This document shows positions 1-42,202 of a DNA stretch of 42,202 nt, piece after piece. The stretch lies in assembly GCA_945860705.1 (NCBI GenBank), contig CAMART010000026.1:1-42202 (forward strand), given 5' to 3'. The stretch's first letter is position 1. The number at the start of each line of letters is the position of its first letter. The DNA is from Chitinophaga pinensis. GTDB lineage: Bacteria; Bacteroidota; Bacteroidia; Chitinophagales; CAMDFR01. The translations under genes were made by a program, and so were the position numbers. Under the pieces are notes generated by a model. It was not told the origin of the DNA and did no database searches. It was given only the letters and a program-made list of their open reading frames with translations.

Positions 1-375
1 AGCGTTTTCATCGCTATCACTTCCATGTACAGCATTTGCTTCAATAGATTTTGCATATAGTTTTCTGATAGTACCTTCTGCAGCTTTTGTAGGGTCTGTA
101 GCTCCGATCAAATCTCTATAGTCGTTTACTGCATTTTCTTTTTCAAGTATTGCAGCTACAATTGGGCCACTGCTCATATAGTCGCATAGCTCTCCATAGA
201 ATGGTCTACTACTATGTACTGCATAAAACTTACCTGCATCTTCTCTTGATAGTTTTGTGTATTTCATACTTACTATTTTGTATCCTGCATTATTGATCAT
301 CGCTAAGATATTTCCGATATGGCCCGCAGCTACTGCATCTGGCTTTATCATTGTAAAAGTTCTGTTACCTGCCAT
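1..375 (-). CDS. ndk: Nucleoside diphosphate kinase, C-terminus cut by window edge
   Basis: Transfers the gamma-phosphate of ATP to nucleoside diphosphates through a phosphohistidine, balancing NTP and dNTP pools in the cytoplasm. The 125 residues visible begin [15 protein letters not shown], the standard NDK N-terminus. They include the nucleotide-binding stretch SRPFYGEL and the active-site motif NAVHGSDS, with the catalytic histidine at about residue 117. The family is usually about 140 residues, so only some 15 residues lie beyond base 1. A TATCTTTG box on the minus strand at 414-421, between typA and this gene, suggests its own promoter. The identification is secure; only the C-terminal end is unseen. 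Confidence 0.96.
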
Positions 376-413
376 TTTTTTGTTTTTTATTTATTATTAA
401 TTTTGTTTAGAAT

Positions 414-421
414 CAAAGATA
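414..421 (-). promoter_or_regulatory. Bacteroidota -7 box upstream of ndk
   Basis: The minus strand reads TATCTTTG, a full match to TAnnTTTG, 38 bases before the ndk start and just past the typA stop. No convincing TTTG -33 element was found at the usual spacing, so this is a motif match only. Confidence 0.45.
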
Positions 422-2236
422 TTAAGCCATATTCAACTTTGTGTTTCCTGCTCTTTTTCTATCGTTTTCAGTCAAAAGTATTTTTCTCAATCTCATGTTT
501 TGAGGAGTCACTTCTAGATATTCATCTATCTGTATATATTCCATTGCTTCTTCCAATGAAAACTTAATAGGAGGGATGTTTTTATTAGCATCATCTTTAC
601 CTGCAGCTCTAAAGTTAGTCAATTGTTTTTCACGAACTAAATTGATAACCATATCATTATCTTTTGAGTTTTCGCCTACTATCTGTCCTTCATATATCTC
701 ATCACCTGGGTGAATAAAAAATCTTCCTCTATCATGTAATTTATCAATAGAATATGGTGTTGCAGTTCCTTTTTCCATAGAAATCATAACCCCATTTAGT
801 CTGCGTGGAAGCACTCCTCTCCATGGTTCGAATCCTAAAAGACGGTGAGTCATAATACCTTCACCAGCAGTAGCTGTTAGTATAAGATTTCTTAAACCAA
901 TCAATCCTCTTGATGGAATTTTAAATTCTAAGTGTTGTAAATCACCTTTTGGTTCCATTACTGTTAGTTCCCCTTTTCTTTGAGTAGCAAGTTCGATTAC
1001 TTTTCCTGATACACTTGCTGGTACGTCTACCACCATGCACTCTATAGGCTCGCATTTTACACCATCTATTTCTTTTACGATTACTTGTGGTTGCCCTACT
1101 TGTAATTCATATCCTTCTCTACGCATAGTTTCTATCAATACAGATAAGTGCAAAATACCTCTACCGTATACTAAGTGAGCATCTGGACTATCTGTTTCTA
1201 CCACTCTAAGTGCTAGATTTTTTTCAGTTTCTTTGATTAGTCTATCTCTCAAGTGTCTAGATGTAACGAATTTTCCTTCTTTACCAAAGAAAGGAGAGTT
1301 GTTTATAGTAAACAACATACTCAATGTAGGCTCATCTATTTTGATAACTGGCAATGCTTCTGGATTTTCAAAATCAGCGATAGTATCTCCAATATCAAAT
1401 CCTTCTATACCTGTAACAGCGCATATATCACCTGCAATTACTTCATTTGTTTTTACTTTGCCTAATCCTTCAAAAATATACAATTCTTTAATTTTTGACT
1501 TTTGTAATGTTCCATCTCTTTTTACAAGAGTAATAGGCATATTTTCTCTGATAGTACCTCTATGTACTCTACCTACTGCTATACGACCAATGAATGAAGA
1601 ATAGTCCAAAGACGTAATTTGCATCTGAGGAGTACCTTCTAAAAACACTGGAGCAGGTATAAATTCTAAAATACCATCTAATAAATCGCAGATGTCTTCT
1701 TTTTTGTCTTTAAAATCCGTACTCATCCATCCTTGTTTACTAGAGCCATAATAAGTAGGGAAATCTAACTGATCATTAGTAGCACCCAAGTTAAAGAACA
1801 ATTCAAATACAGACTCATGTACTTCATCAGGTCTACAGTTTTCTTTATCTACTTTATTGATTACGACTATTGGTTTAAGACCAAGTGCTAGTGCTTTTTC
1901 GGTTACGAATCTTGTCTGTGGCATTGCTCCTTCAAATGCATCTACAAGTAATAATACTCCATCAGCCATTTTCAATACTCGCTCTACTTCTCCACCAAAA
2001 TCGGCGTGACCAGGAGTATCTATGATATTTATTTTTACATCTTTATATCTTACAGATACGTTTTTAGAAACGATAGTGATTCCTCTTTCTCTTTCTAATT
2101 CATTATTATCTAAAATCAACTCACCAGTTTGTTGGTTGTCTCTAAAAAGATTTGTTTGGTGTAGAATTTTATCTACTAAAGTTGTTTTACCGTGATCTAC
2201 GTGAGCTATAATAGCTATGTTTCTAATTTTTTGCAT
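422..2236 (-). CDS. typA: Ribosome-associated translational GTPase TypA/BipA
   Basis: Elongation-factor-like GTPase that binds the 70S ribosome and supports 50S assembly and stress adaptation. All G motifs are visible near the N-terminus: AHVDHGKTT (G1), ERERGITI (G2), DTPGHADF (G3) and NKVD (G4). These are followed by the domain II, III and V region and the TypA-specific C-terminal domain (for example RGLIGLRN and GTATPYSIDKLHDRG). At 604 residues it matches the usual length of about 605-610. It lies 60 bases downstream of yajC and 46 bases upstream of ndk, all on the minus strand. Cotranscription with yajC is possible but not shown. Confidence 0.98.
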   Translation of the reverse strand: MQKIRNIAIIAHVDHGKTTLVDKILHQTNLFRDNQQTGELILDNNELERERGITIVSKNVSVRYKDVKINIIDTPGHADFGGEVERVLKMADGVLLLVDAFEGAMPQTRFVTEKALALGLKPIVVINKVDKENCRPDEVHESVFELFFNLGATNDQLDFPTYYGSSKQGWMSTDFKDKKEDICDLLDGILEFIPAPVFLEGTPQMQITSLDYSSFIGRIAVGRVHRGTIRENMPITLVKRDGTLQKSKIKELYIFEGLGKVKTNEVIAGDICAVTGIEGFDIGDTIADFENPEALPVIKIDEPTLSMLFTINNSPFFGKEGKFVTSRHLRDRLIKETEKNLALRVVETDSPDAHLVYGRGILHLSVLIETMRREGYELQVGQPQVIVKEIDGVKCEPIECMVVDVPASVSGKVIELATQRKGELTVMEPKGDLQHLEFKIPSRGLIGLRNLILTATAGEGIMTHRLLGFEPWRGVLPRRLNGVMISMEKGTATPYSIDKLHDRGRFFIHPGDEIYEGQIVGENSKDNDMVINLVREKQLTNFRAAGKDDANKNIPPIKFSLEEAMEYIQIDEYLEVTPQNMRLRKILLTENDRKRAGNTKLNMA

Positions 2237-2296
2237 TTTTGATTTTTGTAATTAAGAATTAATGAGAATTCGATAATGCTTAATTTATTTATATAA

Positions 2297-2647
2297 TTAT
2301 TTAGTTGTTACTTCTTTATTTTTAGCTTGATTTGCTATCTTAGTCAAATCCATAGATATAAAACCTTTTTCAAATTTCATTTTTGTGCCACCTTCTACTT
2401 CTACAGTTACGGTTTTTTCGTCCATGCTCACGATTTTAGCATGCATACCACTATTCATTACTACTTTATCACCTTTTTGTAAAGTATCTTGATAGCTCGC
2501 TTGTTCTTTTGCTTTTTGTGTCTGAGGACGTATCATAAAAAAATACATCACTAAAAAAATACCCCCTAATAGAAGGTACTGATACCACTCAAATCCTGAG
2601 CCACCTCCTGCAGGTGCTTGTAATAATACAAAGTTTAACATGTTCAT
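2297..2647 (-). CDS. yajC: Preprotein translocase accessory subunit YajC
   Basis: Small inner-membrane protein that associates with SecDF and the Sec translocon. The 116-residue product has a short Gly-rich N-terminus, one membrane segment (about residues 24-40, YLLLGGIFLVMYFFM) followed at once by the family signature IRPQTQKAKE, then a soluble beta-rich domain (GDKVVMNSGMHAKIV). Length is normal. A second ATG two codons downstream is an equally possible start. It follows the DUF1573 gene by 17 bases and forms the nusB-DUF1573-yajC cluster common in Bacteroidota. Confidence 0.95.
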   Translation of the reverse strand: MNMLNFVLLQAPAGGGSGFEWYQYLLLGGIFLVMYFFMIRPQTQKAKEQASYQDTLQKGDKVVMNSGMHAKIVSMDEKTVTVEVEGGTKMKFEKGFISMDLTKIANQAKNKEVTTK

Positions 2648-2664
2648 ATTTTTATTATTATTAA

Positions 2665-3135
2665 TTATTTACCACTTATTTCTTTTTGCATAGTACTATC
2701 TGTAAGTACAACATCGGCATCTATATACAAAAAGTTTTCGCTTGCTGTGTTTGCCTCTAGTACTATTTTTTTATGCTGTTTGCCTACTTTATGAGCACTA
2801 TTAAATTGCACATCAATAACTGCAGACTCACCAGGTTTTACTGGTGCTTTTGGATAACTAGGTACAGTACATCCACATGAACCATAACCTTTTACTATCA
2901 ATAAATCATTTTTACTAGTATTTGTAAATTTAAATTGATATTTTACTTTGTCGCCTTGTTTAATAGCGCCAAAATCATACATAGTAGTATCAAAAACCAT
3001 AGTTGCAGGATTGTTCATATATTTTGAAGGAATCAAATCATCTTTGATACTTATTTGTTTCCTTTTACATGAACTTGCACTTACTATTACAAGTAATGTT
3101 AAAAGAGCAAATTTTATTGTTTTCATATTTTTCAT
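2665..3135 (-). CDS. DUF1573 family lipoprotein
   Basis: Envelope protein of unknown biochemical role. Residues 1-23 form a lipoprotein-type signal peptide ending in ASSC, so it is predicted to be lipid-anchored. The rest is one DUF1573 immunoglobulin-like domain with the family signature: FDFG-type opening (TTMYDFGAIKQGDKV), the FKFTNTS strand, and the SCGCTVPSYPK motif followed by PGES. Gaps to nusB upstream and yajC downstream are about 17 bases each, which argues for one transcript. An internal ATG three codons in is an alternative start. The family assignment is firm; the role is not known. Confidence 0.9.
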   Translation of the reverse strand: MKNMKTIKFALLTLLVIVSASSCKRKQISIKDDLIPSKYMNNPATMVFDTTMYDFGAIKQGDKVKYQFKFTNTSKNDLLIVKGYGSCGCTVPSYPKAPVKPGESAVIDVQFNSAHKVGKQHKKIVLEANTASENFLYIDADVVLTDSTMQKEISGK

Positions 3136-3152
3136 GTTTATAAATTATAAAA

Positions 3153-4097
3153 TTAATGATCTACTAAGCCTCTACCTTTTTTAACAATTTGTCCGTTTGT
3201 CTTTAAGTCATGCATCAATTTATCTAATAATCCATTGATAAAATCCTTACTTCTTGGTGTGCTATAATTTTTTGCAATTTCTATATATTCATTCATGGTA
3301 ACTTTTACAGGTATAAATGGAAAATAAAGAAATTCTGCTACTGCCATTTTTAGTAAAACCATATCAATAATAGCTATCCTGTCCATATCCCAACCTTTTA
3401 ATTTTGGTTCTATTTTCTTTTCTAGTTCTTTTTGGTTTTTGTATGTAAGCTCCAGTAACATCTTACAATAGTCCAAATCTTCTTTATCTGATTCTACACT
3501 AAAAATAAAATTATTAGTGTGTTCGGTTGTAAATTTTTCAACGTCTTTTTGCAATAAAAAGTTTAATACATGAAAATCATCGGAAAGATTAAGGAAACCA
3601 GCATCTAAATGCATAAAAAGGTCTTCACTGTTATCTATTATTTTTTTAATAATATATATAAGAATTCCTTTTTCATCTTCGATAGTTTTATCAGATTTTA
3701 ATATGTATTCTTTATATTTATCTTTATGTACTAAATCTTCAAATAATCTTTTTACCTCAATGCTATCTACCATTGGTATTATTTTGAGTCTTTTGATATG
3801 ACTTTGAAAAGCAGCGCTTTGTTGAAGATAGATAATAATAGGATTATTGCTCAAAGTATCATCTGTATTTAAATCCTCCTTAGTAGCTAGTAGTTTTGAT
3901 GATTTTTTTTCTTTATACAGTATTGAGTATTGAGTAATATCCATCAAGTATATCAAAATAAGATAATATAACTCTTCAGACTTAAACAACAGATGATGCA
4001 AATACCTATCTAATTCAGGTAATTTTACATCTTTGTCCATTTCGCAAGTATATAATACTTGCGAAACTTTTACTCGTAAATGTCTTCTAGATAGCAT
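3153..4097 (-). CDS. nusB: Transcription antitermination factor NusB, long Bacteroidota form
   Basis: RNA-binding component of the NusB-NusE antitermination complex used on rRNA operons. The recognisable NusB fold is in the C-terminal third (about residues 210-310): the helix MDRIAIIDMVLLKMAVAEF, then PVKVTMNEYIEIAKNY and KDFINGLLDKL. The N-terminus (LSRRHLRVKVSQVLYTCEM) also matches NusB helix 1. Between them lies a long insertion rich in Lys, Asp and Ile. At 314 residues it is about twice the E. coli protein, as is usual in this phylum. It lies 39 bases after the amino acid dehydrogenase stop and 17 bases before the DUF1573 gene. Confidence 0.92.
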   Translation of the reverse strand: MLSRRHLRVKVSQVLYTCEMDKDVKLPELDRYLHHLLFKSEELYYLILIYLMDITQYSILYKEKKSSKLLATKEDLNTDDTLSNNPIIIYLQQSAAFQSHIKRLKIIPMVDSIEVKRLFEDLVHKDKYKEYILKSDKTIEDEKGILIYIIKKIIDNSEDLFMHLDAGFLNLSDDFHVLNFLLQKDVEKFTTEHTNNFIFSVESDKEDLDYCKMLLELTYKNQKELEKKIEPKLKGWDMDRIAIIDMVLLKMAVAEFLYFPFIPVKVTMNEYIEIAKNYSTPRSKDFINGLLDKLMHDLKTNGQIVKKGRGLVDH

Positions 4098-4136
4098 ATA
4101 AAAATGAACGATTAATTTTTTTGTTTTGCATGCAAA

Positions 4137-5243
4137 TTACATGACTGACTTTATTTTAGCAACTTGTTGTATTCTTTGTTCTGCAAGAAGCATCGCTGCT
4201 TTTTGTGTAGTTATATTTTGCTCTTTAGCTGTTTTAAATATTTCTAATGTTTTAGAGTAAATATTTTCAGTAAGACCTACAGCCATATCTCTTCCAACTC
4301 CTATCACTTCTGTATAGCAATTGATAACTCCACCTGCATTAATCAAAAAATCGGGAGCATATAAAATTCCTTTTTCAATGATTGCTTTACCATGTTTTTC
4401 TTCATCTTCTAGTTGGTTATTTGCAGCGCCAGCTATGATAGCACAATTCAATTCTGCTAGTGTAGTATCGTTTACTGTAGCACCTAGTGCACAAGGTGCA
4501 TATATAAGCGATTGAACTTTATAAATATCTTGTGGAGATACTATAGTTACTTTATTTTTCTCACTTACTGCTTTTATATTTTGCTCATTAATATCACAAA
4601 TTGTAACTATTGCACCAGCTTTGCATAAATGCTCAACAAGATATTGACCCACATGACCTACGCCTTGAACACTTACAGTTTTACCAGTCAAATCATCCGA
4701 ACCAGTCAATTCTTTTACGGATGCTTTTATTCCTAAAAATACTCCATAAGCTGTAACTGGAGATGGGTCACCTGAGCCACCTAAGAAATCAGGTTTGCCT
4801 GCAACAAATTTAGTTTCCATAGCTATATGTACCATATCGCTAGGAGAGGTACCTACATCTTCTGCTGTTATATATTTTCCTCCAAGTCCATTTACAAATT
4901 TGCCATATCTTCTCCAAAACGCTTCACCTTTATTGGTTTTTGGATCGGCGATAATTACCGCTTTCCCACCACCTAAATTGATACCACTTATAGCACTTTT
5001 GTAAGTCATACCTCTAGACAAACGCAATACATCTTTTAGCGCATCTGCTTCTGTAGCATATGCCCAAACTCTAGTACCTCCCAATGCAGGACCAAGAGTA
5101 GTGTTGTGTATACCTATTATAGATTTTAGTCCGGTACTACTATCATTACAAAAAGTGATTTGTTCATGACCCATCAAATCCATTTGAGGGAGCACCACCA
5201 TTTCTTTTTTAGTTGAAATTTCTTCTATAATTGTTGAAGTCAT
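4137..5243 (-). CDS. Leucine dehydrogenase (Glu/Leu/Phe/Val dehydrogenase family)
   Basis: NAD-dependent oxidative deamination of a branched-chain or related amino acid to its 2-oxo acid, in the cytoplasm. The 368-residue length fits Leu/Phe/Val dehydrogenases rather than the longer glutamate enzymes. The N-terminal catalytic domain shows GPALGGTRVW (about 51-60), MTYKSAISG with a substrate-binding lysine at 82, and NLGGGKAV with the catalytic lysine at 94. The Rossmann domain follows, with GVGHVGQYL. Leucine is the best guess for substrate, but valine or phenylalanine cannot be excluded by eye. A minus-strand TACCTTTG box lies at 5287-5294. It heads the nusB gene group. Confidence 0.9.
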   Translation of the reverse strand: MTSTIIEEISTKKEMVVLPQMDLMGHEQITFCNDSSTGLKSIIGIHNTTLGPALGGTRVWAYATEADALKDVLRLSRGMTYKSAISGINLGGGKAVIIADPKTNKGEAFWRRYGKFVNGLGGKYITAEDVGTSPSDMVHIAMETKFVAGKPDFLGGSGDPSPVTAYGVFLGIKASVKELTGSDDLTGKTVSVQGVGHVGQYLVEHLCKAGAIVTICDINEQNIKAVSEKNKVTIVSPQDIYKVQSLIYAPCALGATVNDTTLAELNCAIIAGAANNQLEDEEKHGKAIIEKGILYAPDFLINAGGVINCYTEVIGVGRDMAVGLTENIYSKTLEIFKTAKEQNITTQKAAMLLAEQRIQQVAKIKSVM

Positions 5244-5286
5244 AACGAAGTATTTAAATAATAATTTCTAATTTTATTTGCGCGCG

Positions 5287-5294
5287 CAAAGGTA
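5287..5294 (-). promoter_or_regulatory. Bacteroidota -7 box upstream of the leucine dehydrogenase gene
   Basis: The minus strand reads TACCTTTG followed by CGCGCG, a full TAnnTTTG match 43 bases before the start codon. The short alternating CG run stands out in this AT-rich DNA. No clear -33 box was found. Confidence 0.55.
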
Positions 5295-5397
5295 CGGATT
5301 TTAATCTACATTTTTTTAATCTATTCGTAAAACATTTTTTAGCAAATACTTTTATAACTAATAGTTGATATTTGTATAATATTACACTTTCAATTTT

Positions 5398-7107
5398 ATG
5401 GCATTAAAGAATATAAAAGATAAATATGATGTGGTAATCATCGGCTCTGGTATCGGTGGCTTAGTTGCTTCTTGTATGTTATCTAGAGCAGGATTGTCTG
5501 TTCTTGTTTTAGAAAGAGGAGATACTCAAGGTGGTTATTTAATGGGATTCACTAGACATCGATTTACATTCGATACAGCTATTCATTGGCTTAATCAATG
5601 TTTGCCTGGAGGTATGGTGCATTTTGTATTTGAAAGTTTTGGTACAGATTATCCAAAAGTAACCCAACAAAAACGAGTAAAACGATTAATAGGAGATGAG
5701 TTTGATTATCTATTGACAAATAATCCTGATGAATTAAAGAAAACATTACAAGAAAAATTTCCTGAAGACAAAAAAGGAATAGAAAAATTTTTTGAAACTG
5801 CAAAGGGTATAGGCGTAAAGATGGCTAACTATGGAAATCAAATTCGCTCTACAGAAACCATGAATATTTTTGAGAAAATCAGAAATGTATTTCATGCCAT
5901 TAAATTTGTCATGCCTTTTTTGCCACACATAAGATTTGCTGGTGAAGAAAAACTGAGAAAAGGATTATCTAAATATTTTAAAAATAAAAAACTTCATCAA
6001 TTATTTGCATCTGAAAAAGATATGCTATCTTGCTTAATACCAATAGGATGGGCATATGCAGGAGATTATTTAAATCCGCCAACTGGTGGGAGTCAGTCTT
6101 TTACTAGGTGGCTTAGAAATTTTTCTGAAAAAATGGATGCACAACTTTTTACCTATTGTGATGTAAAAAAAGTATTGGTTGAAAACAATAAAGCAATAGG
6201 CGTAGAGCTCAATCATAGAAGCGAAATCTACAGAATAAATAGCGATTATGTAATAGCTGCATGTGATGTAGAACAACTATATAAGCAAATGTTACCGCCG
6301 AACACCGTACCTAAAGAATTGATAAAAAGACTAGAAAAAGCAGAAATGTATGATTCTTCATTCACTATACATATGGCATTAAATTGTACGCCAGATAAAT
6401 TAGGATTTAATGAAGAAATGATTTTCATATCAAAACAAGATGTACATTTTGAAGAGCATACTGGTGGCGATCCGCACAAAACAGAAATCATCATATTAGC
6501 ACCTTCTTTTAGAGACCCTTCTATGGCACCAGAAGGTAAGGGCACTATCACTATTTTCATGCCTACATTGATAGAACATAATAATTACTGGGGTAGTAGC
6601 AAAGATGAAAAAGGAGAATGGATAAGAGGTGAGTCTTACAATAAATGCAAGGAAGAGGTAGCGCAAGTATTAATAGATAGAGTGGCTGAAAAAATAAATC
6701 CAAAATTGAGAGAGTATATAGAGTTTTATGAGGTATCTACACCTATAACCCACGAAAGATATTCTGGCAACAAAAATGGAACTATGATGGGAGCTAGGCC
6801 AGGCAAAGCAAATTATCAAGCAAAAATAGCCCACTATCAAACTCCAGTAGATCATTTAATATTAGGTGGGCACTGGGCAGAACTTGGAGGTGGAGTACCT
6901 ATAGCTACCAAAGCAGGATTTAATGCGGCACTATTAATACTAAAGAAACTAAATATTAAAGCTTTTGACGAATATGTTAAATATATAGATGGAGATATAT
7001 CTGCAGAAGAAATTAGAAATTCTAAAGTATTTAAACAATATGATAATAATTGGGAACGAAAATTAACACCATCGGAATTATTAAGTCAAAGAAGGAATAA
7101 TGCCTAG
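5398..7107 (+). CDS. FAD-dependent oxidoreductase of the phytoene desaturase/retinol saturase superfamily
   Basis: Probably a flavoprotein that reduces, desaturates or isomerises a polyene or other hydrophobic substrate. The N-terminus has the dinucleotide-binding motif VVIIGSGIGGLVASCMLSRA (about residues 11-30) and the acidic turn LVLERGDTQGGY. The C-terminus has the second FAD motif LILGGHWAELGGGVP followed by ATKAGFNAA. The 569-residue length and FTFDTAIHWL near the N-terminus resemble CrtISO/RetSat-type proteins more than classical CrtI. No other carotenoid gene lies nearby, so the substrate is unknown. Its stop codon shares the bases CTAG with the convergent membrane gene. Confidence 0.85.
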   Translation: MALKNIKDKYDVVIIGSGIGGLVASCMLSRAGLSVLVLERGDTQGGYLMGFTRHRFTFDTAIHWLNQCLPGGMVHFVFESFGTDYPKVTQQKRVKRLIGDEFDYLLTNNPDELKKTLQEKFPEDKKGIEKFFETAKGIGVKMANYGNQIRSTETMNIFEKIRNVFHAIKFVMPFLPHIRFAGEEKLRKGLSKYFKNKKLHQLFASEKDMLSCLIPIGWAYAGDYLNPPTGGSQSFTRWLRNFSEKMDAQLFTYCDVKKVLVENNKAIGVELNHRSEIYRINSDYVIAACDVEQLYKQMLPPNTVPKELIKRLEKAEMYDSSFTIHMALNCTPDKLGFNEEMIFISKQDVHFEEHTGGDPHKTEIIILAPSFRDPSMAPEGKGTITIFMPTLIEHNNYWGSSKDEKGEWIRGESYNKCKEEVAQVLIDRVAEKINPKLREYIEFYEVSTPITHERYSGNKNGTMMGARPGKANYQAKIAHYQTPVDHLILGGHWAELGGGVPIATKAGFNAALLILKKLNIKAFDEYVKYIDGDISAEEIRNSKVFKQYDNNWERKLTPSELLSQRRNNA

Positions 7108-8492
7108 TTGCTATTATTTGATAGTTTGTTTTTGTCTGCTATTATATAATTTTTGTAAAATATAAATAAAAGTATCGATAACATCCATCCGCCAGAAAAT
7201 AGAGTAGAATAAAATGCTGCTGAACTCAGCCATAAAATAAATAATCCATTGATTGGCAATATCCAATTTGCTTGATTATTGAAAAATACAGATATAAAAT
7301 TAAGTAATAGTGCTAATAAAAATGCTGCTATTATGAATCCATAGTAACCGAAATTGGCATAATCATACATGAAATGTGCTGCAGTGAATGTGCCTTTTAA
7401 TCCTTTACTTGCCTCTTTTTTCTTAGTGATATCATAGAGTTTTCGAGAATAGTCATAATCTTCATACTCACAACCTAAAAATGGTGCTAAAAAATGATAT
7501 CCGCAACCTTTAGCATAAGGGAACTCCGATGGTATTTTATCTAGCCAAACTCCAACCATCTCGCCAGGCTTAAAAAATACTCTATTAGATAATGCAGTGC
7601 CCGCCACAGCTATATCTTTTGAAAGTGAACTCTCTACAAAAGCTAAATATTCTTTATCTCCATCTTGTTTATTTTTGTTCATTTCAGCTTCTATTTCTTC
7701 TTTAGAAGCTCTCAACATTGGATTTGCTACAAAAACTGTCAAATAGTTACATGCCAATGGTATGAATATGAAAAAAGCTATAAGAGCAATTTTTTTTATA
7801 AATGAAGGAGTGCTTTTTTTAATTTGACTTAAATCGAATGATAATATTGAATAAACAAAATCTTTAATTTCAATACTCATTGATACATAAAGAATTATCG
7901 GTACAAAAATCCCTACTATATAACTTTTTTGCATCAAAGAAAATGCATAAAAACTACAGATCACAAAATAAGCCATAAATAGTTTTTTGTCTTTGATATA
8001 CGCCACCAACATCAAAATAGGAATAACTGCTTTTACACTAAATGAGGAAATGTATTTGATCAGTGTAGAATCGATTTCCTTTATTTTTTGTCGCATTAAT
8101 GCGATTTTATAATAATCTAGCGACAAATATGATTTAATAATAGGAATATAACCAATAGCTATATAATGTAATACCATAAATATAACTATAAATACTAATG
8201 CAATAATTAGTGATTTATGATAAAATGAAGCCGAAAAGTTGAAATTTAGTCTAGAAAAATCAAACTTATCTCCAAGTTTTTTGAATAGTAACTTAAAAAG
8301 TAAATAAAATCCCACAAAAGCTGTAAAATAAAATAAAATAGGAGTAATGTATTTGAACTGATATGAGTAAATAAGCCCAATCATCAATAAACTAAGGATA
8401 GATAGATATAGATATAGTAAAATATCTTTAGAAATAAAATCTATACACGTATCGATAAATGATAATAATTTATTATCGCTTTGTTGGTTCAT
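7104..8492 (-). CDS. Polytopic membrane protein, putative O-antigen/oligosaccharide polymerase-like
   Basis: A 462-residue integral membrane protein with about ten or more hydrophobic segments (for example residues 20-45, 48-70, 92-115, 150-165, 170-185 and 375-440). A large loop around residues 250-375 contains acidic and Lys-rich stretches (EEIEAEMNKNKQDGDKEY) and an FLAPFLGCEYEDYDYSRK segment. Topology with one big periplasmic loop fits Wzy-type or related repeat-unit polymerases, and the divergent neighbour is O-antigen-ligase-like. No diagnostic motif was recognised, so function is inference. The gene ends tail to tail with the FAD oxidoreductase. A TATCTTTG box lies 48 bases upstream. 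Confidence 0.55.
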   Translation of the reverse strand: MNQQSDNKLLSFIDTCIDFISKDILLYLYLSILSLLMIGLIYSYQFKYITPILFYFTAFVGFYLLFKLLFKKLGDKFDFSRLNFNFSASFYHKSLIIALVFIVIFMVLHYIAIGYIPIIKSYLSLDYYKIALMRQKIKEIDSTLIKYISSFSVKAVIPILMLVAYIKDKKLFMAYFVICSFYAFSLMQKSYIVGIFVPIILYVSMSIEIKDFVYSILSFDLSQIKKSTPSFIKKIALIAFFIFIPLACNYLTVFVANPMLRASKEEIEAEMNKNKQDGDKEYLAFVESSLSKDIAVAGTALSNRVFFKPGEMVGVWLDKIPSEFPYAKGCGYHFLAPFLGCEYEDYDYSRKLYDITKKKEASKGLKGTFTAAHFMYDYANFGYYGFIIAAFLLALLLNFISVFFNNQANWILPINGLFILWLSSAAFYSTLFSGGWMLSILLFIFYKNYIIADKNKLSNNSN

Positions 8493-8539
8493 AATGAGAT
8501 TTACTATGAAAAATTATTCAATTGATTTAAATAGTTATG

Positions 8540-8547
8540 CAAAGATA
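8540..8547 (-). promoter_or_regulatory. Bacteroidota -7 box for the polymerase-like gene
   Basis: The minus strand reads TATCTTTG, a full match to TAnnTTTG, 48 bases before the start at 8492. No -33 element was seen. It is paired with a divergent box at 8618-8625. Confidence 0.45.
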
Positions 8548-8617
8548 GTTATTAGATGATAATATTGATGTATATTTAATTTGTATAAAATCTCTACTAG
8601 TAAGCATATAACATAAG

Positions 8618-8625
8618 TACTTTTG
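8618..8625 (+). promoter_or_regulatory. Bacteroidota -7 box for the O-antigen-ligase-like gene
   Basis: The plus strand reads TACTTTTG, a full TAnnTTTG match 25 bases before the ATG at 8651. A TTTG at 8580-8583 is too far upstream to be a standard -33 partner. Confidence 0.45.
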
Positions 8626-8650
8626 TGATTAATAAAATTAACAGCTATAT

Positions 8651-9856
8651 ATGAATATAGTCTATTCTTTTCTTATAGGCGCTATAGCGATACTGTTGCC
8701 GTGGGGTAGATCAATAAATAGTATTAGTATAGTATTATTAGCGATAGTTTGGTTGTTTTCATTTGATTGGAAATCAAAATGGAGCAACTTGATCAAATAT
8801 AAATTTGAATTATTGCCCTTTTTGGCTTATTTTTTCATACATATTATCGTTTTAAGTTATTCTAAAAATTTTAATGCTGGTATTGAGGAGATTATTAAGA
8901 AACTTAGTTTTTTTATATTGCCAATAGTTATATTCAGTGTTGCAGACGAGATAGCGCCTTATATCGACAAAATAAAACAGTCTTTTATATGGAGTTTGTT
9001 TTTCTATTTTATTGTTTCATTGATAACTGCATATAGTTATTATTTAGATGGTAATAAGCTCGCTTTTTACTATATTCATTTAATCTCATATACCAAAATG
9101 CATCCAAGTTATATTTCTATATTTTTGATTATAGGTATTGCATTTGCCTATAATTTAGGGTTAAATGGTAAAAAACTATACTATTTATTTATACCTATTT
9201 TTATCATTTTTGTTCTATTACTTAGTGCACGAACGGAAATACTAATATTAGGTATAGTATTGATAATTATATGCTTATATCATTTCAAACGTATAGAAAA
9301 ACCTGTAATTGGTTATTTGTTAGTATTACTTATTTTATTCGCTTCATTTGCTTCTATTAAATATATACCTGAGCTCAATACAAGATTTTCTGTATTAAAA
9401 AAAGGAGAGGAGAATTCAGAAAATTTAGTGAATATAAAAAATGAAAGGAATCAAATATGGACTTTAGCTATTGAACAAATATATAAAACGCCTATTTCTG
9501 GAATTGGTGTTGGTGCATCACAAGATTTTTATTTCTCCAAATTTAAAGAGAAAAAATACATTTTATTGGAATTAAAAAAACTCAATAATACACATAATCA
9601 GTTTTTACATCAGTTTTTAATTACAGGATTATTCGGATTTATAATTTGTATGTTTTTTTATTTTTATCCATTATATAAATCATTAGTATATAAAGATTTA
9701 ATATCATTTATCTTAAACTCTACTTTCATAATCGCATCTATCACAGAATGTATTTTAGAAACTCAAAGCGGTATAGTAGGAGTAGTATTATTTAGTTGTA
9801 TATGCTTAGTTAAAAATCATAGATATGATAATTCAGCTACATCTTATTTAACATAA
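8651..9856 (+). CDS. O-antigen ligase/polymerase family membrane protein (Wzy_C-like)
   Basis: Likely joins or polymerises undecaprenyl-linked glycans at the periplasmic face of the inner membrane. The 401 residues contain about ten to twelve hydrophobic segments. The family hallmark is present near residues 285-335: PISGIGVGASQDFY, then NTHNQFLHQFLITGLFGF, the His-Asn motif before a Gly-rich helix. LLLSARTEILILG near residue 190 matches the conserved Arg region of WaaL-type proteins. It is divergent from another polymerase-like membrane gene, with no glycosyltransferases around, so ligase versus polymerase cannot be decided. Superfamily confidence is good; substrate is unknown. Confidence 0.78.
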   Translation: MNIVYSFLIGAIAILLPWGRSINSISIVLLAIVWLFSFDWKSKWSNLIKYKFELLPFLAYFFIHIIVLSYSKNFNAGIEEIIKKLSFFILPIVIFSVADEIAPYIDKIKQSFIWSLFFYFIVSLITAYSYYLDGNKLAFYYIHLISYTKMHPSYISIFLIIGIAFAYNLGLNGKKLYYLFIPIFIIFVLLLSARTEILILGIVLIIICLYHFKRIEKPVIGYLLVLLILFASFASIKYIPELNTRFSVLKKGEENSENLVNIKNERNQIWTLAIEQIYKTPISGIGVGASQDFYFSKFKEKKYILLELKKLNNTHNQFLHQFLITGLFGFIICMFFYFYPLYKSLVYKDLISFILNSTFIIASITECILETQSGIVGVVLFSCICLVKNHRYDNSATSYLT

Positions 9857-9902
9857 TATTAATTATAAGACAATACTATTATAAGATATAATGGTATAGA
9901 TA

Positions 9903-10424
9903 TTATTTAATGCATTCATTTTCAGCATGTATTATAGCATATATAAGCTCATCTAGTTTACTCTTATCCATTTGAAAAGTAATTTTGGCTTTCAAATAAA
10001 ATGGTTCTCTTTTATCTATAAGTTCATTGATAAATTTTAAAAGTTCAGAATCTGTTTTATCTGCTAATAATGGTCTTTTAGATTTATTATAGATTAATCT
10101 GCTGATTAAAATACCACGATTTGTTTTCAAATAAATACTTAAGCCATTTGAATTGATAAAATTAATATTATTATTAAAACATGGAGTTCCTCCGCCACAT
10201 GAGATAATGATGTCTGTTTCATTTATTGATTTTAGGTAAAAAGACTCTAATTCTCTAAATCTAGATTCACCATAATTGTTAAATATATCAGCTATTTTAA
10301 GATTTTCTTTAGACTCGATAAATTCATCCAGATCTATAAATTTAAAATTCATGGCAAATGCCAGTCTTTTGCCAAATGTAGACTTGCCAGTACCCATAAA
10401 ACCAATTAAGTATATCGGCTTCAT
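9903..10424 (-). CDS. aroK: Shikimate kinase
   Basis: Phosphorylates shikimate to shikimate 3-phosphate with ATP in the chorismate pathway. The P-loop GFMGTGKST is at about residues 8-16. DLDEFIE, which contacts shikimate and Mg, is near residue 32, and CGGGTP, which binds shikimate, is near residue 76. RPLL near the lid region completes the set. At 173 residues it has the family's normal length. It starts one base after the stop of the upstream M1 peptidase gene, so the two are probably cotranscribed, though their functions are unrelated. Confidence 0.95.
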   Translation of the reverse strand: MKPIYLIGFMGTGKSTFGKRLAFAMNFKFIDLDEFIESKENLKIADIFNNYGESRFRELESFYLKSINETDIIISCGGGTPCFNNNINFINSNGLSIYLKTNRGILISRLIYNKSKRPLLADKTDSELLKFINELIDKREPFYLKAKITFQMDKSKLDELIYAIIHAENECIK

Positions 10425-10425
10425 A

Positions 10426-12834
10426 TTATTTTAATACTTCAAATTTACTGGTAAATACTTCCTTTTCATTAAAGTATTTAATTATATAAACGCTATTATT
10501 CATTGATTTAGTATCAATTATAATTTCGTTAGAATTTATAATTTCAATATTTTTAACAATTTCACCATTCATTGTATATATTCGTATTACAGCATTTTTA
10601 ATAGGTTTTTCTATTGTTAGCTTGATTTGATTGTTAGCTGGATTTGGATATATAGTAATATTATTTTCTTGATTATTAAATTCATTAATAAGTAATGCAT
10701 TACAATTTTTCTGATAATATGTCGTGTCCTCATATCTAAAATCATATATAGCGAAACAGTATTGACCTTTTTTTAGATTATAAGCTACTACCCTACCATT
10801 TTTATCAAATGCATTACCATTATTATATAATCTTGTTGAATCGAAAATTCTCCAATCTTCTAATGCATTTTTTCTATACATCAGAACAATACTATCTTCA
10901 CTATTAGTAATAAAATCATTATCCAAATAGCCGTTTGTAAGCGAATTAGTGCCATTATAATTAAATGATACATTTGCTTTTGTAAGAGCATCATCAAATA
11001 TCCCGTCTATATTCCAATATCTATAATTATGTAAGTGTAAGCCTGGGATTTTAGCTTTCATAGGATCAGGAGCTACATAATTATGTTCTACTCTCATCAA
11101 TATAGAGTCCGCTCCTACTACTCTAGTATCTATAATTGCTTTTGCTAATAGAAAACTTTTTGTACCGGTAGTTTTTATAGTTTGATATTCATCAATTATA
11201 GCATCACTAATTTTCTCATCAAAATCCAAGGCAATATAAGAAGGTTCAAATCCTATATTTAGGACAATATCAGAACATATTTCACTTAAATTTACTTTAA
11301 AAGTAGTTTTATTGAAATTATTGTCAAAAACACTGATTTCCATTGGTACATTTTTATAATAATGTGGAGCATTGTCCAATCTTTGCTTTATCCAAAGTCG
11401 AAGTTGACCGCTCGAATAAGTATGGTAATCTATAGAAAATTGAGGAAATCCCGGAGACAATACCCAATCATTAAAGAAATCTGAAGCATTAAAGCTAGAA
11501 TTAGAAGTGATAAAATCTCTAAAATCAGTACTTTTTACATTTGTAAAAGCTTTTGAGTTCATATAATCTTTTAATACATTAAAAAACAAGGTGTCGCCCA
11601 TATATCCTCTTAATGAATGAGCAATGTCAGCTCCTTTTTTGTACGAAGTACTTCCATATACTAAATGATTTGGAACACTACTAAGCGCAAGGTATCCGCT
11701 ATCTCTTACGTGGGCAAATTGAAGAACGCTTGCATGATTATCTCTAACGGATTTTTTATAAGCATCTTTTCCATACATACCTTCTGTGAATACATGCTCA
11801 CTATATACTGCCCAACCTTCATTTAGCCACATTTCACTTGCATTTTCACAGGTCACTAAATCTCCCCACCAGTGATGAGATAGCTCATGTGCCATCAAAG
11901 TTTCATAACTCAAGTTGCCATTTACAGCAAAATTTGGATAGGTAATATTACAGGCATGTTCCATTGCTCCTCCATTATAATCGGTCACTGCATATCCTAC
12001 CCTATCAAATTTATAAGGCCCATAACTATTTTCAAATATCCTTAATGCATTATCAAGATTGGCAAACGAGCCTTTCAATTTATTTGAATCTGAAGCTAAC
12101 ACTCCCAATTGTATAGGTATTATTCTTTCTATACCATTAAATGTATCTTCCAAAGTAGCGTATTTTGCTACAGCCACAGACGCAAGATAAGATGGTATAT
12201 TTTGATTGTTTTTCCAATGCCAAGTAATAGAACCATCTGAATTTATAATAGTGTTTAATAAATTGCCCCCGCAAAAGGCTTTTCTAGTACTATCGGTGGT
12301 AATAAAGTACTCAAAAGTGCATCTTTCAACAAAATTATCAAAGCAAGGAAACCAAGTTCTTCCATAACTATGTTGTTCTTCTAAAAAACTTACTCCTATA
12401 TTATATGCATAATTATTACTCCAATAAAAGCCACCAAAATCATTAATATCTAAAAAAGGTGTACCATGGTAATAAAAATCTAAAAGCACATTATCCCCAT
12501 TGTTAAATATTAATGGGAAATTAACTACTAAAGATTGTGAAGATATAATATAGCTAGATGAAATTCCATTTGTTTTTATAGAATCAATAGTTAGTCCTCT
12601 TAAATCAAATCTTACTTTATTTAAATTGTTTTGTTTTGATATCCCTACAATAGATGAATGAGCAATAACATTTCTAGATGTATAGTTTCCAAAATCAAAA
12701 TTTATTATAGTATTAACTATATCTAATGTATCGCTTCTGTTGTCATAAGCTTGATAACTGAAATTTTGTGTCGGTTCTTCTGCATAAAAAATGCTATAAA
12801 ATAACACTAAAGTAATAGTAGATATATATTTCAT
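10426..12834 (-). CDS. Secreted M1 family zinc aminopeptidase with type IX sorting domain
   Basis: Zinc metallopeptidase of the gluzincin clan, predicted to trim peptides outside the cell. A signal peptide (MKYISTITLVLFYSIFYAEE) leads the 802-residue protein. The exopeptidase motif GAMEH is at about 289-293, where His replaces the usual Asn of GAMEN. The zinc site HELSH is at about 316-320, with its third ligand Glu 18 residues later in MWLNEGWAVY. A beta-rich domain follows. The last 80 residues (ITIYPNPANNQIKLTIEK to the terminal FEVLK) form a type A T9SS sorting domain. A TATTTTTG box lies 28 bases upstream, and aroK follows after one base. Confidence 0.93.
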   Translation of the reverse strand: MKYISTITLVLFYSIFYAEEPTQNFSYQAYDNRSDTLDIVNTIINFDFGNYTSRNVIAHSSIVGISKQNNLNKVRFDLRGLTIDSIKTNGISSSYIISSQSLVVNFPLIFNNGDNVLLDFYYHGTPFLDINDFGGFYWSNNYAYNIGVSFLEEQHSYGRTWFPCFDNFVERCTFEYFITTDSTRKAFCGGNLLNTIINSDGSITWHWKNNQNIPSYLASVAVAKYATLEDTFNGIERIIPIQLGVLASDSNKLKGSFANLDNALRIFENSYGPYKFDRVGYAVTDYNGGAMEHACNITYPNFAVNGNLSYETLMAHELSHHWWGDLVTCENASEMWLNEGWAVYSEHVFTEGMYGKDAYKKSVRDNHASVLQFAHVRDSGYLALSSVPNHLVYGSTSYKKGADIAHSLRGYMGDTLFFNVLKDYMNSKAFTNVKSTDFRDFITSNSSFNASDFFNDWVLSPGFPQFSIDYHTYSSGQLRLWIKQRLDNAPHYYKNVPMEISVFDNNFNKTTFKVNLSEICSDIVLNIGFEPSYIALDFDEKISDAIIDEYQTIKTTGTKSFLLAKAIIDTRVVGADSILMRVEHNYVAPDPMKAKIPGLHLHNYRYWNIDGIFDDALTKANVSFNYNGTNSLTNGYLDNDFITNSEDSIVLMYRKNALEDWRIFDSTRLYNNGNAFDKNGRVVAYNLKKGQYCFAIYDFRYEDTTYYQKNCNALLINEFNNQENNITIYPNPANNQIKLTIEKPIKNAVIRIYTMNGEIVKNIEIINSNEIIIDTKSMNNSVYIIKYFNEKEVFTSKFEVLK

Positions 12835-12862
12835 CTAGTAAAAATAAGAAAAAGAATTGTCA

Positions 12863-12870
12863 CAAAAATA
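12863..12870 (-). promoter_or_regulatory. Bacteroidota -7 box for the M1 peptidase-aroK pair
   Basis: The minus strand reads TATTTTTG, 28 bases before the M1 start. It overlaps the U-tract side of the upstream terminator, so the signal could be a by-product of the A-rich run. Confidence 0.4.
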
Positions 12871-12872
12871 AA

Positions 12873-12905
12873 AAAGGGTATTTATATTTCTATAAACACC
12901 CTTTA
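12873..12905 (-). terminator. Rho-independent terminator after the giant surface protein gene
   Basis: The arms AAAGGGTATTTATA and TATAAACACCCTTT pair almost perfectly (one A-C mismatch) around a four-base loop. Read on the minus strand, the hairpin is followed by a T-rich run (complement of 12863-12873). It sits between the surface protein stop and the M1 peptidase start. Confidence 0.8.
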
Positions 12906-12924
12906 AAATATGAATTTAAAAAAA

Positions 12925-15900
12925 TTATCTAATCAAAGTAAATGCCCCATTAGATATTTGCTCTATCATTCTACTAGCATCTGCTGGATCTGGGTATTGT
13001 ATTCTAGCATAGTATACATAACTGCCTATTGGTTGAGGAGTTCCTAAGAAATTTCCATCCCAACCTGGAGTAAGTGGACTATCATATACAATATTACCCC
13101 ATCTATCAAACACTCTAAATTCTAGAACAGTAGCCCCAGGTGTAAGTACTGGATAGAAGAAATCATTCAATCCATCACCATTTGGTGTAAATGCACCAGG
13201 TATAGCAAAGAATCCAAGTGGTTTAATATTTAGAGTAATAGTAGCAGTATCCATACAGCCAGTAGCAGAATCTGTTACATATACTATATAATCTACGTGA
13301 TCAGGTGTAGATGTAGTAGATGAAGCTGTTGGGCTTTGGATAGAAGTACTATTTAAATAAGTACTTGGAGTCCAGTTATAAGAAACACTATATCCACTAG
13401 CTGTAGTTACGTTCAATACTGATAAATCATTTACAAATTGAGTATCAGGACTTGCTGTAGCGACTGCATCTAAACATACTGTACTGAATGTCATCGATTC
13501 TGTAGCGGTACATCCATTTGCTCTTGTTACTGTCACTGAATACACTCCATTTTCTATTGTTTCTATAGGATTAATAGCACTTGTTCCAGAAGGAGTACTC
13601 CAAGAATATGTAGCTCCAGCTTCACTATAAGGAGAGATTGATTTAGTCTGTCCACAACACATGGTAGTATCATTCAATGGATCAAGTATAGGTGGGAATT
13701 TCTCCCATACTGTAAACGAATCTGCTCCTACACAACCACTATCTGTAACTGTAATTATATATGTACCAGAAACACTTACAGTATTAGTAGTGCCCGATCC
13801 TCCAGTTGGTGACCATATATTAGTAGAAGTTCCTGTTGAACCAGTATATGACAATACTACAGAATTACCTGTACAGAATGAATCATCAGTAGCTGTGATT
13901 ACTGGAGTAGGAATAGGTACTACTCTTAAATATACGGTATTAGAAGTATCCTTACAACCAAATGAATCAGTAGCTATAACAGAATAATTACCTGTAGTAG
14001 TAGCTGTATAAGTACTAGCTGTTCCAGAAGGATTCCATTGATATGAACTAAATAATGGATTAGTCGCATCATATACTATAGAATCACCATTACATATATA
14101 TGTAGATGCTGGAGTTAAATTAATTGGAATCTTAGGATGAACAATTATGTTTACTGAATCTGTTTTAGTACATCCTAATGTATCAGTAATTGTAAGAGTA
14201 TATGTAGTTGTAGTTAATGGTGTAGCAGTAGGATTTGCTACAAGTCCAGTTGGAGATAAAGTAGCAGTAGGACTCCAATTGAATGTTGCATTATTAGTTG
14301 CAGTAGCTAATAAATTAACAGATATTCCATAACAAACAGCTGTATCATTACTTATAGTATATGGTAGTGAATCAACTAATATTGTTACTGTATCATACTT
14401 ATCACATGCTCCATCAGTTACATGTAAAATATAAGTTGTAGTTTGATTAACTGTAGCAGTAGGACAAAGTGAATTGCTATCGCTTAATCCAGTAGTTGGT
14501 GTCCAGTCAAAATCAAGTATTCTAGGTGGAATAATAAACGAATCTGGTGCAAATCTCCAAGACTCATTTGTTACTGAAGCTCCCCAGTTTACACCATTTC
14601 TACCTGGTGCAGCATATCCTAGAGTTCCTGTTCTATTTTCAATACCTAAAGTAGCTGGACTTAAATTGTTAGCATAAGTATTATGTATTTCTATAACATT
14701 AGTAGTTTCAAATAATACTATTTGCCCTTTGAATGCTGGTGTAGTACCACAACATAAAGGAATATCGTTATAATTAACTACAAATCTTCTGTTTGGTGCA
14801 ACACCGATAGTTTGATAGTCGATTCTACCTGGTCCGCCTCCTGGAGGGAATAAATCATCCCATCCACATGCTATAAGGTCATTTGGAGCAAAACCATTAG
14901 GTAGTACTTGACCGGCACAACATCCACTACCGAATGATGCAACATCAAAAGTAATAAATCCGTTAGATGATATTTTTAATTCAGTTTTATTTTCACAGAA
15001 AAATCCAAAATTAAATCCAATTGGAATCACTGAACTTAATTGATCATCCGATAAAGATATTGATGTACCAGAACCTGCAAGTGGTGCATAAGCAATTGAA
15101 TTTACTGTATATCTATCACAATATGGAGAAACACGTGGTAAAGAATCCCAAAGTACTGTTGCACAAAGAGTAACATTACCTGGTGAACATAAAGTATCAT
15201 TATTTGGGAAACTAGTAATTCTAAGTGTAGTATCTTCTAAAGTCGTGTTAAGTGCTGTACTCGTACAACCGCTATCACTCACAACTACTTGATAAGTTCT
15301 AGAAGGTCCAACTATAGCAGTAGTAAAAGAAGAATCATAACTAGTTAATCCTACAGCTGGAGTCCAAGAATAAGTTAGAATTGGCAATGATGGATCCCAT
15401 CTTCTAGATTTATTAGTATCAGCCCATTGAGCTTGGTTTTTACCAGGAGCAGTTAATGCGGAAGTACCGCCAATATTTTCTATACCCATAGTACCAAAAT
15501 ATGAAAACATACCACTTACTTCAGTAGTGTGGATATCTATCAATCCTGAAGATTCGTGTAAAACGTATTGCTGTTTGCATGTACCTGTTCTAGCGCCAAA
15601 GAAATCTCTAAGTCCTACATCATTAAAGTTTACAATAAATTGTCTATTCGGTGCTGTACCTATAGTTCTGTAATCTATTGAGTTTCCTGGGAAACTTGGA
15701 TTTAAATTGGTCCAACAACCTGCTATAACTCCATTAGGTTGGAATGTAGAAGGCATTAATTGACCAGAACAACAACCGTCCGTAGATAATCTATCGAATG
15801 TTAAGAATCCATTCGAACTAATTCTTATACTATCATGATTTCCACAGAAGAAAGGGAATGAAAATCCTAAAGGTAAAAAACTAGTAATTTGGTTGTCTGT

Positions 15901-17772
15901 AAGCGTAATAGCTGTTCCAGAACCTGCAATTGGTGCGAATGGTATGTCATATTGAGTATACATTGAATTACAATTACCAGGTAAAGCAAGAACTCTCATT
16001 GGTATAGAGTCTCCTGTACAAACTGGTGTTGAATCTGCAATTAAATCAATTACTGGTCTATATCCTCTGATAGCTATTGTAATATTAGTATCACTCTCAC
16101 AACCTGCAAATGATCTTACATGGAGATTAATAGTACGAGTATTTGATACCGATCTAGTCCATGGAGTATTTATAGAATCATTTGTAACAAATGCAGATGG
16201 AGTCCATGCGTAGTCATACAATGTAGGACTTCCTAAACTCGGAATAGCATATAAAGGAATAGAATCTGTCCAACAGATAGCAGTATCTGGTGGGAAACTC
16301 AATGTGAAATTAGGTGCCACAAATACAGTAACAGAATCTAATCCACAATTCGTAGTAGCAGTATATGTAGTGGTAACAGTAGGTGTAGCTATAGGTCTAT
16401 CTGTAGTATCATTATCTAATGTAGCACTTGGAGTCCAAGTAAAGAATGAAGCTCTAGTTGCTCTAAGTTGAGAAGAGCCTCCTAAACATATAGTATCATC
16501 AGGACCTGCATAAACATTTACATTGGTATCTACATATATTGTAATCTCTCTAAAAATAGTACCGCAAGGTCCATCAATACCAATAGCTGTATATGTAGTA
16601 GTGGTATCTGGATGTACATTTACAACATTACCAGCTAAAGTATCTATATTATAATTTGGCGTCCATGACCAACGATATTGTGTATCAGATACAAGAACTA
16701 ATTCTTTATAGTCTCCTGGACATATAGTATCAGATAATGTAGGAGTGATATCATTACTGTCTGAAAATATGTTTGCTCCACCAGTAGCTTCTAAAGCGAT
16801 TGCTAAATCAGCTGCACTTAAAATATGAGCAAATGCCGCTGTAACTGTTTGTCCAGGTGCAATAGATGGCCAGTAAAACATTATAGATATTGCTTCATCT
16901 GAAGACGAGAAGTGACCAGTAGTCGTATCTCTACCAGTAGTATAGTATGAACTTAATGGAGTTAGAACTGTACCAAATCCACCGACACCTACTCGAGCAT
17001 TTTGACTTCTAGCTCCAATACCTAAATAACAACCTACTCCTGTTCCAACTGCAGTTGTTAAAGCATCACAATTTGAAGCGCTTGGTTGAGATACAACAGT
17101 ATTATTAGTTACGAAACTACCAGAAATTGGTTGATCGTTATCTGGATCCACATTTCTTATGTAGTAAACGTCATTCATTGTAGTAGAAGTTGTATTTGTT
17201 AATTCAACTTTTGTAACAAAGAAAAGTCTCAAATCAGGTATAGTTGTTGTTTGACGAACTCTAAGACCAGACATAGTGCCAGCTGTATTGCCTTCCCAAA
17301 CAATTACGTTGTCGGTACCAATATGTGCTCCCGATAAAACCGAACCTGGAATTTGATTTGTACCACATCTACTATCGTTGTATGCTTGGAAACCATTTAG
17401 TGATATACCAAAGCCTTCTACTGGTGAGCCAGGAAGAAAATAATCACCACATAAAGCTGGAGAACCTACTGTCCATCCATCTCTACCTGGATCAGCTAAA
17501 AATCCAATTCCATTTAAACCAGCTGTAGAATACCATGTACCAGTACCTGAACATGGAAGTGGTGGTGGCCAAGCTGCGTTCTCTGTTCCATATGTACCGC
17601 AACTTGAAACTCCAACTTCTACATAATCTGAAATTGAAAATGCATTTTGAGTAACTCCTAAAGGATTCAAAACGACATCTCTACACTGTGAGTATAGCTT
17701 TGAGCTATAAACACTAAGGAATAACAACGTTATTGTTGCTATTCTTAAATAATTGTTTTTTTGTTTAAGCAT
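12925..17772 (-). CDS. Giant secreted surface protein with Ig/PKD-like repeats and gliding-type C-terminal sorting domain
   Basis: A 1615-residue predicted exported adhesin-like protein. The N-terminus carries a signal peptide ending near residue 29 (LFLSVYSSKLYSQ). Residues of about 340-590 and 1080-1450 hold repeated Ig/PKD-like modules with the signatures SWTP or WSPT and TTTYT, and paired cysteines. Between them are two related domains, about 603-795 and 886-1078. Each opens with GSGT and has SSNGF(L/I)TFD, then a double Cys (GCCSGQ/GCCAGQ), then APNR. The C-terminal 95 residues (PGAFTPNGDGLNDFFYP, FDRWGNIVYDS) are the CHU/gliding motility C-terminal domain, a type B T9SS signal. A small secreted protein gene lies 14 bases upstream. 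Role in adhesion or gliding is inferred. Confidence 0.9.
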   Translation of the reverse strand: MLKQKNNYLRIATITLLFLSVYSSKLYSQCRDVVLNPLGVTQNAFSISDYVEVGVSSCGTYGTENAAWPPPLPCSGTGTWYSTAGLNGIGFLADPGRDGWTVGSPALCGDYFLPGSPVEGFGISLNGFQAYNDSRCGTNQIPGSVLSGAHIGTDNVIVWEGNTAGTMSGLRVRQTTTIPDLRLFFVTKVELTNTTSTTMNDVYYIRNVDPDNDQPISGSFVTNNTVVSQPSASNCDALTTAVGTGVGCYLGIGARSQNARVGVGGFGTVLTPLSSYYTTGRDTTTGHFSSSDEAISIMFYWPSIAPGQTVTAAFAHILSAADLAIALEATGGANIFSDSNDITPTLSDTICPGDYKELVLVSDTQYRWSWTPNYNIDTLAGNVVNVHPDTTTTYTAIGIDGPCGTIFREITIYVDTNVNVYAGPDDTICLGGSSQLRATRASFFTWTPSATLDNDTTDRPIATPTVTTTYTATTNCGLDSVTVFVAPNFTLSFPPDTAICWTDSIPLYAIPSLGSPTLYDYAWTPSAFVTNDSINTPWTRSVSNTRTINLHVRSFAGCESDTNITIAIRGYRPVIDLIADSTPVCTGDSIPMRVLALPGNCNSMYTQYDIPFAPIAGSGTAITLTDNQITSFLPLGFSFPFFCGNHDSIRISSNGFLTFDRLSTDGCCSGQLMPSTFQPNGVIAGCWTNLNPSFPGNSIDYRTIGTAPNRQFIVNFNDVGLRDFFGARTGTCKQQYVLHESSGLIDIHTTEVSGMFSYFGTMGIENIGGTSALTAPGKNQAQWADTNKSRRWDPSLPILTYSWTPAVGLTSYDSSFTTAIVGPSRTYQVVVSDSGCTSTALNTTLEDTTLRITSFPNNDTLCSPGNVTLCATVLWDSLPRVSPYCDRYTVNSIAYAPLAGSGTSISLSDDQLSSVIPIGFNFGFFCENKTELKISSNGFITFDVASFGSGCCAGQVLPNGFAPNDLIACGWDDLFPPGGGPGRIDYQTIGVAPNRRFVVNYNDIPLCCGTTPAFKGQIVLFETTNVIEIHNTYANNLSPATLGIENRTGTLGYAAPGRNGVNWGASVTNESWRFAPDSFIIPPRILDFDWTPTTGLSDSNSLCPTATVNQTTTYILHVTDGACDKYDTVTILVDSLPYTISNDTAVCYGISVNLLATATNNATFNWSPTATLSPTGLVANPTATPLTTTTYTLTITDTLGCTKTDSVNIIVHPKIPINLTPASTYICNGDSIVYDATNPLFSSYQWNPSGTASTYTATTTGNYSVIATDSFGCKDTSNTVYLRVVPIPTPVITATDDSFCTGNSVVLSYTGSTGTSTNIWSPTGGSGTTNTVSVSGTYIITVTDSGCVGADSFTVWEKFPPILDPLNDTTMCCGQTKSISPYSEAGATYSWSTPSGTSAINPIETIENGVYSVTVTRANGCTATESMTFSTVCLDAVATASPDTQFVNDLSVLNVTTASGYSVSYNWTPSTYLNSTSIQSPTASSTTSTPDHVDYIVYVTDSATGCMDTATITLNIKPLGFFAIPGAFTPNGDGLNDFFYPVLTPGATVLEFRVFDRWGNIVYDSPLTPGWDGNFLGTPQPIGSYVYYARIQYPDPADASRMIEQISNGAFTLIR

Positions 17773-17786
17773 TATTATTAGGTGAT

Positions 17787-18161
17787 TTATTTGTTTATTT
17801 CATTATAAATTTTAAAGTATCTACCAGTGTTACTAGCTATATACTTATTCCAAGATTCTACTGTAGTCATAGTTGAGCCTGGATATTGATTAAGTTTTAA
17901 TGTAGCAGTTTTAGATACTTTATCAAAAGTATAAGTAAGTAAGTTATCACTAATAGAACCAAAAAATGATGATGCAATTTCATCACTTTTGAAATGAAGT
18001 GACTTGATGTCCAGCTGATATACACTCATCATATCTGATGAAGTACTAAGTACAAAATGAGTTGTGTTATCTACAATCACTTTGTTAGTTGGCTTAACAG
18101 TTTGTGCGGATACTGTATAAGCTGTTACGATAAATAAAATTGATAGTAAAGTTTTTGTCAT
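17787..18161 (-). CDS. Small secreted protein of unknown function
   Basis: A 124-residue protein with a clear signal peptide (MTKTLLSILFIVTAYTVSAQ, cleavage after AQ) and a mature part of about 104 residues rich in Ser, Thr and Lys with predicted beta character (STSSDMMSVYQLDIKSLHF, TATLKLNQYPGS). No domain was recognised. It is the first gene before the giant surface protein, with only 14 bases between them, so they probably share a transcript and it may act at the same surface. It is real by signal peptide, spacing and strand; function is not assignable. An 11-bp perfect inverted repeat lies in its leader. Confidence 0.75.
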   Translation of the reverse strand: MTKTLLSILFIVTAYTVSAQTVKPTNKVIVDNTTHFVLSTSSDMMSVYQLDIKSLHFKSDEIASSFFGSISDNLLTYTFDKVSKTATLKLNQYPGSTMTTVESWNKYIASNTGRYFKIYNEINK

Positions 18162-18179
18162 TTTGATTTTTTTTGTAGT

Positions 18180-18210
18180 TAAATAATTAGTAAATATAGC
18201 TAATTATTTA
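18180..18210. repeat. Perfect 11-bp inverted repeat in the leader of the small secreted protein gene
   Basis: TAAATAATTAG and CTAATTATTTA flank a nine-base spacer, 18 bases before the start at 18161. It contains only A-T and two G-C pairs and has no T-tract, so it could be an operator, an mRNA hairpin or chance in AT-rich DNA. Confidence 0.35.
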
Positions 18211-18376
18211 AATACAAGGAAATATTTTTAAATACATATAAACATATATTTATAAAATATTGACTATCAGGATATCTTTATTGATATTATGTTTAAAAAA
18301 GTTATAATTCAATTTCCTTATTAATAAATTTGAATGTTAAACATCAATTATATTTAAGTTGTAAATTGATTTACTA

Positions 18377-18859
18377 TTAAAATATTTTTAACTCTTTTAA
18401 ATTGACAACATACTGATCTTCCATTGGAACTTTGATGGGAATTCCTGCTTTTTTAATTTGTATGAATCCTTTATAGTTAATTACTGCATTTTTATTTGAA
18501 AAAAGCTTCATTACATTTTTTAATACTAAACTCAGTTTATCATCTGTTCTTATCATTACTACTAAAGGAATATCAAATGAACTTTCTTTAGGTACTTTTA
18601 TAGGGTTTGCTTGATTTATATTTCCAATTTTTGTACTATCTAAATACACATCTGCATATGTATTTGTCAGCATCACTCCTACTTTGTTTGGATTGTAAAA
18701 TTGTGCTTTTGAGGTGACTTTCAAATAACCTTCACTCGCTTTTTCTATTTTCCAATCTTTCATTTTTACAAACTCCGGATCTTTTATCTCCATACAAGAA
18801 CCAGACATCATGATAAATGATATGGTGACAACTGTAATAAAATATATTAACTTCTTCAT
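18377..18859 (-). CDS. LEA type 2-like lipoprotein
   Basis: A 160-residue envelope protein of unknown role. A hydrophobic signal (MKKLIYFITVVTISFIMMSG) runs into SGSC, a lipobox-like site. The body resembles bacterial LEA-2/Why domains: alternating beta strands with a TSKAQFYNPNKVGVMLTN element (an N-P-N turn), YADVYLDSTKIG, and IPLVVMIRTDD. The upstream neighbour has the same plan (VFTNPNAESIGLNEMYFDV), so they look like tandem paralogs six bases apart in one operon. LEA-2 function in bacteria is not settled. An alternative is a generic lipoprotein with an Ig-like fold. Confidence 0.75.
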   Translation of the reverse strand: MKKLIYFITVVTISFIMMSGSCMEIKDPEFVKMKDWKIEKASEGYLKVTSKAQFYNPNKVGVMLTNTYADVYLDSTKIGNINQANPIKVPKESSFDIPLVVMIRTDDKLSLVLKNVMKLFSNKNAVINYKGFIQIKKAGIPIKVPMEDQYVVNLKELKIF

Positions 18860-18865
18860 TTTATA

Positions 18866-19420
18866 TTATGCATTTATTTCTTTAAGTGCTTTACGCTTAG
18901 TCTCTTCTAGTTTTTTATTTTCTTTTTCTAATTTCTTCTGTTCTTTTTTCTCTTGTTTGATTTCTTCTTTAGATTTTTCTGAATCATTTGTATCTATTTT
19001 AGAATTAGGATTTATCATTTTTCTTTCATCAAAACTTAATGAAATAGTTTCGTTTTTTATTTTTCCATTTATATAGCCTTTCAATTCTAGCTCTATTTCT
19101 TCTACTTTTGAGTCATATTCATCATTATTTACTTCTATATAAAATGGTAAACTTATTTGACCTTGACCAGCTATGATAGCATCCGTTTTTTTTGTAAAAG
19201 AACCGACATCATTACCATTAAAAAAAACATCAAAATACATTTCATTTAAACCAATTGATTCTGCATTAGGATTAGTAAAAACTAAAGTACCATTTACTTT
19301 AGTAAATTTATTTTTAATATTGATTTTAGTAGATGATATTTCTTTTAATACTGGTTTTTCATAGCTACTGCATGATGTAAATGAAACTACAACTAAAAGA
19401 AAGAAAATGATTTTTTTCAT
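18866..19420 (-). CDS. LEA type 2-like lipoprotein with Lys/Glu-rich tail
   Basis: A 184-residue protein with a lipoprotein signal (MKKIIFFLLVVVSFTSCSS, lipobox FTSC) and an LEA-2-like domain at about residues 25-125 (VNGTLVFTNPNAESIGLNEM, VFFNGNDVGSF, ISLPFYIEV). The final 50 residues, from about 135, are highly charged Lys/Glu with heptad-like spacing (EEIKQEKKEQKKLEKENKK) and are probably a single helix or coiled coil. The gene six bases downstream encodes a paralog without the tail. A TAAATTTG box at 19442-19449 may drive the pair. The tail could contact peptidoglycan or a partner, but this is unproven. Confidence 0.75.
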   Translation of the reverse strand: MKKIIFFLLVVVSFTSCSSYEKPVLKEISSTKINIKNKFTKVNGTLVFTNPNAESIGLNEMYFDVFFNGNDVGSFTKKTDAIIAGQGQISLPFYIEVNNDEYDSKVEEIELELKGYINGKIKNETISLSFDERKMINPNSKIDTNDSEKSKEEIKQEKKEQKKLEKENKKLEETKRKALKEINA

Positions 19421-19441
19421 AGATTATATATTTTGATTATA

Positions 19442-19449
19442 CAAATTTA
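19442..19449 (-). promoter_or_regulatory. Possible -7 box for the LEA-2 lipoprotein pair
   Basis: The minus strand reads TAAATTTG, a TAnnTTTG match 21 bases before the start at 19420, in the short gap after the L,D-transpeptidase stop. AT-rich context makes chance matches likely. Confidence 0.35.
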
Positions 19450-19460
19450 TTAAAAATTTT

Positions 19461-19979
19461 TTAAGGTTTTATGACAATTTCAGTGCCGACTTTTACAGAG
19501 CGCCATATTTCATCCATTTCTTTGTTAGTGACACCTATACATCCATTTGTCCAATCATACCATCTATGAAACTTGCCTGCATATTTTATAGAATTTGGTA
19601 ATCCATGAATCATGATATCGCCTCCAGGATTCCTATAATTAGAAGTCGCATATGATTTATCACTAGAATTTGGATAAGAAATATGCATAGACAAATACGC
19701 CATGCTTTTATCATTTTTATAATCTATAATGTATTTTCCTTCTGGTGTTTTTTCATCACCTTGTTCATGTTTATGTCCTGTAGGATTTGCACCCATACTT
19801 ATCTTATATGCTTTACCTAATTTATTACCATCATACAAATACATTTTATGCTTGCTTTTTTCTACAATTATTTTTGTAGTAATAAAATCTTTTGCTAATG
19901 TTTTTTCAGGGTATACATAGTATATAATTAATGCAATAAAAAAAACACAGAATAGCAAAAAAGAATATTTGTATTTCAT
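19461..19979 (-). CDS. L,D-transpeptidase (YkuD domain)
   Basis: Periplasmic cysteine transpeptidase that forms 3-3 peptidoglycan crosslinks or attaches proteins to the wall. From the ATG at 19979 the protein has an N-terminal membrane anchor (MKYKYSFLLFCVFFIALII), then the YkuD domain. It includes IIVEKSKHKMYLYDG at the start, the HGLPNS motif with the conserved His, and the catalytic WTNGCIGVTN motif with the active-site Cys. The reading frame is open 11 codons further upstream, but the later Met gives a clean positive-then-hydrophobic signal and is preferred. The protein is short (172 residues) with no extra peptidoglycan-binding domain. Confidence 0.92.
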   Translation of the reverse strand: MKYKYSFLLFCVFFIALIIYYVYPEKTLAKDFITTKIIVEKSKHKMYLYDGNKLGKAYKISMGANPTGHKHEQGDEKTPEGKYIIDYKNDKSMAYLSMHISYPNSSDKSYATSNYRNPGGDIMIHGLPNSIKYAGKFHRWYDWTNGCIGVTNKEMDEIWRSVKVGTEIVIKP

Positions 19980-20029
19980 AGGAATTGAATATTGTGAGAT
20001 AAAAATAAGCATACAAAAACAATCTTAAG

Positions 20030-20037
20030 TATCTTTG
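20030..20037 (+). promoter_or_regulatory. Bacteroidota -7 box for the miaE operon
   Basis: TATCTTTG, a full TAnnTTTG match, lies 23 bases before the miaE ATG in the 81-base gap shared with the divergent L,D-transpeptidase gene. No good -33 box was found. Confidence 0.5.
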
Positions 20038-20060
20038 TTTAGTCAAAAATTGTTAAATAT

Positions 20061-20642
20061 ATGTACGGACTCAAACTACCTACAGACCCACGTTGGGCAG
20101 ACTTAGCTTCTATTAGTATAGAAGATTTGCTTACAGATCATGCATATTGTGAGCAAAAAGCTGCTTCTAATGGTATCAGTATTATTCAAAATTTTCCAGA
20201 ATTGGAAGAGCTTGTAGAAGAAGTAATGCCTCTTGTGACTGAAGAATGGGGGCATTTTAAAATGGTAATGGAGCATATCAAAAAACGCGATTTGAAACTC
20301 GGTAAAAAACGTAAAGACGTATATGTAAATGAGCTTAGAAAATTTGCTATAAAAGGAGGTTCTAGAGAGACTATGCTTCTAGAAACTCTACTCACTTCTG
20401 CAATGATAGAAGCAAGAAGTTGTGAGCGTTTTAGAGTACTTTCATTAGGTTTAAAAGATGAAGAATTAAGAGCTTTTTACAAAAATTTAATGGTAAGTGA
20501 AGCTGGACATTATAAAATGTTTTTAGATTTAGCTATAAGATATGTAGGAAAAGAAAAAGCACTAAAAAGATGGGATGAATATTTAATAGGTGAAGCTGAA
20601 ATTATGAAGCAAATGGAAGTAAGAGGTGATAGAATACATTAA
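20061..20642 (+). CDS. miaE: tRNA-(ms2io6A)-hydroxylase
   Basis: Di-iron monooxygenase that hydroxylates the isopentenyl group of ms2i6A37 in tRNAs reading UNN codons. The 193-residue length fits. The ferritin-like four-helix bundle supplies iron ligands visible as Glu/His pairs: the DHAYCEQKAA helix, TEEWGHFKMV, MIEARSCERF and VSEAGHYKMF. The opening LKLPTDPRWADLA is characteristic of MiaE. It is the first gene of a plus-strand run; the GNAT gene follows after three bases and a PaaK-like ligase one base later. Its substrate would come from MiaA/MiaB, which are not in this window. Confidence 0.95.
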   Translation: MYGLKLPTDPRWADLASISIEDLLTDHAYCEQKAASNGISIIQNFPELEELVEEVMPLVTEEWGHFKMVMEHIKKRDLKLGKKRKDVYVNELRKFAIKGGSRETMLLETLLTSAMIEARSCERFRVLSLGLKDEELRAFYKNLMVSEAGHYKMFLDLAIRYVGKEKALKRWDEYLIGEAEIMKQMEVRGDRIH

Positions 20643-20645
20643 TAT

Positions 20646-21239
20646 ATGAATAATGAATTTATACAATTAGAAAATGATTTAGTATTACTTCGACCACTTC
20701 AAAAAAGTGACATTGATAATTTACTAGATATAGCTTTACAAAAAGAGTTGTGGGATACTGCAATAAATAGAATAAATGATAAAGATGATTTAATAAAATA
20801 CTTTGACATAGCGCTCTCTGAAAAAGAAAAAGGTTTATCCTACCCTTTTGTAATAGTAGAAAAAAAAACAAATAAGTATGTTGGAAGTACTAGGTATGGC
20901 AATATCTCACTTGAAAATAAACGATTAGAAATTGGATGGACATGGTTAGGTAAGGAATTCCAAAGAACTGGTATAAATATATCATGTAAATATTTGCTTT
21001 TGAAATACGCTTTTGAAGATTTACAATTTAATAGAGTTGAATTTAAAACGGATGTTATAAATATTGCTTCTAGAAATGCCATTGAAAACTTAGGAGCAAG
21101 TGTAGAAGGTATTTTTAGACAACATATAATAACTCAAGAAGGAAGAATTAGAGATACAATTTACTATAGCATTTTATATTATGAATGGAATATAATAAAA
21201 TTAGAATTGTTGAAAAAAATGAATAAATACTTAAGATAA
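20646..21239 (+). CDS. GNAT family N-acetyltransferase, RimJ/RimL-like
   Basis: Acetyl-CoA-dependent acetyltransferase of unknown substrate. The 197 residues follow the RimJ/RimL layout: the opening ENDLVLLRPLQKSDIDNLLD, a central strand GSTRYGNISLENKRLEIGWT, the acetyl-CoA region around WLGKEFQRTGINISCKYLLL, NRVEFKTDVINIASRNAIEN and LGASVEGIFRQH. The canonical Q/RxxGxG/A loop is replaced by QRTGIN, as in other Bacteroidota members of this subgroup. It is sandwiched between miaE and a PaaK-like ligase with gaps of three and one base, so it is almost certainly cotranscribed. Protein, small-molecule or antibiotic acetylation cannot be distinguished. Confidence 0.87.
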   Translation: MNNEFIQLENDLVLLRPLQKSDIDNLLDIALQKELWDTAINRINDKDDLIKYFDIALSEKEKGLSYPFVIVEKKTNKYVGSTRYGNISLENKRLEIGWTWLGKEFQRTGINISCKYLLLKYAFEDLQFNRVEFKTDVINIASRNAIENLGASVEGIFRQHIITQEGRIRDTIYYSILYYEWNIIKLELLKKMNKYLR

Positions 21240-21240
21240 T

Positions 21241-22551
21241 ATGTGGTCTATTAATGAAAACATTGCTAATAAAAATAGAAATGATATTGAAGAATTTCAG
21301 TACAATAAATTGATTGAAACACTCAACTATCTTAAGAACAAATCACCATATTATCAAAAATTATTTACTGATAATGACATTACTATTAGTAAATTAAAAT
21401 CATTAAAAGATATATCAAATCTTCCAATAACTACTAAAGAAGATTTAGCAAAATACAATCAAGATTTTATATGTATACCTCCAAGAGAAATCATTGATTA
21501 TATCACTACATCAGGTACTGTAGGCGACCCTGTGACACTTATTATGAATGATGCAGACCTGAATAGACTTGCATATAACGAATATATTTCATTCAAAAAT
21601 GCTGGATGTACTGCTGACGATATCATACAACTGATGACTACAATTGATAAAAGATTTATGGCTGGACTTGCTTATTTTCTTGGTGCACGTATGCTCGGAG
21701 CAGGTGTTATTCGAGTTGGTGCTGGTATGCCAGAGCTTCAGTGGGATTCTATTATACGCATGAAACCAACGGTGCTAGTAGCTGTACCTTCGTTTATTTT
21801 GAAGTTAATAGACTATGCAGAAAAAAATAATATTGATTATAAAAACAGTTCTATAAAAAAAGCAATTTGTATTGGTGAGCCATTAAGAAATAATGATTTT
21901 AGTTTAAATACTTTAGGGCAAAAAATAAACGATAAATGGAAAATAAAATTATTTAGTACCTACGCTTCTACTGAGATGGCAACCGCTTTTACAGAATGTG
22001 AATATAGTTGTGGAGGACATCAAATACCAGACTTGATAATTACAGAATTTTTAGATGAAAATAGCAAGCCCGTAAAAAGTGGTGAAGCTGGGGAAGTAAC
22101 AATAACTACTATAGGTGTAGAAGGCATGCCCCTGCTTAGATATAAGACTGGTGATGTGGTGATACATTATGACGAGCCTTGTAAATGTGGAAGAAACACA
22201 ACAAGACTTGGACCCATCATTGGTAGAAAAAATCAAATGATTAAATATAAAGGCACTACTATTTTCCCTTCTACAATTTATGATGTATTGAATAGCATTG
22301 CGGAGATTCATTCCTACCTGATTGAAATAAGCACCAATAATATCGGCACTGATGATGTACTCATAAAAGTTTCTACAAAAATGGATGTAAGTCAAACATT
22401 TGAAAAAGAACTGAAAGATCATTTTCGTGCAAAGCTACGTGTAGCACCTAATATTGAGATATGTTCAAAAGAAATACTTCATGCTATTCAATTCAATGAG
22501 ACTTTGAGAAAGCCCATTTTATTTATAGATAAAAGAACAGAAAGTAACTAA
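21241..22551 (+). CDS. Adenylate-forming enzyme, phenylacetate-CoA ligase (PaaK) family
   Basis: Activates a carboxylic acid as an acyl-AMP and probably joins it to CoA. Motifs in order: the nucleotide loop TTSGTVGDPV (about 97-106), YASTEMA (about 241), LRYKTGDVV with the ribose-binding Asp (about 300), GRKNQMIKYKGTTIFP at the hinge (about 330), and a small C-terminal domain ending in RKPILFID. CEYSCGG and CKCGRNT supply Cys pairs like the zinc-binding site of some PaaK-family proteins. At 436 residues it is normal for PaaK. It lies one base after the GNAT gene and ends convergently with kdsB, sharing bases CTAA. The true substrate is unknown; no paa catabolic genes are present. Confidence 0.87.
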   Translation: MWSINENIANKNRNDIEEFQYNKLIETLNYLKNKSPYYQKLFTDNDITISKLKSLKDISNLPITTKEDLAKYNQDFICIPPREIIDYITTSGTVGDPVTLIMNDADLNRLAYNEYISFKNAGCTADDIIQLMTTIDKRFMAGLAYFLGARMLGAGVIRVGAGMPELQWDSIIRMKPTVLVAVPSFILKLIDYAEKNNIDYKNSSIKKAICIGEPLRNNDFSLNTLGQKINDKWKIKLFSTYASTEMATAFTECEYSCGGHQIPDLIITEFLDENSKPVKSGEAGEVTITTIGVEGMPLLRYKTGDVVIHYDEPCKCGRNTTRLGPIIGRKNQMIKYKGTTIFPSTIYDVLNSIAEIHSYLIEISTNNIGTDDVLIKVSTKMDVSQTFEKELKDHFRAKLRVAPNIEICSKEILHAIQFNETLRKPILFIDKRTESN

Positions 22552-23270
22552 AAATATTTTTTAAGTAATCTTTCTAAATCTTCTGGAGTATCTATACTAT
22601 CTGCTTCAAGTGTTGTTTCTACTAATTGTATTTTATATCCATTTTCTAGCCATCTTAGTTGTTCTAGACTTTCAATTTGTTCTAGTTTTGAAGGTTTAAG
22701 ATGTACCAATTCTTTTATACAATTAGTTCTGAAAGCATAGATACCAATATGTTTGAAAAAATCAAAACCATCAATTTCATTTCTAGTATAAGGAATTGCA
22801 CTTCTGCTAAAATAGATTGCTTGATGATTTATATCTTTTACAACTTTGATAATATTCGGATTTTGTAAATAATTTTTATCTTTTATTTTTTTTATCAATG
22901 TAGCAATCACTGTTTCCTTTTTATCAAATGCTTTTATTACTTCATCAAGCATCGCTGGGTCTACAAATGGCTCATCTCCTTGTATATTTACTACTATATC
23001 GTACTCATCATTTAGTAGACTTATTACTTCTGCACATCTTTCGGTACCATTGTTATGATTGATTGAAGTCATCAATACTTCAGCATCAAAACCTACTGCA
23101 TGCTTATATATTCGTTCATCATCTGTTGCAATAATTATTTTATCAAAGCTAGTTTTTATTGCTTGTTCGTAAACTCGTTGAATCATTGTCTTACCATGTA
23201 TTTCCACCAATGGTTTTGCTGGAAATCTAGTGGATGCATATCTTGCAGGTATTATTCCTATAACTTTCAT
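22548..23270 (-). CDS. kdsB: 3-deoxy-manno-octulosonate cytidylyltransferase
   Basis: Activates KDO as CMP-KDO for lipopolysaccharide inner core synthesis in the cytoplasm. From the ATG at 23270 the protein starts MKVIGIIPARYASTRFPAKP, the nucleotide-binding signature of the family. It continues with IIATDDERIY, NNGTERCAEVI, and VNIQGDEPFVDP, whose acidic residues bind Mg. The C-terminus holds IESLEQLRWLENGY and ADSIDTPEDLER. The corrected length of 240 residues is near the usual 245-250. The 18 upstream codons that are open do not resemble the family. The gene implies an outer membrane with KDO-containing LPS, which fits the ligase-like protein at 8651-9856. Confidence 0.95.
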   Translation of the reverse strand: MKVIGIIPARYASTRFPAKPLVEIHGKTMIQRVYEQAIKTSFDKIIIATDDERIYKHAVGFDAEVLMTSINHNNGTERCAEVISLLNDEYDIVVNIQGDEPFVDPAMLDEVIKAFDKKETVIATLIKKIKDKNYLQNPNIIKVVKDINHQAIYFSRSAIPYTRNEIDGFDFFKHIGIYAFRTNCIKELVHLKPSKLEQIESLEQLRWLENGYKIQLVETTLEADSIDTPEDLERLLKKYF

Positions 23271-23379
23271 AAATAGTAAAATTTCAAGTAGTAAATATAG
23301 CGTACAAAATATTAGACTATTCACATTTTTATCATTTTTATATAGGATACTTTACTACTCTATAAATCAAAGCTGGTAT

Positions 23380-23387
23380 TAGTTTTG
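23380..23387 (+). promoter_or_regulatory. Bacteroidota -7 box for the LysM protein gene
   Basis: TAGTTTTG followed by C, a full TAnnTTTG match, lies 27 bases before the ATG at 23415. This position also argues against the upstream in-frame start at 23385. Confidence 0.5.
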
Positions 23388-23414
23388 CATTGTAATTATT
23401 TAAAAAATTATCTA

Positions 23415-24290
23415 ATGAGAAATTTATTATTTATAAGCTTGCTATTTTGCTTTATCAATTCATTTGCACTTCAAAATTTATATACAAAGCATACGGTAAG
23501 TCAAGGTGAAACGGTTTATTCTATTTCAAAACAATACGGAGTATCTATTGAAGATATAAAAAAAATGAATCCAGGTGTAGATATCAGTAAGGTAAAAATT
23601 GGCGAAACGCTCAATATTCCTTTATTAGAAAAAGGGGCTACTTCTACTAGTGCATCTACCCCACCAGTAAAAGTCAATAATACGAGTACACAAAAATATC
23701 ATACTGTGAAATCAGGAGAATCGCTTTATTATATTGCCAAAAAATATGGTGTAACATTGGCAGATTTGAACAAATGGAATAGTATATCAAATAATGCTAT
23801 AAAAATAGGGCAAGTCCTAAAAGTGAGCGAAACTACTGCTACTACTAACTCTACTCCTATTGTGAAAGTAGCTAAACCGACAAATATAGACGAAGATGTC
23901 ACTGATCCTACTACTAGAATGAACACTAATAAAACTACAACGACTACTGAAATAAAAAGTACAACTATAAATCCCACTACTACAACTAAAACTACTAATG
24001 TAGCTAGTGAATACAAAACAATTACTTCATCAAAAATAAGCAAAGGAATTGGTACAAGTATGCTTGTAGATAGCGATAATGAAAATAAAAATGTGATGTT
24101 TTCTGGTGCACCAATTGGAACAATGGTTACTGTAAAAAATCTAATGAATGGGAAAACCATTACTGCTAAAGTAATAGGAAAAATACCGAGCTTAGATGTA
24201 AATAAAGACATATTGGTAAAACTATCTTCAAATGCATATAAAGAACTTGGCGTAGAATCTGATAAATTTTTAGTAGAAGTGAGTTACTAG
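23415..24290 (+). CDS. Secreted LysM-repeat protein with C-terminal RlpA-like barrel
   Basis: Probable periplasmic or outer-membrane-associated peptidoglycan-binding protein. A signal peptide (MRNLLFISLLFCFINSFA) is followed by two LysM domains: one around residues 25-70 (KHTVSQGETVYSISKQYGV) and one around 95-140 (YHTVKSGESLYYIAKKYGV). A Thr/Lys-rich linker of about 60 residues leads to a C-terminal domain (GIGTSMLVDSDNENKNVMF, APIGTMVTVKNLMNGKTITA) like the double-psi beta-barrel of RlpA-type proteins. The start at 23415 gives the cleanest signal peptide. The barrel lacks an obvious lytic catalytic set, so an enzymatic role is not claimed. A strong terminator follows. Confidence 0.87.
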   Translation: MRNLLFISLLFCFINSFALQNLYTKHTVSQGETVYSISKQYGVSIEDIKKMNPGVDISKVKIGETLNIPLLEKGATSTSASTPPVKVNNTSTQKYHTVKSGESLYYIAKKYGVTLADLNKWNSISNNAIKIGQVLKVSETTATTNSTPIVKVAKPTNIDEDVTDPTTRMNTNKTTTTTEIKSTTINPTTTTKTTNVASEYKTITSSKISKGIGTSMLVDSDNENKNVMFSGAPIGTMVTVKNLMNGKTITAKVIGKIPSLDVNKDILVKLSSNAYKELGVESDKFLVEVSY

Positions 24291-24310
24291 AATAGGGGAT
24301 AAATAAAATA

Positions 24311-24343
24311 AAAAAAGCAGATTCAATATGAATCTGCTTTTTT
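24311..24343. terminator. Bidirectional terminator between the LysM gene and tRNA-Gln
   Basis: A perfect hairpin, AAAGCAGATTC-AATAT-GAATCTGCTTT, is flanked by A runs on the left and T runs on the right. It can therefore stop transcription of the plus-strand LysM gene and of the minus-strand tRNA. Confidence 0.9.
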
Positions 24344-24344
24344 G

Positions 24345-24416
24345 TTGCCCTATTAGGACTCGAACCTAAACATACGGTACCAAAAACCGCTGTCCTGCCA
24401 ATTAGACGATAGGGCA
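24345..24416 (-). tRNA. tRNA-Gln, anticodon UUG
   Basis: Read on the minus strand, the 72 bases fold as a complete cloverleaf. The acceptor TGCCCTA pairs with TAGGGCA. The D-stem is GTC/GAC with a TCTAATTGGCAG loop region. The anticodon stem GCGGT/ACCGT encloses TTTTGGT, giving anticodon TTG. The T-arm is TTAGG-TTCGAGT-CCTAA. The discriminator is A, and CCA is not encoded (the next bases are CAA). A TAGCTTTG box sits 12 bases upstream and a strong hairpin terminator immediately downstream, so it is a monocistronic tRNA gene. Confidence 0.97.
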
Positions 24417-24428
24417 ATTTTGAGGTTG

Positions 24429-24436
24429 CAAAGCTA
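24429..24436 (-). promoter_or_regulatory. Bacteroidota -7 box for tRNA-Gln
   Basis: The minus strand reads TAGCTTTG, a full TAnnTTTG match 12 bases before the mature 5' end. That places initiation just upstream of the tRNA. Confidence 0.6.
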
Positions 24437-24510
24437 AAGACTTTTATTCAAAACTAAAAATATTTTTTTAAGAATATATATTGGAGATAATTTTAGTAAA
24501 CTTGCAAACG

Positions 24511-25311
24511 ATGAATAACTATTTTAAAGACAAAGTAATATGGATAACTGGCGCTTCAGCTGGTATTGGAGAGCAATTGAGCATACAACTATCTCAATTA
24601 GGCGCTAAACTCATACTTTCTGCTCGCAGAGAAGAAGAGCTCAAAAAGGTAGCTAGCAAATGTGTGAATAGTGAATCGATACTGATTTTACCAATAGATT
24701 TAGCCAAAATCGAAAATACAGATTCTTATATTAAAACTATACAGACAAAATATAATACTATCGATATTCTCATCAATAACGCAGGTGTAAGCCAAAAAAG
24801 TATGGCATTGCAAACTGATATTTCTATAGATAGAATGTTTATGGAAGTGAATTTTATGAGTGGAGTGATGCTTACAAAAGCAGTATTACCGATTATGCAT
24901 AAAAACAAATCGGGTCATATAGTTGCTGTATCGAGCATTTTAGGTGATTTTGGATTAGCCTTACATAGTACTTATAGTGCAGCAAAACATGCCACCAATG
25001 CATTTTATGAAAGCTTAAGGGAAGAATTAAACGAAGAACAGATAGCTGTAACGGTGATTAGTCCTGGATTTATCAAAACGGATGTTGCGCTCAATGCAAT
25101 AACACATCAAGGAATTCCATATAATGTAAATAGTCCTGCACAAGAAAAAGGAATGGAAGCAAGAGTTTGTGCTTCAAAAATCATCAAAGCTATAGCCTCT
25201 AAAAAACGAAAAAAATATATTGGAGGTATGGAATTACTAATGGTACCTATTCATCACTACACTCCTCGCCTATTCTATTGGCTAATGAAAAAAATGAGTA
25301 AGAAAAACTAA
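24511..25311 (+). CDS. SDR family NAD(P)-dependent oxidoreductase (DHRS7-like), copy 1
   Basis: Classical short-chain dehydrogenase/reductase acting on an unknown alcohol or carbonyl compound. From the ATG at 24511 the 266-residue product shows the cofactor motif TGASAGIG (about 14-21), NNAG (about 88-91), the catalytic Ser in VAVSSILGD, and YSAAK with the Tyr-Lys pair. PGFIKTDVA follows in the substrate-side loop. The C-terminus is hydrophobic and basic (HYTPRLFYWLMKKMSKK), possibly membrane-associating. A start at TTG 24481 is open but lacks homology-like sequence. A close paralog lies at 29741-30529 and shares the KxxIWITGAS opening. A TAAACTTG near-box ends only six bases before the ATG. 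Confidence 0.9.
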   Translation: MNNYFKDKVIWITGASAGIGEQLSIQLSQLGAKLILSARREEELKKVASKCVNSESILILPIDLAKIENTDSYIKTIQTKYNTIDILINNAGVSQKSMALQTDISIDRMFMEVNFMSGVMLTKAVLPIMHKNKSGHIVAVSSILGDFGLALHSTYSAAKHATNAFYESLREELNEEQIAVTVISPGFIKTDVALNAITHQGIPYNVNSPAQEKGMEARVCASKIIKAIASKKRKKYIGGMELLMVPIHHYTPRLFYWLMKKMSKKN

Positions 25312-25328
25312 TTAAGAATTAAGAATTA

Positions 25329-25390
25329 GTAATTAGTAATTTGTAATTTGTAATTTGTAATTTGTAATTTGTAATTTGTAATTTGTAATT
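25329..25390. repeat. Heptanucleotide tandem repeat (GTAATTT)n
   Basis: Seven exact consecutive copies of GTAATTT run from 25336 to 25384, with a partial copy to 25390 and a degenerate GTAATTA copy at 25329-25335. The bases just before (TAAGAATTAAGAATTAGTAATTA) look like decayed units of the same pattern. The array lies in the gap between convergent genes, the SDR and the secreted esterase. Confidence 0.97.
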
Positions 25391-25402
25391 AAAATATAAT
25401 TC

Positions 25403-26551
25403 TTATTTAACTACCGCAAATTTATTCTTAAAACTATTTCCATTTGAATTAGTGCAAACTAAGATATAATTGCCATTACTAAGGCTAGCTATATCAATAT
25501 CTAAAGAGGTTTCTTGAGATTCAAGATTGTTTTCATAAACCACATTACCAAGTATATCTAAGACTTTTACATTAGTTACATTAAATAATTGATCTCCTTC
25601 TATTCTTAAAAAGTCAACGGAAGGATTTGGATATATTTTTAAAGTTGAAATTATATTATTTCCAATATTTGTCCTAGTTCCTTGAAGTGTATACATATTG
25701 AAAAAATCCCAGATTCTTTGTGATGCATTAAAATCCATATTGGTATTACTACCTGGTATTGAAAGTGCTGCACCTGGCCAAGTATGACCACCATTTGTCA
25801 CTTTATAAAACCAATTTTCTGTACCCGAATTACAAAAAGGTATACGAATAAATTCTGCTGTACAATTATCAGTTGTTACAGTATTTGGAACTGCTGTAGT
25901 CTCTACTGTTCCTGTACATACATTTTTTGTTTGCCAATATTTTACAAGCGTATCTATATTCATACTATTTATAGAGCCGGAGTATGCTACAGTAGGATCT
26001 GTAGTACCGTGTATTTGCATGGTAGGTACTGTACGAGTAGGGTTACAGCTAGCTATCATAGAGTTAGTCATACTTCCTGTTACTGAGGCAACAGCTGCTA
26101 TTCTATCGCTTAGTTCACAAGCTAGATTATAACTCATATATCCTCCATTACTCATACCACAACTATATACTCTATTTAAGTTGATGCTGAATTTACTATC
26201 CATAGTATCTATAAGCGCATTTATAAATCCAATATCATCTATAGTTGATGGAGCAAAACCTACATTCCAAAAATTTCCTCCTGTACCAATAGGTGTTCCA
26301 TTTGGATAAACTACTATAAAACCATTATTATCAGCTGTAGTACTCATATTGGTATAAAACTGCTCTTGTATTGCATCAGAAGTGTATCCGTGCAGATTGA
26401 ATACTAGCGGATATTTATTTGCACTATTATATCCTGTAGGTAAGTGCACTATGTAGTTTCTACTCAATCCATCAAAAGTGAATGAAAACGTTTGTGCTTT
26501 TAATTGAATAGAAATTGTAAATGCTAATATTAAAAAGTATAGTTTTCTCAT
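25403..26551 (-). CDS. Secreted PHB depolymerase/feruloyl esterase-like alpha/beta hydrolase with type IX sorting domain
   Basis: Predicted extracellular serine esterase. A signal peptide (MRKLYFLILAFTISIQLKAQ) leads into an LpqC/PHB-depolymerase-like domain: YPLVFNLHGYTSDA (oxyanion region, about 47-60), GFIVVYPNG, the nucleophile elbow CGMSNGGYMSY with Ser at about 134, and NGGHTWPGA with the catalytic His. MQIHGTTDPTVAYSGS supplies the acidic residue. Residues of about 300-382 (IISTLKIYPNPSVDFLRIEG to the final FAVVK) form a type A T9SS C-terminal domain. The substrate may be a polyester, feruloylated polysaccharide or acetylated glycan and is not determined by sequence. Confidence 0.9.
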   Translation of the reverse strand: MRKLYFLILAFTISIQLKAQTFSFTFDGLSRNYIVHLPTGYNSANKYPLVFNLHGYTSDAIQEQFYTNMSTTADNNGFIVVYPNGTPIGTGGNFWNVGFAPSTIDDIGFINALIDTMDSKFSINLNRVYSCGMSNGGYMSYNLACELSDRIAAVASVTGSMTNSMIASCNPTRTVPTMQIHGTTDPTVAYSGSINSMNIDTLVKYWQTKNVCTGTVETTAVPNTVTTDNCTAEFIRIPFCNSGTENWFYKVTNGGHTWPGAALSIPGSNTNMDFNASQRIWDFFNMYTLQGTRTNIGNNIISTLKIYPNPSVDFLRIEGDQLFNVTNVKVLDILGNVVYENNLESQETSLDIDIASLSNGNYILVCTNSNGNSFKNKFAVVK

Positions 26552-26600
26552 AAATATAATTTGTATTGTAAATTTAGCTAAAATTATTCAAATACAATAA

Positions 26601-27161
26601 TTAAAATAACATCTTATATATCGTATCAGATTTAAAATCTGATATGAATCTTTTAGAATCATAAGTACTATCTATATAGCCATATTCTTTGATAGCGCCT
26701 TCACTATAAATACAAAAATTATTCTTATTCCAAAATGATTTCCATACTACTTTAGTATTTATATCATGCATTTTTTCTTTTCTATATTCTACCTTTTCTT
26801 TACTATCTAGTTCTTCTGTAGGTTCAAATCTATTTACATACATAGAATCAAAATTAAGTATGATAGAATTGTTTTTTACTTCAAATATCCCTTTCAAATA
26901 ATCGGTATTATCAAGACAATAAGTCACATAAATAAATTTATTTTCATCTATAAAAGATAAATCACTCATGCAACAATCACACTCGCCATATGCTTTCGAG
27001 CTCACACTATCAAACTCAGGACCAATAGTAATCGTAGTATTTATCAAATCTTTTTTATCTAAAGTAGATACAATAATGCTATCTTCTTTTTTACTACGAG
27101 ATTTGCAAGCAACTAAAAAAGAAATAAATACTATCAAAAAAAGAAAATACTTACATTTCAT
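26601..27161 (-). CDS. Lipoprotein of unknown function with a CDCC motif
   Basis: A 186-residue protein with a lipoprotein signal ([19 protein letters not shown], lipobox LVAC at residue 19). The mature part has an acidic, Lys-rich mix with [10 protein letters not shown] at about 57-66, three cysteines in four residues that could bind metal or form disulfides, plus a Cys in [11 protein letters not shown]. No family was recognised. Its first 11 bases overlap the 3' end of trhO, so the two are translationally coupled or at least cotranscribed. Its presence beside trhO gives no clear functional clue. Confidence 0.72.
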
Positions 27162-28191
27162 TCAATCGAGGTCTCAACCTATTTTGTATACTCTTATTAA
27201 AAATCATTTGCCCTTTGTCTATTCCTTGACGAATTATCAATTGCTCATCTTCTGGTAAATGATAAACTCTTTGACATTCATCACTACAACATCCCTCCAT
27301 TTTTTCAGCACATTTTTCGCACTGAATAAATAATAAATGACAAGCTTCATTTTTACAGTTGGTATGCGTATCTGCTGGCTCTCTACATTGGTGGCATTTC
27401 GCTATGATATCATCTGTGATGCGTTCTCCTAGCCTATCATCAAATACAAAGTTTTTTCCAATAAATTTATTTTCAAGTTGCTCTTCTTTTACTTTATTGG
27501 CGTATTCTATGATACCACCTTCTACATGATACACATTTTCAAAACCATGATACAACATATATGCACTTGCTTTTTCGCAACGAATACCTCCCGTGCAATA
27601 CATGATGATGTTTTTATCTTTTTGGTCTTGTAACATATCTACTGCCATAGGCAATTGTTCTCTGAAAGTATCTGATGGCACTTCTATAGCTCCTTTGAAA
27701 TGCCCCACTTCATATTCGTAGTGATTGCGCATATCTACTATCACTGTATTTTCATCTTTTGTAAGCTCATTAAACTCTTTCGCTTTTAAGTATTTACCTT
27801 TTCGAGTCATGCTAAAATTTGGGTCATCTATTCCATCAGCTACTATCTTTTCTCTTACTTTTATTTTTAGCACCCAAAAACTTTTGCCATCGTCATCTAA
27901 GGCTAAATTGAGTCGAATCCCATTCATAGCTTCGTATGAATAAATAGCATCTCGCAAGGCGAAAAAATTAGACTCTGGAACACTTATTTGTGCATTGATT
28001 CCTTCATGAGCTATATAGATTCTTCCAAATACTTTTAGGTTGTAAAATTTTTCATACAATTCATCTCTAAAAGCTTTAGGATTTTCTATTGGAAAATAAT
28101 GATAAAAAGAAATGGTTTTTCTTTTTTCTGTTTCTTGGAGCATCAGCTCTTTGAGCTCTTTTTGAGAGACTCTATTATACAAATGTTTCAT
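27151..28191 (-). CDS. trhO: tRNA uridine(34) hydroxylase TrhO (rhodanese family, YceA)
   Basis: Catalyses prephenate-independent hydroxylation of U34 to ho5U in certain tRNAs. The chosen ATG at 28191 gives 346 residues; 37 further open codons upstream are unlike the family and overlap the promoter. The N-terminal domain has [10 protein letters not shown] and [15 protein letters not shown]. The rhodanese domain has [19 protein letters not shown] and the active loop [12 protein letters not shown], with the catalytic Cys near 199. The Cys-rich tail ([25 protein letters not shown]) is found in many long TrhO proteins and may bind zinc. A TATCTTTG box with a TTG at -33 spacing lies upstream. Confidence 0.93.
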
Positions 28192-28237
28192 GATTAGAGT
28201 TTTTAGGACATTTACAAAGTGAACAAAAATTCTACTG

Positions 28238-28268
28238 CAAAGATAGATAAAATATAAAAAAACACCAA
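28238..28268 (-). promoter_or_regulatory. Bacteroidota promoter for trhO (-33 TTG and -7 TATCTTTG)
   Basis: The minus strand has TTG (plus 28266-28268), a 20-base gap, then TATCTTTG (plus 28238-28245), 46 bases before the ATG. This is the only site here where both elements are correctly spaced. Confidence 0.6.
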
Positions 28269-28342
28269 TTTGTCTTTTATTTAAAATTAAGTCAATAAAC
28301 ATCTTGTGTAAAACAAAAAAAATGGATGCCCCAATGAGCCTC

Positions 28343-28350
28343 TAATTTTG
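28343..28350 (+). promoter_or_regulatory. Bacteroidota -7 box immediately before the deoxynucleoside kinase gene
   Basis: TAATTTTG followed by C, a full TAnnTTTG match, ends only five bases before the TTG start codon. That places the expected transcription start at or next to the first codon. Confidence 0.5.
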
Positions 28351-28355
28351 CAGTC

Positions 28356-29000
28356 TTGAAAAATAAAATTCCATATAATTATATCTGTATAGAAGGCAAT
28401 ATAGGCGCGGGGAAAACAACTTTTGCGACAAAACTTGCGCAACAACTTGATGCCCGATTAATATTAGAGCAATTTGCAGACAATCCTTTTTTGCCAAAGT
28501 TTTATGACGATGCCGAACGATATGCTTTCCCTCTAGAATTGTCTTTCATGGCAGAAAGATATCGGCAACTAAAAAGCGAAGTAGAAGCTCAAAATCTATT
28601 TCAACCATTCACAGTGAGTGATTATGTTTTTTATAAATGCTTGATTTTTGCTTCAGTCAACTTGCAAGAAGATGAAGTAAAATTGTACAAAAGTTTATTT
28701 AATATCATCTATCAAAATCTACCAACGCCTGAATTAATTTTGTTTTTCAATTGTCCAACAGACAAACTTTTAGAGAATATAAAAAAACGCGGTAGAGACT
28801 ACGAACAACAAATACCAGCATCTTACTTAGATGCTGTGAACGAGATGTATTTTGAATTTTTCAAACACCAAGATAAAAGCCGTGTTTTGATACTGGATAC
28901 TAGTAAAATAGATTTTGTAGAAGACGATGCTACATATAACAAAATCTGTCAATTGCTTGAAAAGCAATACGAACCTGGATTACATTATGTAGAGTTGTAA
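28356..29000 (+). CDS. Deoxynucleoside kinase
   Basis: Phosphorylates deoxynucleosides in the salvage pathway. The P-loop GNIGAGKTT is at about residues 14-22. The ERYRQLK segment (about residue 70) matches the dNK ERY/DRS-type base-binding region, KKRGRDYEQQIP is the lid, and SYLDAVNEMYFEFF follows. The 214-residue length fits bacterial dCK/dGK-type enzymes. Base preference cannot be read from the sequence. The start is a TTG, since no in-frame ATG lies upstream of the P-loop and homologs begin with the same MKNKxPYxYI-type opening. A -7 box only five bases before the start suggests a leaderless or very short-leader mRNA. Confidence 0.92.
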   Translation: MKNKIPYNYICIEGNIGAGKTTFATKLAQQLDARLILEQFADNPFLPKFYDDAERYAFPLELSFMAERYRQLKSEVEAQNLFQPFTVSDYVFYKCLIFASVNLQEDEVKLYKSLFNIIYQNLPTPELILFFNCPTDKLLENIKKRGRDYEQQIPASYLDAVNEMYFEFFKHQDKSRVLILDTSKIDFVEDDATYNKICQLLEKQYEPGLHYVEL

Positions 29001-29334
29001 AAGTATATTATAAATTTACAATCTCAAAAATCAAAAACATTTTAAATGTTTATCTTGTATTTACAATGTATATGATAGTTTTTACTTAATCCTTACGACC
29101 TCGAAATAAACAAATAACAAAACAAAGGCTTTTTTGGCGTGGTCAAATACATTTTAAAAAAGTATGCTGTAAAAAAAGAACCAATAACGTACAAATTATC
29201 CTTCAGCATACATTTTTTTAAATGAAAAAAGACTGTAGATTTTGTATCTGTTTATTTCGCAGTCTTGATTTTTTGCTTCTTTTTTATTAAGAAAAAAGAA
29301 GTCGCCGAAGGCAAACAATTAAATAAAAATCTAG
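29001..29334. other. 334-base gene-free stretch with three consecutive hairpins
   Basis: No credible reading frame is present. Arms at 29156-29169 and 29204-29219 (AAAAAAGTATGCTG with CAGCATAC plus T7) pair around a 34-base loop. Arms at 29225-29235 and 29260-29266 (AAGACTG with CAGTCTT) enclose about 24 bases and are followed by T6. A compact 10-bp hairpin lies at 29276-29301. The right half looks like a dispersed intergenic repeat seen in this phylum, but that needs a genome-wide search. The bases 29001-29155 are plain AT-rich spacer. Confidence 0.6.
29276..29301 (-). terminator. Hairpin downstream of the DUF1801 gene
   Basis: CTTCTTTTTT-ATTAAG-AAAAAAGAAG is a perfect 10-bp stem with a six-base loop, 34 bases past the DUF1801 stop on the minus strand. 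It is mostly A-T, so termination strength is uncertain. Confidence 0.5.
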
Positions 29335-29679
29335 CTATTTTTCTATCAATTGACTTAAATAAAGAACTATTTGATGAATCACCTCATCATTCATTTCATG
29401 CACCTCCATTCTTCTTATAGTCTTTGCAGTGCCTTTCAATTGGCTATTGGTATCTACCAAAGATACGCCATCAAAAAAACCTAATTCTATATGCGCATGT
29501 GTAGATTTTATACAAAGAAAAGCTAGGTCTTTGTTTTGGTAAGTAAAAGTGATTCTACCATATTTTATAAGCTCTTCCATAGATGTATCATGAGCCAATA
29601 TCAATTCTCTGATAGCTAGAGCTAATTTCATTTTAGCATCTGGTAATTGAAGCAGAATATGTTGAATTTGTTTATTCAT
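29335..29679 (-). CDS. DUF1801 domain protein
   Basis: Small cytoplasmic protein of unknown biochemical role, of the YdhG/DUF1801 type, which has a frataxin-like fold in known structures. From the ATG at 29679 it has 114 residues. Characteristic stretches are LPDAKMKLALAIRELI, MEELIKYGRITFTYQNKDLAFLCI, HIELGFFDG, and a C-terminal helix after RRMEVHEMNDEVI. The reading frame is open 39 codons further upstream, but that part overlaps the divergent SDR start and is hydrophobic and unlike the family, so the internal Met is preferred. It is divergent from the second SDR gene. Confidence 0.85.
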   Translation of the reverse strand: MNKQIQHILLQLPDAKMKLALAIRELILAHDTSMEELIKYGRITFTYQNKDLAFLCIKSTHAHIELGFFDGVSLVDTNSQLKGTAKTIRRMEVHEMNDEVIHQIVLYLSQLIEK

Positions 29680-29740
29680 ATCAGTGATAAATGTAAATAT
29701 TCTAAAATTATAATAGATAATATTTATCTTTAAAAATAAT

Positions 29741-30529
29741 ATGCAATCGTATTTTAAAAATAAAATAGTATGGATAACTGGTGCTTCATCAGGCATAGGC
29801 GAAGCATTGGCTTATGAACTCAACAAAAACGGAGCATTCGTCATTCTTTCTGCAAGAAATACAGACGAATTACAACGCGTAAAAAATGCTTTACCCAATA
29901 AAAATATAGATTCAACTATTTTGCCACTTGATATGCAAAATACTGCTTCGTTTGAAACGCTCACCGCTTCTATTATAGACCAATTCCAACGAATAGATAT
30001 ACTCATCAACAATGCAGGAATCAGCCAACGTGCATTGGCGATGGATACAACACTGAGCGACGATAAAAAAATACTTGACACCAATCTTTTTGGCCCTATA
30101 GCACTAAGCAAATCTGTATTGCCTTATTTTATAAAACAAGGTAATGGACATATCGTGAACATCAGCAGTGTGATGGGCAAAATAAACACGAAATACAGAA
30201 CCACTTATGCTGCATCGAAACATGGAATGATTGGATACTTCGATAGCCTCAGATTAGAACTAGAAGGCAAAGTGAAAATAACGAATATCATGCCCGGTTT
30301 TATCAATACCAATATTGTGAAAAATGCAGTAAGTACAGAATATAAAGAACAAAACCTCAATAAAGCAGGAATGTCTGCTACATACTTTGCAATCAAAGCT
30401 GTGCGTGCCATTGCTAAACAAAAAAGAGAAATATATATTGGAGGATTTTTAGAAGGATTTGCTTTGGTGATGAAGCGCCTCTCTCCTACTTTATTTGACC
30501 TAATCATAAAAAATAAAAAAGTAACTTAA
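29741..30529 (+). CDS. SDR family NAD(P)-dependent oxidoreductase (DHRS7-like), copy 2
   Basis: Classical short-chain dehydrogenase/reductase of unknown substrate. Motifs are TGASSGIG (about 14-21), NNAGISQ (about 89-95), the catalytic Ser in VNISSVMGK, TYAASKHG with the Tyr-Lys pair, and MPGFINTNIVKNA. The IYIGGFLEGFALVMKRLSP tail parallels YIGGMELLMVPIHHYTP in copy 1, so the two are paralogs 5 kb apart with matching length (262 and 266 residues). The ATG at 29741 follows a TATCTTTA near-box by eight bases. The outer-membrane protein gene starts three bases after its stop, suggesting one transcript. Confidence 0.9.
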   Translation: MQSYFKNKIVWITGASSGIGEALAYELNKNGAFVILSARNTDELQRVKNALPNKNIDSTILPLDMQNTASFETLTASIIDQFQRIDILINNAGISQRALAMDTTLSDDKKILDTNLFGPIALSKSVLPYFIKQGNGHIVNISSVMGKINTKYRTTYAASKHGMIGYFDSLRLELEGKVKITNIMPGFINTNIVKNAVSTEYKEQNLNKAGMSATYFAIKAVRAIAKQKREIYIGGFLEGFALVMKRLSPTLFDLIIKNKKVT

Positions 30530-30532
30530 TCT

Positions 30533-31498
30533 ATGAAAACATTTTATACGCTATCCATTTTATTGATTGTATCTATTACAAATCTGCATGCACAAAAACT
30601 TTATATCAATGTAGCAGGTGGATATTCTTTTTCAGGAGTTTTGCCTACCAAACATATTTTTGGTTTTAGAGCTACCAATAGCATAGAGCCAACTTCTGCA
30701 CAGATAGTCAATTTTGCCAATGTAGTAGATACAGGAATGAACGGCAAATCCTATAAAGAAATAAATAAAACATATGGCAACGGTGCTTATGCTGGCTTAT
30801 CGGTAGGTTATCAATTTAAAAACTGGATGTCAGCAGAGATCTCATTTGCTTACTTTCATAGCAATACGCTCAAATCTAGCAGTCTAGAAAATGGCTCTAG
30901 TCTTATAGGCAATCATGCACTCACAAAAATAGCTACCAATGCAAGAGGCATCAGTACCTTGATAGAACTCAAATTTACAGGCTATAAAGAAAACTGGAAA
31001 GTACTTCCTTATGCCAAAATAGGTGTATCTATTCCGCTGTGGGGCATCATCAATCATCAAATACATATAGATGCTCCCAACTCCGCACTAGGCAATACAT
31101 TTGTAGAAGCAAAGATATTATCTAAACCAACTTTCTCTATGGGTTTTGTAGGCTCACTTGGTGCTGAATACCAAGTGAAACCTTGGATGAAACTATTTGC
31201 TGAAATGAAAATACAAGCAATGGATATCCGCTCACACAAAGCCAGTGTACAAAGCTACGATATCAATAAAATAGAAAGCGATGGCACTACGAGCAATATA
31301 GTAAACATCAATACATTTCCAGATGTATACAGTAAAGAAATACTCTTTGTAAAGGAACTCGACAATAGCTCCAACAATGCCGACTATAATGCTAACTACG
31401 ACAAAACAAAACCAAAAGAAGTAGCAAGAATCAATGCACCATTTGACAATATGGGATTCTTTGTAGGTATAGGTTTTGTGCCAATATTTAAGAAATAA
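30533..31498 (+). CDS. Outer-membrane beta-barrel protein
   Basis: Predicted OmpA/OMP_b-brl-like barrel in the outer membrane. A 20-residue signal peptide ends in LHAQ (MKTFYTLSILLIVSITNLHA). The mature 300 residues show alternating amphipathic strands with aromatic ends: KLYINVAGGYSFSG, GAYAGLSVGYQFKNWMSAEI, LPYAKIGVSIPLWG, FSMGFVGSLGAEYQVKPWMK, and the final MGFFVGIGFVPIFKK. The barrel ends close to the C-terminus. It lies three bases after the SDR stop. No specific ligand or partner can be named. Confidence 0.85.
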   Translation: MKTFYTLSILLIVSITNLHAQKLYINVAGGYSFSGVLPTKHIFGFRATNSIEPTSAQIVNFANVVDTGMNGKSYKEINKTYGNGAYAGLSVGYQFKNWMSAEISFAYFHSNTLKSSSLENGSSLIGNHALTKIATNARGISTLIELKFTGYKENWKVLPYAKIGVSIPLWGIINHQIHIDAPNSALGNTFVEAKILSKPTFSMGFVGSLGAEYQVKPWMKLFAEMKIQAMDIRSHKASVQSYDINKIESDGTTSNIVNINTFPDVYSKEILFVKELDNSSNNADYNANYDKTKPKEVARINAPFDNMGFFVGIGFVPIFKK

Positions 31499-31543
31499 TA
31501 TATATATTTGAAAAAGTATAAGTGCAACAATAAAAGCTAAAAC

Positions 31544-31596
31544 TTGCGCCAATCTACCCAAAAATGATGTGATTGGCGCAACAGAGTTGCGCCAAT
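31544..31596. repeat. Three copies of a TTGCGCCAAT element, two of them inverted
   Basis: TTGCGCCAATC at 31544-31554, its exact reverse complement GATTGGCGCAA at 31571-31581, and TTGCGCCAAT again at 31587-31596. The first pair forms an 11-bp stem with a 16-base loop; the last pair forms a 10-bp stem with a five-base loop. The GC-rich units are unusual in this DNA and sit just before the broken HEPN gene. Confidence 0.85.
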
Positions 31597-31673
31597 ATAC
31601 AATTTAGCGGCAACCTAATACGGATACTATAAATATAAAACTAAAACACGATAAATAAACTGACAAAACTTTT

Positions 31674-32685
31674 ATGATTGGATTTTGGGCATATAATAAA
31701 CTTACAACTGACATCAAAAATCTAAGACAGATCTATGATTTTACCTATCATTTGTATTTACAAGAACATGAAATCATAAAAGAAAAACTTATCGAAAAAA
31801 GGGACAAAAGGTTGTAACAATTAACACGCCTATAGGAGCTATAAGCCACAGTTTAAATTCATTGTTCCATTATACAAAAAGCACTTATCCGAATACACTT
31901 AGGCAACTAATATTAATTAATCTTATAACTGTACTCGAAGTATATTTTACAAATGTGGTAAGAGAAATTGCTACTAGAGATTTAGAACCATTTAAACCGG
32001 ACAATGAGAAAGCTGATTATATGAGAAATCACTTGTTAAACTTTTCAACTATCAAAGGAATTGAAAATGACCTGATAGAAAAGGATATTAGAAAACTTAC
32101 AAGTGGCGGTCTTGAAGAAAGCCAAAAATTTTTCTAAAAAGATTCGGTATAGACTTTAAAAACTTAGGGATAGATTATAGCGGCCTTGAAGAAATTCATG
32201 AAAGAAGGCACTTATTCGTTCACAGGAACGGGATTTGTGATGGTCAATATGTAAGAAGTTATCCAGCTTTTGGCTTTAAACCAGGTGATCCTATTGTATT
32301 AGAACATCAATACATAATAAATGCTCTTGACAAGGTTCTTGAATTTGCAAATAAGATTAATCAACAATGTTTGACTAAATTCCCTAGCAGTAAAAGAAAA
32401 ATAATGAGTTTCAAAGGAGGTCGATCATATGTAAACGGGGATATAAAGATTTTGCTTGAATTTGAAACTATAAAAAATAATTTTGACGTACAGAGCGAAG
32501 TTTTAGATAAAAACCTAGGTAGAACAGCAAGCAAGGTTAGTGACTTCACTCTTCAACATATTGTTTTTGAAAAGAGATATCATCTCTATGTCTCAGCACC
32601 ACAAAAGGAGATCGGAATGTTAGTTGGTGTAATAAAACAGAATGAGAATATCTTGCTTCTTAATACAACTGAGATAGACTTTTAA
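31674..32685 (+). pseudogene. HEPN-domain protein gene disrupted by two single-base frameshifts
   Basis: Three reading-frame pieces join into one protein of about 337 residues. The first runs from ATG 31674 (MIGFWAYNKLTTDIKNLRQI) to the A6 run near 31796. The second continues as KGQKVVTINTPIGAISHSL through LRQLILINLITVLEVYF to SQKFF near 32136. The third continues as KRFGIDFKNLGIDYSGLEEI to the stop at 32685. The third piece contains ERRHLFVHRNG, an R-x4-H motif typical of HEPN RNases and HEPN antitoxin-system toxins. Each break is explained by one missing base in a homopolymer (A7 to A6, T6 to T5). Decay or sequencing error are both possible. Flanked by GC-rich palindromes. Confidence 0.78.
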
Positions 32686-32767
32686 TGATTTAAAAAATGA
32701 AAATAACATAAGCTATTAAGCTAACCTATGAAATTCGACATGACACTTTTGTTAAATAGAATGTCCC

Positions 32768-32795
32768 CAAGCTGGCGCACGCGTGTCGCGTGTGA
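32768..32795. repeat. GC-rich palindromic element, copy A
   Basis: A sequence beginning AAGCTGGCGC contains the inverted repeat CACGCG-TGT-CGCGTG, extendable with one mismatch on each side. It is strikingly GC-rich inside AT-rich spacer between the broken HEPN gene and the 87-residue orphan gene. It resembles dispersed intergenic palindromes known in this phylum, but copy number cannot be tested here. Confidence 0.55.
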
Positions 32796-32920
32796 CTATC
32801 CAAAATAAATACCAAATCTCTGACTTACATTTTTTAGTCCAATATTAATCTAAAGATTTATTTTAGCAACTTTGTTATTGTGTGACTAGAACAAAACTTG
32901 GTACCCTATAAAAATCTAAA

Positions 32921-33184
32921 ATGAAAAAACTACTTCCAGATATAATTAAACGACTAGACATAGCAAAAGTTAAATATGAGGTTCACAATTTCGATTCTGG
33001 AGCAGTTATGGTCGACGTATTTATAAATGACAAATTCTACGTAATACAAATTTATGGTGATGAAATAGGTTTAAGTATAATTACAGAGGACACAATGCCT
33101 TTCGACATTATTCCAGATAAATCATATAAAAGCGTAAATGAATTTAATATTGACTTTGAAAAAATATTTAATTTAGAAGGATAA
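32921..33184 (+). CDS. Small protein of unknown function (87 residues)
   Basis: An 87-residue, rather acidic cytoplasmic protein with no signal peptide or membrane segment. It has an N-terminal helix (MKKLLPDIIKRLDIAKVKYE), strands such as GAVMVDVFINDKFYVIQIYG and IGLSIITED, then a helix ending in FEKIFNLEG. Alternating strand and helix spacing suggests a compact alpha/beta fold like many small immunity-type proteins, but nothing specific was recognised. The ATG follows an A-rich leader. It stands alone between two GC-rich repeat elements, which points to an accessory locus. It is probably real by codon use, with limited confidence. Confidence 0.6.
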   Translation: MKKLLPDIIKRLDIAKVKYEVHNFDSGAVMVDVFINDKFYVIQIYGDEIGLSIITEDTMPFDIIPDKSYKSVNEFNIDFEKIFNLEG

Positions 33185-33185
33185 C

Positions 33186-33236
33186 TCAAGCTAGCACAAT
33201 CATCAGCAAGGCACGAGCAGTGTTTGTGCATGGTAA
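33186..33236. repeat. Possible degenerate copy B of the palindromic element
   Basis: It begins CAAGCTAGCAC, similar to CAAGCTGGCGC of copy A, and contains weakly self-complementary GC-richer stretches (GCACGAGCAGTG, TTTGTGCATGG). Together the two elements bracket the 87-residue gene. The similarity is partial and only suggestive. Confidence 0.3.
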
Positions 33237-33364
33237 TAATATCGTATATCTTTGATAAATAATATAACATAATGAGTGTTCGATATAAATTTATAATTCA
33301 AGAAAAATATATCAAAAAACAATTTATAAAAAGACATATACAATCTTAAAACCAACAAAACAAA

Positions 33365-33901
33365 ATGGATTTATATACCACTCCAAAAAAATCAAAACCA
33401 CCATATTTATTAGGACTTATATGTTTAATTCCTTTTTTTGGAGCATTTGTAGGTGGTGCACTTCTAATTTTTGGTATCTTTAAGTATAAAGACAAATGGT
33501 TGTCATTAATTGGTATTGGAGGTATTTTATATTCAATCATAATTTTAACTGTTTTTATTTATGCTATAATGCACGGTTCTGTTTACAATAAAGGATTATC
33601 AGATCTTTCTCAAATGCAGTTAAACAATGTAGTGAAGAATATAGAATATTATAAATTGTCGCATGGACAATATCCAGATAGTTTAAGTCAACTGAGTATA
33701 GATGATAAATTTGCACCTATCATCGACCCATTACAAAATAAAAAAAAGAAAGGGCTGTCATATTATAATTATGAAAAAATAAATGATAGATACCTTGTAT
33801 ATTCTTCTGGTATAGATGGTATAGCTAAAACCAAAGATGATTTATTCCCTAATATAGCCATGAATGATAGTAGTAAAATTGGATTAATAAAACATTGGTA
33901 A
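33365..33901 (+). CDS. Membrane protein with GspG-like C-terminal domain
   Basis: A 178-residue protein with two membrane segments (about 14-38 and 45-68, YLLGLICLIPFFGAFVGGAL and SLIGIGGILYSIIILTVFIY). The C-terminal region is like the globular domain of type II secretion major pseudopilin GspG: MQLNNVVKNIEYYKLSHGQYP (about residues 81-101), IIDPLQNKKKKGLSYYNY, and DRYLVYSSGIDGIAKTKDDLF. It lacks the type III prepilin leader and single N-terminal methylated helix, so it is not a normal pseudopilin. No other secretion genes are nearby. A lipid- or membrane-anchored sensor or scaffold is possible; function unknown. Confidence 0.7.
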   Translation: MDLYTTPKKSKPPYLLGLICLIPFFGAFVGGALLIFGIFKYKDKWLSLIGIGGILYSIIILTVFIYAIMHGSVYNKGLSDLSQMQLNNVVKNIEYYKLSHGQYPDSLSQLSIDDKFAPIIDPLQNKKKKGLSYYNYEKINDRYLVYSSGIDGIAKTKDDLFPNIAMNDSSKIGLIKHW

Positions 33902-33974
33902 AGTTTACTACTTTCGTTTCACTAAACAATTACTAGTGTAGAATAATCCAATAATAAAAATCAAAAAAATAAAT

Positions 33975-34352
33975 ATGACTAAAAAATCAAATCCTGTTGT
34001 ATACTTTGAAATACCTGTAAATGATATGGATAGAGCAATAAAGTTTTATACAGCAGTATTCCATTTTGAATTTGAAAAAGAAATCATTGATGGCAATGAA
34101 ATGGCTTTATTTCCTTTTACAGAAGGTAGCTCAGGTATAAGTGGTGCATTGGCAAAAGGCGAGATATACAAACCTACAATAGATGGAATAGTGATTTACT
34201 TCAAAACAGAAAGTATTGATGAAACAATAAATCTGGCTCTAGCAAATGGAGGGCAAATTCTATATCCAAAAACAGACAATGGAATTGGATTTGTTGCAGA
34301 ATTTGAAGATACGGAAGGAAACAGAATTGCCTTGTTTCAATCTTTGAATTGA
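33975..34352 (+). CDS. VOC superfamily (glyoxalase/bleomycin resistance-like) protein
   Basis: A 125-residue single-module VOC protein, cytoplasmic. The opening NPVVYFEIPVNDMDRAIKFY is the standard first beta-alpha unit. EMALFPF and GIVIYFKTESIDETINLA follow, and FVAEFEDTEGNRIALFQS is the metal-site strand with conserved Glu and Asn-Arg positions. Related proteins include metal-dependent lyases, dioxygenases and binding proteins, so substrate and activity are open. It is separated by about 70-80 bases from neighbours on each side. A second, membrane-anchored VOC protein is encoded 0.7 kb downstream. Confidence 0.88.
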   Translation: MTKKSNPVVYFEIPVNDMDRAIKFYTAVFHFEFEKEIIDGNEMALFPFTEGSSGISGALAKGEIYKPTIDGIVIYFKTESIDETINLALANGGQILYPKTDNGIGFVAEFEDTEGNRIALFQSLN

Positions 34353-34436
34353 CGGGCTCTCACAAATGAAATCTGCCTTTCTTTATTTATATCTATACAA
34401 TATACCTTGCAACATTTTTTTCTTTATTTTTAATTG

Positions 34437-35054
34437 ATGGAGTATTGTCCATTAATCAACCTAAATATAAACTCAGCACAAAAGAAAATGATACGACCTG
34501 ATAAAATTGATTTATTTGACTTATCTGATAAAATATTGGAAAGGCTCAATGATGGCGGAAAATACAAATTGACACATTATGATTTTGATTTAAAATTTAG
34601 CAGAGATATCAACTATCCTTCAGGTAAATTTAATATCTATTTGATTTTATTCAAACAAGAATTGCCCGTTACTTATTATACAATAGATTATAATACGATT
34701 GATAAAATAGTGAACTTATTATTTGTGCATTTAAGAGATGACTATGGTTATGATACTATAGAAAGTATATTACTTTACTGTAAGAAAAAATACCTTGAAA
34801 ATAATCTAAAAGATACCATAGAAGAACTAAATTCAATACTAAAATTAAACAATACAGAACCCGTATTAGTAGATATAGATGAGCAATATGACAATTCAAG
34901 AATTGATGAAAAAGGTTTGCCGATTTTTGAGCTCAATATATTTTCAGAGGCACACAAAATTGATATTAAGATAGAATTGAATGAAGTGTATTATATGAGC
35001 AACGACAAAAAGAAAATTATAGAACTTGTAAAATCGAAATTAAACATAGCTTAA
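34437..35054 (+). CDS. Protein of unknown function (205 residues)
   Basis: A soluble 205-residue protein with no signal peptide and no recognised domain. It is rich in Asp, Lys, Leu and Ile, with segments such as DKIDLFDLSDKILERLNDGG, YDFDLKFSRDINYPSG, TIESILLYCKKKYLENNLKD and IFELNIFSEAHKIDIKIELN. The repeated pattern of a helix followed by a two-strand stretch suggests two similar alpha/beta halves, but the similarity is weak by eye. The ATG at 34437 is preferred over the adjacent TTG at 34434. Located between two VOC genes on the same strand, with no clear functional link. Confidence 0.65.
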   Translation: MEYCPLINLNINSAQKKMIRPDKIDLFDLSDKILERLNDGGKYKLTHYDFDLKFSRDINYPSGKFNIYLILFKQELPVTYYTIDYNTIDKIVNLLFVHLRDDYGYDTIESILLYCKKKYLENNLKDTIEELNSILKLNNTEPVLVDIDEQYDNSRIDEKGLPIFELNIFSEAHKIDIKIELNEVYYMSNDKKKIIELVKSKLNIA

Positions 35055-35089
35055 GCTACTCATAATAGTACTCAACAAATAAGAAATAA

Positions 35090-35617
35090 ATGAAAAAAAT
35101 AAGTGTCATTACAGTAGCAATCATAGCATCATTTTGTTTTGGGTTTGTATTTAAAGGAATCATCACAAAGCCATCAAATGTAGTCACTCCATATAAAAAA
35201 GTAAGTGGTATTGGAGGAGTATTTTTTAAATGTAAAGAACCCAAAAAAGTAAGAGAATGGTACCAAACAAATCTGGGATTGAATACCAACCAGTATGGGT
35301 CAGTTTTTGAGTGGTATCAAGCTGCAGACTCTACAAAAAAAGGTTTTACACAGTGGAGTCCGTTCAACGAAAAAACAACTTATTTTGAGCCATCTACTAA
35401 AGATTTTATGATCAACTATAGAGTAGAAAACTTAGAGCTACTACTTATAGATTTGAAAAAAAATGGAGTGACGATACTTGATACAGTAGAGACTTATGAT
35501 TATGGTAAATTTGTACATATACTCGATATAGAGAATAATAAAATAGAACTTTGGGAAGCCAACGATAAAGTATACGAAAAAATGGGATTAGATATGGGTT
35601 TACAAACTACTAAGTAA
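35090..35617 (+). CDS. Membrane-anchored VOC superfamily protein
   Basis: A 175-residue protein with an N-terminal signal-anchor (MKKISVITVAIIASFCFGFV) followed by one VOC module: GIGGVFFKCKEPKKVREWYQ, NLGLNTNQYGSVFEW, FMINYRVENLELLLIDLKKN and FVHILDIENNKIELWEAND. The VOC part is like cytosolic glyoxalase-family proteins, but the hydrophobic N-terminus predicts a location at the inner membrane or periplasm, which is unusual for this superfamily. The next gene starts three bases after its stop. Substrate unknown. Confidence 0.85.
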   Translation: MKKISVITVAIIASFCFGFVFKGIITKPSNVVTPYKKVSGIGGVFFKCKEPKKVREWYQTNLGLNTNQYGSVFEWYQAADSTKKGFTQWSPFNEKTTYFEPSTKDFMINYRVENLELLLIDLKKNGVTILDTVETYDYGKFVHILDIENNKIELWEANDKVYEKMGLDMGLQTTK

Positions 35618-35620
35618 TTT

Positions 35621-36022
35621 ATGCAACAAATTATATCTTATTTTAAAAATAAACCGAATCATTTGTTTTTAGCAGACGCTATAGGTGCTTTGCTTACAGC
35701 TATACTGTCTGGAGTAATTTTAGTCAAATTAGAATATCTGTTTGGTATGCCTACAAAAGTCTTATATGGCTTATCGATACTCGCTTCTATATTTGCTATT
35801 TATTCTTTTTTATGTTTTTTATTTGCTAAAAAGAATTGGTCTATTTACCTTATTATTATTGCTATAGCGAATATATTTTATTGTTGTATCACTAGTATAC
35901 TTGTGATTTATTATTTTGATAATCTAACATTGTTAGCTAGATTATTTTTCCCTTTAGAAATAATGACAATTTTGATTGTAGTATATTTTGAATTAAGAAT
36001 AATTAAAGTACTAAAACACTAG
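35621..36022 (+). CDS. Small four-helix membrane protein of unknown function
   Basis: A 133-residue hydrophobic protein with four predicted membrane helices, about residues 16-36 (LFLADAIGALLTAILSGVIL), 45-68, 72-97 and 104-125. The loops are short and Lys-rich. No family was recognised with confidence. It begins three bases after the anchored VOC gene and is probably cotranscribed with it. It ends convergently with the CarboxypepD_reg-like gene. Confidence 0.7.
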   Translation: MQQIISYFKNKPNHLFLADAIGALLTAILSGVILVKLEYLFGMPTKVLYGLSILASIFAIYSFLCFLFAKKNWSIYLIIIAIANIFYCCITSILVIYYFDNLTLLARLFFPLEIMTILIVVYFELRIIKVLKH

Positions 36023-36032
36023 GAATTTTTAT

Positions 36033-36731
36033 TTATCTCGCTATCATCATACCTAAAACCATTTCTTCTAATTCTTTCATACGAATAATAAAATCTTGAT
36101 TTAGTTCATTTTTCTGAACGGTATAAGTGAGATTTTCGTATCCAATACTTTCGATATTAAATACTAATGTATCTGTCATCAAACTATCTGGAATCAGAAA
36201 ATTAAATGCTCCATTTTCATCACTACTAGATGATATATTTGTATTAGCTATTGTAATAGTTGCAATATCTATTGGCAACTTAGTATACTCATCTATCAAT
36301 TTACCTTTAAAAGTATTCACTATAGGTTTACTAGTATCTGTCAAAAAATTATCAGACATTTTCACTTCACCTTTGAGCATGGTAGTATTAGTTTTTATAT
36401 TTTTATCATCGCTCGAGCATGCTATAGATATAGTTGTAGTAGATAACACCAATAAACTTGCAAAAAGTCTATTAAACTTGGGCATTCTATATGGTGCAAA
36501 ATTTTGATAGTTTAATGGTCTATTGAGTTGCGTGCTTTTAAATCGTCCACATAAAGATTCATTTTTATTTTTTTGAATTATTTCTATGATTTCTTCATCC
36601 TTCATTTTACTGAAATCAATTACATTTTTTTTGCATAGCTGACAATGTTTCCCTTTTTCAACATTAGACATTGCATCCCAGTTTTCATGACAAGGTTTTT
36701 CTATGCTGATGGTGTTTAATGATTTTTTCAT
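36033..36731 (-). CDS. Membrane protein with Cys-rich N-terminus and CarboxypepD_reg-like domain
   Basis: A 232-residue protein with a cytoplasmic N-terminus of the Bacteroidota PCHENWDAM type (Cys14, Cys30, Cys33, Cys61; CQLCKKNVIDF and LCGRF), likely metal-binding. Next comes one membrane helix at about 87-106 (LFASLLVLSTTTISIACS) and a periplasmic carboxypeptidase regulatory-like domain from about 135 (FKGKLIDEYTKLPIDIATI to QDFIIRMKE). No classical signal peptide is present. Similar proteins occur across the phylum, sometimes fused to TonB-like tails. The function is not established. It stands 100 bases before the menB stop on the same strand, separated by a terminator. Confidence 0.78.
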   Translation of the reverse strand: MKKSLNTISIEKPCHENWDAMSNVEKGKHCQLCKKNVIDFSKMKDEEIIEIIQKNKNESLCGRFKSTQLNRPLNYQNFAPYRMPKFNRLFASLLVLSTTTISIACSSDDKNIKTNTTMLKGEVKMSDNFLTDTSKPIVNTFKGKLIDEYTKLPIDIATITIANTNISSSSDENGAFNFLIPDSLMTDTLVFNIESIGYENLTYTVQKNELNQDFIIRMKELEEMVLGMMIAR

Positions 36732-36781
36732 ATTTATAGAATTTATAAATACTAGATGTGAATAGAAGAAAATTCCATAAA

Positions 36782-36810
36782 AAAATCTCAGCTGAGAAAA
36801 CTGAGATTTT
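36782..36810 (-). terminator. Terminator after menB
   Basis: A perfect 10-bp stem AAAATCTCAG/CTGAGATTTT with loop CTGAGAAAA lies 21 bases past the menB stop. Read on the minus strand, it is followed by a run of T (complement of 36779-36785). Confidence 0.85.
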
Positions 36811-36830
36811 ATTTAAATAAAATATATTAG

Positions 36831-37673
36831 CTATGGAAACTTAGGGAATTTCTTAAAATCTGGTTTGCGTTTTTCGAGAAATGCATTTCTACCTTCATTA
36901 GCTTCATCAGTCATATATGCAAGACGAGTAGCCTCCCCGGCAAACACCTGTTGTCCAACCAATCCATCATCAATTAAATTGAATGCAAACTTCAACATCT
37001 TGATAGCGGTAGGACTTTTTGTCAATATAACTTGTGCCCAATTAAAAGCAAAATCTTCTAGTTCTGTATGTGGTACCACCGCATTGATCATACCCATTTC
37101 AAATGCCTGTTGTGCTGAATATTCTTGTTCTAAAAAGAAAACTTCTCGAGCACGTTTCTGTCCTACTTGACGAGCCAAATAAGCTGAACCAAATCCTGCA
37201 TCAAAACTGGCTACATTTGCATCTGTTTGTTTGAATATAGCGTGTTCTTTGCTCGCAACAGTGAGGTCACAAACTACATGTAAGCTATGTCCACCTCCTA
37301 CTGCCCAACCCGGTACCACTGCTATCACTACTTTATTCATAAAACGGATTTGACGTTGCACATCTAATATATTAAATCTACTTACACCATCTTCGCCTTT
37401 ATATCCTCTAGCAGAGCGTACCCGTTGGTCTCCACCTGAACAAAATGCCCATATACCATCTTTTGGTGCTGGTCCTTCTGCAGATAATAATACCACACCT
37501 ATTTCTTGACTTTCGTGACAAGTTATCAATGCTTCTAATAACTCAGAAACAGTTTTTGGACGAAATGCATTTCTACATTCTGGTCTATTGAAGGCTATTC
37601 TAGCGACACCATCTGCATATTTAAAAGTAATATCTTCATATTCTTTTATTGTAGTCCACTTAATTTTGCTCAT
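36831..37673 (-). CDS. menB: 1,4-dihydroxy-2-naphthoyl-CoA synthase
   Basis: Closes the naphthoate ring from O-succinylbenzoyl-CoA in menaquinone synthesis. The crotonase fold shows FNRPECRNAFRPKTVSELLE, CSGGDQRVRSARGY, PGWAVGGGHSLHVVCDL and KQTDANVASFDAGFGSAYL, all characteristic of MenB. The C-terminal LEKRKPDFKKFPKFP is the family's usual end. At 280 residues it has the normal length. It overlaps the menD 3' end by 14 bases and is followed by a strong terminator, so menD-menB is one transcript. Other men genes are not in the window. Confidence 0.97.
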   Translation of the reverse strand: MSKIKWTTIKEYEDITFKYADGVARIAFNRPECRNAFRPKTVSELLEALITCHESQEIGVVLLSAEGPAPKDGIWAFCSGGDQRVRSARGYKGEDGVSRFNILDVQRQIRFMNKVVIAVVPGWAVGGGHSLHVVCDLTVASKEHAIFKQTDANVASFDAGFGSAYLARQVGQKRAREVFFLEQEYSAQQAFEMGMINAVVPHTELEDFAFNWAQVILTKSPTAIKMLKFAFNLIDDGLVGQQVFAGEATRLAYMTDEANEGRNAFLEKRKPDFKKFPKFP

Positions 37674-39375
37674 AGTTTTTGATTAAATATTGAAAATAAT
37701 TTTTGAGTGCATCTGAGCTATAGCTCGCATCTGTTTTTACTTCTAGCACCACAGCACGATTATTTAATTGCAGTAATTCAGTAAATTTTTCTTGAAGTGA
37801 ATCCATAGTATCGCAACTCAAAAATGCTACATCGAATGCTTCACTGAGTTGTTTGAATTTCACCTCGTGTTTGGTTTCTATGAAATGTTCAAATTTATCA
37901 ATCTGCGTAGGTCCTGGAATGATTCTAAATATATTTCCACCCCCATTATTGATTACAATAATTTTTAAATTTTTAGGTAATTGACTATTCCAAAGTGCAT
38001 TGCTATCATACAAAAAAGCAATATCGCCTGTGATACAAAAAGTGATTTTATCTGGATGTGAAAAAGCTGCTCCACTTGCAGTACTAGTCACTCCATCTAT
38101 TCCGCTAACACCTCTATTGGCATTGATAGATTGCTGTTTATTCTCATTTGAAGAAAATAAATTAGCGTATCTAATTGGGGTACTATTTCCAAAATGTATA
38201 TTGCTATTTTTAGGAAGATTCTCTATCAAATATTCAAATACTTTAAAATCACAAAAACTTAAACTAGATAAATATTGATGATGAAGTACATTCATATTAT
38301 CTTGTATAGCTAGCCAATCTTTTTGATAGGTAGATGATTTATTTACTGGTGTTTCATACAATGCTTCTAAAAACTGAACTGCATCTTGTTCTATCACTTT
38401 ACTTAGATTTTGAAAGGTATCCCAGTGATCCCCTGATGGAGAAATGTGCCAATGTGTAATCTGTTGTTTACGTAGATAAAATTTAAACTTTTTAGATACA
38501 ATACCTCCACCAATAGTTATAAGTATATCTGGATTGAGTGCTGTTTTATTATTTTGTGTAATGTATTCTACACAAGCATCCATCATGCTTATATGCTTCG
38601 TATTATCTATGGCTAAATTGGATATACTTTCACTTAAAATAATAGTACTACCATCGTGAGTTATTTTGGCTAAAATACTATTCAATTCATCACTAGATGC
38701 ATGTGCTCCAACTACTATCAATTTTTTAGTAGCAGTATGCCATTCGTGTTGAAGCGATTCTAATTGTGATAGTTTACTAGATTTCAGTGAGCTAGTATAT
38801 TCTATTATTTTAGGAAGCACTTCATTTTCATCTTCTTCTATCAAATCATATAATGGCTCTCTGAGAGGTACATTGATATGCACTGGACCAAACTCTGGAT
38901 ACATAGCGTTATTAAGTGCTTCATTAATCAATCTATCGCTATACCATTGATCTTTGTCCATAGTAGTTTCGACAGGTAATTCTACACTTTTTTTGATATA
39001 GTTTTGATAAATATTTAATTGAACAATACTTTGATTTTCGCCTTGGTCTATCCACTCGTGAGGTCTATCAGCAGTGATGACTATTAAAGGAATTTTTTGA
39101 TAAAAAGCCTCTGCTATAGCTGGAGCATAATTGAGCACAGCACTACCTGAGGTGCAAAGTAAAACAACTGGTGTTCTCTCTTGTTGAGCAATACCTAATG
39201 CAAAAAAACCGGCACACCGTTCATCAACTATACTCACACATTGTATACTTTTTTCATTTGTAAAAGCGGTGATAAGCGGTGCGTTTCTTGAGCCTGGAGA
39301 AATCACTGCATACTTCACTCCTTTCAATGCGCAAATTTTTGCAATTTGTCTTATGCCTTTTTTAGCTGTATTCAT
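37660..39375 (-). CDS. menD: 2-succinyl-5-enolpyruvyl-6-hydroxy-3-cyclohexene-1-carboxylate synthase
   Basis: Thiamine diphosphate enzyme that adds a succinic semialdehyde unit from 2-oxoglutarate to isochorismate, the committed step of menaquinone synthesis. The N-terminal domain has KYAVISPGSRNAPLITAF and VDERCAGFFALG, with the cofactor-activating Glu in CSIVDERC-type context. The TPP motif GDIAFLYDSNALWN ends in INNGGGNIF. RGVSGIDGVTSTASG is a MenD signature. The 571-residue length is typical. It starts 13 bases downstream of a TAACTTTG box and overlaps menB by 14 bases. It is divergent from the DUF2752 gene. Confidence 0.97.
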   Translation of the reverse strand: MNTAKKGIRQIAKICALKGVKYAVISPGSRNAPLITAFTNEKSIQCVSIVDERCAGFFALGIAQQERTPVVLLCTSGSAVLNYAPAIAEAFYQKIPLIVITADRPHEWIDQGENQSIVQLNIYQNYIKKSVELPVETTMDKDQWYSDRLINEALNNAMYPEFGPVHINVPLREPLYDLIEEDENEVLPKIIEYTSSLKSSKLSQLESLQHEWHTATKKLIVVGAHASSDELNSILAKITHDGSTIILSESISNLAIDNTKHISMMDACVEYITQNNKTALNPDILITIGGGIVSKKFKFYLRKQQITHWHISPSGDHWDTFQNLSKVIEQDAVQFLEALYETPVNKSSTYQKDWLAIQDNMNVLHHQYLSSLSFCDFKVFEYLIENLPKNSNIHFGNSTPIRYANLFSSNENKQQSINANRGVSGIDGVTSTASGAAFSHPDKITFCITGDIAFLYDSNALWNSQLPKNLKIIVINNGGGNIFRIIPGPTQIDKFEHFIETKHEVKFKQLSEAFDVAFLSCDTMDSLQEKFTELLQLNNRAVVLEVKTDASYSSDALKNYFQYLIKNYEQN

Positions 39376-39388
39376 AAATTATAGATTA

Positions 39389-39396
39389 CAAAGTTA
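39389..39396 (-). promoter_or_regulatory. Bacteroidota -7 box for menD-menB
   Basis: The minus strand reads TAACTTTG, a full TAnnTTTG match 13 bases before the menD ATG, giving a very short leader. It lies only 11 bases from the opposing box for the DUF2752 gene. Confidence 0.55.
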
Positions 39397-39407
39397 AACA
39401 GAATATG

Positions 39408-39415
39408 TATTTTTG
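39408..39415 (+). promoter_or_regulatory. Bacteroidota -7 box for the DUF2752 gene
   Basis: TATTTTTG on the plus strand, 14 bases before the ATG at 39430, divergent from the menD box. The upstream half of each promoter would overlap the other's -7 element. Confidence 0.5.
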
Positions 39416-39429
39416 AAACACTATATATT

Positions 39430-39717
39430 ATGAATAAGTTGTACTTAATTCCTTGTATTTTTAAAAGTTTATTTGGATTCGAATGTCCAGGTTGTGGTAT
39501 TCAACGATCATTTATATTGCTCATTAAAGGACAATTACAGGAAAGCTTAGAAATGTATCCAGCTTTAATTCCATTGATTCTATTGGTGCTTTATAGTATA
39601 TTCACAAGATATTATCCAAAATATAAAAACAAGTATTTATTAATCATTCTATCAATTGTTAGTTTTATATTGATAAGTTTTAATTATTATTTTGAGCTAA
39701 AAAGTTATTTGATATAA
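39430..39717 (+). CDS. DUF2752 membrane protein
   Basis: A 95-residue membrane protein of unknown role. The family signature is FGFECPGCGIQRSFILLIKG (about residues 15-34), the Cys-Pro-Gly-Cys-Gly-x-x-Arg motif. Two hydrophobic helices follow (ALIPLILLVLYSIFTRYY and LLIILSIVSFILISFNYYF). A TM2-domain gene follows after 52 bases; the same pairing occurs in other Bacteroidota, suggesting a shared envelope role that is not defined. Confidence 0.88.
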   Translation: MNKLYLIPCIFKSLFGFECPGCGIQRSFILLIKGQLQESLEMYPALIPLILLVLYSIFTRYYPKYKNKYLLIILSIVSFILISFNYYFELKSYLI

Positions 39718-39769
39718 TAAAACTATTATTTTTACTTTATTATTAACCAAAAAACAAAATATAAATACA

Positions 39770-40030
39770 ATGGATCAAATCAATAACCCAACTCCAACCG
39801 TAGAAAATAAAAAGATAACAGCAGGAGTATGTGCATTACTATTAGGATCTTTAGGAGTGCATAAATTTATTTTAGGCTATTCAAAAGCTGGCGTAATTCA
39901 GATAATCATTACTATGGTTACATGTGGATTAGCTGGTATTATTCCATTCATTGAAGGAATCATCTATCTTACAAAATCTGATGAGGAGTTTTATAATACT
40001 TATCAAGTTGGACAAAAAGAATGGTTTTAA
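39770..40030 (+). CDS. TM2 domain membrane protein
   Basis: An 86-residue protein with a short polar N-terminus (residues 1-20) and the TM2 domain: VCALLLGSLGVHKFILGYSK, a DRF-like turn replaced by HKFILG, and a second helix VIQIIITMVTCGLAGIIPFI ending in EGIIYLTKSDEEF. The TM2 family is small and of unclear function; members are often found with other small membrane proteins. It is followed by a hairpin terminator. Confidence 0.88.
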   Translation: MDQINNPTPTVENKKITAGVCALLLGSLGVHKFILGYSKAGVIQIIITMVTCGLAGIIPFIEGIIYLTKSDEEFYNTYQVGQKEWF

Positions 40031-40060
40031 TATAAATCATCTATCATTTTAACATTTCTT

Positions 40061-40092
40061 AATGCCTTGTTTATTAAATTAAATAAGGCATT
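40061..40092 (+). terminator. Terminator after the TM2 gene
   Basis: AATGCCTTGTTTA pairs with TAAATAAGGCATT (one bulged base) around a short loop, followed by the T-rich tail ATATTTTTAT, 30 bases past the TM2 stop. Confidence 0.75.
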
Positions 40093-40139
40093 ATATTTTT
40101 ATACACTATTTTAGCTATACAAAATTTAAAAAAATATTT

Positions 40140-40487
40140 ATGGATTATATACCGCAAACAGCAAGAGAGATTGTACTAGGATTGAAAGAGAGATTTAGAC
40201 CAGACAAATGCGAAGCAGATACTGATATGACTTTTCATTTAGATTTTAGTGGTGATACCGGTGGTCTATTCACTGTGACCGTAAAAGATTTGAACTGCAC
40301 TGTGTCAGAAGGTCATGTAGGCGAAAGCACTTGCACCATATCTGCAAAAGCTAGCGACTATGAAGATATCGAACTTGGCAGAACAAATCCTCAAATGGCT
40401 TTTATGATGGGCAAAATAAAAGCAACGAATGTAATGGCACTTATGCAATTTATAACATTTTTTAGAAGACTTGTTAGACCTGAATAA
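40140..40487 (+). CDS. SCP2 sterol-binding domain protein
   Basis: A 115-residue single SCP2 domain, a cytoplasmic hydrophobic-ligand carrier fold. Visible features are the helix PQTAREIVLGLKERFRP, DMTFHLDFSGDTGGLFTVTV, the strand CTVSEGHVGESTCTISAKAS, and the C-terminal MAFMMGKIKATNVMALMQF with the family's GKIKxxGxxxLxxQF-like pattern. Possible cargo includes fatty acyl or other lipids; none is indicated by neighbours. The WG-repeat gene starts 13 bases after its stop. Confidence 0.9.
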   Translation: MDYIPQTAREIVLGLKERFRPDKCEADTDMTFHLDFSGDTGGLFTVTVKDLNCTVSEGHVGESTCTISAKASDYEDIELGRTNPQMAFMMGKIKATNVMALMQFITFFRRLVRPE

Positions 40488-40500
40488 GCAAAAGATAAGC

Positions 40501-42202
40501 ATGCATTATAGAATAATAGGATGTATAGTTTTATTATTTAGTATTTCTGTTTGTAATGCTTCCATAAAGAGCATTGAGAGCACTTTAAATAAAAAAGATT
40601 TCGTAAAAGCTAAGCAAAACTTAGATAAAGAATCTAAAAAAGACAGTACAAATTATGCGTATTCATATTTGTATGCAAAGTATTATTTTGCTTCTTCCAA
40701 TAAAAATTATAGACCTGATAGTGCTTTATATTTTATAGATCAATGCGCCAACTTGTATCGCTCAAATAATAATGCTAAATTACTTATTGCTAACGACAAG
40801 ATTGGAATAAAGAGCGAGAATATCAATCTACTCTTTCATCAAATAGAATTAGAGTTATTTTATATTGCAAAAAATACCAATACACTTTCTAGCTACGAAA
40901 ATACACTCGCACTAAAAATCTTAGATACCATGCTAGTGGCAGACCTAAAGAAAAGTAGAGATATTGTAGCATTTCAGGAGGCAAATTCTAAAAATGATTT
41001 TTTGAGTTTCAAAGAGTTTATGGAGAAATATCCTGATGCCAATCAAGCAGGTCAAGCAAAAGAAAACTACGAAAATCTTTTGTATAAAACTGCCACTGAT
41101 ATTAATACTTGGCAAGCTTACAAAAACTATATAGATCAATATCCACAAGCAAAATATATCGGGGAAGCAAAGGAAAAATATGAAAATTTGCTCTACGAAG
41201 ATTTTACTAAAAATAATGATGCAAAAAAAATATACAGCTATATAAGTAATTACCCATCTGCAAAATATTGGAAAGATGCGGACAGAAAACTTTTTAAACT
41301 TAGCTGTTCTACATTTGATGACACTACACTAATGACTTACATTAATAACTATCCTAAAGCTACACTTAGTTGGCAAAAAGCATGGGATTATTTGTATTTG
41401 TATAATACCTATAATGATGATACTTCTAGTTATATAGAGTTTATCAAAAAATACCCGACATATTATAATACGAAAAGATTTAGAGAGGATTCAGCTCAAG
41501 CATATTGGACTATTAATACATTTGAAAAAGAAGGTAAGATTGGTTATCTAAAAAATGATAGTATTATTTTGCAAAATGCTAAATATAATGAAACTGGAGA
41601 ATTCAATTCAAAATACGCATTGATAAGTACAGATTGTATAAACGATAAATGCAAGTATAATTTCATCAATAAACAAGCGATACAACTATCACCAAATAGC
41701 TATGATGAAGCATTTGATTTTGAGTCTGGTGTTGCAATAGTTGGCGCTGGAGACTGTCCTGATAAAAATTGCTTCTATGGAATGATAAATGAACTAGGAG
41801 ATACCATTGTGCCATTTATATATGAACAAATAAATGATATTTCTTGTGGTTCATTTCTAGCTTTAAATAAGGATGGCAAATATGGTTTTTTAAATAGTAG
41901 AGGAGCAAACATTATACCTTTTAAATATACTAAAGCACGAAATTTTAAAGAAAATTTAGCTTTTGTTTGTATCGATAGCAATTGTTTTTTTATTAATACT
42001 ATAGGTGCTAAACAAGACTCCTTCCCTACTATAAAATTGTCTAGTGATTTTATAAATGGAGTAGCAAGTTTTTCCACAGATGAAGAAAAATGGGGTGCGA
42101 TAAACTCAACAGGAAAAATATTACATCCTGCTCAATACAAAGAGCCATTGGAATTCGTAGATGGAATAGCTATAGGCAAAAAAGAAGATGCTGTAGTTAA
42201 AA
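40501..42202 (+). CDS. Secreted repeat protein with YPxA helical repeats and WG repeats, C-terminus cut by window end
   Basis: The visible 567 residues begin with a signal peptide (MHYRIIGCIVLLFSISVCNA). Residues of about 25-160 are helical and Lys-rich. From about 170 to 330 come five BamD/TPR-like units, each with a YPxA or YPxY turn: MEKYPDANQAG, IDQYPQAKYIG, ISNYPSAKYW, INNYPKATL and IKKYPTYYN. The C-terminal half contains WG-type repeats such as YGMINELGDTIVPFIYEQI (about 426), YGFLNSRGANIIPFKY (about 461) and WGAINSTGKILHPAQY (about 531). The combination suggests a protein-interaction surface in the periplasm or outside the cell. The end is beyond the window. Confidence 0.82.
   Translation, partial: MHYRIIGCIVLLFSISVCNASIKSIESTLNKKDFVKAKQNLDKESKKDSTNYAYSYLYAKYYFASSNKNYRPDSALYFIDQCANLYRSNNNAKLLIANDKIGIKSENINLLFHQIELELFYIAKNTNTLSSYENTLALKILDTMLVADLKKSRDIVAFQEANSKNDFLSFKEFMEKYPDANQAGQAKENYENLLYKTATDINTWQAYKNYIDQYPQAKYIGEAKEKYENLLYEDFTKNNDAKKIYSYISNYPSAKYWKDADRKLFKLSCSTFDDTTLMTYINNYPKATLSWQKAWDYLYLYNTYNDDTSSYIEFIKKYPTYYNTKRFREDSAQAYWTINTFEKEGKIGYLKNDSIILQNAKYNETGEFNSKYALISTDCINDKCKYNFINKQAIQLSPNSYDEAFDFESGVAIVGAGDCPDKNCFYGMINELGDTIVPFIYEQINDISCGSFLALNKDGKYGFLNSRGANIIPFKYTKARNFKENLAFVCIDSNCFFINTIGAKQDSFPTIKLSSDFINGVASFSTDEEKWGAINSTGKILHPAQYKEPLEFVDGIAIGKKEDAVVK

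Follow-up and report, generated by a model that had tools for sequence, protein, structure and literature searches.

Positions 31674–32685 of the stretch analyzed here – 42,202 nucleotides of a contig assigned to Chitinophaga pinensis, referred to below as the window – encode one protein that is split over three reading frames of the plus strand. We put the probability at about three in four that what remains here is a pseudogene, recently inactivated, of a standalone HEPN protein, the endoribonuclease activity of which is predicted from sequence. The fragments represent one gene of a known kind, which looks like an ordinary dead gene rather than a module out of the ordinary; as defence genes come and go, costly effectors can be expected to leave broken copies behind. 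Intact orthologs, two of which lie near TIR, SIR2 and restriction genes, point to a putative solitary HEPN family with a possible built-in ligand sensor.

The three pieces, the overlaps between their frames and the neighbouring features are listed in Table 1. Piece 1 closes with the stop codon at 31815–31817, the frame of piece 2 is open from the stop at 31769–31771 until that at 32135–32137, and the frame of piece 3 is open from the stop at 32113–32115 until that at 32683–32685. In this state, translation from the true start yields no more than a 47-residue peptide. The ERRHLFVHRNG motif highlighted in the sequence-only reading is present in the last part, and its RHLFVH (codons 32206–32223) satisfies the R-x4-6-H pattern of the HEPN superfamily. 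In the frame of piece 3, ATG, GTG and TTG codons occur only at 32371 and beyond, downstream of this motif, so none of these starts would give a HEPN active site without frame changes. The same reading had assigned the frame changes to two homopolymers, and both of the short overlaps do contain one. The T5 run is where it was expected, near 32130, while the A6 run lies about four bases to the right of the 31791–31796 first given for it.

Table 1. Features of the split HEPN gene and its surroundings in the window, and the intact orthologs
Feature	Position	Strand	Description
Piece 1	31674..31817	+	47 codons, ATG 31674 to TAA 31815; N-terminal helix
Piece 1/piece 2 frame overlap	31772..31817	+	first frame change must fall here; contains A6 31795–31800
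Piece 2	31787..32137	+	116 codons as taken here, then TAA 32135; first half of HEPN domain
Piece 2/piece 3 frame overlap	32116..32137	+	second frame change must fall here; contains T5 32129–32133
Piece 3	32137..32685	+	182 codons; second half of HEPN domain with R-x4-H, then C-terminal domain
Interspersed intergenic repeat	31484..31617		palindromes 31544–31596; ten further places in the genome, 76–88% alike
G+C-rich hairpin-like motif	32770..32790		found five times genome-wide with at most 3 mismatches, window included; reversed control 0
Interspersed repeat	32814..32896		one other full-length and one partial place in the genome
87-codon orphan ORF	32921..33184	+	235 bases downstream of HEPN gene
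L055			Saprospiraceae MAG; intact single-frame ortholog
L056			Confluentibacter sediminis; intact single-frame ortholog
L057			Flavobacteriaceae MAG; intact single-frame ortholog
L058			Dysgonomonas hofstadii; intact single-frame ortholog; copy in viral collection is L073

Comparison with related genomes, which had been proposed as a check, reveals intact single-frame orthologs in other Bacteroidota. Four of these (L055–L058; 333–334 aa) run in one frame across query residues 1–335; the read-through of the window gene is 41–44% identical to them over 330–332 residues, they are 63–82% identical to one another, and ATG 31674 aligns with the first Met in all four. Each piece by itself also matches all four, with best E-values of 1.3e-10 for piece 1 (L058), 5e-31 for piece 2 (L056, residues 40–155 of its open segment) and 1.9e-44 for piece 3 (L055), values that refer to a small database of the stop-to-stop segments of 26 related loci and are not comparable with whole-database E-values. 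The 26 loci include duplicates; L012, for example, is the same gene as L061. Because each piece is colinear with the same four intact genes, the pieces represent one gene, beyond chance, and the proposal of a single protein over three frames is borne out both by this order and by a profile score that rises on joining. The first join lies outside the PF18735 profile discussed below and is supported by the orthologs. A first scan of genome contigs with piece 3 alone as query found no relative; in a second scan 83 stretches matched a pattern and 18 of them encode a relative. Of these 18, 15 were aligned; L064 and L065, which nearly duplicate L063 and L061, and the weak L072 were left aside.

The assignment to a HEPN family holds when the frame-corrected protein is put to a profile search, since the read-through (with X at the joins) scores 29.7 bits against PF18735 (HEPN_RiboL-PSP) and just passes the Pfam cut-off of 28.4. 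The alignment is colinear over profile positions 23–189 of 191 and spans the second join, with piece 3 alone scoring 16.1 bits and piece 2 alone giving no match to this profile. L055, L056 and L057 score 17.3, 21.4 and 21.2 bits, all below the cut-off, and L058 has no PF18735 score at E ≤ 0.1, which places the window gene at the rim of the family; judged from sequence, its membership is borderline. The motif itself is better conserved than these scores: E172, H174, R176, R177, H178, V181 and H182 (numbered as in L055) do not vary among 15 relatives and are present in the window as well, giving E-x-H-x-R-R-H-L-x-V-H-R, in which the named residues are invariant in the 15 relatives and the last R nearly so. 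An L-PSP domain has no match in the read-through, and there is no second PF18735 match in the same genome at E ≤ 0.001. PADLOC models give no family at E ≤ 1 for the read-through and none at E ≤ 0.01 for L055, L056, L058 or the long relative L061. A sequence search of the PDB returned one row at chance level for the read-through (E 0.12), and a best value of 0.026 with a profile.

Structure models of the ortholog L055 (mean pLDDT 79.1 for the full protein and 78.8 for the HEPN part) are consistent with a helical HEPN fold followed by a separate C-terminal domain. Among the solved chains compared, the HEPN part is closest to YutE (1ylm; Z 9.4, rmsd 4.2, 132 residues), although values below about 13 for helical bundles, and below 8 generally, may reflect a common arrangement, and the 1ylm value falls in this range. 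The row after 1ylm is 3 Z lower, at 6.3, and Csm6 (6tug) stands at Z 5.9 amid unrelated rows. YutE 1ylm is listed as a HEPN-M structure in PMC3710099. Foldseek searches of the PDB with the whole model and with the HEPN part gave nothing at E ≤ 0.001, and known HEPN structures did not lead; a search of a viral library with the HEPN part likewise gave nothing at E ≤ 0.001, where the top match, at E 0.0027, was to a siphovirus protein that is uncharacterised. For the C-terminal part of the L055 model, the resemblance is to ferredoxin-like domains of the ACT/RAM type; 2nzc ranks first (Z 9.0, rmsd 2.3, 72 residues), and with many such domains close behind it only the general fold is indicated. By extension from this model, the C-terminal domain of piece 3 would have the same fold.

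Decay, phase variation and mis-sequencing had all been entertained for the two breaks, and the state of the rest of the window speaks for decay. The 42 other ORFs (38,436 nt), hand-picked from the ORF list, show no break by ORF tiling, intactness being judged by tiling and not by homology; the ORFs at both contig ends run off the edge. These ORFs carry 395 of 407 A/T runs of at least five, and two random indels on such runs would both fall in the HEPN gene with p = 0.0008, or both in any one gene with p = 0.03 (a post hoc value). The main rival to a young pseudogene is a sequencing or assembly error, in which the organism would have an unbroken gene and two homopolymers would be wrong in the record. 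It would account for a homopolymer inside both overlaps, for the lack of any other disabling change in some 334 codons, and for the retention of the catalytic motif and most conserved residues; but the A6 and T5 runs are short, the 42 other ORFs are unbroken by tiling over 395 like runs, and the sole gene struck is an accessory one. We consider such an error unlikely, and infer true decay.

Two further explanations would keep the gene functional in its present form, and both are far less probable than a read error. Recoding, by programmed –1 frameshifting or transcriptional slippage, would yield the full protein; the two frame changes are of the same sense, and homopolymers are the usual recoding sites. 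However, the strict X XXY YYZ heptamers in the overlaps (two in the first, where the scan covered 31774–31817, and one in the second) are none of them in the required frame, A6 and T5 are shorter than the runs known for transcriptional slippage, two successive events would multiply losses, and all four intact orthologs are single-frame. Programmed frameshifting was rejected on the lack of an in-frame slippery heptamer together with the intact orthologs, and recoding as a whole is very unlikely. A phase-variable gene switched by slipped-strand mispairing has a slightly smaller chance still: there are homopolymers at both breaks, but runs of 6 and 5 are ordinary in a window with 465 A/T runs of at least five, they are below the tract lengths known for phase variation, and both tracts would need to be on together. 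It was dismissed on tract length.

The pieces contain no extra stop codons beyond those that arise from the frame changes, so the decay must be young; with about 5–7% of single-base changes in the pieces creating a stop, we estimate that the number of unselected changes since the break is below roughly 60. Of 26 residues that do not vary in 15 relatives, the window copy lacks 5, more than any other of the 16 rows, with one position beside the second join dependent on the alignment. This is weak evidence of decay because L063, whose nearest relative is 34% identical, lost nearly as many (4 of 25 invariant residues). At residues invariant in 11 distant relatives the window keeps 22 of 35 and the four orthologs 26–27. 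A leave-one-out count with the four close orthologs (104 of 172 kept by the window, 104 of 107–112 by the others) was discarded as a decay test, the window protein being far more divergent.

The gene had been described as bracketed by palindromes. There is indeed a palindromic region on its left, within the repeat at 31484–31617, and on its right is a short G+C-rich hairpin-like motif, but these flanking elements belong to genome-wide repeats and not to the HEPN gene. The left repeat is about 120 nt with nested palindromes, and most of six aligned copies have a TATATTTG-like stretch, which we take to fit the Bacteroidota –7 consensus TAnnTTTG. The right motif, AGCTGGCGCACGCGTGTCGCG, reads as a small hairpin without a T run in a window of 31% G+C, and also occurs at L074, L076, L077 and L078. 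Another interspersed repeat, of about 220 nt, is at 29097–29315, between a gene ending at 29000 and one starting at 29335, and has eight long further copies (73–83% alike) and many short ones. Two genes lie upstream of the HEPN gene: one encodes a short-chain dehydrogenase (1.2e-51), the other probably an outer-membrane beta-barrel protein, for which OMP_b-brl gives 22.6 bits and so stays below its cut-off of 28.7.

The least probable of the readings considered is that the HEPN gene and the 87-residue ORF form a toxin–antitoxin pair. The sequence-only reading had raised such a two-gene module, and the ORF is on the same strand, 235 bases downstream; but repeats lie between the two genes, the ORF has no relative in 98 other genomes and no match at E ≤ 0.01 in the 26 loci that surround HEPN relatives, duplicates included, and by eye no small gene recurs beside the four intact orthologs. 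Nor does it match Pfam, PADLOC or NCBIfam at E ≤ 1. The module was abandoned on the absence of the ORF elsewhere and of a common ortholog neighbour.

The gene is distributed patchily. A search with piece 3 found no relative in 98 other genomes, including three of the same genus (84–93% complete), and among 394 other genomes sampled from the phylum, 7 have a relative of any kind. At 31.2%, the gene has the same G+C content as the window (30.7%), and composition therefore does not show transfer; it is the patchiness that suggests that the gene arrived by horizontal transfer. A comparison within the genus found no informative empty site: the longer flank DNA matches are on different contigs at 68–77% identity, one of the three same-genus genomes contains a single relative (41%) of the probable beta-barrel gene, and all three contain relatives of the gene at 36831. 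The read-through has no match in a phage collection and four weak records in a plasmid collection (23–28% identity over 32–52% of the query), and L055 has none in either at E ≤ 1e-3. Two scans of viral contigs each found one relative, in both cases L073.

HEPN relatives do occur in defence settings, as had been anticipated: two of the four intact orthologs have likely defence genes nearby. At L055 a ThsB-like TIR protein and a type IIG/ISP restriction enzyme are directly upstream of the HEPN gene; the three genes are arranged head-to-tail (L055:1447–6999), likely a defence island. At L058 a SIR2 protein, ThsA/DSR2-like, is two ORFs upstream, and the long, more distant relative L061 has the candidate defence protein PDC-S59 nearby. 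Comparison of two neighbours at L056 and one at L057 with Pfam gave no recognised defence gene; the upstream protein at L056 is presumably a tyrosine recombinase. No shared partner gene beside the four orthologs is visible by eye, and there is no nucleotidyltransferase among those of their neighbours put to Pfam.

Several known systems offer comparisons. The Ribo L-PSP-HEPN family (Pfam PF18735; Table 1 of PMC3710099) shares with the window gene the profile match of the read-through above cut-off and the conserved R-x4-6-H, but no L-PSP domain was matched in the window protein, the L055 model has an ACT/ferredoxin-like C-terminal domain, the window copy is broken and the intact orthologs score under the cut-off. 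According to the table of PMC10952713, PF18735 is listed in the defence systems PD-T4-2, PD-T4-5, PD-T7-3 and ApeA; it is this family listing by which they are likened to the window gene, which has no PADLOC match. PD-T4-5 gives Abi defence and is described in PMC9519451 as a plasmid-borne distant relative of AbiF/D. Tha, a HEPN RNase defence system of a Staphylococcus aureus prophage that is activated by a phage tail protein (PMC11087260), is of similar size (about 300 aa), likewise combines a HEPN RNase domain with R-x4-H and may work in a like manner, a comparison made from its published description; its HEPN domain is C-terminal (residues 184–296 of 301), whereas that of the window protein precedes a C-terminal domain. 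HEPN–MNT toxin–antitoxin systems and YutE-like HEPN-M proteins have the helical HEPN fold, which the window protein may share, 1ylm being the best match to the HEPN part of the L055 model among the chains compared, but the window gene has no adjoining nucleotidyltransferase among the two genes on each side (the downstream ORFs being of 87 and 178 aa).

The PF18735 defence systems, Tha and the defence neighbours together suggest a role for the intact form in abortive infection. That form is a single protein of 333–334 aa, with a predicted helical HEPN domain that carries the catalytic R-x4-H and, after it, the ACT/ferredoxin-like domain, a putative sensor or dimerisation module. The gene would act as a one-gene abortive-infection system that stays quiet until a phage-linked signal, received through the C-terminal domain, releases RNA cleavage and growth arrest; the RNase activity, the C-terminal sensing and the anti-phage role are all predicted. 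In the genome studied here, the gene would have been acquired by horizontal transfer and its frame then lost twice.

Most of the more distant relatives (L059–L061 and L063–L071, with L064 and L065 assigned through their near copies) are longer and have an extra C-terminal segment (LPxQPWxxxxHKxxAxxLG...) that is missing from L062 and the short branch. Judged by its sequence, this segment looks like a winged helix; L013 has a weak HTH_24 row at E 0.011, under the cut-off. It is possible, though on balance doubtful, that the intact relatives constitute a family of solitary HEPN effectors, so far undescribed, that occurs in Bacteroidota and beyond and has two branches, a short one (333–334 aa) that ends in a ligand-binding domain of ACT/RAM-like type and a long one (about 384–413 aa) with the winged-helix-like segment, in which one protein senses a small molecule and cuts RNA in phage infection, and that the window represents a lineage that discarded the system. 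No description of the HEPN plus ACT-like architecture was found in the accessible portions of the literature searched on PF18735 and the family names. Elsewhere among the related loci, two genes (L017:892–1980 and L018:1018–2100) encode fusions of a Schlafen AlbA_2 domain with a HEPN region that is a distant relative of the window protein, each lying behind an upstream ORF that is alike by eye.
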